Below are positions 1 to 39,198 of a stretch of 39,198 bases of DNA, one piece after another. A model generated the notes under the pieces. It worked only from the letters and a program-made list of their open reading frames with translations, searched no databases and was not told the origin of the DNA. Source of the stretch: Brumimicrobium salinarum (GTDB taxonomy: Bacteria > Bacteroidota > Bacteroidia > Flavobacteriales_D > Crocinitomicaceae). Location: positions 1 through 39,198 of the forward strand of contig NZ_PJNI01000023.1 in the NCBI RefSeq assembly GCF_002844555.1. Reading direction: 5' to 3'. Position 1 is the first letter of the stretch; every line of letters starts with the position of its first letter. A program made the translations under genes and the position numbers.

Positions 1-661
1 AATCCAAGTGAATGGAGCACATTCCGTTCGTGTATCAGTTGTATTGTCTACTGTTCCGTCAATCGTTAGATTTAAAGTCACAATGGAATCGCAACCTGCT
101 TGATTGGTAAGCGTGAATGTTGCCGCGTTCTCATCAGAATTGTAAGTATTTCCGTCAATCCAAGTGAATGGCGCACATTCCGTTCGTGTGTCAGTTGTAT
201 TGTCTACTGTTCCATCAATGGTTAGATTTAAAGTTACGATTGAATCACAACCTGCTTGATTGGTTAAAGTATGCGTTGCAGTATTGTTATCAGAATTGTA
301 AGTATTTCCGTCAATCCAAGTAAATGGCGCACATTCAGTTCTGGTATCTGTAGTATTATCAACCGTTCCATCGATGGTTAAATCTAAAGTTACAATAGAA
401 TCACAACCGTTTGCTGCTCCTCCTGTAATTGTATGGGTTGCAGTATTGTTATCAGAATTGTAAGTATTTCCATCAATCCAAGTGAATGGAGCACATTCCG
501 TTCTTGTGTCAATTCCTGAAGCATTTGGTCCAGGCATAGTTAAATCTAAAGTTACGATTGAATCACATCCGTTTATAGCCCCACCTGGGATAGTGTGTGT
601 TGCGGTGTTGTTACTTGAGGTATAAGAGTTTCCATCTATCCAAAGAAAGCTACCACAAGCT
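1..661 (-). repeat. Tandem protein-coding repeats, period 156-162 bp
   Basis: The same DNA word, aatccaagtgaatgg with small changes, starts at 1, 157, 313 and 475, and a diverged copy is at about 637. The spacing is 156, 156, 162 and 162 bp, that is 52 or 54 codons, so the frame is kept. The copies nearest the left edge are the most alike, which suggests recent expansion in that direction; the array continues outside the window. Such arrays are prone to collapse in assembly. Confidence 0.9.
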
Positions 662-2157
662 GCTTGTGTATCTGTTCCATAAACAGGACTACATGATTTT
701 TCATGCATTTTATGAATGTATAAATCTCTACTTCCTTCTGAAGTTCTATTTTCCACACCTGTTCCTGGGTCGAAATCTGTGGTGTTGGTAAACCATCCAC
801 CAGAATAAATTTCTCCATTTGTTCCTAACTGAATGCCCATACCATTGTTGTTGGTGCTTGTACCGCCTAATTGCTTGGCAAAAACATAGTTTCCATTTAA
901 ATCTAAACAGCTAATAAAAACATCCTTCGTACCAGCAGCCGATAAACTTTGCGTACCAGAATTCGGATCGAAATCAACAGTTCCACCAAAGTTTCCAGTA
1001 ATAAACACATTGTTACTACCATCAACGGTTAAAGCTTGTCCTTGCGAGTTAGAGCCGTAATTTTTCAACCACGTTTGGGAAGTGCTAAAATTACCATTTG
1101 ATAATTTTGCTACAAAGGCTTGTGAACCTTGTTCTCCTGTTACATAAACTCCATCACTTCCTAAAGCTATAGAACGACCTTGGGTATATGCATTAGCTCC
1201 AGATCGAGAAATGTGATGTGCCCATTTGGTGCTTGTACCTCCATTGTCAACTTTAATTACGAAATAATCACCGAAATAAGAGGTAGAACCAGTAAGGTTT
1301 TTTGAACTGAAATCCCCTGAAGATTTAAAATCAACCGTTCCTTTAAAATATCCTTTTACATAAACATGGCTTGCATCAGAAGTGATTGATCTTCCCATTA
1401 CGTCATTAAAGTTGCTTCCACCTGGAGCACCAAACTGACTCGTCCAAATATGATTTCCGTTATTGTCTAGTTTAGAAATAAACGCATCGTTACTATATCC
1501 TGAATTTGTGAGGTTGTTTGTTCCTGCACCCGGGTCAAAATCTACTGTTCCAGTAAATCTTCCTGTAGTGTAAACATTCCCATTCGGATCTACAGAAATA
1601 GAATAAGGAAAGCACGTTCCTCCTTCAAAAGTCTTTACCCATTGCCAGGTTCCAGTGGTGTTTATTTTAGCTACAAAACCAATGTTATTCCCTGAACTAT
1701 TGATAGTTGCGAATGGCGTAGAACTAAAACCTGCATACCCAAACTCACAACCTCCCGTTGTTCTTTGAAACTGTCCTGTAACATATATATTTCCCGCAGC
1801 ATCTACATCTATAGAATATCCATCATCAATTCCACTACCACCGATATTTGTCGTCCATTGAAAAATTTGATTTTCATCAAATTTGGTTATCCATATATCG
1901 GATTGACCTTTGTGTGTATTGCTTATAAAGTTACCATTCCAGAAATTTATAGCCCCACCTTTATTTCCAATAGCGTAAACATTGTTATTTCCATCGACGG
2001 CTACATCGTGGGTTTGTTCGTTGTTTGAACCACCACTAGAAACACCAGTTGTTTCTACCCATTCGTATTCTGCGTCTTGGGCGTAAGAAAAAAATGAAAA
2101 AGAAAATAAGTTGATAGCCAAAAAGACCCTAGCTGTTCTAGAAAAAAATGCATTCAT
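1..2157 (-). CDS. Giant secreted surface protein with SBBP and Cys-containing repeats (3' end outside window)
   Basis: The reading frame is open for 719 codons from an ATG at 2157 and runs off the left edge, so only the N-terminal part is seen. Residues 1-26 form a signal peptide ending ...FSYAQ. Residues about 27-480 hold beta-propeller-like (SBBP) repeats with motifs such as GTVDFDPGAG and GNVYTTGRFTG, each opening with a D-x-x-G-N-x-Y strand. From about residue 490 on follow near-identical units of 52-54 residues containing ECAPFTWIDGNTYNSD and GCDSIVTLNLTI, each with two Cys that could form a disulfide. Proteins of this design in Bacteroidota are usually exported by the type IX secretion system and carry a C-terminal sorting domain; that end is not in the window, so T9SS export is inference. 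Likely adhesin or surface-layer component. A TAnnTTTG box lies about 50 bp upstream of the start. Confidence 0.85.
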   Translation of the reverse strand, partial: MNAFFSRTARVFLAINLFSFSFFSYAQDAEYEWVETTGVSSGGSNNEQTHDVAVDGNNNVYAIGNKGGAINFWNGNFISNTHKGQSDIWITKFDENQIFQWTTNIGGSGIDDGYSIDVDAAGNIYVTGQFQRTTGGCEFGYAGFSSTPFATINSSGNNIGFVAKINTTGTWQWVKTFEGGTCFPYSISVDPNGNVYTTGRFTGTVDFDPGAGTNNLTNSGYSNDAFISKLDNNGNHIWTSQFGAPGGSNFNDVMGRSITSDASHVYVKGYFKGTVDFKSSGDFSSKNLTGSTSYFGDYFVIKVDNGGTSTKWAHHISRSGANAYTQGRSIALGSDGVYVTGEQGSQAFVAKLSNGNFSTSQTWLKNYGSNSQGQALTVDGSNNVFITGNFGGTVDFDPNSGTQSLSAAGTKDVFISCLDLNGNYVFAKQLGGTSTNNNGMGIQLGTNGEIYSGGWFTNTTDFDPGTGVENRTSEGSRDLYIHKMHEKSCSPVYGTDTQAACGSFLWIDGNSYTSSNNTATHTIPGGAINGCDSIVTLDLTMPGPNASGIDTRTECAPFTWIDGNTYNSDNNTATHTITGGAANGCDSIVTLDLTIDGTVDNTTDTRTECAPFTWIDGNTYNSDNNTATHTLTNQAGCDSIVTLNLTIDGTVDNTTDTRTECAPFTWIDGNTYNSDENAATFTLTNQAGCDSIVTLNLTIDGTVDNTTDTRTECAPFTWI

Positions 2158-2208
2158 AATTGTATAGTGTGTGTAATAATGTTAATGTATAGTATATATT
2201 ACGAATTA

Positions 2209-2216
2209 CAAATATA
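2209..2216 (-). promoter_or_regulatory. Putative Bacteroidota -7 box of the surface-protein gene
   Basis: On the minus strand this reads TATATTTG, a full match to TAnnTTTG, 51 bp upstream of the ATG at 2157. No convincing -33 TTTG is seen at the usual distance, so the call rests on the -7 box and the position. Confidence 0.4.
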
Positions 2217-2374
2217 ACAAATTTTAACAAGGGAATTCTGAAATTCTCTACTTTCAGCAGGTGTTTGGAGCTCGTGTAATGGTAAGTGGTTGAAAGTCTG
2301 AAAGGTATTTTTTGATTTTTTCTTTTTCAAACTATTATTTTTACTACTGTGCTGTGTTATCCTTATATTAAGGA

Positions 2375-2382
2375 TATATTTG
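2375..2382 (+). promoter_or_regulatory. Putative -7 box in front of the MATE gene
   Basis: TATATTTG followed by C matches TAnnTTTG. If it is used, transcription would begin near 2388-2390, inside the in-frame extension of the MATE protein, which makes the true start codon of that gene a puzzle (see the MATE entry). Confidence 0.4.
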
Positions 2383-2446
2383 CAAAAAAAGTACAATTCA
2401 AAAGCTACCCACATATCGATCAATTTGGAACTTAGCCCTCCCTGCA

Positions 2447-3742
2447 ATGCTTGGTGGGATTGTAGAGCCTGTTCTTTCACTTACCGATTTAGCTGTCGTA
2501 GGCAATATTGGTTATAATAATTTTTCAGAAAGTAATGAAAATTTATCTGCTGTAGCAGCAGTTGGAATCGCTGGGAGTCTTATATCGGCTTTAGTTTGGA
2601 TTTTTGCCCAAATGAAAAGTGCCATTTCGGCGGTGGTCTCTCAAGCGTATGGTTCTTTTCGAATGCGTAATATGGCAAGCTTAATTCCGCAGATGATTTA
2701 TTTCAATGCTATTGTTGGTGTGGTCGCTTTGTTAATTACCTATTTTACTTCAGCATGGATATTTGAGCATGTATTATCTGCCAAGGGAGCAATACTTGAA
2801 GATGCAACGGCATATTTCAATATTCGTGTTTTAGGTTTCCCTTTAACGTTGATAACCTTTTCTGTTTTTGGTGTTTTTAGAGGAGTTCAGAACACATGGT
2901 GGGCCATGGTGATTTCGATTATTGGCGGTACTGTTAATATTTTACTTGATTTTATTTTTGTGCTTGGTTGGTGGGATATAGTTGCGCCAATGGGAGTAGA
3001 AGGAGCTGCTTGGGCAAGTTTTGTGGCGCAAGTTTTAATGTTTCTTTTAACCATTTATTTTTTGGTGTTTAAATCCGGTATTAAACTCATTCACAGTTTG
3101 CGGATCAACTTTGCTTTTCGTGAACTGCTTTTAATTGCAGGGAACCTGGTCTTGCGCACAGTTGTGTTGAACGTAGCACTTATGCTTACCCATAAATTTG
3201 CTAATATTTATGGAACAGTTGAAGCAGCAACACATGCGGTAATGCTTAATTTATGGTTGTTTTCTGCTTTTTTCCTTGACGCTTTTGCTACCTCAGCAAA
3301 TGCAATGGCAGGTAAGTTTTTGGGTGCGTGTGATAAAGATGCTATGCAACGCAATTTGAATCGTCATTTAATGTTGAGTATTGTGGTTGCTATTTTGCTT
3401 TCAGCCCTTCTTATGATTTTTCACAGTGGAATAATGGGGGTGCTGATAGATAATGAAAAAGTGTGGGGTTTTTATCCACTTGTTTTACCACTTTTTGCAC
3501 TTTGTTTACCAGTCAACGCTCTTGCTTTTGCATTAGACGGTGTTTTTAAAGGTATGGGGAAAGCCAAATTTTTACGTAATGTATTATTTATATCCACTTT
3601 ATTTGGTTTTTTACCCGTTCTTTTAATTGGTGACTATATTTCTCCAGGAATAGAAATTATCTGGTATGCAATAATTGCATGGATGTTACTTCGTGGGTTT
3701 ATTCCCTATTTTTATTTCAAATGGTGGATTAAACGATTTTAA
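2447..3742 (+). CDS. MATE family efflux transporter (DinF-like)
   Basis: This is a multidrug/toxin or metabolite exporter of the MATE fold, driven by H+ or Na+, in the inner membrane. The 431 residues from the first ATG show about eleven hydrophobic segments and the DinF-type motifs EPVLSLTDLAVVGNIG near the N-terminus and GVFRGVQNTWWAM near residue 145. The start is doubtful: upstream of this ATG the same frame continues with TYRSIWNLALPA, which is the usual first half of TM1 in this family, but between the upstream stop (2369-2371) and 2447 there is no ATG, GTG or TTG. An ATT at 2378 or 2396 is possible, or an indel in the seven-A run at 2384-2390. A full-length protein would be about 450 residues. 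It is followed by 82 bp and then by another transporter on the same strand. Confidence 0.88.
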   Translation: MLGGIVEPVLSLTDLAVVGNIGYNNFSESNENLSAVAAVGIAGSLISALVWIFAQMKSAISAVVSQAYGSFRMRNMASLIPQMIYFNAIVGVVALLITYFTSAWIFEHVLSAKGAILEDATAYFNIRVLGFPLTLITFSVFGVFRGVQNTWWAMVISIIGGTVNILLDFIFVLGWWDIVAPMGVEGAAWASFVAQVLMFLLTIYFLVFKSGIKLIHSLRINFAFRELLLIAGNLVLRTVVLNVALMLTHKFANIYGTVEAATHAVMLNLWLFSAFFLDAFATSANAMAGKFLGACDKDAMQRNLNRHLMLSIVVAILLSALLMIFHSGIMGVLIDNEKVWGFYPLVLPLFALCLPVNALAFALDGVFKGMGKAKFLRNVLFISTLFGFLPVLLIGDYISPGIEIIWYAIIAWMLLRGFIPYFYFKWWIKRF

Positions 3743-3768
3743 AACTTCGTGTTTTAAATTACAAAGGT

Positions 3769-3776
3769 TATTTTTG
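3769..3776 (+). promoter_or_regulatory. Putative -7 box of the CPA2 antiporter gene
   Basis: TATTTTTG matches TAnnTTTG, 48 bp upstream of the ATG at 3825. Just before it, 3738-3758 can form an AT-rich hairpin (TTTAAAAC, loop, GTTTTAAA) that overlaps the stop of the MATE gene, so the antiporter may have its own transcript. Confidence 0.35.
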
Positions 3777-3824
3777 TTGGTTAGTGAAGCAAATAGTTCA
3801 AAAAAAAGAATTTAAAATTACTTA

Positions 3825-5447
3825 ATGGGTTCAATAGATTTAGATGCAGTTTATATTGATGCAATCTGGCTTTCCTTAGCCTTTTTGAGTGGTCTATTGA
3901 TGAAAAGATTTAATCTACCTGCATTATTAGGGTTTCTTGCTACTGGTTTTTTTCTGACTTTCTCTGGTTTTACCGAAGGTAATTTAAATCAAATCTTAGG
4001 ACCACTATCTGATCTAGGTATAACGTTGCTTTTATTTACAATCGGACTTAAAATTAAAATTAAGCAATTGATTAAACCCGAAATATGGATCACTGCTTCA
4101 ACACATATAATAATCACAACATTAACAATTGGTGGGGTGATTTTCGGTGTAAGTATATTGGGGGTTCAGTATTTTGCTGATATGTCGCTAGAATCGGCAA
4201 TGACCGTAGGATTTGCACTTAGTTTTTCAAGTACAGTTTTCATTGTTAAATCCCTTGAAGAGCGTGGGGAAATAACCTCAAGGCACGGTAGATTTGCCAT
4301 TGGGATTTTGGTTGTTCAAGATATTTTTGCTGTGATTTTTCTTACCATTTCAAAAAGTGTTTTGCCGACTGTATGGGTTTTGGCACTGCCGCTTTATTTG
4401 TATTTGGTTAAGCTAATTCTTGATCGACTTTTGGATAAAGCTGGTCATGGAGAGTTACTTACAGTTTTTGGCTTCTTTGCGCCATTAATTGCAGGTGCCT
4501 TAGCCTTTGATTTGGTAGATTTAAAATATGATCTGGGTGCATTGATTATTGGAATGTTACTCGTTAATCACCCGCGAAAAGAAGAACTTTATGATCGAAT
4601 GTCTGGATATAAAGATTTTTTTCTAATTGGCTTCTTTATCAATATTGGTTTGGCCGGAATGCCAACACTAGGGAGTGTTATTGTTGCTGTTTGTTTACTT
4701 ACTTTTGTCATTTTTAAAGGTTGGCTATTTATTCAAATCTTTTCTTTTTTTCAACTAAGGGCCAGAACAAATTTCCTGACTTCCTTGCACTTATCTAATT
4801 ACAGTGAATTCGGCCTCATCGTTGGAGCTGTAGCTGTTTCAAATGGGATGATTGATAGCGATTGGTTAACTACCTTGGCTGTTTTTATGAGTTTATCTTT
4901 CCTTATTTCTTCACCTTTTGTTGCTAGATCTTACGAATTATTCGAAAAATATCAAGTTAAATTAACGAAATGGAATAGAACCTCTAAAGAAATTGACAAA
5001 CAGGCGCAAATTGATGGCGCAGCAAAATATGTAGTTATTGGTTTGGGAAGCATTGGTTTGCCAGCTTATTTTCATTTAAAGGAAAGTTTTCCGAATAGTG
5101 TAATAGGTGTTGATTATAATGGCGACAAAGTCAATCAATTAAAAAAAGAAGGTAACAATGTTGTTTGGGGAGATTCGACAGATAGAGACTTTTGGGATGA
5201 ATCTAATTGGGAAAAAGTAGATGTTGTAGTGTTAGCAATGAGCGATTATGCCTCAAATCATAATACCATGAAGCAGATCAACAAAATGAAAGAAAGAGAA
5301 TTCAAAATAGCTGCAATTTGTCATTACGATGATGAAAAAGAAATATTTGAAAACCTCAATGTCGACTATATCTACGATTACAAAACCTCAGTTGGAGAAG
5401 ACTTCGCACAACACGCGATGGAAAAAAGTAGGAAGATTGTACTTTAG
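3825..5447 (+). CDS. CPA2 cation:proton antiporter with C-terminal RCK (TrkA-N) domain, Kef/YbaL-like
   Basis: This is a monovalent cation (K+ or Na+)/H+ antiporter of the inner membrane with a cytosolic nucleotide-binding regulatory domain. Residues about 10-390 hold some twelve membrane segments; FALSFSSTVFIVKSLEE and GILVVQDIFAVIF are the paired core motifs of the CPA2 family, the Asp of VVQD being the expected ion-coupling residue. From about residue 405 an RCK_N Rossmann fold starts, with GLGSIGLPA as dinucleotide loop and GVDYN at the end of the second strand. The 540 residues equal a Kef-type protein without the extra C-terminal RCK_C part. No KefF/KefG-like ancillary gene is adjacent. 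The role in K+ homeostasis or pH defence is inference from the family. Confidence 0.9.
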   Translation: MGSIDLDAVYIDAIWLSLAFLSGLLMKRFNLPALLGFLATGFFLTFSGFTEGNLNQILGPLSDLGITLLLFTIGLKIKIKQLIKPEIWITASTHIIITTLTIGGVIFGVSILGVQYFADMSLESAMTVGFALSFSSTVFIVKSLEERGEITSRHGRFAIGILVVQDIFAVIFLTISKSVLPTVWVLALPLYLYLVKLILDRLLDKAGHGELLTVFGFFAPLIAGALAFDLVDLKYDLGALIIGMLLVNHPRKEELYDRMSGYKDFFLIGFFINIGLAGMPTLGSVIVAVCLLTFVIFKGWLFIQIFSFFQLRARTNFLTSLHLSNYSEFGLIVGAVAVSNGMIDSDWLTTLAVFMSLSFLISSPFVARSYELFEKYQVKLTKWNRTSKEIDKQAQIDGAAKYVVIGLGSIGLPAYFHLKESFPNSVIGVDYNGDKVNQLKKEGNNVVWGDSTDRDFWDESNWEKVDVVVLAMSDYASNHNTMKQINKMKEREFKIAAICHYDDEKEIFENLNVDYIYDYKTSVGEDFAQHAMEKSRKIVL

Positions 5448-5448
5448 A

Positions 5449-5531
5449 TAATTATGAATTATGAATTCTGTTTGGTGCTCGCTTCGCTCAGGTTGTTTTC
5501 ACAGAGCTTCGCGGAGAAGGGTGGGATGACT
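5449..5531. repeat. GC-rich intergenic patch between convergent genes, possible member of the short repeat family
   Basis: The 84 bp between two convergent genes contain an AT-rich tandem word (ttatgaattatgaattctg) followed by a GC-rich block with gctcgcttcgctc and cagagcttcgcggag. Read on the minus strand the block gives gagcgaagcgagcacc followed by an AT-rich tail, the same head-tail order as the inserts found in the intron remnant at 36-37 kb (agcgaagcgaatcacgaat). The similarity is short and could be chance. Confidence 0.3.
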
Positions 5532-6122
5532 TTATTTTTGTTCGTCTATTATTGTTATGTGAGTTTTTTCAAGTGAGTCAAAATATAAATGTGCCCATAA
5601 TCGTCCCTCAAGATTTGTATCAATGAATTGAGATGCATGTTTTAGTCTTATTAAATAACCATCCATTTGCTGCTCGTGTACTTGATAGAGTTGTTTTTTT
5701 GATAGCCCATCATTTATACCGTTCAATCTCAAATGGCTGCTTAACTTGCAAAAGTCTCTAAGTCGTTCCTGTGTACGCTCAATTATATCGTTTCCAAAAA
5801 AGCATCTTGTAGGATCTTCCCAAAAAGAGACTTTCCAGCTGTAAGGATATATTGTCTTTGCTATACGATATATGGAATCTTTATCCTCGAAGGTAGAGCG
5901 TCTTGAATCATTCATTTTATCTATTATTCTAATCAATGAATCAAAGCGTTTGTTTTCTAGATATATTTCATCAATATCCATCTTTTTCTCTCGGAAACTA
6001 TCAAGGATAGATTCAAATGTATGCTTTTGATGAGAGGTGAAATAGAGTGTGTCTGGTTGACCAATAGCTAAAAAAGTGGTGAACAGTAAAAAGAAGATAG
6101 TAAATAAATATTTAATTATCAA
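5532..6122 (-). CDS. Exported hypothetical protein
   Basis: I do not recognise this family. The 196-residue product starts with a clear signal peptide (about residues 1-21, ending FLAIGQ), has no lipobox Cys, and continues as a charged, probably helical periplasmic or secreted domain with a Trp/Cys-containing stretch (FWEDPTRCFFGNDI) in the middle. It lies 57 bp downstream of gldA on the same strand and could be the last gene of that transcript. The intergenic DNA before it contains repeats of ATGA-rich words often seen between Bacteroidota genes. No function is assigned. Confidence 0.7.
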   Translation of the reverse strand: MIIKYLFTIFFLLFTTFLAIGQPDTLYFTSHQKHTFESILDSFREKKMDIDEIYLENKRFDSLIRIIDKMNDSRRSTFEDKDSIYRIAKTIYPYSWKVSFWEDPTRCFFGNDIIERTQERLRDFCKLSSHLRLNGINDGLSKKQLYQVHEQQMDGYLIRLKHASQFIDTNLEGRLWAHLYFDSLEKTHITIIDEQK

Positions 6123-6179
6123 GGTTTTATGTAGTTGTAGGTGTCTGCCAATTCATCGTTCATCACTCATGGTTCATAA

Positions 6180-7082
6180 TTACCTCGTGTACTCCTTAAA
6201 AACCTCTTCCAAAGTCTTCTCTTCTTTACGAATGGTTAAAATCAACAAGTTCTCTTCTTGAGCATAAGCGGCAATTGTTTTTCTCAAATCAATTTTAGCA
6301 TTTGATTTAACCAAGAAAGTGGTGTTAGAAATGGATTCTACTTGTGCGATATCCTTAACTTTTGCCAATCTATTTCTAGAAACTTCTGCGTCAAACTCCA
6401 CAAAAACAACCTGACTATTGATATCAGATTGAAGTTCGCTTGCTTTCGCATTGGCGACTAATTTCCCGTTATTTATTATAATCACTCGATCGCAAATTGC
6501 TTCAACCTCTTGCATGATATGCGTCGAAAGCATTACTGTCTTCTCTTGTCCAATTTTCTTAATTAACTCACGGATTTCAGTTAATTGATTTGGATCTAAT
6601 CCGGAGGTAGGTTCATCCAATATCAAAACCTCTGGGTCATGAATGATAGACTGAGCTAATCCTACACGTTGACGGTATCCTTTTGATAGCTGACCAACCA
6701 TTTTATGTTGTTCTTTTTGTAAACCAACTAAATGTATAACCTCTTTAACACGTTCTTTTGGATTAGGAATTTTGTAGATTTTACCAACAAAAGAAAGATA
6801 CTCTTTCACATACATGTCCAAATATATCGGATTGTTCTCTGGCAAATAACCTATCTTCTTGCGTATTTCAATGGCTTTATCCTTTATGTTCATTCCGCAT
6901 ACTTCAATTGTTCCCATCGAAGGAGGGATAAAGCTGGTAATCATTTTCATTGTGGTAGATTTTCCTGCACCATTTGGTCCTAAGAAACCTAAAATCTCTC
7001 CGTTTTTGGCTTCAAAAGAGATGTTATCTACCGCTGCTTGTTCACCATAGAATTTTGTTAAATGCTTTACAGAAATGGACAT
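6180..7082 (-). CDS. gldA: Gliding-motility type ABC transporter ATP-binding protein GldA
   Basis: This is the ATPase subunit of an ABC exporter. All nucleotide-binding motifs are present in 300 residues: Walker A GPNGAGKST at 35-43, Q-loop region GYLPENNPIY, signature LSKGYRQRVG, Walker B LILDEPTSGLDP and the switch His in STHIM. The C-terminal 80 residues form the accessory domain typical of GldA/NatA/CcmA-like proteins. The GldA assignment rests on overall resemblance to Bacteroidota GldA (MSISVKHLTKFYG start, YLPENNPIYLDMYVKEYL). In Flavobacterium GldA works with the membrane proteins GldF and GldG, which are not in this window, so the partner is encoded elsewhere or this is a close paralogue. 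A generic ABC-2 export ATPase is the alternative. Confidence 0.75.
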   Translation of the reverse strand: MSISVKHLTKFYGEQAAVDNISFEAKNGEILGFLGPNGAGKSTTMKMITSFIPPSMGTIEVCGMNIKDKAIEIRKKIGYLPENNPIYLDMYVKEYLSFVGKIYKIPNPKERVKEVIHLVGLQKEQHKMVGQLSKGYRQRVGLAQSIIHDPEVLILDEPTSGLDPNQLTEIRELIKKIGQEKTVMLSTHIMQEVEAICDRVIIINNGKLVANAKASELQSDINSQVVFVEFDAEVSRNRLAKVKDIAQVESISNTTFLVKSNAKIDLRKTIAAYAQEENLLILTIRKEEKTLEEVFKEYTR

Positions 7083-7161
7083 AATAAATTGTTGTGATTA
7101 CGAAGATAAAATATTGAATGAATCTAACCTCTAAATTTCAATAAATAAAAAAGAGGAAATG

Positions 7162-7539
7162 TTATTCTTTAGGGATTACAAAGACTTTAATACGCAATTG
7201 TTCGTCATTTTTAGTATTTGCTTTTAATTGAATCGTTCTATTTTGATTGTAATATTTTTTGTTGGTATCAAAAGATACACCTATGGAATCCATTTTATTG
7301 GGTAAGACCGGATGCTGAGGTGTTTTTACTGTGGTGCAACTGCATGAGGTAATGGCATCGTTAATTATCAAAGGAACATCTCCAATGTTTTTAAAGACGA
7401 AGTAATGATTGAGTTGCTCTCCTTCATTTGTTTTCTCCCACTTATGCGTGGTTTTTGATATAAAATCAAATTCCGCAAACTGAGCAAATCCAGTTGCGGA
7501 ATTCAATATTATTATCAGAAGTACAAAAACGTTCTTCAT
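7162..7539 (-). CDS. DUF1573 domain protein, exported (second of a pair)
   Basis: Of unknown biochemical role, this 125-residue protein is a signal peptide (ending TGFAQ, about residue 19) plus one Ig-like DUF1573 domain. Family hallmarks are HYFVFKNIGDVPLII followed by the Cys-containing loop TSCSCTTVKTPQ and a closing strand GVSFDTNKKY. It is a shorter, diverged paralogue of the protein encoded 8 bp upstream on the same strand, so the two are surely co-transcribed and probably arose by duplication. DUF1573 proteins are very common in Bacteroidota envelopes. Confidence 0.85.
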   Translation of the reverse strand: MKNVFVLLIIILNSATGFAQFAEFDFISKTTHKWEKTNEGEQLNHYFVFKNIGDVPLIINDAITSCSCTTVKTPQHPVLPNKMDSIGVSFDTNKKYYNQNRTIQLKANTKNDEQLRIKVFVIPKE

Positions 7540-7547
7540 CTATTTTT

Positions 7548-7994
7548 TTAGTTTGCTGGTGCACCACTATTATTTACAGGAGCACCTCCTGAAGGTTTAG
7601 CAACAACATTTCCTTTAATTCGGATTGTTTTTGTTGGAGCATTGATTGCATTAGATTGTAAAGTAACACTTTTTCCAATTACACCTACACGTTTTGTATC
7701 GTATTTAACAGTGATAGAACCTGTTTCTCCTGGTGCGATTGGTTCTCTTGGCCATGAAGGTACAGTACATCCACATGAACCTTTAGCATTAGAAATAACT
7801 AATGGTTCGTTACCCGTATTTTTAAAAACAAATTCACACTTTCCATCTGCATAACGTTCTATAGTTCCATAGTCGTGTGTTTCTTTTTCAAATTCAATTT
7901 TTGCTCCCGTTTCTACTGCAGCTTGCGCAAATAAATTGTTAGCACCAATTGCTGTTGCAAATAAAATGCTTAAAGTAAATAGTAATTTTTTCAT
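7548..7994 (-). CDS. DUF1573 domain protein, exported (first of a pair)
   Basis: This 148-residue envelope protein has a signal peptide (ending NNLFAQA, near residue 25) and one DUF1573 Ig-like domain: THDYGTIERYADGKCEFVFKN, the Cys loop GSCGCTVPSWP, and APGETGSITVKYDTKRVG. A Gly/Pro/Asn-rich tail follows. It heads a two-gene unit with the paralogue 8 bp downstream. A TAnnTTTG box lies 23 bp upstream of the ATG. Function is unknown; the pair of close Cys in the loop could bind metal or form a disulfide. Confidence 0.88.
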   Translation of the reverse strand: MKKLLFTLSILFATAIGANNLFAQAAVETGAKIEFEKETHDYGTIERYADGKCEFVFKNTGNEPLVISNAKGSCGCTVPSWPREPIAPGETGSITVKYDTKRVGVIGKSVTLQSNAINAPTKTIRIKGNVVAKPSGGAPVNNSGAPAN

Positions 7995-8016
7995 GATTTT
8001 AAATTTAGTTCTTGTT

Positions 8017-8024
8017 CAAATATA
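8017..8024 (-). promoter_or_regulatory. Putative -7 box of the DUF1573 pair
   Basis: The minus strand reads TATATTTG, a full TAnnTTTG match, 23 bp before the ATG at 7994. The 78-bp gap to the upstream gene supports an independent promoter here. Confidence 0.45.
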
Positions 8025-8072
8025 TATAAGAATTTCAAAGTTTTGAGTTTTTTAACAAAGCCTTAACAACAA

Positions 8073-8663
8073 TTATTTAGGCTTTACATCTGTTTCATTT
8101 TCATTGTTCTCCATTTGAAATTCAATTAATTCTTCAAATGTTTTGTCTATATGTTCTAAACGGAATTCATATTGTTCACGTTTCGATTCTGGTAAATTTT
8201 CAATAGCAAGTAATTGATTGGCGTAAAACTTAATTTTTTCCGGATCATATTCGTTATAGTCGTAGTAATTCATTTGAAGTTCTAAAACTCCAATCTTATT
8301 TGGTGTTTCAGGATAATTATGCAATAAGGTATCACGCCATTTCACAGATTCACTTTCAATATTCAGCTGAAAATACAAAGCTGCAATTTTATTGAGGGCA
8401 GTTTCTGAGTATGGATCTTTAGGAAATGTTTCATAAAACTTTTTATTTCGATTAATGGCTTCATGATATGCAACTCGATTCATTTTATAATCATCTGATG
8501 CTTTTGCTTTTTCCATCATTGCATGAAGTGAATCGTCCATTTCTTTAATAGAAGTTTTTAGACTTTCTACCGTAATTTCTTCATTTTGGGTATTGTTTTG
8601 CGCTTTTTCATTACAAGCGTAAGATGTCAACAATACTGCGATAATTAAAATATACACTCTCAT
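8073..8663 (-). CDS. Putative lipoprotein, TPR-like helical
   Basis: The N-terminus has a short hydrophobic stretch and a lipobox-like LLTSYAC with Cys17, so this 196-residue product is probably a lipoprotein. The mature part is helical and charged, with FPKDPYSETALNKIAALYFQL resembling the tetratricopeptide-type repeat found in envelope lipoproteins of Bacteroidota. The ATG shares one base with the stop of def (TAATG), so translation is coupled to peptide deformylase. It is a conserved neighbour of def in related genomes as far as I recall; function unknown. Confidence 0.78.
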   Translation of the reverse strand: MRVYILIIAVLLTSYACNEKAQNNTQNEEITVESLKTSIKEMDDSLHAMMEKAKASDDYKMNRVAYHEAINRNKKFYETFPKDPYSETALNKIAALYFQLNIESESVKWRDTLLHNYPETPNKIGVLELQMNYYDYNEYDPEKIKFYANQLLAIENLPESKREQYEFRLEHIDKTFEELIEFQMENNENETDVKPK

Positions 8664-9256
8664 TATTTTCTTCTTTTTTGTTTTGGAAATCTCATTCTGT
8701 AATCAATATTTACTTGTCCCTTAGCAATATTGGTAAGCTTTTTATTCAATAATCGTTTTTTTAAAATCGATAAGTGGTCTGTAAATAGAATACCATCAAT
8801 ATGATCATATTCATGTTGAATGATGCGAGCAGCATAGCCGTCATACGTTTCTTCATGAAAGTTAAAATCTTCATCAAAATAGGTGATGGTAATTTTTTCT
8901 TTTCGATAAACGTCTTCGCGCACAGTAGGAATAGACAAGCATCCTTCTTCAAAAGCCCATTCCTCACCTTCTTCTTCAATTATTGGATTAATAAAAACTT
9001 TTTTAAAACCTTCTAAACCTTCGGCTTTTGGATCTGGTTCTCCTTCCGCCGCATCATCAGCAAATGGAGAAGCGTCAACAATAAACAATCTTATTGACTT
9101 GCCAATTTGTGGTGCTGCAAGACCTACACCTCGTGCATTATACATGGTTTCCCACATGTTTTCAATAAGTTGTTCAAGACCTTCGTAGTCTTTTTCTATC
9201 TCTTCTCCTTCTTGTTTTAATACTGGATCTCCGTATGCTACAATTGGTAATATCAT
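8663..9256 (-). CDS. def: Peptide deformylase
   Basis: The enzyme removes the formyl group from the N-terminal Met of new proteins in the cytosol, using a bound metal (Fe2+ in most). All three family motifs are intact: GVGLAAPQIG at residues 43-52, EEGCLSIP near 105 (metal-binding Cys) and QHEYDHIDG near 146 (two metal-binding His and the catalytic Glu). Between motifs I and II there is an acidic insert (DDAAEGEPDPKAEG) common in Bacteroidota deformylases. The length of 197 residues is normal. A promoter box lies at 9270-9277, and the stop overlaps the next gene by one base. Confidence 0.97.
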   Translation of the reverse strand: MILPIVAYGDPVLKQEGEEIEKDYEGLEQLIENMWETMYNARGVGLAAPQIGKSIRLFIVDASPFADDAAEGEPDPKAEGLEGFKKVFINPIIEEEGEEWAFEEGCLSIPTVREDVYRKEKITITYFDEDFNFHEETYDGYAARIIQHEYDHIDGILFTDHLSILKKRLLNKKLTNIAKGQVNIDYRMRFPKQKRRK

Positions 9257-9269
9257 AAAAACGTTTTTA

Positions 9270-9277
9270 CAAAAGTA
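9270..9277 (-). promoter_or_regulatory. Putative -7 box of def
   Basis: The minus strand reads TACTTTTG, a full TAnnTTTG match. It lies 14 bp before the def ATG, implying a very short 5' leader of under 10 bases. Confidence 0.45.
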
Positions 9278-9307
9278 ATCATTAGAAAGGATAAATTCTA
9301 GTTTCTT

Positions 9308-11599
9308 TTAACGAATAGAGCGTTCATTAAATATGATGTAACCAAAACTTAACTGCGCAGAAAACGGTTTAGTTTGGTTGGGAAAGAAATTTGTTGATAA
9401 GCGCAAAGGACCTATAGGAGAGTGGAAGATGATAGATGCGCCTGCCATTGGTATACCTTCTTTTAGTAGGTCTGAATACCCAAAATTATCATTGTTGTTT
9501 AATTTGATAATCTGTCTAAACGGTTGGAAAAAATACGGGTCGATTCTAAATTCAAGGAACTTACTGTAATTAAAGATTAAGTTTAATCCTCCGCCAATAT
9601 ATTGAGGTGCGCGATATTCCTCCATAAATAAAGTTCTACTATCTGGGAGTGGAGAAAACTCAGAAGTGGCAAGAACAGAAGCCGTATAGTTAGAGAATAG
9701 AGATTGTGAATTAAAGACGGCTTTTCCATAAATACCAATTTTGAAAAACGAATTCATTTTAAAATACTTTCTGCCTTCTAAAGCAAAGCTAATCCATCGA
9801 TGAAATTTTCTTAAATCATAATCGTTTGAAGAAGTATTTCCAGCTGTACTTTGCTCTTTACCTTGTACATATCTAAAACTAGCTTTTAACAAACTACCAC
9901 TCGAAGCCCATTGTTTTCTGTTTAGTGTATTTAATTCGTAATTCAACTTCGCTGTTTCACCTTTAAAATTGGTGATGTCGGCTGTATCACTTTCTGTAAA
10001 ATTTACAGATTGGTAGTACTGATCTTTATTTTCAAATTTCCGAATATCTATACTAATCCTTCCATTGTTTTTTGCGGGTATTGCTGCTTTAATACCGTAA
10101 TACATTTCGTTTTGTAAGAGATAAGAAGGTTTAATATCCTCAAAAAATGTAGAGGAACTTCTGAAGTAATCCCAGCGATTGAGGACAAAATAAGGGCTAA
10201 TCCGAATTGGAAGATATGTAGGTAAATCGAAGTTTAGTTTTGCTTTTGTTGAACCATAAAACTTTCCAAAATATGACTCAGCGTGCACCGAAGCTGCTCC
10301 TTTTCCAATATCCATATAGGAAAGGCCTATATATGCGGTGTTTACTGGACGTGAAGAAAAATGGCCTCCAACACTTAATGTAAGTGGTTTTTGTTTGGTT
10401 ACCTCTAAGTTTAATTGATGGGTAGAGTCACTTATTTTTTCTAAAGTTGGGTAGATATATTTTATTTGTGGTGTTGCATAAGCGCGGTAATATTTCTTTT
10501 GAAGCGCGTCATAGTTGAGTGGTGTAACTATAGAGTCTTTTATGAATTCTTTCTCTACGAAAGAAACATCGGTAGAGGAGAAAGAGGAAACTTCTAAACT
10601 TTTGACATTGATGGGTTCTATTTGTTCTCTAAATTTCTTTCTTTGATTACTTACTTCGTTTACACTAACTTTTTTATTAACGTGTAATTTGATGCTATCC
10701 AAATGTTTTAATGTTTCATCGTATCCCGATTGAATTGCTTCTTCTGCAGCATCAAATTCAAAAGTCCCAATACCAATTTTAGGTTCAATAATGATTCCGT
10801 AATTACAAGGTAATTCAAAGTTTGTTTTTTGAACAAACATGGTGGTAATTTGACTGATTATGTCATCTTCGGATGGTGGAGCAGCGTTTAAAGATACGTT
10901 ACTTCCAATTATGTAATCAACAGGAAATTCTTCGTAAAGAACATCGGCAGGAAAGTTATTATATAAGCCGCCATCAAAAAAGAGTTTCCCATCAATCCGA
11001 ATAGGATTAACATAAAAAGGATAAGTCATAGATGCCCTAACGGCTGCATTAAGGTTTCCTTTGCTAAATATAACACTTTCTTTTTGGTATATATCGGCAG
11101 CCACACATCGAAAAGGAATAAATAAAGAATCGAAATCATTTTCTACACTAGCACCTGTATGGCCAATCAGGTGCAATGTTTCAAAATCTAAATAGGCAGG
11201 CGTAAGAAAATTTGTAGGTAACGATTTTTTAAAAACACTATCCTGGGCAAAATTAAAATTCAGCATCGATGCGTCTTCATCTTTTTCTCTCAGTAAAAAC
11301 CTTTCTTCTTTAGTTACAGCGCCTGAAGTCATTTTATCAAAATGGTCTGAAAGAATATATGCTTCAATCTCTTCTGGAGAATAACCTGATGCATATAACG
11401 CACCTATTAATGCTCCAGCGCTTGTGCCAGCAATATACTCTATAGGAATTTGTGCTTCTTCTAATGCTTTTAACACACCAATATGCGCCAATCCTGTTGC
11501 ACCACCGCCACTTAATACCACACCTACTCGCTGTGCTACTGTGTTTTTTGTGCAAAAGATTGAAAAAACAAATAAAAAAAGTATAATCTTGTGTTTCAA
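9308..11599 (-). CDS. Patatin-like phospholipase fused to an outer-membrane beta-barrel
   Basis: The product is a predicted lipid hydrolase secreted to, or displayed on, the outer membrane. Residues 1-22 are a signal peptide; the start is TTG at 11599 (MKHKIILFLFVF...), as no in-frame ATG fits. The patatin domain (about 23-330) has the oxyanion loop SGGGATGLAHIG, nucleophile Ser60 in GTSAG and the catalytic Asp in FFDGGLYNNFP. A POTRA-like segment follows near 350-410, then an aromatic-rich barrel to the C-terminus (surface-antigen/BamA type). This order equals PlpD-like type Vd autotransporters and is widespread in Bacteroidota. The gene is divergent from the TRIC-like gene with only 64 bp between. 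Confidence 0.92.
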   Translation of the reverse strand: MKHKIILFLFVFSIFCTKNTVAQRVGVVLSGGGATGLAHIGVLKALEEAQIPIEYIAGTSAGALIGALYASGYSPEEIEAYILSDHFDKMTSGAVTKEERFLLREKDEDASMLNFNFAQDSVFKKSLPTNFLTPAYLDFETLHLIGHTGASVENDFDSLFIPFRCVAADIYQKESVIFSKGNLNAAVRASMTYPFYVNPIRIDGKLFFDGGLYNNFPADVLYEEFPVDYIIGSNVSLNAAPPSEDDIISQITTMFVQKTNFELPCNYGIIIEPKIGIGTFEFDAAEEAIQSGYDETLKHLDSIKLHVNKKVSVNEVSNQRKKFREQIEPINVKSLEVSSFSSTDVSFVEKEFIKDSIVTPLNYDALQKKYYRAYATPQIKYIYPTLEKISDSTHQLNLEVTKQKPLTLSVGGHFSSRPVNTAYIGLSYMDIGKGAASVHAESYFGKFYGSTKAKLNFDLPTYLPIRISPYFVLNRWDYFRSSSTFFEDIKPSYLLQNEMYYGIKAAIPAKNNGRISIDIRKFENKDQYYQSVNFTESDTADITNFKGETAKLNYELNTLNRKQWASSGSLLKASFRYVQGKEQSTAGNTSSNDYDLRKFHRWISFALEGRKYFKMNSFFKIGIYGKAVFNSQSLFSNYTASVLATSEFSPLPDSRTLFMEEYRAPQYIGGGLNLIFNYSKFLEFRIDPYFFQPFRQIIKLNNNDNFGYSDLLKEGIPMAGASIIFHSPIGPLRLSTNFFPNQTKPFSAQLSFGYIIFNERSIR

Positions 11600-11625
11600 G
11601 CTCTATTTAAATGAGTTAATTTGTA

Positions 11626-11633
11626 CAAAAATA
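11626..11633 (-). promoter_or_regulatory. Putative -7 box of the patatin-barrel gene in a divergent promoter region
   Basis: The minus strand reads TATTTTTG (TAnnTTTG), 27 bp before the TTG start. It overlaps the perfect 10-bp palindrome TTTGTACAAA at 11620-11629, which sits midway between two divergent genes and could serve both directions. Confidence 0.4.
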
Positions 11634-11663
11634 GAAGATTTTACCGTTATAGAAAATTTATAA

Positions 11664-12269
11664 ATGCTGGAGGCTTTAGATTATATTGGTTTGGTTGCAT
11701 TTGCCATTAGTGGTGTGCTTAGTGCGGCAAATAGAAATTTAGATATTTTGGGTGGATATATTATCGCTTTTATTACTGCCTTGGGGGGTGGTACCATAAG
11801 AGATTTGTTGCTTAACGTTGATGTGGCCTGGATGACCTCTTTTTATCAAATTCTTGTGGTTATTGGAGGTGCTTCTTTTGCAATTCTTTTTCGTGGTAGA
11901 TTACGGTATTGGCGACGAACACTATCCATTTTTGATACCATAGGAATTTCTGTCTTTACCATTATTGGAGTTCAAAAAGGACTTGCACATGATCAAATTC
12001 CTTTGATAGCCGTTTTTTTAGGAATGATTACCGCAACTTTTGGAGGACTACTCAGAGATGTTTTGTGTAACGAAATACCTTTGATATTTAAAGATGAAAT
12101 TTATGCAATTCCCTGTTTAATTGGTGGTTCTTTTTATCTTGCGGGAGATTATTTAGGTATTGAAAATACATCTTGGTTTCTTTGGGTTAGTATACTAATA
12201 ATCATTATACTAAGAACATTAGCAGTCATTTTTTCATGGAAACTACCGCTAATTAAACAATTTAAATAA
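11664..12269 (+). CDS. TRIC-type (UPF0126) cation channel family protein
   Basis: This is an inner-membrane protein of the prokaryotic TRIC family (YadS/YicG-like). The 201 residues hold about seven hydrophobic helices arranged as two homologous halves, each with the diagnostic Gly-rich RD motif: ALGGGTIRDLL near residue 43 and ATFGGLLRDVL near 127. The family forms trimers conducting K+ or other small cations; the physiological substrate here is not visible. The ATG is 5 bp upstream-coupled to the next gene (stop at 12269, next ATG at 12275), suggesting a two-gene unit with the THUMP methyltransferase. Confidence 0.92.
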   Translation: MLEALDYIGLVAFAISGVLSAANRNLDILGGYIIAFITALGGGTIRDLLLNVDVAWMTSFYQILVVIGGASFAILFRGRLRYWRRTLSIFDTIGISVFTIIGVQKGLAHDQIPLIAVFLGMITATFGGLLRDVLCNEIPLIFKDEIYAIPCLIGGSFYLAGDYLGIENTSWFLWVSILIIIILRTLAVIFSWKLPLIKQFK

Positions 12270-12274
12270 ATAAA

Positions 12275-14007
12275 ATGAAAGATTTAACAATAACGGTAAA
12301 AACACTTTACGGTTTTGAAACATTGCTGAAAGATGAATTAGCAGAATTGGGATATTCCAATGTTGAGTCACTTAATCGAGCTGTTCAGCTTCAAGGATCG
12401 TGGGAAGATGTGTACCGCCTAAATTACCGCTGTCGTTTGGCTATTTCTGTTTTGGTCAAAGTGAAATCTTTTACCATTCACAAAGAAGAAGATTTATACA
12501 AACAAGCAAAAAAATTGATTGGACTTCTTATTTTGATATCGATAAAACTTTTGCCGTGAAAGGTGCTGTTTTCTCTACACTATTTAGCCATACTCAATAT
12601 CCTTTTTTAGTGGTTAAAGATGCAATTGCAGATGTTTTTAGAGATAAATGTGATGATAAGCGTCCAGATGTGAACCTCAAAGCACCACAAGTGATGTTTG
12701 ATGTGTATATCAAAGAAAAGTCTGTGGTTATTTCATTAAATACTAGCGGTGTTCCTTTGTTTCAAAGAGGGTACAGACAAGAGGTTGGTGAAGCACCAAT
12801 GAATGAGGTTTTAGCTGCTGGAATTTTACGCCTTTCTGGTTGGGATAAGAAGTCAACCTTAATTGATCCAATGTGTGGTTCTGGTACCATTGCAATTGAA
12901 GCTGCATTATGGGCTGCTGATATTCCTGCAATGATTGAACGTAATCATTTCGCTTTTAAAAACTTTAAGTCTTTTGACGCTGATGCATGGGAGAAGGTAC
13001 GTCAAGAGGGTAACCATAGACCTGTAAAGTTAGATTTTGATATTATCGGTTCTGACATTGATGGAGAAATGGTTCAAAAGGCAAAAAGAAATAGTCGTGT
13101 TGCTCCAATCGGGAATATGATTAAATGGGAAATCAAAGATGCTTTAGATTGGGAGGCGCCAGATGATAAAGGTGTCCTCATTTGCAATCCGCCGTATGGA
13201 GAACGAATGGGAGAGGAGGTTCAAGAGCTTTATACAGGGCTCGGAGATGTTTTTAAGCAGAAATTCTTGGGCTATGACTGTTGGGTTGTTTCTTCAAATA
13301 TTGATGCCTTGAAAAACTTAGGATTAAAACCTAATCAAAAAGTTAAAGTATATAACGGAAGTTTAGAATGTAGTTTAAGACAGTTTAAAATTTTTGCAGG
13401 AACGAAGAAGTACGATAATTCTGCAGCGGACAAAGAAAACCTTCCTGATAAACCTAGAGGTGTTCGCCGAAACAAAAGAGTGGAAGAAACACCTGAATCA
13501 GTAAAACCTGAAGTGGAGACGCAGGAGGAAACACAAAAAGAATCTGTTTCAACTGAAAAGGAGTATACGCCAAGAAGAAAAACGGTGGAAACTCCCGCGG
13601 ACAAAACGTCAAGAAAAAGTGCTGCGTCGAAGTATGGTAGTTCTCAATCAGCATATTTGTCAACAGACAGAAACAAGGATAAAACAGATGCAACTGAAAA
13701 GAATATTGATGCCTCAGCAACTGCTTCTTCATCTGAAAATACAGCAAAAAAACCTGATAAACCAAAATTAGGTGCATCCAAATATGGACAAAAACCAAAG
13801 TTTTTAAGTAAATATAAAACGATTTCAGAAAACACCTCTGAAGAAAATAAAAAGGATAATGCTAAAGACGAGGATAGATCGGAAAAGCGACATGACAAAT
13901 CCAATAAAGTTGAAGGTCAGGAGGTTAAAAAGCCTATCGATGATACAGATGTATTATCATTAAAAGATAAAATTGAACAGATGAAAAGAAGTCGAAAGGA
14001 AGATTAA
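12275..14007 (+). CDS. THUMP-domain SAM-dependent RNA methyltransferase (RlmL N-half type), interrupted by a -1 frameshift
   Basis: The enzyme is expected to methylate a guanine N2 of 23S rRNA (the RlmL half of E. coli RlmKL). The first frame, from ATG 12275, gives the N-terminal ferredoxin-like and THUMP start (TVKTLYGFETLLKDELAELG) and ends at 12559. The rest of THUMP, the UPF0020 methyltransferase domain (DPMCGSGTIAIEAAL; catalytic NPPYGERMG) and a stop at 14007 lie in the -1 frame. The frames meet at seven A, 12508-12514: reading back one base gives QAKKIDWTSYFDIDKTFAV, the family sequence. After about residue 370 comes a 170-residue Lys/Glu/Ser-rich tail with two ASKYG motifs, probably disordered and RNA-binding. 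Either one A is missing from the sequence, the gene is newly dead, or it is expressed by slippage. Confidence 0.88.
12508..12514 (+). other. A AAA AAA heptamer at the frameshift point of the THUMP methyltransferase
   Basis: In the zero frame the run is read gcA AAA AAA ttg, the phase of a -1 slippery heptamer. A one-base backward slip, or one extra A, joins both halves of the gene. The same GCA AAA AAA phase occurs at 13746-13752 in the same gene and must be read there without a shift, which speaks against the heptamer alone being enough. Confidence 0.6.
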
Positions 14008-14013
14008 TCATAA

Positions 14014-14062
14014 TACTCCCTTTGAAACTCCTTTTTTATAGGGGTGAATTTCGAAGGGAGTA
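14014..14062. terminator. Bidirectional stem-loop between convergent genes
   Basis: TACTCCCTTTGAAA at 14014-14027 pairs with TTTCGAAGGGAGTA at 14049-14062, fourteen pairs with one G-T, and an inner CTCC/GGGG can extend it. It lies just after the methyltransferase stop and before the end of a minus-strand gene. There is no long T-run, so it may end transcription weakly or only protect 3' ends. Confidence 0.55.
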
Positions 14063-14126
14063 CTCCTAAGTTAATGTTATCTAATACGTAAGAGCTTTGC
14101 TATTAATTAAATGTACAATAACTTGA

Positions 14127-14858
14127 TTATACTTTGTAATTGATTTCCTTCGATAGTTTTAATGGCTCAGGTTCTTCTTTTGGTGTATAACCAAATAAAC
14201 GCATGAATTTTATGGCCATTGCTACACGATAAGGAACATCATCATCCCAAGTTTCATCATCTTCGTGACGTGTAATCTTGGCTAATACTTCGTCTGCACT
14301 AATGTTAAGTAGATTGTAATCAAATTTCTTAAGGCCTTCAATTTTGTCATTATCGATCATGTATTGCAACAAGCCTTTTAGGTGTTCAGGTACAATTACA
14401 TCTTTAAATTCATAAAGTTCGCCGTTATTATAGTTAATTGCTGGGTAGATATAGAGTTTTGCATTTCTTCCAAAACCTTTACCAAAAGCCTCTAATAATC
14501 CACCGTTCAAATGTGTATAATATTTCTCATCGAAAATATTGTGAATATTATAAATTCCTAAAATAACTCCCATTTTGTATCCTTTTGATATCTCACTAAG
14601 GTAGTCTACCATTTCGTAATACCTTAGGTAGTTGGAAATCATTACGGTGTGACCAAGTGCGCCTAGTAACTCTGCACGGTCAACAAAGTCTTTATCAGAA
14701 ATTTGTCCTCCAGAAGTAAGGTCTTGAAGTGTTAACTCAAATATTTCACGAACATTTTCTTTCTTGACCTCTTCATCTGCCGAGAATTGTTCTCGTGCAC
14801 TGCGTAGCATATCAATGTTAACCTTAGTTACGGGTCTAAAACGTCCACGCATCAACAA
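14127..14858 (-). CDS. C-terminal half of a split conserved Bacteroidota protein of unknown function
   Basis: This 243-residue stretch has only a TTG as possible start (14858) and is better read as the second half of the neighbouring gene. Shifting back one base at the seven-A run 14863-14869 turns ...NLYKK-ISC-stop into ...NLYKK-NILLMRGRFRPVTKVNIDM, a seamless join. The half is helical and acidic, with GALGHTVMISNYLRYYEM and GIYNIHNIFDEKYYTHLNGG as recognisable blocks. Joined, the protein would have about 487 residues. As I recall, homologues are labelled nicotinate-nucleotide adenylyltransferase or TonB-dependent receptor in databases, but no HxGH nucleotidyltransferase motif or barrel is visible, so I assign no function. 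Confidence 0.8.
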   Translation of the reverse strand: MLMRGRFRPVTKVNIDMLRSAREQFSADEEVKKENVREIFELTLQDLTSGGQISDKDFVDRAELLGALGHTVMISNYLRYYEMVDYLSEISKGYKMGVILGIYNIHNIFDEKYYTHLNGGLLEAFGKGFGRNAKLYIYPAINYNNGELYEFKDVIVPEHLKGLLQYMIDNDKIEGLKKFDYNLLNISADEVLAKITRHEDDETWDDDVPYRVAMAIKFMRLFGYTPKEEPEPLKLSKEINYKV

Positions 14859-15589
14859 GATATTTTTTTGTAAAGATTACTAGCAGGTTGTAGTACACGG
14901 CCCGTTTGATCGAACATAGTAGCTTCAGTAATGCCACGCTTCACTAAGTTTAATGCAAGAATTCGATTGTCTATTTGTTCAAAATCTGGCCCCTCAACAT
15001 TCAACATGTCAATCTCTATTCTGTCTTTGGGTAAGTGATGTACTAAACTATTGATAAAGTAATCCATTTCACCAGTAGCGTGGAAATAAGCTGCATGAAT
15101 AAGGTTCACACCTAAGATGCCTAACGCTTCTTGTTGCGCCCTATTGTTTTGATCATGCATTTTTACGTGCAGGATAATGTTATTTGGTTTTGTATTTGGT
15201 TTTATCTGGAATTTCAATCCAACCCATCCTTGTCCCTGATTGGTTTTGTGATAGTTTAAAGATTCTACTGTATTGCAAAATGCAAAAAATCGGGTATGTT
15301 CTTTTCTTTCAGATAAACTTGATGTTACCGTTTCAAATTCATGTTTTAACATGGTTTGAAGCCGTTCTTCACAAACGTAACGTTTAGCTTTTCCATAAAT
15401 ACTATCCGAAACCTTCATGTCGTAGGCAGAATGAGAGAATGCTATCGTTCCTGAGCTTCCACCTGCTCTAAAAAAATTGGCGACAACTTCTTGTCCTGCG
15501 CCAATTTCGGAAAATGAACCGTAAATGTCGGCTTTAAGATTAATTTTTAATGCTTTTTCTTCTGCTGAGAGTCTTCTGCGGTCTTCCAT
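14852..15589 (-). CDS. N-terminal half of a split conserved Bacteroidota protein of unknown function
   Basis: From ATG 15589 the frame gives 245 residues and stops at 14852 directly after a seven-A run. Conserved-looking blocks are ADIYGSFSEIGAGQEVVANFF, AGGSSGTIAFSHSAYDM and GVNLIHAAYFHATGEMDYFI. There is no signal peptide or membrane segment, so the protein is cytosolic. The overlap with the downstream frame and the match of joined sequence across the junction show that both parts belong to one gene of about 487 codons. A weak -7-like box (TTTATTTG on the minus strand, 15608-15615) precedes the start. The interruption is either a sequence error, a recent mutation or a slippage site. Confidence 0.82.
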   Translation of the reverse strand: MEDRRRLSAEEKALKINLKADIYGSFSEIGAGQEVVANFFRAGGSSGTIAFSHSAYDMKVSDSIYGKAKRYVCEERLQTMLKHEFETVTSSLSERKEHTRFFAFCNTVESLNYHKTNQGQGWVGLKFQIKPNTKPNNIILHVKMHDQNNRAQQEALGILGVNLIHAAYFHATGEMDYFINSLVHHLPKDRIEIDMLNVEGPDFEQIDNRILALNLVKRGITEATMFDQTGRVLQPASNLYKKISC

Positions 15590-15929
15590 GAATATTTGTA
15601 ATTATAGCAAATAAACTAAAAATAAGCCGCATTTCATAGTCTTATCCCAGATTATTAACTCCTTTGGCCGTTGAGCTCGCAGGCTCGCTTCATACGTTAA
15701 ATCTTAAATCTATTCTAGGCACAAGACCTAAAGTAATATATGTATATTTCGCGGGGTTTGTAACGACGAATAAATCAAAATCTTACAAATACACAAGTAC
15801 CCAAAATTGTGGTTTTCAAACTTTACAGGAAACACGGTTAAGGCGTTGGTTGGCAGACGATTTTGTCTTTAAAGGTTAAGGTTGGTGAATCATTCGGGTT
15901 ATAATGAAAAAGCAAGGGAAAGAATATAA
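15590..15929. other. 340-bp intergenic region without a convincing gene
   Basis: It lies between the start of the split gene (minus strand) and the end of the di-haem oxidase gene (minus strand). A 71-codon open frame exists on the plus strand at 15664-15879 but has no start context and no coding character. One GC-rich patch (gagctcgcaggctcgcttc, near 15672) stands out from AT-rich surroundings. The stretch next to 15590 must hold the promoter of the split gene. I see no RNA gene. Confidence 0.5.
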
Positions 15930-17009
15930 CTAATTATTGTTCGGGTTTTTAAAGTCAGGATTGTTTAAGAATTGTTCATCCGTGAATGTTTTTAAAAATG
16001 CACGTAACAATTGATGTTCTTGCATGTCTAATTGAACTCCTCCTTGGTGTGAAAACTCCATCATTGGGTCTATAGTTGAACTTTCCGTTACCTCAAATGA
16101 ATAGTGATTAATCACCTCGTCTAGTGTTGCAAACCGCCCATCGTGCATGTATGGCGCAGAGTATTCAATATTTCTGAGGGTAGGAACTTTAAATTTTCCT
16201 TTGTCGTTGGCATTCCCGGTAACAATCATTCTGCCTATGTCTGGAAACTCATCGTCTAAACCATTGTTGGAAAACAAGCCAGGTATTTCTATAAGCGGAC
16301 CATCATGACAGTGCAAACAATCCCCACCTGTTAAACTGAAAAACAAATCCATACCCGCCCATTCTTCATTGGTTATTTCGTTAAAAAGATTTTGTTCAAA
16401 TGCATTTAAAGGTAAGCTGTTGCGGTATTTGTACATTACATCGTATTTGGCCTGACCAGAGATGAGTGTTCTTAAAAACTGTGCAATTGCTTTAGATACA
16501 TGGGTTGAGTCAATTTCTGTAACTTCAAAAACCCTATAGAATTCATTCTGATAATGGTCTACTTCTTGAATCTTTTGAATAGTTACATCCCAACTTTGAT
16601 CCATCTCCACTGGGTCAACAACAGGGTGGAAAATCTGCTCCTCAAGCGTTTCTGCCCGACCATCCCAAAAGAATGCACTTTGCCATCCTAAGTTAACAAG
16701 TGCCATAGATTGACGTACACCTATTTGTCCATCTACACCAATTGAGAATTGATTTGGATCAGAGAAATTGTGTTCTTGATGGTGACATGATGCACACGAA
16801 ATGGAATTGTCTCTACTTAATCTTTTGTCATAAAATAATTGTCTACCAAGTTCCACTCCTTCAACTGTCATTGGATTATCCTCCGGGATCGGCATTGCGG
16901 GGAAATGACTTGGTATTTCCAATTCATAGGGTGTAACCGACATATTTACCTTATCTTTTTTACAAGAAAAAAATGCGATTAATAAGAAAATGTAGATCCA
17001 ATATTTCAT
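15930..17009 (-). CDS. Di-haem cytochrome c peroxidase/MauG-family lipoprotein, MbnH-like by context
   Basis: The product is a periplasmic, probably lipid-anchored di-haem enzyme. A lipobox places Cys16 after FFS. Two c-type haem sites are present: CASCH at 72-76, early in the protein, and CLHCH near 232. FFWDGRAETLEEQ and APYMHDGRFATLDEVI are standard CCP/MauG motifs. True peroxidases reduce H2O2; MauG and MbnH instead oxidise protein side chains. The gene directly follows, by 3 bp, one for an MbnP-family protein, which argues for an MbnH-like role: oxidising a Trp of the partner to kynurenine for copper binding. That step is inference from the MbnP/MbnH pair of methanotrophs. Confidence 0.93.
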   Translation of the reverse strand: MKYWIYIFLLIAFFSCKKDKVNMSVTPYELEIPSHFPAMPIPEDNPMTVEGVELGRQLFYDKRLSRDNSISCASCHHQEHNFSDPNQFSIGVDGQIGVRQSMALVNLGWQSAFFWDGRAETLEEQIFHPVVDPVEMDQSWDVTIQKIQEVDHYQNEFYRVFEVTEIDSTHVSKAIAQFLRTLISGQAKYDVMYKYRNSLPLNAFEQNLFNEITNEEWAGMDLFFSLTGGDCLHCHDGPLIEIPGLFSNNGLDDEFPDIGRMIVTGNANDKGKFKVPTLRNIEYSAPYMHDGRFATLDEVINHYSFEVTESSTIDPMMEFSHQGGVQLDMQEHQLLRAFLKTFTDEQFLNNPDFKNPNNN

Positions 17010-17012
17010 TTG

Positions 17013-17756
17013 TTATTTATAAAAAGCATTCATAAAGTTGTCCATTATTTTTTCACTCAAAGCAATTTGATCAGGATTGGTATGTGATGATCGTTCATTT
17101 TTGATATCGACATCATTTACATCTCCATCAAAAACTTTATACAAATCAACCTTTAAATTTGTTTCGTATAAGTAATTATTCACTTTTGACCACTGTAAAT
17201 TGTTAAAAGAAAATTCACGTGTGAGTTGATCATTTCCAATGTGGTAGGAAAAATTCATGAGATTTTGTCCAGTTTGATTTGCAGTTGTATCGGCTTTCCC
17301 TTCCAACATTACAAAAATATATCCAGTGTTCCAACCCCAATGCATATCCCCCGAGTTTAAAATAAATAAAGGATCATTCGCATCTCTTGCCGATGGATCT
17401 TCATGATTCTGTGTAGAATCAACTCCCATGATTGCTGTAAAAGAATTGAAATTGGTGTAATCCCCAACTCCTTCCCAAAGTAGTTTTTGATCATCTTCAA
17501 ATTTGTAAACAGCAGATTCAAAAAGTTGCTTTCCATTGTTTCTAAATCGAGTAACAATAAAATTAATTTTGGTGTACGATATTGTGTAACCCTCTTGGGT
17601 TGTATATTTTTCGTTGAATGAAATAGGATTACCTTGGTAGGTTGGTGTAACATTTACCCGTGCTTTGAGTGCAGGCTCATTTTCAGGTTCATCTTCATTG
17701 CATCCAAATAAAACGAACAAACTAGAGAAAAATAATATTAAGTAGTATTTTGTCAT
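17013..17756 (-). CDS. MbnP-family copper-binding-type lipoprotein
   Basis: A 247-residue exported lipoprotein (lipobox LFGC, Cys19). It shows the hallmarks of the MbnP family: an N-terminal strand set around LKARVNVTPTYQGNPI, YTISYTKINFIVTRF, then the signature SGDMHWGWNTGYIFVMLEG near residues 133-152 with paired Trp, and a His-containing FSYHIG strand. In the methanotroph homologue a Trp is turned into kynurenine by the di-haem enzyme MbnH and the site binds Cu(I). Here the di-haem gene is 3 bp downstream, so the pair is co-translated. No methanobactin-like gene is near; copper handling is inferred from family and pairing. Confidence 0.85.
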   Translation of the reverse strand: MTKYYLILFFSSLFVLFGCNEDEPENEPALKARVNVTPTYQGNPISFNEKYTTQEGYTISYTKINFIVTRFRNNGKQLFESAVYKFEDDQKLLWEGVGDYTNFNSFTAIMGVDSTQNHEDPSARDANDPLFILNSGDMHWGWNTGYIFVMLEGKADTTANQTGQNLMNFSYHIGNDQLTREFSFNNLQWSKVNNYLYETNLKVDLYKVFDGDVNDVDIKNERSSHTNPDQIALSEKIMDNFMNAFYK

Positions 17757-17932
17757 AATTATATATTTTCAGAGTTAAGTTAGTCTAAATTTTAACAATA
17801 ATCAAATAATTGAATGGTTTTGATATGATGCAGTGCTTTATCGGTAACTTTTGTCACAAACAATTTAATCTGATTTCACAAATAAATAACGAAATCAATA
17901 GTAAAATAGTTGGCTTTTTGTATCTTTAAATT

Positions 17933-20900
17933 ATGCAGGATAAAATCGACAAACCTTTAATCGTTTATAGTGCCTCGGCAGGAAGTGGAAAAACCTTTTC
18001 TTTGGTGCAGAATTATTTAAAATTAACCTTAGCCAATCACGTTTCACCAAAAAACTTCAGTAAGGTTTTGGCCATGACATTTACCAATAAAGCTGCTTGG
18101 GAAATGAAGGAGAGGGTCATTCAAGCTTTAGATTGGTTAGCTTATCCATTGAGAGAAACTGCGCAAGAAACTAAAAAAGCAAAACAGCTTTTAGGGGCTA
18201 CAATGGTTACTACAGAGCTGACAGAGAAAACAATTCAAAATAGGGCAAAACGAGTACTTTCTGAAATTTTACATCACTATGAAGATTTTAATATCCTGAC
18301 CATTGATAAGTTTAGTTTGCGTTTGATTAGAACATTTAGCCGTGATTTAGATTTGCAAGAAGATTTTGAAGTGACCTTAGATCAAAACTTACTCTTAGAA
18401 CAGGTGATTGATGAGTTGATGTCAAAAATTGGTCAGCCTGATGAACAAGAAGTGACTCAACTGGCATTAGCATATGCGAAAAGTAATGCAGAAGAGGGTG
18501 ATAAATGGAATTTTAGAGGAAGTTTAGTTGAATTTAGTAAAGTCCTAACCAACGAAAAAGATCAAGTTTACATTCAAGAATTATTAAAGAAGAAATTTGA
18601 TGAGACAACCTATGCTGAAATTAAAGAAGAATTACAATCAATAGAGCGTCAGCATACACAAAAATGTTTATCGATTTATGAATATTTTCAATCTTTAAAT
18701 ACAACGGCGGAGGATTATCCCAGTAAATCGACTGGAATTTATGGCGTTTTGGAAAAGCTTCCATCACGTCAAATTAGAGACGCTAAACCACCAAGTAAAA
18801 AGATTAAGCAAACTTTAGATGGAGACAATGTAAAAGAAAATCACAATGTAGATGGTCAACTCATGGAAATGATGGGAGCACTTTTTGCAATGGAGTCTGA
18901 AGTCTCTGAGCGTGTCTACACACTTACAAAAATTAAAACTAATTTTTATAATTTGGCATTATTAAAGCATATAGCCAAAGAGCTGAATGAATTTAAAGAA
19001 AAGAAAAATATCATTGGAATTTTTGAATTTGGTCAACGCATAGCTGAATTATTAAAAAAAGAAAATGCACCTTACATTTATGAACGCCTAGGTAATCGCT
19101 ACAACCATTATTTATTGGACGAATTTCAAGATACGAGTCGTTTGCAATGGGTTAATTTAATACCACTGGTGCATGAGTCTATAGCTAATAATTATGAGAA
19201 TTTAATTGTAGGTGATCCAAAACAAGCAATATATCGCTTTAGAAATGGATTAGTAGAGCAATTTGTGAAACTTCCAGCTATTTATAATCCTGAAAATGAT
19301 CAAAATTTTGCGCAATTGTCGAACTATTTTCTTCAAATGGGAAGAAAAGTTTCTCTGGAAGACAATTATCGCTCAAGAAAAAATATTGTTGATTTTAATA
19401 ATTCATTTTTCGAACGTTTGTTGAAAAATATGCCTGAACATTTCAATGCATATTATGAGGATATTCGCCAAAACGCTAAAGGAGACGAAGGCGGTTTTGT
19501 TAATATAGATTTTATTGAAAAAGCCACAAAAGACGAACTCGTTGAAATGGAGCGTGCTTTTTTGCTCGAAAAAGTAGAACAATGCATTGCAGATGGTTTT
19601 GATCCTGGTGACATCTGTGTTTTAACGCGCGGAAGAAAAGAGGGGACACGATATGCAAAAGATTTAATAGAAGCAAATAAAGGGTATAAAATCGTAAGTT
19701 CAGACAGTTTGTTGGTGTCTTCGGATGCGTCGGTAGGTTTGTGTATTGATTATTTAAACTTGAGAAGAAATAGTGGAAACAAAACCACACAAGTGAAGTT
19801 TGCGACTACTTTTTATCGTCAGAAGAAAAAAGACCCGATTATCGAGCTAAGTCAATTTTGGAAAGCCAATAAAGTGGGCGATTTTGATTTTGAATCTTTT
19901 GTCCGTAATGAATTTGAAACCATGGAAACTCTTTTCTTTCCTTATGAAAATTTATACGGATTGGGAGAGTCCTTTATTGATTTAATAGGGTTGAATGAGT
20001 TGAAAAATCCTTACTTGCATCATTTGTTGGAGTTATTTCAAAATTATGATTTAAAATACGGTCCAGACATTCGTGGGTTTATTGAAGAATGGGAGAAGAA
20101 ACTTAAGAATAGTACTATTCAAATGCCTGAAAATAAGGAGGCAATAAAAATAATGACCATTCATAAATCTAAAGGTTTAGAGTTTCCTGTTGTCATTCTT
20201 CCACGATTGAGTTGGAAGATTAAAACAAGTAATAACCATCATTTTGTGAAAGCGGAAGAAGATGTTGTTTTATTTTCTAAGCTAAGTAAAAATGATGTGC
20301 CTTCATATATGTCTGTGGCTTATAAAAAGGAGTACGATCAATTATTACTGGACGAGTTAAATATTTTATATGTTGCCTTTACACGACCTAGTGAGCGTTT
20401 ATATGTATTAACAGAAACGAAACAGCCAAGTCGTAGTGATGGCTTTTTCTCACAAATTAATCAACCAGTAGCATTGACAACTGCAGCTTGGGAAAATGAC
20501 GATTTAATTGAGAAAACAGAAACTTCATTGCAGGTAGGAGAGGAGCTTCCTGTTGAAAAAACTCAGAAGAAAGGAGAGACAGCCGATCATAATTTTTATC
20601 CAAACGATTTAAAAGATTTTCTGTGGTTTCCAGAATTAACCTTGCAAGATGACGAAGCACTCGAAAATGAGCAGCTTGAGGAGGAACGGCAATATGGCTC
20701 CGAACTCCATTTGTTACTTTCAATGGTAAAAAGTGATGATACAGTTGAAACAGCGCTTAATCATTTGGCGGTTTCGGGTGAAATAACTTCCAAATGGATT
20801 CCTGAATTGCGCAAAACCGCAACATCGACTTATGAATTGTTAGACAAACAAGATTTTGTTCAAAATGCAGAACAGGTCTTAGATGAACAAGGCATCTTGA

Positions 20901-21109
20901 TAAATGAACGAGAAACCAAACGCCCTGACAAAATATTTGTATCTGGTAAAAATGCTTGGGTGGTTGATTTTAAAACGGGAAAACCATTAAATAAACATAA
21001 CACACAGGTGTTGAATTATTGTAAAAACCTCGTTGCTATGGGATTTGAGAAAGTAGAAGGCTATTTACTGTATACAACCACAATTGAGTTGAAAAAAGTA
21101 AGTGAGTAG
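17933..21109 (+). CDS. UvrD/RecB-like helicase with C-terminal PD-(D/E)XK nuclease (AddA/RecB type)
   Basis: The enzyme unwinds and trims DNA ends for recombinational repair. All superfamily 1A motifs are visible in 1058 residues: Walker A SASAGSGKT (13-21), an AMTFTNKAAWEMKER motif Ia, Walker B LLDEFQDTS near 398, VGDPKQAIYRFRNG near 423, EDNYRSRKNIVDF, MTIHKSKGLEFPVV near 743 and LYVAFTRPSERLYVLT near 813. The C-terminus has the nuclease core WVVDFKTGK near 1010. The usual AddB-type partner nuclease is not adjacent; it must be elsewhere. A -7-like TATCTTTA at 17921-17928 ends only 4 bp before the ATG, which would give a leaderless mRNA. Confidence 0.93.
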   Translation: MQDKIDKPLIVYSASAGSGKTFSLVQNYLKLTLANHVSPKNFSKVLAMTFTNKAAWEMKERVIQALDWLAYPLRETAQETKKAKQLLGATMVTTELTEKTIQNRAKRVLSEILHHYEDFNILTIDKFSLRLIRTFSRDLDLQEDFEVTLDQNLLLEQVIDELMSKIGQPDEQEVTQLALAYAKSNAEEGDKWNFRGSLVEFSKVLTNEKDQVYIQELLKKKFDETTYAEIKEELQSIERQHTQKCLSIYEYFQSLNTTAEDYPSKSTGIYGVLEKLPSRQIRDAKPPSKKIKQTLDGDNVKENHNVDGQLMEMMGALFAMESEVSERVYTLTKIKTNFYNLALLKHIAKELNEFKEKKNIIGIFEFGQRIAELLKKENAPYIYERLGNRYNHYLLDEFQDTSRLQWVNLIPLVHESIANNYENLIVGDPKQAIYRFRNGLVEQFVKLPAIYNPENDQNFAQLSNYFLQMGRKVSLEDNYRSRKNIVDFNNSFFERLLKNMPEHFNAYYEDIRQNAKGDEGGFVNIDFIEKATKDELVEMERAFLLEKVEQCIADGFDPGDICVLTRGRKEGTRYAKDLIEANKGYKIVSSDSLLVSSDASVGLCIDYLNLRRNSGNKTTQVKFATTFYRQKKKDPIIELSQFWKANKVGDFDFESFVRNEFETMETLFFPYENLYGLGESFIDLIGLNELKNPYLHHLLELFQNYDLKYGPDIRGFIEEWEKKLKNSTIQMPENKEAIKIMTIHKSKGLEFPVVILPRLSWKIKTSNNHHFVKAEEDVVLFSKLSKNDVPSYMSVAYKKEYDQLLLDELNILYVAFTRPSERLYVLTETKQPSRSDGFFSQINQPVALTTAAWENDDLIEKTETSLQVGEELPVEKTQKKGETADHNFYPNDLKDFLWFPELTLQDDEALENEQLEEERQYGSELHLLLSMVKSDDTVETALNHLAVSGEITSKWIPELRKTATSTYELLDKQDFVQNAEQVLDEQGILINERETKRPDKIFVSGKNAWVVDFKTGKPLNKHNTQVLNYCKNLVAMGFEKVEGYLLYTTTIELKKVSE

Positions 21110-21148
21110 CTTGGTTTATTATTCTAGTTCAAAAAAATATTGTTTGCT

Positions 21149-22948
21149 CTACAGTTCTTCTGCAAGTTGTAATAAGTAGTCACTTTCGATATAGAGTAAT
21201 TCAGCAGATTCAATCATTTTTAGAATCACATTATTCACGTTGGTACTGTCGTTGGCTAATGAAGAAGCCATGCTACTAGAAATTTTATGTTCGCGAATTA
21301 AATATTCAAACTTTCCACTCAATAACAGATCACGGGTATTTGCTTCACTTTTTAATTCTTTGATATTTGATTGAATGGTTTGGGCATTTGGATCCTTCTT
21401 AAGCATGTATATTTCACGGAGTGTTTCGGCAACGAATTTTCGCATGGCTTCATATTCCTCTTTGATATAACTGTTTTCTGAACGCAAGAATTCCTTTACG
21501 TTTTTATGCACACCACGCATATTTTTAATGATTACTACTTGGTTTCTACTCGCATCTTTTACCCTTGCAAAAGCAGAAAGTAGTGGAGGTGTGAGTGCAA
21601 ATTCACTTTCAGATAAAGTGGCGTATTTTAAGATTTTCCCATAAATTATTTTAACCTTGGAATAATACATTTCCTCAACATCAATATCAAAAACAATCTC
21701 TTCATTCTCTTTTAACACCTCTTCTAAAGGTAGCTCACTACGAATAGCCTTTGGATCCAGATTTAATCCTTTGGCAACAATCGTAAATGTTGTTTTTTCA
21801 TACAAATAAGTACTTTCATCTAATAATGCTTTAATGGTTGATTGGGGATATTTTAGTATACTTTTATTGAGGTATTTAGGTTTTTCAATCTCAAAATTGC
21901 TTTGACTTTTGCTAGGGATTACTTTTTTAAGTAAACGAATAATATTTTTAAGGAATGGTAGGGTGAGTAGACATCCGATGAGGTTAAATAAAGTGTGGAA
22001 TAGGGACAGTTTTATTGCATAATTATTGGTATCAACATTAAAAATAGTTGCTAAAAAGTCTACAAAATCAGCCAATTGAAAAATAGCTAATAGACATACC
22101 AATCCTGTGACGACTTTAAAGATAACTTGTGCGCCAGCCAATCTTTTTCCATCAGTACTGGCACTAATTGCACCAATTACCATCGTGATTACATTTCCAA
22201 TATTCGCACCTATTACAATAGCCAAAGCATTGAAATATTCTAGTTGTCCGGTTTGTAGCATGGTTAAAACAAGTACGATTACTGCACTTCCGGACTGAAA
22301 AACCACAGTGAGTAGAATTCCTATAACAGCAAAAGTAAATACTCCCAAGTAACCTTCTTGTGCATAACTGGTTAAGTCAAAATCGTCTTTGAAACGCTCA
22401 AAACCAGTTTGCATGTATTCAATTCCTAAAAAGAAAAAACCAAGTCCTGCCAAAGCAAACCCAAAACCTCTCAAAGCATTGTTTTTCTGTAAGGCGAATA
22501 AAATACCAAAGGCCAACATAGGAAAAACGAAAGCTGTTATATCGAGTTTAAATCCTAACGTGGAAACCAACCAGGCAGTAGAGGTTGTTCCTAAATTTGC
22601 TCCGAATCCCACGGCTATTCCAGATTTTAAAGAAATGAGTCCTGCACTTAAAAATGAAATAGCAACAACACTAATTAATGCACTAGACTGCAAAACAGCT
22701 GTGCTTATAAAGCCAAAACCAAATGATCGACGCACACTTTTGCTCATTTTTTTGAGCATACGTTCGAGTGGACCTTGCACAAAAGCATTAAATCCATCCT
22801 CCAGCATGATGATACCAAATAGTAGAATAGCTACTCCTGCAGCAACTTCACTCACCATGGGAAAAGCATATAATGCCCATGCCAAAACCAAAAGCATTAC
22901 AGGTAAAATTAATTTACGAAAAGATATGTTGTTGAACAGTTTTGTCAT
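21149..22948 (-). CDS. Na+/phosphate cotransporter family protein with PhoU-like C-terminus
   Basis: An inner-membrane transporter of the NptA/SLC34 type, expected to move phosphate with Na+. The 599 residues comprise a membrane part (about 1-340) with the two inverted family repeats, each centred on a QSS/QSG motif: STAVLQSSALISVVA and VVFQSGSAVIVLVL, followed by GANLGTTSTAWL and GANIGNVITMVIG. Residues about 350-599 are helical and charged with a PhoU-like arrangement (NYIKEEYEAMRKFVAETLREI-type helices). It is flanked by unrelated genes, with no Pho box recognised. In some bacteria such proteins also serve in phosphate export; direction is not visible here. Confidence 0.92.
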   Translation of the reverse strand: MTKLFNNISFRKLILPVMLLVLAWALYAFPMVSEVAAGVAILLFGIIMLEDGFNAFVQGPLERMLKKMSKSVRRSFGFGFISTAVLQSSALISVVAISFLSAGLISLKSGIAVGFGANLGTTSTAWLVSTLGFKLDITAFVFPMLAFGILFALQKNNALRGFGFALAGLGFFFLGIEYMQTGFERFKDDFDLTSYAQEGYLGVFTFAVIGILLTVVFQSGSAVIVLVLTMLQTGQLEYFNALAIVIGANIGNVITMVIGAISASTDGKRLAGAQVIFKVVTGLVCLLAIFQLADFVDFLATIFNVDTNNYAIKLSLFHTLFNLIGCLLTLPFLKNIIRLLKKVIPSKSQSNFEIEKPKYLNKSILKYPQSTIKALLDESTYLYEKTTFTIVAKGLNLDPKAIRSELPLEEVLKENEEIVFDIDVEEMYYSKVKIIYGKILKYATLSESEFALTPPLLSAFARVKDASRNQVVIIKNMRGVHKNVKEFLRSENSYIKEEYEAMRKFVAETLREIYMLKKDPNAQTIQSNIKELKSEANTRDLLLSGKFEYLIREHKISSSMASSLANDSTNVNNVILKMIESAELLYIESDYLLQLAEEL

Positions 22949-23025
22949 AAAATCAACACAATAATAGATAAAATCTGAATGTGTTGCAATGTATTAATTT
23001 GCTGGAAAGTGAATTTTAACGCAAT

Positions 23026-24036
23026 TTAGCGAATTCTTCCCCTAACTGCATTAGCAACAGTTTCTTCTAGCGTGAAGAAAGAGTGGTCAATCCTGTCTTT
23101 AATTTTTTGATTGCTGTACTTTGTGGTATTAAAGGCATTATGCGCCGCAGATTTTGTGATTAGAGGTTTTGAAAATGTTAAAACTCCCCACAAAACAGAA
23201 AGTCGCCACGTAATTCCCATTAAAATTGGATTAACCTTTTTATTGGGTGGTTTTTGCTTAAGTTCTTTGGCAATTAAATCAAACAAACGTTTGAAAGTTG
23301 CATTTTCTCCAATGCATAAGAATCGGTCATTAAAAATATTTTGCTCCATTAAGGAAACCATAATTTTTGCCACGTCTCTTGCATCGACAAAGGCGTTTGC
23401 TCCAGGCGAATAAAATTTTAGACCTTTATCTATGGTTTTAAATATCTTCATGGAACTTTCTTCCCAATTACCAGCTCCAAAAATCACACTTGGATTAACA
23501 ATTACAGCATTTAACCCCTCGTTGATTCCTCTCCAAACTTCTTTTTCAGCACTGTATTTTGTTACAGAATATCCACTTGTTTCATCGGTAAGAATCCACT
23601 TTCCTTGTTCGTCAACTTCAACTTCAGGGGGAATATCTTTTGTGCCTACTGCAGCAGTTGAACTCACAAAACAGAATTTCTTCACTTTTAAATCGAGTGC
23701 AATATTCACCATGTTTGCTGTTCCATAACGATTTATTTCCATCATTTGTGGAAAATCTCTTTTACTAAAAGAAACAATTGCCGCACAATGATAGATTTCC
23801 TCGTGTCCTATCATTACTTCAGCTAAATCTGGAATGTCTAAGATATCGCATTTTACCCAATTAATCTTTTCGAAGAAACTAATCGCTTCTTCTTTGAAAT
23901 AATATTCGAAACATTTCCTAACTGTTTCAATCTTAGATTTATTGCGGTAAATAGCAGTGATTTGTTCATGTTTTTGACATAATTCTATCAAAACATGACT
24001 GCCCAACAAACCTGTACCACCTGTAATCAATACCAT
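23026..24036 (-). CDS. NAD-dependent epimerase/dehydratase family protein (extended SDR)
   Basis: A cytosolic Rossmann-fold enzyme of the extended short-chain dehydrogenase/reductase class. The dinucleotide loop TGGTGLLGSH is at residues 5-14, catalytic SST is in CFVSSTAAVG, and the active-site YxxxK is in SGYSVTKYSAEKEVWR (Tyr-Ser-Val-Thr-Lys). The closing part (about 230-336) is the substrate-binding domain. The 336-residue length and motifs fit dihydroflavonol-reductase-like or sterol-dehydrogenase-like SDRs; the substrate cannot be told from sequence. A TACTTTTG box ends 4 bp before the ATG. Confidence 0.9.
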   Translation of the reverse strand: MVLITGGTGLLGSHVLIELCQKHEQITAIYRNKSKIETVRKCFEYYFKEEAISFFEKINWVKCDILDIPDLAEVMIGHEEIYHCAAIVSFSKRDFPQMMEINRYGTANMVNIALDLKVKKFCFVSSTAAVGTKDIPPEVEVDEQGKWILTDETSGYSVTKYSAEKEVWRGINEGLNAVIVNPSVIFGAGNWEESSMKIFKTIDKGLKFYSPGANAFVDARDVAKIMVSLMEQNIFNDRFLCIGENATFKRLFDLIAKELKQKPPNKKVNPILMGITWRLSVLWGVLTFSKPLITKSAAHNAFNTTKYSNQKIKDRIDHSFFTLEETVANAVRGRIR

Positions 24037-24040
24037 AAAT

Positions 24041-24048
24041 CAAAAGTA
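24041..24048 (-). promoter_or_regulatory. Putative -7 box of the SDR gene, implying a leaderless mRNA
   Basis: The minus strand reads TACTTTTG (TAnnTTTG) with only 4 bp before the ATG at 24036. With the usual distance from -7 box to start site, transcription would begin at or in the start codon. Confidence 0.35.
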
Positions 24049-24073
24049 CGGATGTTTTTTCATATAGTTGACA

Positions 24074-24430
24074 TTAACTGCCAAGTTCTGTTTGGGGATC
24101 CCAATAATGTTTTTTGAAATCAACAATTTTGTCCTCAACAACAGTAATTCCTTCTTTTTCTAACCTTTGTTGCATGGCTTCAGGAGGTGTAAAATGCATT
24201 TTTCCAGTCAAAACACCATTTCTATTTACCACTCGATGGGCAGGAATGTTTTTTTCTCTGTGAGAGGCATTCATAGCCCAGCCTACCATTCTACTAGATT
24301 TTGCTGTTCCTAATGCTTTTGCTATGCTACCATACGTTGTGACACGTCCCTTGGGTATCAGTCGGGTAATTTCAAAAACACGTTGAAAAAAGTCTTTTGT
24401 TTGATCGCTTATTTTTTCAACTTTCATCAT
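24074..24430 (-). CDS. Alkyltransferase-like (ATL/MGMT family) protein lacking the active Cys
   Basis: A small (118 residues) DNA-damage-binding protein of the MGMT fold. RLIPKGRVTTYGSIAKALG is the DNA-binding helix-turn-helix with the base-flipping Tyr and Arg region, and GWAMNAS plus IPAHRVVNRNG equal the active-site region of methyltransferases, but the PCHR of MGMT is AHR here: the acceptor Cys is Ala. Such ATL proteins bind O6-alkylguanine without repairing it and hand lesions to nucleotide excision repair in studied cases. The ATG shares one base with the trmB stop (TAATG), so both are translated from one message. Confidence 0.92.
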   Translation of the reverse strand: MMKVEKISDQTKDFFQRVFEITRLIPKGRVTTYGSIAKALGTAKSSRMVGWAMNASHREKNIPAHRVVNRNGVLTGKMHFTPPEAMQQRLEKEGITVVEDKIVDFKKHYWDPQTELGS

Positions 24431-25107
24431 TAATGAATTTTAAACTTACAGTATTTTATTTGAGCACCTTTTTGCTTGAACAATTGTTCGTAATGCGTTT
24501 TTATGTTTAAGATTTCTTGTTCATCTGCTGTTAGTTTTTCTATATCTCCGTAAATATCCCAAGTTAAAAATAAAGATTCGTAACCATGTTTTTTTATTTG
24601 ATTTTCAGTAGATTCAAACAGTAAATCGCTGTCTGTTTTTAGATGAACGATTCCATTAGGTTTTAAAATTTTCTTGTAGCGTTCAATAAACGAACGAGAG
24701 GTTAATCTTTTATTGGGTTTGTTGGGTTGTGGATCAGAAAAAGTCAACCAAATTTCATCGACTTCATTGTTGTCAAAATAGTATTCAATAAAATCAACTT
24801 TCGCCCTTAAAAAAATAATATTTGTTAAACCTTCGTCTTGGGCTTGTTTTGCACCTACATATATTCTGTTTCCTTTGATATCAACAGCAACAAAGTTCTT
24901 ATTTGGATACTTTCTAGCCAAACCTACCGCATATTCTCCTTTTCCACAGCCTAATTCCAAAACGATTGGGTTGTCATTTGCAAAATATTCTGAATGCCAC
25001 TTCCCTTTGTAATCAACCTTGTGGTTCAACGTATCATCAACCGACGGTTCGAATACATGATTCATTTTTGAAATCTGATCAAATTTAAAAAGCTTGTTTT
25101 TACCCAT
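24430..25107 (-). CDS. trmB: tRNA (guanine(46)-N7)-methyltransferase TrmB
   Basis: The enzyme forms m7G46 in the variable loop of tRNAs with SAM. The 225-residue protein carries motif I VLELGCGKGEYAVGLA near residue 49, the acidic end of strand 2 in FVAVDIKGNRIYVG, the TrmB signature EIWLTFSDPQPNKPNKRLTS near 119-139 and a closing block HYEQLFKQKGAQIKYCKF. The N-terminal KLFKFDQISKMNHVF is typical of the Bacteroidota version. It is divergent from the glycosyltransferase gene and translationally coupled to the ATL gene downstream. A TAnnTTTG box is 21 bp before the ATG. Confidence 0.95.
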   Translation of the reverse strand: MGKNKLFKFDQISKMNHVFEPSVDDTLNHKVDYKGKWHSEYFANDNPIVLELGCGKGEYAVGLARKYPNKNFVAVDIKGNRIYVGAKQAQDEGLTNIIFLRAKVDFIEYYFDNNEVDEIWLTFSDPQPNKPNKRLTSRSFIERYKKILKPNGIVHLKTDSDLLFESTENQIKKHGYESLFLTWDIYGDIEKLTADEQEILNIKTHYEQLFKQKGAQIKYCKFKIH

Positions 25108-25127
25108 TATTTATTAACTTAGACCTA

Positions 25128-25135
25128 CAAAAATA
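25128..25135 (-). promoter_or_regulatory. Putative -7 box of trmB
   Basis: The minus strand reads TATTTTTG (TAnnTTTG), 21 bp before the trmB ATG. The 45-bp divergent gap to the glycosyltransferase start must hold promoters for both directions. Confidence 0.45.
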
Positions 25136-25152
25136 TAAATCTTCTAGTTGAC

Positions 25153-26148
25153 GTGTATCAAACGCCCATAAATTCCATAAATAATTTACGTATTTTATTG
25201 AGTCCTTTGAATTGGGGGTTAGGTCATGTATGCAGAACAATTCCAATTATAAAGCAGCTCATAGCGCAAGGAAACGAGGTGATTATTTGCTGTGATGAAA
25301 ATCAAGAAGTAATTTATCGTCAATATTTTCCAGAAATTTGGTATGTCCCTCATCAAGGGTACCCATTTGATTTTAAAGGTAAAGGTAAATGGGCTTTAGA
25401 TATTTTACGAAAAATGCCAGCATTACACGATTTTTTGACCTCTGAAAAAAATAAAGTTCAAGATTGGGTAGAAAAATTTAATCCAGACTTAATTATTTCG
25501 GATCAACGATATGGGTTTATTTCCAAAACCGTAAAAAGCGTTATCATCACCCATCAATTATCTTTACCAACTGCTCCTTGGAGTTTTCTTGCTCAAGTAT
25601 GGAATAGAAAGTTCTTAAAAAAATTTGATGAAATATGGATTCCTGATGAATTAGATCAGGTTTATAGTGGTAATCTGTCTAATGGGAATTTTAAAAACAA
25701 ACACTTTATAGGAATTCAATCTCGTTTCACCAATAATCATCAATCCAGAAATGGAAATGCAAAGTTTGCATATTTGGGAATTGTCAGTGGACCACCTCCA
25801 TATCAACAACAATTATTTGATTTACTTTTTCTTAAATTTAAAGGAATCAGCGAGAAAACAGCAATTATAACACCAAGTTGTATGCTGACAAGCAATGAAA
25901 ATACAGGTAAAATAACATTTATTTCTGCACCACAACCTGCCGAAATTTCAAATTTAATTCACGATAGTGAGGTGGTTGTGAGTCGGTGTGGCTACACTAC
26001 ATTAATGGATTTGACAAAAACGAGAAGTAAAGCCATTTTAATTCCAACACCAAAGCAAGCTGAGCAAGAATATTTGCATTCTTTACATGAAAATCATGAG
26101 AGGTGGCATTTTGCTACTGAAAAGGATTTCTTTCAAATGAAACTTTAG
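25153..26148 (+). CDS. Glycosyltransferase family protein (GT28/MurG-like GT-B fold)
   Basis: A probable nucleotide-sugar-dependent glycosyltransferase of 331 residues. It opens with ILLSPLNWGLGHVCRTIPIIKQL, the Gly-rich loop and helix of GT-B enzymes of the MurG type, has LIISDQRYGF and VIITHQLSL in the acceptor domain, and ends with the donor-site block VSRCGYTTLMDL and ILIPTPKQAEQEYLH. No membrane segment or signal is present. The start is GTG at 25153; no ATG is available upstream in frame, and the conserved region begins 12 residues later, so a slightly later start cannot be excluded. The substrate is unknown. The stop overlaps the convergent lipoprotein gene by 4 bp. Confidence 0.88.
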   Translation: MYQTPINSINNLRILLSPLNWGLGHVCRTIPIIKQLIAQGNEVIICCDENQEVIYRQYFPEIWYVPHQGYPFDFKGKGKWALDILRKMPALHDFLTSEKNKVQDWVEKFNPDLIISDQRYGFISKTVKSVIITHQLSLPTAPWSFLAQVWNRKFLKKFDEIWIPDELDQVYSGNLSNGNFKNKHFIGIQSRFTNNHQSRNGNAKFAYLGIVSGPPPYQQQLFDLLFLKFKGISEKTAIITPSCMLTSNENTGKITFISAPQPAEISNLIHDSEVVVSRCGYTTLMDLTKTRSKAILIPTPKQAEQEYLHSLHENHERWHFATEKDFFQMKL

Positions 26149-26432
26149 AAAATACAACCTCTTTTTTTACGTTTTTCTTTTTTATTTCTTCGTCGCGTTT
26201 TTCGAATGCGCTTTTTTGCTGCTTTTGATTGCATTTTCCAATATCGTTTTTCATTTTCTTTTTGTGCTTTTTTTTGTGCTTTTGCAGCGGCTTTTTTATC
26301 TTTAGCTCTCGCTGCCTCAGCTTCTTCAACGGTGGCGTATGTTGCTCCAGGATTTGATGAAGCACATGAGCCAATTAGCAAATAAGAAAATATAAACAAT
26401 AAGATGACTATGTTATTTGTTCTTTTTATCAT
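26145..26432 (-). CDS. Small Ala/Lys/Arg-rich lipoprotein
   Basis: A 95-residue product from ATG 26432, chosen because it places a normal lipoprotein signal (hydrophobic run ending SYLLIGSCASS, Cys24) at the N-terminus; a longer frame to 26525 adds a second, unlikely hydrophobic stretch and overlaps the divergent gene. After the lipidated Cys comes an Ala/Glu/Lys helix (TVEEAEAARAKDKKAAAKAQ) and a strongly basic C-terminal part (RKTRRRNKKEKRKKRGCIF). I do not recognise a family. Such a basic tail could bind lipopolysaccharide, peptidoglycan or nucleic acid; this is only inferred from charge. Confidence 0.65.
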   Translation of the reverse strand: MIKRTNNIVILLFIFSYLLIGSCASSNPGATYATVEEAEAARAKDKKAAAKAQKKAQKENEKRYWKMQSKAAKKRIRKTRRRNKKEKRKKRGCIF

Positions 26433-26460
26433 AAATTCGTAATTAACAAGTAATGACACA

Positions 26461-26895
26461 ATGAACGTACGAAAAATTTTATTTATCACCATGATTTTAG
26501 CACTTTTTGGGTGTAATAAGAACAAGCAACATCCTGTTCCCTATTTTTCATTTGATGCAAATGTTAATATGACATTGCCCTCTTATTCAGATTTACAAGG
26601 TGTTGGCGGTTGGGCGTATGTGTCTGGTATAGGCTCTAAAGGTGTTGTTATTTATCGACAAAGTCAGCAAAACTTTGTTGCTTTTGATAGACATTCACCA
26701 GCGGAAGGAAGTTTAGATTGCGAAAAAGGTCTAACAACCGATGAAGATAATTTTTTAGTACTCAATGATCCATGTTCCGATGTCCAATTTTCACTATATG
26801 ATGGTTCAGTTTTAAGTGGCGACTCAAAATGGGGCTTGAGAGCATACCTCGTTGATTATAATGGAGGTAATGTTTTGCGTATCTATAACCCTTAA
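26461..26895 (+). CDS. Lipoprotein with a possible degenerate Rieske-like fold
   Basis: The 144-residue product has a lipoprotein signal (ILALFGC, Cys18). The mature part resembles a Rieske domain in layout: KGVVIYRQSQQNFVAFDRHSPAEG corresponds to the strand before cluster-binding box 1, and NDPCSDVQFSLYDGSVLSGDSKWGLRAY to box 2 and the closing strands. The C-x-H and C-x-x-H ligands are absent (only one Cys in each box region), so no 2Fe-2S cluster can be expected. This reading is by eye and could be wrong. The gene is divergent from the basic lipoprotein and precedes a small gene on the same strand. Confidence 0.72.
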   Translation: MNVRKILFITMILALFGCNKNKQHPVPYFSFDANVNMTLPSYSDLQGVGGWAYVSGIGSKGVVIYRQSQQNFVAFDRHSPAEGSLDCEKGLTTDEDNFLVLNDPCSDVQFSLYDGSVLSGDSKWGLRAYLVDYNGGNVLRIYNP

Positions 26896-26940
26896 GAATA
26901 TCTATTTTTAACTACATAAAGTATTACCTAATCCCATGCT

Positions 26941-27342
26941 ATGGAAAGAAATATTGAATTACTAAAAGTAAAAGAAATAGTACACGGAAGAATAGAGTTA
27001 AGGTCTGATGATGTTTTGATTTTTAGACCTAACGTGGCTACCTTTAAGGAATTTAACCTTCAAGTTCTTCAAGATTTGCTTGATGCATTTGTTGAGATAA
27101 CAGACGGAGTTCCTCGACTTTATCTATGTGACAACACTTACACACCAGCAATCGTTAGCAAAGATGATTTAGACTTTATGAGTAAAAAATATCCTATTTT
27201 TGCTACAAAAGCCGCGATGATTACTGATTCACCTATTGCAAGAGTGCAGGTTGCTAATTATAATTCGGTTTATGATCCCACGGTTAAACTTGGAGCATTC
27301 GTATCTGAGGAAAGCGCTATAGAGTGGCTTTTGAAAGCATAA
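26941..27342 (+). CDS. Small conserved Bacteroidota protein, STAS-like in appearance
   Basis: A 133-residue cytosolic protein without signal or membrane segment. Its alternating strand-helix pattern (GRIELRSDDVLIFRPN, then the helix FNLQVLQDLLDAFVEI, PRLYLCDNT, MITDSPIARVQVANY, LGAFVSEESAIEWLLKA) is that of STAS/SEC14-like or DUF-type small alpha/beta domains common in Bacteroidota, including the closing 'F.. EE.A..WL' signature of proteins related to SpoIIAA-like families. No catalytic motif is seen. It lies 45 bp after the Rieske-like lipoprotein and may share its transcript. Function unknown. Confidence 0.75.
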   Translation: MERNIELLKVKEIVHGRIELRSDDVLIFRPNVATFKEFNLQVLQDLLDAFVEITDGVPRLYLCDNTYTPAIVSKDDLDFMSKKYPIFATKAAMITDSPIARVQVANYNSVYDPTVKLGAFVSEESAIEWLLKA

Positions 27343-27423
27343 AACTTTCTTGTTTCAATTTAAAAAAACAAAGAAATAACATAATTCTATTGAAGTGCTT
27401 ATAGCTTGTCTAGTTTATAGAAT

Positions 27424-28242
27424 TCATTTTAACAAAACAATAGGGAAATCTTGACCGAAACTATAACTTGTTGGATACTGTGCGCCTCCGTGATATTTTT
27501 CTGAGAGCTCTGGAACGCGTTCTTCCACGTAAGTTTTAATTTCATTTACCGTTACTTTTTTGTCCTGTCCTATTTGTAGGATAGAACTTCTTCCGTCCAG
27601 AACCTCTAAAATAGCATAGGTGAAAAGACCATGTTTTAAATCACTGGATTCATTTGCATACTGAATGTCCTGCGAAGCTGTTAAAAAGAATGTTCCAGTA
27701 TTTCTAGCCAACTGAGCAATCGCTTTTTCTCTATTGTCAGCACCTCTCGTGGCTAAAACATTCAAGGCTCCTCCCGAATGACAAGCATCAAGGATAAATA
27801 ATTGCTTTTGAGCAGATATTTTTTTAGAGAATTCAAGTAGTTCAGTAGCAGAAATACCTTCTGATTTTAACAGTCCTTCGTCATAAAAGCTTGTCATGTT
27901 GTGGGTCATGATATAAAAGTCGGCTTTTGCTGTTTCTACAGGTGTGCTCATTACTCCGTGCCCGGCATAATAAAAAACAAACACATCTTTTGGCTTTATG
28001 TTACTAATTAGCTCTTCAAATACAGAGTGAATTTCATCCTTCGTTGCTTTGTTGTCTTTTAGAGAGTAGGTCTTTATTTGATCAAATAGTGTCAGCCCTC
28101 CTTTGGAGACCACTTTTAAGAATTCTTGAGCGTCTTTTGAGGCATAACTTAAATTATATTTGCTGTTCTTATAGGTGTTAATGCCTACTGAAAGAATATG
28201 AAGATTCGCTCTATTTGCCTTACCGTCAAACCTTACGTTCAA
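27424..28242 (-). CDS. Caspase-like (peptidase C14) domain, 3' part of a WD40-caspase gene
   Basis: A caspase-fold cysteine protease domain of 272 residues. The catalytic dyad is intact: His in VFVFYYAGHGVM and Cys in FILDACHSGGAL; the first strand LHILSVGINTYKNSKYNL and the KHGLFTYAILEVLDG block complete the fold. This frame has only a TTG as start (28242) and is really the C-terminal part of the upstream WD40 frame: one extra base at the seven-A run 28338-28344 gives ...GAKKSTQSFKVKLIDGINTLKAIAKSERKVE... straight into this domain. Bacteroidota have many WD40-caspase fusions, of about 1100-1200 residues, thought to act as sensing proteases; what this one senses is unknown. Confidence 0.88.
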   Translation of the reverse strand: MNVRFDGKANRANLHILSVGINTYKNSKYNLSYASKDAQEFLKVVSKGGLTLFDQIKTYSLKDNKATKDEIHSVFEELISNIKPKDVFVFYYAGHGVMSTPVETAKADFYIMTHNMTSFYDEGLLKSEGISATELLEFSKKISAQKQLFILDACHSGGALNVLATRGADNREKAIAQLARNTGTFFLTASQDIQYANESSDLKHGLFTYAILEVLDGRSSILQIGQDKKVTVNEIKTYVEERVPELSEKYHGGAQYPTSYSFGQDFPIVLLK

Positions 28243-28310
28243 AGTGATAGGATCTGATTCAACTTTGCGCTCACTCTTTGCAATTGCTTTTAAAGTATTT
28301 ATTCCATCGA

Positions 28311-30830
28311 TTAACTTAACCTTAAAAGATTGCGTACTTTTTTTGCACCTCTAAAATTAATGTTTTGACTTGTAATTCTATGTGCTACTAGTTTGCCATT
28401 ATTGTAAAGGTTAAGCTCCGAAATGTCTTCACCTCCTCCAAGAATAGTAACATCAATTGAGAAGTTTTGGGTATTGCTCACTACCATTCCTTGCGCGTCT
28501 TTTGTAGTTGATCTGTTTGTACTGTTAGAGTACTGAAATGCAAGCTCAGGACGGTTTTTTATTAAGGTATTTAAACTTTCGCCTGTATCGTTCAAGATGC
28601 CACCGTTCATTACTTGTATTGCAAGACCTGGTGTGTAATACTTATCGAATAAAGCTTCAAGCGCAATAACTTCCATTCCTGAAACGTAGTTAACAAGGTG
28701 GAGCGCATTTTTAGAACCATCAAAATGACCGCTCGGTGTTGTAATTATCCAATCGTTTTGGTTAATAGGGATATACGTATACAACTGTTTTTTTTGTTTA
28801 TAATCCCATACAATAACCTCCCCATTCATTCCTCGTGAAACCATTAGATTTCCGTCGTTAGTGAATTGAATATCTGTGACGGCACTAACATGGCCAGATA
28901 ACTGTTTTTCCAGTTTACCTGTCTCCAAGTTCCAAAACTTTATATTTCGATCACCATGTCCAGCAATAATACTTTTTTGATCAGGGGAAAAATTAACTGA
29001 ATAAACAGGAGCTCCTTTATCATTGAATTTCGCAACTTGCATACCTGTAAGTGTATGCCAAAGCTTGATTTTCCCGTCCCAACTTGAACTTACTAAATAT
29101 TGACCATCTTTAGAAAATTCAATTCCTGAAATAGTTTCTGTATGTCCGATTAAGGTTCTGAAATTTTCTTGCGTATCTGCTTCCCAAAAATCAATGTTTT
29201 TATATAAATCTCCTGATAGAAGGTATAGGTCGTTGGGAGAATACCGCACAAGATAAGGAGCGCCATTGTTTATTTCAATGTAAGAAGTCCACGTACCCTC
29301 TTTTATATCCCAAGTGCGCAGTGTTCCGTCCCAACTTGCCGAAGAAATAACATTTGAATTGTTTGAAAATTGAAGGTCAAATATTAATGCCTGGTGACCA
29401 ACCAAAATATGTTTTAAGGTATATGTTGTGGCATCGTAAATCCTGATTTTTCTATCACCACCCGCCACAGCAAGAAGTTTCCCGTCCTTGCTGAACGTTT
29501 GGCAAAAAATAGCTTTACTTGCATCCGTTAATGTTTTTGTCTTTTTTCCTGTGCTAAGGTTAAGGACAATTGCCGAGGAATCTACTTTTCCTATAATGAG
29601 TTCGTGCTTGTTTGGATGAAGTGCTAAACGTGTACGGTAGGAAATATACTGTAAAATAGCACCGTCAATCCAAGAAGAGTAGCTGAATCTTAACCCATCT
29701 GACTTGGTTTGATTCAGGTAGCCTTTATACGTTTTAACAACTGTTTTTAAGGGAATAGACCAAACCTCTGCACTGAAGTTTTTACCAGGTAAAACGATTT
29801 GGTTGTTTCTAACTTGAATATTAAAATTATTTATGCCTTTGACGGGAAGATTAAATAATTCGTTTCCTGAGGAGGTTGAGTAAAACCTTATCTCCTTGTC
29901 ATAACTGACCATTATTTGTTTGTTGTTTTCGGTAAAATCAATGGTGTTTGGGGATTTAGTAGGGGTTTTAAAAGCGGCTATTTCTCTTCCTGTTTTAATG
30001 TTCCATAATTTTCCAACTCCTTTATTTGAGGTCGTGAATACAGCTTTGGAATCATCGGAAATAAGAACGTGGGTTTTGCAACCATCGCATTCGCTAGTTT
30101 TAACAATTGAAACTGAATGTAAAGAATCTCCAGTTTCAGCATCAAAAACAGTAGCGAAAAGACGTGAAGATCCAATGACAATGTGTTTTTCGTTGTTGCT
30201 GAAATTTAAGGTGTAAGCTTTAGCGGAAGGAAGCGTAAATAAAGTGTCTTTGGTTTTAAGACGAATACAAGCAACTTTGGTGTCATCAATTTTGGATAAG
30301 ACTAAGTTACCGTTGAAACTTACTGTCTTTGGGTCGTTGAAAGTAGCATAGTCCTTCTTGAAATACCCCACAAATTCACCCGTTGCTGTTTCCCATACAG
30401 AGAAGTGCTGTCTCTTGTCGAAAATAATTACTTTACTACCATCGCCGTTAAAAAGCGCGTTTGCTATGTCGTATTTGGTATGTAAAAAGGTGTGAATAAC
30501 CTCTCCTGTTTCAATGTCGCTTAACTTCACTGTATTGTCGTTAGATGCCGATAAAATGTATTGATCATCTTTACTAAAATGAAGTGCGGTAATGCTTTTT
30601 ACATGATGGTGTAGAATTCTAATTTCTTTGCCTGTCTTTTTATCCCAAATAATTATCGACCGATCAATGCTTCCTGTTGCTATGTATTTGCCATTGTGAG
30701 AAATGTCGGATGCAGAAACGGTTTTGGAATGCCCCATTTGAATAATCGCCTCAATAGAAGAATTAGTCTGTGTTTGACTAAATGTTAAGTTGCTTATTAT
30801 AAAAAGCAGAGATGTTAGTATGTACTTCAT
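28311..30830 (-). CDS. WD40 beta-propeller repeat protein, 5' part of a WD40-caspase gene
   Basis: The exported sensor part of a WD40-caspase protein, about 839 residues in this frame. The ATG at 30830 was chosen because it starts a signal peptide (MKYILTSLLFIISNLTFSQ); a longer frame to 30953 adds no conserved sequence. Roughly a dozen WD40 repeats follow, with GH...V..I.FS.DG..L.S.S.D..IK.W patterns, for example GHTETISGIEFSKDGQYLVS. They end near residue 680 with WIITTPSGHFDGS, the usual linker before bacterial caspase domains. The frame breaks at a seven-A run (28338-28344) and stops at 28311, 68 bp before the apparent start of the caspase frame. Joined length would be about 1135 residues. 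Confidence 0.88.
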   Translation of the reverse strand: MKYILTSLLFIISNLTFSQTQTNSSIEAIIQMGHSKTVSASDISHNGKYIATGSIDRSIIIWDKKTGKEIRILHHHVKSITALHFSKDDQYILSASNDNTVKLSDIETGEVIHTFLHTKYDIANALFNGDGSKVIIFDKRQHFSVWETATGEFVGYFKKDYATFNDPKTVSFNGNLVLSKIDDTKVACIRLKTKDTLFTLPSAKAYTLNFSNNEKHIVIGSSRLFATVFDAETGDSLHSVSIVKTSECDGCKTHVLISDDSKAVFTTSNKGVGKLWNIKTGREIAAFKTPTKSPNTIDFTENNKQIMVSYDKEIRFYSTSSGNELFNLPVKGINNFNIQVRNNQIVLPGKNFSAEVWSIPLKTVVKTYKGYLNQTKSDGLRFSYSSWIDGAILQYISYRTRLALHPNKHELIIGKVDSSAIVLNLSTGKKTKTLTDASKAIFCQTFSKDGKLLAVAGGDRKIRIYDATTYTLKHILVGHQALIFDLQFSNNSNVISSASWDGTLRTWDIKEGTWTSYIEINNGAPYLVRYSPNDLYLLSGDLYKNIDFWEADTQENFRTLIGHTETISGIEFSKDGQYLVSSSWDGKIKLWHTLTGMQVAKFNDKGAPVYSVNFSPDQKSIIAGHGDRNIKFWNLETGKLEKQLSGHVSAVTDIQFTNDGNLMVSRGMNGEVIVWDYKQKKQLYTYIPINQNDWIITTPSGHFDGSKNALHLVNYVSGMEVIALEALFDKYYTPGLAIQVMNGGILNDTGESLNTLIKNRPELAFQYSNSTNRSTTKDAQGMVVSNTQNFSIDVTILGGGEDISELNLYNNGKLVAHRITSQNINFRGAKKVRNLLRLS

Positions 30831-31039
30831 TTTGAGTATGAATATTTTGGTAAATATAATGAAAAGGTGAAAAAAGTGATCAAGGTAGACGTTGAATACA
30901 CTATTTATATTTAAAATGAGCTCTTCTTTTGTTTCGAAAAGAGGTTCCCCCAAACTAAAGGATGAAATCTTCTTTCGATTCTGTTAAATTTATAGAGAAT
31001 TGTTAGTTTTCGATTAGCTTTTTTTATCTTCATTGCATT

Positions 31040-32827
31040 ATGACTTTGTCCATAGGAATTGTGCTTGGAATTATACTTGTCTCGTTCATATTATTTGTGA
31101 CCGAGAAATTTACTGTGGACAAAACTTCTTTTTTTATTCTGGTCAGTTTGTTGATTTTTGGAATCGTAACTCCAGAAGAAGCCGTTTCAGGATTCTCCGA
31201 CAATGCAGTGCTGACCATTCTGTGTTTGATGATTATCGCTGTTGGATTGGAAAAGAATGGTGTTATCGCATTGATGGCACAGAAAATATTTCCCATTACC
31301 AAATATCCGCTATGGGTTTTCTTGCCCATTTTAATGATAACTGTTGGTGTTTTGTCTTCTTTTATAGCAACAACGGCAGTCGTCATCATCTTCATAAAAT
31401 TGGTGAATGAACTAGGGAAGAAAGGAGGGATTGATCGTTCCAAAGTGCTTATGCCGATTTCCTTTGCTGGAATTTTAGGAGGAAGCGCAACCTTAATGGG
31501 AACGAGCACCAATTTGATTGTATCTGATATTTCCAGAGAAAGTGGTGTTGGAAGTTTTGACTTCTTTGAATTTTCTCTTGCTGGCGTCATTTTTTTAGCG
31601 GTGACCGTTCCAATCATTTATTTACTGGCGCGGTTTTTCTTGCCAAAAGATAAGGTGGATGCTGATGCGCATTTAGCCAATAAATACGAATACATTACTG
31701 CCGTTAAAGTGCGCAAAGATTCAAGATTGGTTGGAAAAAAGCCCTATGAAACGGAATTGTGGGATGAAAATGACATCAGACTGCTTAAACTGCAAAGAGG
31801 AAAAAGAAGATTGGGAACTGATTTAAAATCGGTGCAAATTCAAGAAAATGATATTTTGTGGTTGGACATTACCATTGATGACATAAAAGAACATATTGAA
31901 AAATTGGGACTCAGTTTATTGGGCGTTGATCAGAGATTAATCGAAGATCAATTGTCTTATGAATACCATGAAGTTATCATTTTGCCTAACTCTATTTATG
32001 CTAATATGACTATAGAACAATTCAATGCGAGTTTGTCTGAAAATGTACGTGTTAAAGGTGTGAGTAGCGATAAAGACCGTTCAAAACACAGTTTGTATTT
32101 CAATAAATTTGTCTCTAAGAAGCATTTAATTCCTGGGAATCGTGTTTTATTGACAGGAGACTTGAATGAAATTCAGAAGATTTCCCAAGAGAAAAACTTA
32201 TTGTTTGCGAATACCGTTTTCTCTACGCCAGCCATTCCTAATTACAAAAAAGTCATTTGTTTGATTTCAGTCTTGTTGATTGTTGTTTTGTCAGCCACCA
32301 ACACATTTTCCATACTTAAAAGCTGTTTGATAGGCGTAGGTTTATGCTTGTTTACTGGTTGCCTTCAATTGAAAGACGCTTACGAAGGAATAAATTGGCA
32401 AGTCATTTTCTTATTGGCAGGAATGATTCCATTGGGCGTAGCCATGAAAAATACAGGAACTGATGTTTATATCGCTGATCATTTATTTGCGCTTTTAGAA
32501 ACAGTTCCTATCGCTGTAACGGTGTCCATTGTTTTTGCTTTTACGATGTTAATGAGCGGATTTGTGTCCAACAATGCCACAGCTATAATCTTAGCGCCCA
32601 TCGTAATCGTAGTGGCAACAAATCTGAATATTAATCCAAAACCTATGTTGTATGCCGTGATGTTTGGAAGCAGTTTCAGTTTTTATACACCGATGGGCTA
32701 TCAAACCAACGCCATTATTTATGGTTTAGGCGTTTATCGTTTCAAACACTTTTTAATTGTGGGTGGAGTGCTGTCACTTGTTTTGTTGGGTTTGGCTTCA
32801 GCTGTTTTGCCATGGTTGTATTTGTAG
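31040..32827 (+). CDS. SLC13-family permease with two central RCK_C (TrkA-C) domains
   Basis: A divalent anion or dicarboxylate/sulfate:Na+ symporter-type membrane protein of 595 residues. Membrane segments occupy about 1-215 and 400-595. SGFSDNAVLTILCLMIIA, ATTAVVIIFIKLV and LMGTSTNLIVSDI in the first half and FVSNNATAIILAPI with GSSFSFYTPMGYQTN in the second half are the repeated core motifs of the DASS family. Between them residues about 215-395 form two regulatory RCK_C domains (VKVRKDSRLVGKKPYE; HEVIILPNSIYANMTIEQFN). The substrate is not resolved by sequence. It stands alone, with a minus-strand gene ending 6 bp downstream. Confidence 0.92.
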   Translation: MTLSIGIVLGIILVSFILFVTEKFTVDKTSFFILVSLLIFGIVTPEEAVSGFSDNAVLTILCLMIIAVGLEKNGVIALMAQKIFPITKYPLWVFLPILMITVGVLSSFIATTAVVIIFIKLVNELGKKGGIDRSKVLMPISFAGILGGSATLMGTSTNLIVSDISRESGVGSFDFFEFSLAGVIFLAVTVPIIYLLARFFLPKDKVDADAHLANKYEYITAVKVRKDSRLVGKKPYETELWDENDIRLLKLQRGKRRLGTDLKSVQIQENDILWLDITIDDIKEHIEKLGLSLLGVDQRLIEDQLSYEYHEVIILPNSIYANMTIEQFNASLSENVRVKGVSSDKDRSKHSLYFNKFVSKKHLIPGNRVLLTGDLNEIQKISQEKNLLFANTVFSTPAIPNYKKVICLISVLLIVVLSATNTFSILKSCLIGVGLCLFTGCLQLKDAYEGINWQVIFLLAGMIPLGVAMKNTGTDVYIADHLFALLETVPIAVTVSIVFAFTMLMSGFVSNNATAIILAPIVIVVATNLNINPKPMLYAVMFGSSFSFYTPMGYQTNAIIYGLGVYRFKHFLIVGGVLSLVLLGLASAVLPWLYL

Positions 32828-32833
32828 GGGTAC

Positions 32834-33184
32834 TTAATGATCTCCAAACCGTTCTTTTATAGCTTTTTCCACTCTGACAATCAAAAGAATTACCGCAGTA
32901 GTCATTAAGCCCAGTCCCATGAATGTTGCGATATTCTCACTGGGATGAATAAACAAGCCTATAAGACCAGATAAAGCCAATAGAAAACCGAGTTTTATGA
33001 ATTCTTTAGCGGAGTACTTTTGTGCAAAACTCCATCGCTCTTTGTTTTTCATGGAATTGCTTGTTCTATATCCGTATAAACCATTGATTTTTTTTGGTGG
33101 AAATTTCAACATAATTATTCCGACCATAACGAATATTAAACCCGTTAGAATAGGAATAGTGAATAAGGCATTATCGAATGGCAT
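32834..33184 (-). CDS. SdpI-family membrane protein
   Basis: A 116-residue integral membrane protein with three hydrophobic helices. The block PPKKINGLYGYRTSNSMKNKERW between helices 1 and 2 is the signature of the SdpI/YhfL family. In Bacillus SdpI gives immunity to the SdpC toxin; in Bacteroidota the short single-domain forms are of unknown role, and no toxin gene is near. The start ATG directly abuts the stop of the amidase gene upstream (no gap), so both are translated together. Confidence 0.88.
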   Translation of the reverse strand: MPFDNALFTIPILTGLIFVMVGIIMLKFPPKKINGLYGYRTSNSMKNKERWSFAQKYSAKEFIKLGFLLALSGLIGLFIHPSENIATFMGLGLMTTAVILLIVRVEKAIKERFGDH

Positions 33185-33775
33185 TTATTTTCTTTCTAAA
33201 AGCTTTAAAATTGATTCAGCCAATTCTATTTGTCCTTTTGAGCTTGTCAATTTCTCTCTGTCATCTTTGTTAGAAAGAAAACCTAATTCTAATAATGCAA
33301 TTGGAAATTCTACATTTCTTAGTAGTTGAAAATTGGCATTTTTGATAACGGGATTTTGATTTTCAAATACGTTTGAGATATTCAATGCTAATTGCTTTGA
33401 TTTTTCTATCTCTTTATTGTTTTCACTAATGTAAATCTCCGTTCCTTTCTTATTGCTGTTTGGATGCAGATTGGCGTGAAGAGAAATTACAAAATCAGGT
33501 TGAAATGAATTAATCATTTTTGCACGTTCTTCTAAGGAAAGAAAATCATCTGAATTTCTGGTCAACACAATTTTAATGTCAGAATTTTTATTGAGTTCAA
33601 TTACACGTTGAGCAATATCAAAAACGACTTCCTTTTCAGTAAAATCTTCAAAAGTAGCTCCGTTATCATCTCCTCCATGACTTACATCAATCACAATTGT
33701 TTTCTGAGGATGATTAGTAAATGCAAAGGTGAAAGTCAATAAAGCAATTCCGATAAATTTGAGTAGATTTTTCAT
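33185..33775 (-). CDS. N-acetylmuramoyl-L-alanine amidase (Amidase_3)
   Basis: A peptidoglycan hydrolase that cuts the MurNAc-L-Ala bond in the periplasm with Zn2+. Residues 1-22 are a signal peptide. The family residues are in place: His in KTIVIDVSHGGDDNGA (the usual PGHGG is VSHGG here), Glu in DFTEKEVVFDIA, His in FVISLHANLHPN and the catalytic Glu in ALLELGFLSNKDDR. With 196 residues it is a bare catalytic domain without LysM, SH3 or AMIN targeting parts. It is followed without gap by the SdpI-like gene. Confidence 0.93.
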   Translation of the reverse strand: MKNLLKFIGIALLTFTFAFTNHPQKTIVIDVSHGGDDNGATFEDFTEKEVVFDIAQRVIELNKNSDIKIVLTRNSDDFLSLEERAKMINSFQPDFVISLHANLHPNSNKKGTEIYISENNKEIEKSKQLALNISNVFENQNPVIKNANFQLLRNVEFPIALLELGFLSNKDDREKLTSSKGQIELAESILKLLERK

Positions 33776-33862
33776 AGTTTTTGGTTTTTAAATCTTGCGT
33801 AAAGTTATGATTTAATCTTAAATATACTAATTATCAGTTGTTTTGAATAAATATGTTGCAAT

Positions 33863-33893
33863 AAAAAAAGGCGATGCGCAATACATCACCTTT
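33863..33893 (-). terminator. Intrinsic terminator downstream of the NAD(P)-binding protein gene
   Basis: On the minus strand AAAGGTGATG, a 7-base loop, CATCGCCTTT and then a run of T form a GC-containing hairpin with U-tail (one mismatch in ten pairs). It begins 24 bp after the stop codon at 33917 and insulates the amidase gene downstream. Confidence 0.75.
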
Positions 33894-33916
33894 ATAATAA
33901 TTGTTGTCGATAAATT

Positions 33917-34552
33917 TTATCTCTTCACGACTTTTTCAATTTCATCTTCTCCACTGATAATTTCAAATGTTTCATTGTTTCTAACATCATCAGAAAGCGC
34001 GGAAACTAAAGTTTGAGCTACATCTGCGCGAGGAATTTGGCCGGGTGATTCCATTTTCTCCTGTAACTTAATTTTTCCTGTTCCATTTTCGTCTGTTAAT
34101 CCGCCTGGACGAACAATGGTGTGTTTGATGCCACTTTCTCTTAAGTAATCGTCAGCGTTTTGTTTGGCTTTAAGATACTCTTCCAATTCTGGCATCACAG
34201 AAGGCGTGTCGGCTCCCATAGAGCTTAACATTACAAATTTATTCGCTCCTGCATTTTTTACAACATCGATGAAATGTTTCGCTCCTTCCTGATCCACTTC
34301 TTTGACTTTCTTTCCTCCCGAACCAGCGGCGAAAATTGCTTTGTCGGTGTTTTTAATTGTATCCGATAAATCACTTTCTAGGTCTCCTAAAATTGTGGAG
34401 ACATTATATTGCTCAAAACTCTTTTGTTGGTCTGGACTTCTCACCAAAGCAACGGGCTCATACTCTTCAGAATTCTTTAAAAGCTCTATCACGATTCTTC
34501 CTGTTGTTCCGTTTGCACCGGCTACTAAAACGCTTTGTTTTTTGTTTGACAT
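33917..34552 (-). CDS. NAD(P)-binding atypical SDR (NmrA/YwnB-like)
   Basis: A 211-residue Rossmann-fold protein with the dinucleotide loop VLVAGANGTTGRIVIELL at residues 8-25, AIFAAGSGG after strand 4 and IKHTIVRPGGLTDENGTG, the typical atypical-SDR (SDR_a5) signature where the YxxxK catalytic pair is replaced. These proteins are flavin/NAD(P)-dependent reductases or redox sensors. It sits 60 bp downstream of the DJ-1/PfpI gene on the same strand; the pair looks like a small stress or detoxification unit ending at the terminator 33863-33893. Confidence 0.9.
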   Translation of the reverse strand: MSNKKQSVLVAGANGTTGRIVIELLKNSEEYEPVALVRSPDQQKSFEQYNVSTILGDLESDLSDTIKNTDKAIFAAGSGGKKVKEVDQEGAKHFIDVVKNAGANKFVMLSSMGADTPSVMPELEEYLKAKQNADDYLRESGIKHTIVRPGGLTDENGTGKIKLQEKMESPGQIPRADVAQTLVSALSDDVRNNETFEIISGEDEIEKVVKR

Positions 34553-34612
34553 TGTTTGTTGTGTTTTAAATTCGTTTGTAAATAATTTATTTTGTGATTT
34601 GGTTATAAAATC

Positions 34613-35179
34613 CTATACAGATTCCGCCATTTCTTTGTGCTTTCCTTCGGCAGTTTCTTCTACTAACTTTTTGCAAAATGCGGGTAAATCGTTTGGATTT
34701 CTTGAAGTAGTTAAACCTTTATCGACTACAACTTCTTCATCTACCCAATTGGCTCCTGCATTGATTAAGTCTGTTTTGATACTCGAATAAGAAGTGACTT
34801 TTCTTCCCTCTAAAATTCCAGCCTCAGCAAGTAACCATGGACCATGACAAATTGCCGCGATTGGTTTTTTGTGATCAGCAAATTCTCTTACAAAGTTGAC
34901 TGCTTTTTCGTTGTTTCTCAACAAGTCTGGATTGATCACTCCGCCGGGTAAAATCAAAGAATCATAGTCCGAAACTGAAACTTCGTCTAATGTCTTATCA
35001 ACATCATATTCCTGACCCCAGTTTCCATCTGTCCACGATTTTATTTTTCCTTTTTCTAAACTTACCACATGAGTTGTGGCACCCGCTTTTTCAACTGCTT
35101 CTTTTGGTTCTGAGAATTCAGATTGTTCAAATCCGTCAGTTACTAAAATTGCTACTTTTTTGTTACTTAAATCTTTCAT
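34613..35179 (-). CDS. DJ-1/PfpI family protein (YhbO/PfpI subgroup)
   Basis: A 188-residue class I glutamine-amidotransferase-like protein. The N-terminal KVAILVTDGFEQSEF carries the conserved Glu, and the nucleophile elbow is AAICHGPWLLAEAG with the reactive Cys followed by His. LILPGGVINPDLLR is the oxyanion region, and TSRNPNDLPAFC the closing signature of the PfpI/YhbO subgroup. Members were described as proteases, glyoxalases or protein/nucleotide deglycases; the reaction is disputed. It forms a unit with the following NAD(P)-binding gene. Confidence 0.93.
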   Translation of the reverse strand: MKDLSNKKVAILVTDGFEQSEFSEPKEAVEKAGATTHVVSLEKGKIKSWTDGNWGQEYDVDKTLDEVSVSDYDSLILPGGVINPDLLRNNEKAVNFVREFADHKKPIAAICHGPWLLAEAGILEGRKVTSYSSIKTDLINAGANWVDEEVVVDKGLTTSRNPNDLPAFCKKLVEETAEGKHKEMAESV

Positions 35180-35387
35180 TATATTGTTCTTTTTATAGTT
35201 TGATAAATTGCTTTTTCTTAAAGTAATTCATTACTATCTCCAATAGCCTAAAATTTATTTAAGAGATGTGAAATAATGTTAGAATGAGGCATTTTGAAAC
35301 CCAATACAAGATTAAAATTAGACACATAGCTTAAACACGTTGATCTTATTAATTGATCTTTAGTGAAATAAGGAGACTGAAGGTGTT

Positions 35388-35612
35388 TTATCTCTTATTT
35401 GGAATTTCAGGACAATAACTAAATCCCCCAAAAACTCCACAATGCGTTAAAGAAATTACCAATCCTAAATCTTTTCCGTCATAAAACAGTCTTGGAACTC
35501 CATTTTGAATCTTTTCAATCTTTAATTTTTTAAGTTCTAATTTGTACTTTTGACTAAAATCTAAAAGAAGTTGATTTCTCAAGTTTTGACTTTTGTGATT
35601 TAACGTCGTTTT
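35388..35612 (-). pseudogene. Open fragment, possibly C-terminal piece of a 4'-phosphopantetheinyl transferase-like gene
   Basis: The frame is open for 74 codons with only a TTG (35582) as possible start. The product (QLLLDFSQKYKLELKKLKIE, NGVPRLFYDGKDL, VISLTHCGVFGGFSY) looks like the end of a folded protein, and the ISLTH...FGGFSY block faintly recalls the 'SISHHG..VA.A' motif of Sfp-type phosphopantetheinyl transferases. I am not sure of the family. The 5' part is missing, so I call it a remnant. The 160 bp to the DJ-1 gene (35227-35387) hold nothing I can name. Confidence 0.4.
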
Positions 35613-35796
35613 CTAATTTCCCTTTGTTATTTAGTTGGTAAATTTTGCTTTCATGCTCGAAGTCATCAATTCCAGCGACAGTGAAAATATACCTTTCGTT
35701 GATGCTGGTTTCGGTAGTTAACTTTAAATCTCCAATTTCAACTTTTCCATTTTGTCTGTTATTTTGACATTCTTTTGGTGTAAAATCCGAATGATT
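35554..35796 (-). pseudogene. Open fragment without start codon, of unknown family
   Basis: Eighty codons are open (KVEIGDLKLTTETSINERYI, FTVAGIDDFEHESKIYQLNN) without ATG, GTG or TTG at the head. Composition is that of a real coding sequence, and the frame overlaps the end of the parE remnant and the fragment at 35388-35612. It could be the tail of a gene whose frame was lost by indels. No function proposed. Confidence 0.3.
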
Positions 35797-36039
35797 TCAA
35801 CGCTCTCTAATTTTCGGTTGATTTTGTAGAATATGAGATGCGATTTTATTAGTGAACAGAAATAACTTTTTTTGCGTGACTATAATTTTTTCCCGATTCT
35901 GGATTTTTTGCTAAATATTCAATTTCGTCCATTATTAAGTTAAAATATCTGTCCGCTTGTTTGAGCGACCAGTTTTCAAACGTGTAAAGCCAATGTTTTT
36001 AATATCTTGATTAGCTTCTTGACTGATCTTGTAATCCAT
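35724..36039 (-). pseudogene. ParE-type toxin of a type II toxin-antitoxin pair, two frameshifts
   Basis: Read with two corrections this is a complete toxin of about 105 residues of the RelE/ParE fold: MDYKISQEANQDIKNI, then WLYTFENWSLKQADRYFNLI and EIEYLAKNPESGKNYSHA, then KSYFCSLIKSHLIFYKINRK and SVEIIRILHQ. The first break is near 35991-35993 (one T too few before GGC), the second at the seven-A run 35867-35873 (one A too few). The ATG at 36039 shares a base with the parD stop, the normal antitoxin-toxin coupling. Either the toxin is inactivated in this strain or the sequence has two indel errors. Confidence 0.75.
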
Positions 36040-36287
36040 TATTCAGTCAAATGATTTTGATGAAGGTCATTCAAAAGTCTATTTCTATCGAAATTCTCTA
36101 AAAAACCAGACTTTTCACCTTTTTTTAGTTCTTTTACGAGTTCGGTCTTTTTAATTTCTTCGTGCTCGAACATTCTCAAAGCTGCTCTAACAACTTCACT
36201 CACTGAAGAGTATTTTCCAGTCTTGATTTGTTGATTGATAAAACTATCAAAATAATCACCCAACAAAATTGATGTATTTTTTGCCAT
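36039..36287 (-). CDS. ParD-type antitoxin (ribbon-helix-helix, CopG/CC2985 family)
   Basis: The 82-residue protein neutralises the ParE toxin and represses its own operon. ATG 36287 starts MAKNTSILLGDYFDSFINQQ, the RHH strand and first helix, followed by TGKYSSVSEVVRAALRMFEHEE, the hallmark of ParD (GxYxSxSEVVRxALRLLE), and a charged toxin-binding C-terminus. A longer frame to 36368 would run through the palindromic operator and is not the start. The 45-bp perfect palindrome directly upstream is the expected autoregulatory site. Confidence 0.9.
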   Translation of the reverse strand: MAKNTSILLGDYFDSFINQQIKTGKYSSVSEVVRAALRMFEHEEIKKTELVKELKKGEKSGFLENFDRNRLLNDLHQNHLTE

Positions 36288-36294
36288 AATCTTT

Positions 36295-36339
36295 AATTTA
36301 CCATAAATATACCAAGACTTGGTATATTTATGGTAAATT
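36295..36339. promoter_or_regulatory. Perfect 45-bp palindrome, probable ParD operator
   Basis: Two arms of 22 bp (36295-36316 and 36318-36339) are exact reverse complements around a single base; the inner part reads ATACCAAGACTTGGTAT. It ends 8 bp before the parD ATG and contains a TATATTTA -7-like box on the minus strand, so a bound ParD dimer array would cover the promoter. Confidence 0.75.
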
Positions 36340-36348
36340 ACATAAACG

Positions 36349-36398
36349 AAGAACGGCGAAGCCCTCACGAATACCTATAAAAAATAGACAAGAAATGA
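36349..36398 (+). repeat. Short GC-headed, AT-tailed element 1 (left junction of the intron remnant)
   Basis: Contains ggcgaagccctcacgaatac and a tail ending aagaaatgag. It marks the point where the group II intron reverse transcriptase begins (GVPQGSP from 36405); the part of the intron upstream of it is missing. It aligns with the inserts at 36967 and 37189. Confidence 0.5.
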
Positions 36399-36614
36399 GT
36401 AAAGGGAGTTCCACAAGGTTCTCCAATAAGTCCGTTATTGTCTAATATTCTACTCAACGAGTTGGATAAAGAACTGACAAGACGCAAACTCCGATTTGTA
36501 CGCTACGCAGATGATTTTAGCATTTATACTCAGTATAAAAGCCATGCAACTGCAACGCTAAAAGCCATTGAAAAGTTTTTGAAAACAAAGCTTAAACTCA
36601 CCATAAATCGTGAA

Positions 36615-36666
36615 CTTAGCGAAGCGATCTCATGAACACCTTTGAAAAAACAATAAGAGTGAATAA
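36615..36666 (+). repeat. 52-bp insert in the reverse transcriptase (element 2)
   Basis: Lies between codons for LTINRE and KSGVRKP. It reads cttagcgaagcgatctcatg and then an AT-rich tail ending agagtgaataa. Exact edges are set by restoring the maturase frame and may move by a few bases. Confidence 0.6.
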
Positions 36667-36861
36667 AAAAGTGGAGTTAGAAAACCAGTTCAATTTGAAC
36701 TATTGGGATTCGGATTTGAATCAACTTACAGGAAAGGAGATAAAGGTAAATACCAATTGGTTGTAGGGAAGAAAGCATGGAAAAGATTGAAACAGCGACT
36801 AAAAGTCTTCACCCGAAAAACCACTCCGATGACCTTTGATGAGCGTATCCAAAAGATTAAC

Positions 36862-36889
36862 GACCGCCGAAGGCAGCAGCGAAGCTAAC
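36862..36889 (+). repeat. GC-rich insert, left copy of a 28-bp inverted repeat
   Basis: Begins gaccgccgaaggcagcagcg and is the reverse complement of 37402-37429 with a single mismatch. It sits between codons for IQKIN and LQRGWLNYF, adds about 24 bp in frame and introduces a stop. Confidence 0.6.
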
Positions 36890-36966
36890 TTCAACGTGGA
36901 TGGTTAAACTATTTTCGTGGAACAAGTATCAAAGGAAAACTCAGAGATGTTGACGGATGGCTACGA

Positions 36967-37018
36967 ATTAAGCGAAGCGAATCACGAATACAAATAAAAC
37001 AAAATTAAAGAATGAGTA
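36967..37018 (+). repeat. 52-bp insert in the maturase domain (element 3)
   Basis: Splits GWLR from NRLRYCIW. It reads attaagcgaagcgaatcacg, aatacaaataaaac and a tail ending aagaatgagtaa. Same length as element 2 and the best match to element 5. Confidence 0.65.
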
Positions 37019-37060
37019 AATCGACTTCGCTATTGCATTTGGCACCATTGGAAGAATTGG

Positions 37061-37110
37061 AGCGTAGCGGAAAACACGAACACAAATAAAAAATAATAAT
37101 GATGTGAGCT
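37061..37110 (+). repeat. About 50-bp insert in the maturase (element 4)
   Basis: Splits HHWKNW from NPERKRKN. It contains gcgtagcggaaaacacgaac, acaaataaaaaataataatg and a tail ending gtgagcta. Edges uncertain by a few bases. Confidence 0.55.
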
Positions 37111-37188
37111 AACCCTGAACGGAAGAGAAAGAATCTTATTCGATTAGGAATTGACCAAGACCATGCATACGCTTACAGTCGCACCCGA

Positions 37189-37238
37189 ATTAAACGAAGT
37201 GAATCATGAATACAAATAAAAATAAACAAGAATGAATA
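37189..37238 (+). repeat. 50-bp insert in the maturase (element 5)
   Basis: Splits YAYSRTR from MGGWAVA. It reads attaaacgaagtgaatcatg, aatacaaataaaaataaac and aagaatgaata. It begins with the same att after a cga codon as element 3. Confidence 0.65.
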
Positions 37239-37262
37239 ATGGGAGGGTGGGCAGTTGCTCAC

Positions 37263-37310
37263 CTGCGGAGCAAGCTTTCATACAATAAAAAACATACAAG
37301 AAATGAAAAA
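37263..37310 (+). repeat. 48-bp insert in the maturase (element 6)
   Basis: Splits GWAVAH from RPILRTT and is the only one of the family that keeps the frame open. It reads ctgcggagcaagctttcata, then an AT-rich tail with acaagaaatgaaaaa. A further 22-bp GC-rich insert (cacgaagtagcaccgaagg) follows at about 37332-37353. Confidence 0.55.
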
Positions 37311-37401
37311 CGTCCAATTCTAAGGACAACACCACGAAGTAGCACCGAAGGTAATCACTATTTCAAGGCTAAAGAAGCGTGGTTATGTAGCAATGTTGGA
37401 A

Positions 37402-37429
37402 GTTAGCTCCGCTGCTGCCTTCGGCGGTC
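37402..37429 (-). repeat. GC-rich insert, right copy of the 28-bp inverted repeat
   Basis: Reads gttagctccgctgctgcctt and is the inverse of 36862-36889 (27 of 28 bases). It lies at the end of the maturase reading frame just before RNA domain V. Confidence 0.6.
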
Positions 37430-37445
37430 ATTTATCGCTTAACCC

Positions 37446-37578
37446 TTCAAGGTACGAACCGCCGTATACGAGACCCGTATCCCGAAGTTTCGGGAGTGGT
37501 GTGAGATCGGAACGATGCTGCACCGATGCGTCTGCAGGCGCACTCCGTCAGCTTAGCTGGCGGAGCCGTCTACTCGAT
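37446..37578 (+). ncRNA. Group II intron RNA domains V and VI, domain V disrupted
   Basis: The domain V half gaaccgccgtatacgagacc is followed, where the pairing strand should come, by a small palindrome (tcccgaagtttcgggag) and then tggtgtgaga, so the helix is broken. A domain VI-like stem ctccgtcagc-ttag-ctggcggag (37543-37565) and the canonical 3' end gccgtctactcgatt follow. The maturase frame runs into domain V as in intact introns of this class. Confidence 0.65.
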
Positions 37579-37591
37579 TACAGCCATTTAA

Positions 37592-38413
37592 TTAATTTAT
37601 CAGAGCTGTTGTTTTCCAAGGCTTCCAATAAACCGTATCATTCTTGTATAATGGTGATTCCCCATAAATAGTGTCATGTTTTTTTGATACAACTAAATTT
37701 CGTCCTATAAATTTATTTCTTGTTTCACTCTCCGAGTCAGTTCTCCAGATAAAAATCGTTTCCCTGCATTCTATGCTATCATTAATCAATAAAGAAATCT
37801 TAACACTATCATTCGAATAAATCCGAGTATTTGCAGATAATGATGCCTCTAAATGATTGATGTCATCAACTGAAAATTCTGTGAGCGAATTACTGTCAAT
37901 GATTGAACGGATCAGTTCTTTATGTAACTCCTCAATAAATACAATTGCATCTGTATAGTCGCTAACGTGCTTAATCTTGTCGAAATACTGAATAATTATA
38001 GACGATACTGATGATTTTTCAAGTTTTTTATTACTCGATATAACTTGTTTTAAATTAAATGTATCTAAATCTTTCTCGAGAATTGGTTCTAATTTATAGT
38101 AGTTACCATATGCTATTGCAGTTGTTTTTACATACGTGTCTAAGATATCTTTAAGAGCATTATCATTTTCACTATTCTCAAACAACTTAGACTTATACAA
38201 CTTTCTGATTTTTCTTAAATTGATCAATGTCCGAATCCCATCATGTGTTTCTCCATCATATTTAGTAAACGTTGAATTAAGAATTTTATCTGTTAAACTG
38301 TCATTATACAACGAAATTGATTCGATTTTTTTTTCACGTATTAACTCCTCCTTATTGGAAGTTTGGCATCCTATGACTAGAAATATTAAGAATGTTATAT
38401 AAATTAATCTCAT
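37592..38413 (-). CDS. Hypothetical lipoprotein
   Basis: I do not recognise this family. The 273-residue product starts with a lipoprotein signal (IFLVIGC, Cys16) and continues as a mostly helical, charged domain (about 25-190) followed by a strand-rich end with SVKISLLINDSIECRETIFI and TIYGESPLYKNDTVYWKPW, which could be a small beta domain. The gene ends 14 bp after the intron remnant and is followed upstream by a structured intergenic element. Low similarity in style to housekeeping genes of the window suggests accessory origin. Confidence 0.75.
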   Translation of the reverse strand: MRLIYITFLIFLVIGCQTSNKEELIREKKIESISLYNDSLTDKILNSTFTKYDGETHDGIRTLINLRKIRKLYKSKLFENSENDNALKDILDTYVKTTAIAYGNYYKLEPILEKDLDTFNLKQVISSNKKLEKSSVSSIIIQYFDKIKHVSDYTDAIVFIEELHKELIRSIIDSNSLTEFSVDDINHLEASLSANTRIYSNDSVKISLLINDSIECRETIFIWRTDSESETRNKFIGRNLVVSKKHDTIYGESPLYKNDTVYWKPWKTTALIN

Positions 38414-38440
38414 TTGGTGTTAATTGGCTGTAACGGTTTT

Positions 38441-38551
38441 GTGTAAGCGTCAGTAACGGGAAAGTGCGCGAGTACTTTCCGCTGACGCACCTAATTTAGC
38501 AAAACGAGTTGAATTTCCGATTAGGAAATTCAGCCGTTATTGCGCTTACAC
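38441..38551. other. Structured intergenic element, attC-like multi-hairpin
   Basis: The outer arms GTGTAAGCG...TAACGG (38441-38458) and CCGTTA...CGCTTACAC (38534-38551) pair. Inside are two more stem-loops: GCGTCAG/CTGACGC with GGAAAGT/ACTTTCC (38447-38488), and GAATTTCC/GGAAATTC (38511-38531). It separates two same-strand lipoprotein genes. The layout resembles an integron attC site or a large repetitive extragenic element; the canonical GTTRRRY/RYYYAAC core sites are not evident. Confidence 0.5.
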
Positions 38552-38559
38552 GTTGTTGG

Positions 38560-39084
38560 CTACAGTTTTTTTTCATTTAATAATCTATTCAGTTTTCCGT
38601 AATCTCCAGATTGTCCAAATTCCATTGTGTTAACATCAGTTCCAAGAATTTGACTGTCCAAACAATCAAAACATACCTTTGCAATTCCGATTATTGAGTC
38701 AGATTTTTTAAAAATCAGAATGTCTCGATAGACATGAACACAGGCAAGTGCATAAACTTCATCGTGAGATTTTTCTCGAAATATTTCATTCAGTTCAGCG
38801 TGTTCATTTTCAGATACTTTGTTTTTTGTAAATCCAATTTTCGTTAGTTTAGGAATGAATGCAGTATCTGAAATTTTTTCAGGTTTGTCATTAACAATAA
38901 TGTCAATTTTCAGTCGCTGGTTTTGAGTCAAATTTTTCTTTTCCTCAAGGTCAAACAATTCGTTTTCGTCTATTTTTATGGAATAATGGTCAACTTGGTC
39001 GAAGTCAAAATAATAATCTCCTTTTTTTTGACTACAGCTAAAAGTCAAAAGAATAATTCCGATTATAAAAAGTGATTTGTTCAT
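38560..39084 (-). CDS. Hypothetical lipoprotein
   Basis: A 174-residue product with a lipoprotein signal (GIILLTFSCSQ, Cys17). The mature domain starts with strands (GDYYFDFDQVDHYSIKID), has a central ILIFKKSDSIIGIAKVCFDC block with a CxxC-like Cys pair in VCFDCLDSQ, and ends with GDYGKLNRLLNEK. Small orphan lipoproteins of this type are common in Bacteroidota accessory regions; I know no function. Its start is 24 bp from a stem-loop and 57 bp from the putative 5' end of a group II intron on the other strand. Confidence 0.75.
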   Translation of the reverse strand: MNKSLFIIGIILLTFSCSQKKGDYYFDFDQVDHYSIKIDENELFDLEEKKNLTQNQRLKIDIIVNDKPEKISDTAFIPKLTKIGFTKNKVSENEHAELNEIFREKSHDEVYALACVHVYRDILIFKKSDSIIGIAKVCFDCLDSQILGTDVNTMEFGQSGDYGKLNRLLNEKKL

Positions 39085-39107
39085 TTCTCAAATTGCTTAC
39101 GGTTTGA

Positions 39108-39133
39108 CTAAACTGCGTTTTAATGCAGTTTAG
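39108..39133. other. Stem-loop immediately before the right-edge intron
   Basis: CTAAACTGC pairs exactly with GCAGTTTAG around the loop GTTTTAAT, followed by gttttgt and then the putative intron start at 39141. Class C group II introns typically insert a few bases downstream of such stem-loops (terminators or attC sites). Confidence 0.6.
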
Positions 39134-39140
39134 GTTTTGT

Positions 39141-39198
39141 GTGTGCCCAGCATGGGCATCTTTACCTTACGAAAGTAAGGAATTAATCTAAAGGGTGC
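39141..39198 (+). mobile_element. Probable 5' end of a second group II intron (continues outside window)
   Basis: The sequence opens with GTGTG, the group II 5' boundary consensus (GUGYG), followed by the tight hairpin TGCCC-AGCAT-GGGCA (39144-39158), a second hairpin CCTTAC-gaaa-GTAAGG (39165-39180), and tctaaagggtgc at the edge. This order (GTGyGCCCAGCATGGGC... TCTA..AGGGTG) is that of domain I starts of bacterial introns that end in the type of domain V seen at 37450. Only 58 bases are visible. Confidence 0.55.

Follow-up and report, generated by a model that had tools for sequence, protein, structure and literature searches.

A very small mobile repeat, about 50 nt long and with covarying ends, occupies fixed sites in the reverse transcriptase genes of group II introns in Brumimicrobium salinarum and its relatives, with a pattern that resembles homing. 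In the window, i.e., the whole stretch of B. salinarum DNA that was analysed (39,198 nt), a single maturase remnant is interrupted by six inserts of 48–56 nt and three of 22–24 nt. Very small mobile repeats are known, but the way in which they choose their sites and move is mostly not. The present family is bacterial; its empty sites are clear and its covariation strong, sequenced relatives represent several stages, and one gene family is hit repeatedly at the same sites. With these features, direct tests are possible both of how targets are chosen and of which enzyme does the moving. It also means that mobile introns are themselves invaded by something far smaller. As a kind of element, tiny mobile hairpin repeats are already familiar in broad terms, while the behaviour and the host seen here are apparently new; among the papers listed by literature searches, none reported inserts like these from group II introns, although such a report may exist.

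The remnant was defined by protein-to-DNA alignment with P0001, an intact ORF of 438 aa from the sister species G001 (Uncultured Brumimicrobium sp. isolate 4-911; Crocinitomicaceae, Flavobacteriales), and shows 96% identity and zero stops in the matched codons. It begins near residue 176 of 438, so that this maturase is broken for a second reason besides the inserts, namely truncation on its 5′ side. RVT_1 is recognised on the uninterrupted piece 36399–36611 (1.3e-15), and intact P0001 contains both RVT_1 (3.5e-40) and GIIM (3.4e-16). The RNA family RF02001 (group-II-D1D4-3) was found in L086, L145 and L151; the same search gave no match in L214 and L294, nor in the window, where the 5′ half of the intron is missing. 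Curated Rfam families had zero matches at gathering score in the window, and at 36300–37600 there were chance-level scores only, far below it. A reverse transcriptase with a maturase domain, together with the catalytic RNA domains, argues that the host is a group II intron.

Directly to the left of the remnant lies a ParD-type antitoxin gene (36039–36287, minus strand; PF03693, 9.4e-25), and a near-perfect, operator-like long palindrome (~36294–36340) is located between the start of this gene and the remnant. The end of the window (39130–39198) resembles the start of another intron-like copy; the same start occurs in L020 (G000 C1:59330, in the B. salinarum genome), almost directly joined to an intron 3′ end, as if it were a miniature remnant without ORF. 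Four further contigs of this genome (C2, C13, C22, C23; L029–L032) terminate inside an intron 3′ end, so multi-copy introns have probably been collapsed and are missing from the draft assembly.

Table 1. Features of the maturase remnant and the eight maturase sites (A–H) of the long family; coordinates are those of the window, residues those of P0001.
Feature	Coordinates	After residue	Strand	Comparison or other occurrences
Group II intron maturase remnant, residues ~176–434 of the 438-aa P0001, nine inserts	36326–37479		+	protein-to-DNA alignment with P0001
Site A (outside the remnant)		64		G005, L294, L151 (= G049 C71), G049 C47
Insert, site B (KRR^KGVP), 49 nt	36353–36401	184	+	empty in L145 and L117 (G005); occupied by the same head variant in L086, L214, L151
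Insert, site C (NRE^KSG), 52 nt	36615–36666	255	+	empty in L145; occupied in L086, and in L117 (G005) with another head variant
Short 24-nt element, second family	36865–36888	321	-	L086, L214 and L294 have the identical 24 nt here; reverse orientation at 37405
Site D (unoccupied in the window)		344		L295, L303
Insert, site E (WLR^NRLR), 52 nt	36967–37018	347	+	empty in L145; common to L086
Insert, site F (HWK^KPER), 56 nt	37055–37110	359	+	empty in L145; L086, L294 and L295 carry a similar variant here
Insert, site G (RTR^MGGW), 50 nt	37189–37238	385	+	empty in L145; occupied in L086, L016, L087, L217 (one residue slack), L151, L344 (G049 C53)
Insert, site H (AVA^QSPI), 48 nt	37260–37307	392	+	empty in L145, L016; occupied in L086, L087, L151 (one residue slack)
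Short 22-nt element, two mini-hairpins with GAA loops	37332–37353	400	+	absent in L016, L145; same site in L086, L087, and in L217 with changed stems
Short 24-nt element, family of 36865–36888, opposite orientation	37405–37428	417	+	sequence comparison
Palindrome TCCCGAAGTTTCGGGA, replacing a few bases of the intron 3′ region	37480–37495		.	compared with L145, L016, L087

An earlier note, made from the letters of the window alone, had described six long and three short inserts in this gene and proposed an alignment with intact homologues to fix their edges. All nine are where it placed them, with edges shifted by a few bases by the intact homologue; the edges are uncertain by a few bases because A's are common to the insert ends and to the targets (Table 1). 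L145, the insert-free copy of G001, is free of all nine segments and reads through the nine sites uninterrupted, and its nucleotide identity in ungapped segments is 95–99% both to the window and to the insert-bearing copy of the same genome. The latter (L086, on another contig) is a near-full-length copy with the same six long and three short inserts, to which it adds one long insert upstream of the ORF and, where the ORF starts, another 24-nt element. A second remnant in the B. salinarum genome (L016, G000 contig C7) has the insert of 37189 and is without those of 37260 and 37332, hence empty sites are present within the own genome as well. G005 carries an insert at a site that is empty in G001, and its contig-end pieces of copies are insert-free in residues 1–180 and 300–438. 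The empty sites are clean, a 2-bp AA target duplication being indistinguishable from the shared A's; at site H bases have seemingly been lost. A supposed scar at residue 386 of the insert-free copy was rejected, as K and M are both present at this position in other maturases. Short palindromes of another set are not cleanly inserted but take the place of a few bases of coding or intron sequence (L086 at ~555 and ~413, and the last row of Table 1).

The same sites are used in diverged introns, as mapped by protein-to-DNA alignment. Protein identity to the reference is 80% for L294, 77% for L217, 76% for L214, 64% for L151, 61% for L295 and 59% for L303. The eight sites hold 18 inserts from seven introns or intron groups (Brumimicrobium pooled as one group, L214 and L294, both of G216, counted apart, one residue slack allowed, C47 and C53 left out), and random choice among the 62 codons with a GRA motif gave a mean of 16.1 sites and a minimum of 10 in 100,000 trials. 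A site before the ORF is common to L086 and L294, too. Same-site inserts in greatly differing introns point to a very small mobile element that would have a strong choice of landing site. The proposal of the earlier note that a repeat "entered one dispensable gene many times" understates its reach: genes of this kind are occupied at the same sites in further genera and families, and many copies lie outside introns.

The distribution of the family was followed with a sequence-only profile built from 11 copies. In the own genome (3.41 Mb) it finds 14 matches at E<=1e-3, 7 in intron remnants on contigs C16 and C7 and 7 elsewhere, which places the family beyond chance; 11 or 12 of the 14 are members of the model or identical to one. 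At E<=0.01 there are matches in 21 of 59 relatives, with the own genome counted among the 59; within the genus, the match counts of the ten genomes are 15, 15, 11, 14, 7, 3, 0, 1, 1 and 3, and G049, from another family, has 19. In the search of relatives that the earlier note had called for, 9 of the 10 Brumimicrobium genomes contain the family, as do 17 of 399 of the order at E<=1e-5, and a sister species has empty sites. These dispersed copies, the empty sites and the differing insert sets of related genomes give good support to its suggestion of a small non-autonomous mobile repeat. Over 94 loci (80 kept of 167 candidates, plus 14 others) 12 matches were obtained at E<=0.05, and two exact patterns searched in viral contigs gave 0 and 0 matches. 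A part of the copies outside introns lies within the loop of palindromic repeats: the mean loop probability at 53 such sites is 0.43, against 0.30 in the control, while at 23 sites labelled as intron (wrongly so for a single site, in L117) it is 0.23 against 0.38. Hairpin-loop insertion was rejected as a general target rule, its support coming from outside introns only.

Across the family, the copies share a mini-hairpin near the left end, a C-GNA-G core with a covarying closing pair, and a conserved left-central motif, TCAYGAAN, which covaries with the right end N′TGARTAA, with near-invariant G.A juxtapositions in between; insertion mostly adjoins a G in a GAA-like target. Covariation was measured on 101 matches (91 distinct rows). 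The pair of the left mini-hairpin is G-C in 38 rows, A-T in 14 and unpaired in 5, with 34 rows without letters. In the column pairs 1–7, 15–68 and 16–66, 96.9% of cells are paired, a value reached by 0 of 500 shuffles; columns 16/66 show T-A 49 and C-G 29 times of 83, and columns 15/68 A-T 74, T-A 6 and G-C 1 of 81. Column 20 and the base before TGA form Watson-Crick pairs in 80 of 83 rows, and each of the four pair types occurs; shuffling gave 33.7 on average and at most 48. When one row per 85% cluster is kept, 36 of 39 are paired (shuffled 14.1). Between the covarying pairs, G17/A65 and A18/G64 are nearly invariant. Three of five covariation measures exceed all 500 shuffles; the other two, double-change pairs and pair types, fail to do so because only four pairs were named. 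DNA folding energy was better than that of own shuffles in 0 of 6 sequences (z -0.6 to 1.4); energy models fail to predict the helix, and the structure rests, therefore, on covariation. In terms of their letters, the copies covary as a folded single strand would. A protein reading the site on both arms, in place of a folded strand, keeps some small probability, and between the left target and the element nothing convincing was seen in the way of covariation.

The reading preferred here, with a probability of roughly 0.57, is that of a non-autonomous micro-repeat of ~48–56 nt which moves as a folded strand, with a homing-like site preference and a layout like that of IS200/IS605 ends. Much as IS200/IS605 ends or REP sequences do, the element would rely on an enzyme that it borrows and would be mobilised in single-stranded, folded form (ssDNA most likely), and a guide beside the hairpin would pair with the terminal cleavage site. 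The layout consists of target flank, left mini-hairpin, guide-like TCAY, right pairing and terminal RTAA. In IS200/IS605 ends, the cleavage site is paired with four nucleotides that lie at the foot of the hairpin (PMC6006769, PMC8266576), and the covarying letters may by analogy be guide and cleavage site. The site preference, combined with spread between intron copies, would produce the homing-like pattern. The interrupted maturase would most likely be inactive, and the persistence of interrupted introns would then depend on help in trans from an intact copy.

The IS200/IS605 ends and REP sequences (TnpA Y1/HuH) are alike also in being small folded single-strand signals with a strand-specific behaviour (PMC6006769, PMC8266576). 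They differ in that here the whole element is ~50 nt, enters the coding sequence of intron reverse transcriptases at recurrent sites, and has no Y1 gene found with its ends. Y1 (PF01797) genes are present in 42 of 59 genomes, the genus included; among 20 stretches examined and up to 40 loci searched with a strict pattern, none has these ends, and G002 holds 11 copies of the element but one Y1 match. No constant REP-type GTAG/GTGG tag was seen at the hairpin foot in the copies compared, and the Y1 genes examined occur with other repeats; an origin from RAYT/REP was rejected since the flanks of the Y1 genes viewed hold such other repeats. Beside IS200-type Y1 genes of G000 and G003 there are arrays of AATCCCGAAGGGATGA-like repeats (L184, L191), and Y1 genes of 201 aa (L180, L185, L187; two of them adjacent in G000 C5) each follow the same long REP-like palindrome.

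It is possible, if doubtful, that the group II introns themselves spread the inserts, with a reverse transcriptase that copies a small structured RNA or switches templates between intron RNAs, the short insert thereby passing from an occupied to an empty copy in a gene-conversion-like way. Half of the own-genome matches are in introns, and all 36 intron copies counted by hand are in the sense direction (a weak antisense match of 12 bits in L222, just after the maturase, was left out of the 36); this orientation counts for the preferred reading as well. Alike site-A inserts occur in two diverged introns of G049, and the window and L086 have one and the same site-B insert, even though to its left each resembles a different insert-free background. 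A similar idea has been raised for yeast mitochondrial GC clusters (PMC4478555). By contrast, G002, G003 and G004 hold 11, 14 and 7 copies of the element without a P0001 match at E<=1e-10, and the flanks of the site-B insert in G049, much unlike those elsewhere, speak against long conversion tracts. As for orientation relative to replication, copies on contigs C12 and C1 of G003 are uniform (6 plus, 4 minus); in the genus, the element strand agrees in sign with GC skew in 12 of 15 unmixed windows for total skew and in 11 of 15 for third-position skew, in G049 with total GC skew in 2 of 4, and a link between strand and GC skew is only suggestive.

A different and rather improbable explanation is that the inserts are tolerated, being removed from RNA or skipped in translation, with interrupted maturases that are functional and selected. 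In its favour, the aligned ORFs of L214, L217, L294 and L151, inserts aside, have no frameshift and no stop before residue 432. Moreover, among 225 codons compared between the window and L086 (palindrome-touched segments of L086 left out), 24 differ synonymously and 4 nonsynonymously, and the shared inserts differ in 7 of 378 columns versus 26 of 225 third positions. However, the same numbers would arise if the codon differences predate the inserts, as the mixed backgrounds suggest; taken as sequence counts they are compatible with selection acting on interrupted genes and equally with older backgrounds that have recombined and received inserts recently, and the mixed backgrounds together with the patchy subfamilies favour the second of these, though not decisively. 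Against tolerance stand also the loss of frame in L086, in which two coding segments are replaced by palindromes, the truncation in the window and, in the G005 maturase, a stop at 284. The lengths of 20 distinct maturase inserts are spread over the frames (8, 7 and 5 modulo 3), and in 14 of the 20 the reading frame of the upstream codon runs into a stop within the insert. Rickettsia palindromic elements are short repeats inside genes that are kept in frame, and the likeness to them seen by the earlier note does not stand: insert lengths are indifferent to frame and stops are common, so these are not peptide inserts of that type. Programmed translational bypass elements (byps) have matching take-off and landing codons within an expressed gene. 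At sites A–C no such codon match was visible by eye, and bypass of the T4-gene-60/byps type was kept as a low-probability reading. The fuller version, a long shot, holds that the micro-repeats are benign and removable at the RNA or translation level, that the interrupted maturases are still made and selected, that the repeats home to fixed sites like miniature introns, and that insert-free copies come from reverse-transcribed processed RNA; if true, bacteria would have a type of removable intervening sequence that is both tiny and new.

Ancient insertion followed by vertical inheritance, with loss in most introns, would also place inserts at the same sites in diverged introns, and two comparisons are compatible with it. 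The site-A inserts of G005 and L294 are alike in 40 of 51 columns, and the site-G inserts of G049 C71 and C53 in 49 of 54; the hosts of the latter pair are close relatives (introns 83–93% identical), so that it is no evidence against inheritance. This explanation is nevertheless very unlikely. Over the main matched pieces, the reverse transcriptases of G049 C71 and C47 are only 27–42% identical; the site-A inserts of these two introns nevertheless agree in 43 of 53 columns, including 25 of the first 26, and are unlike those of G005 (36/59) and L294 (35/55). At site C, the subfamily in the window (G000) is not that of G005, in spite of the small difference between the two introns. An insertion of at least 15 nt is absent in 31 of 32 further maturases aligned (31 of 80 loci, plus L146). 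The case against pure inheritance rests mainly on the C71/C47 pair, on site C and on the patchy distribution. An assembly artefact, or chance likeness of low-complexity AT-rich DNA, has a negligible probability, since sites and variants are common to assemblies of several genera and covariation is far above shuffles, even if some copies are near contig ends.

The family has small counterparts in other lineages. Cyanobacterial very small dispersed repeats (SDR) are mobile and tens of bases long; by description they are set apart from the Brumimicrobium family by their lineage and sequence. Fungal double-hairpin elements and sponge RHE are tiny hairpin repeats and are grouped with the yeast mitochondrial GC clusters; unlike all three, the family described here is bacterial, has another sequence and fold, and occupies fixed sites of one gene family. 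GC clusters (e.g., GC42) are similar to it in that they are tiny hairpin repeats, some of them in introns, with a patchy distribution and with intron-encoded enzymes suspected of helping them (PMC4478555).

Plasmid-borne relatives of the maturase are numerous (675 records, the best at 88%). In another genus, the long element occurs three times in tandem (L300 2288–2443) at the upstream end of an ORF of 434 aa.
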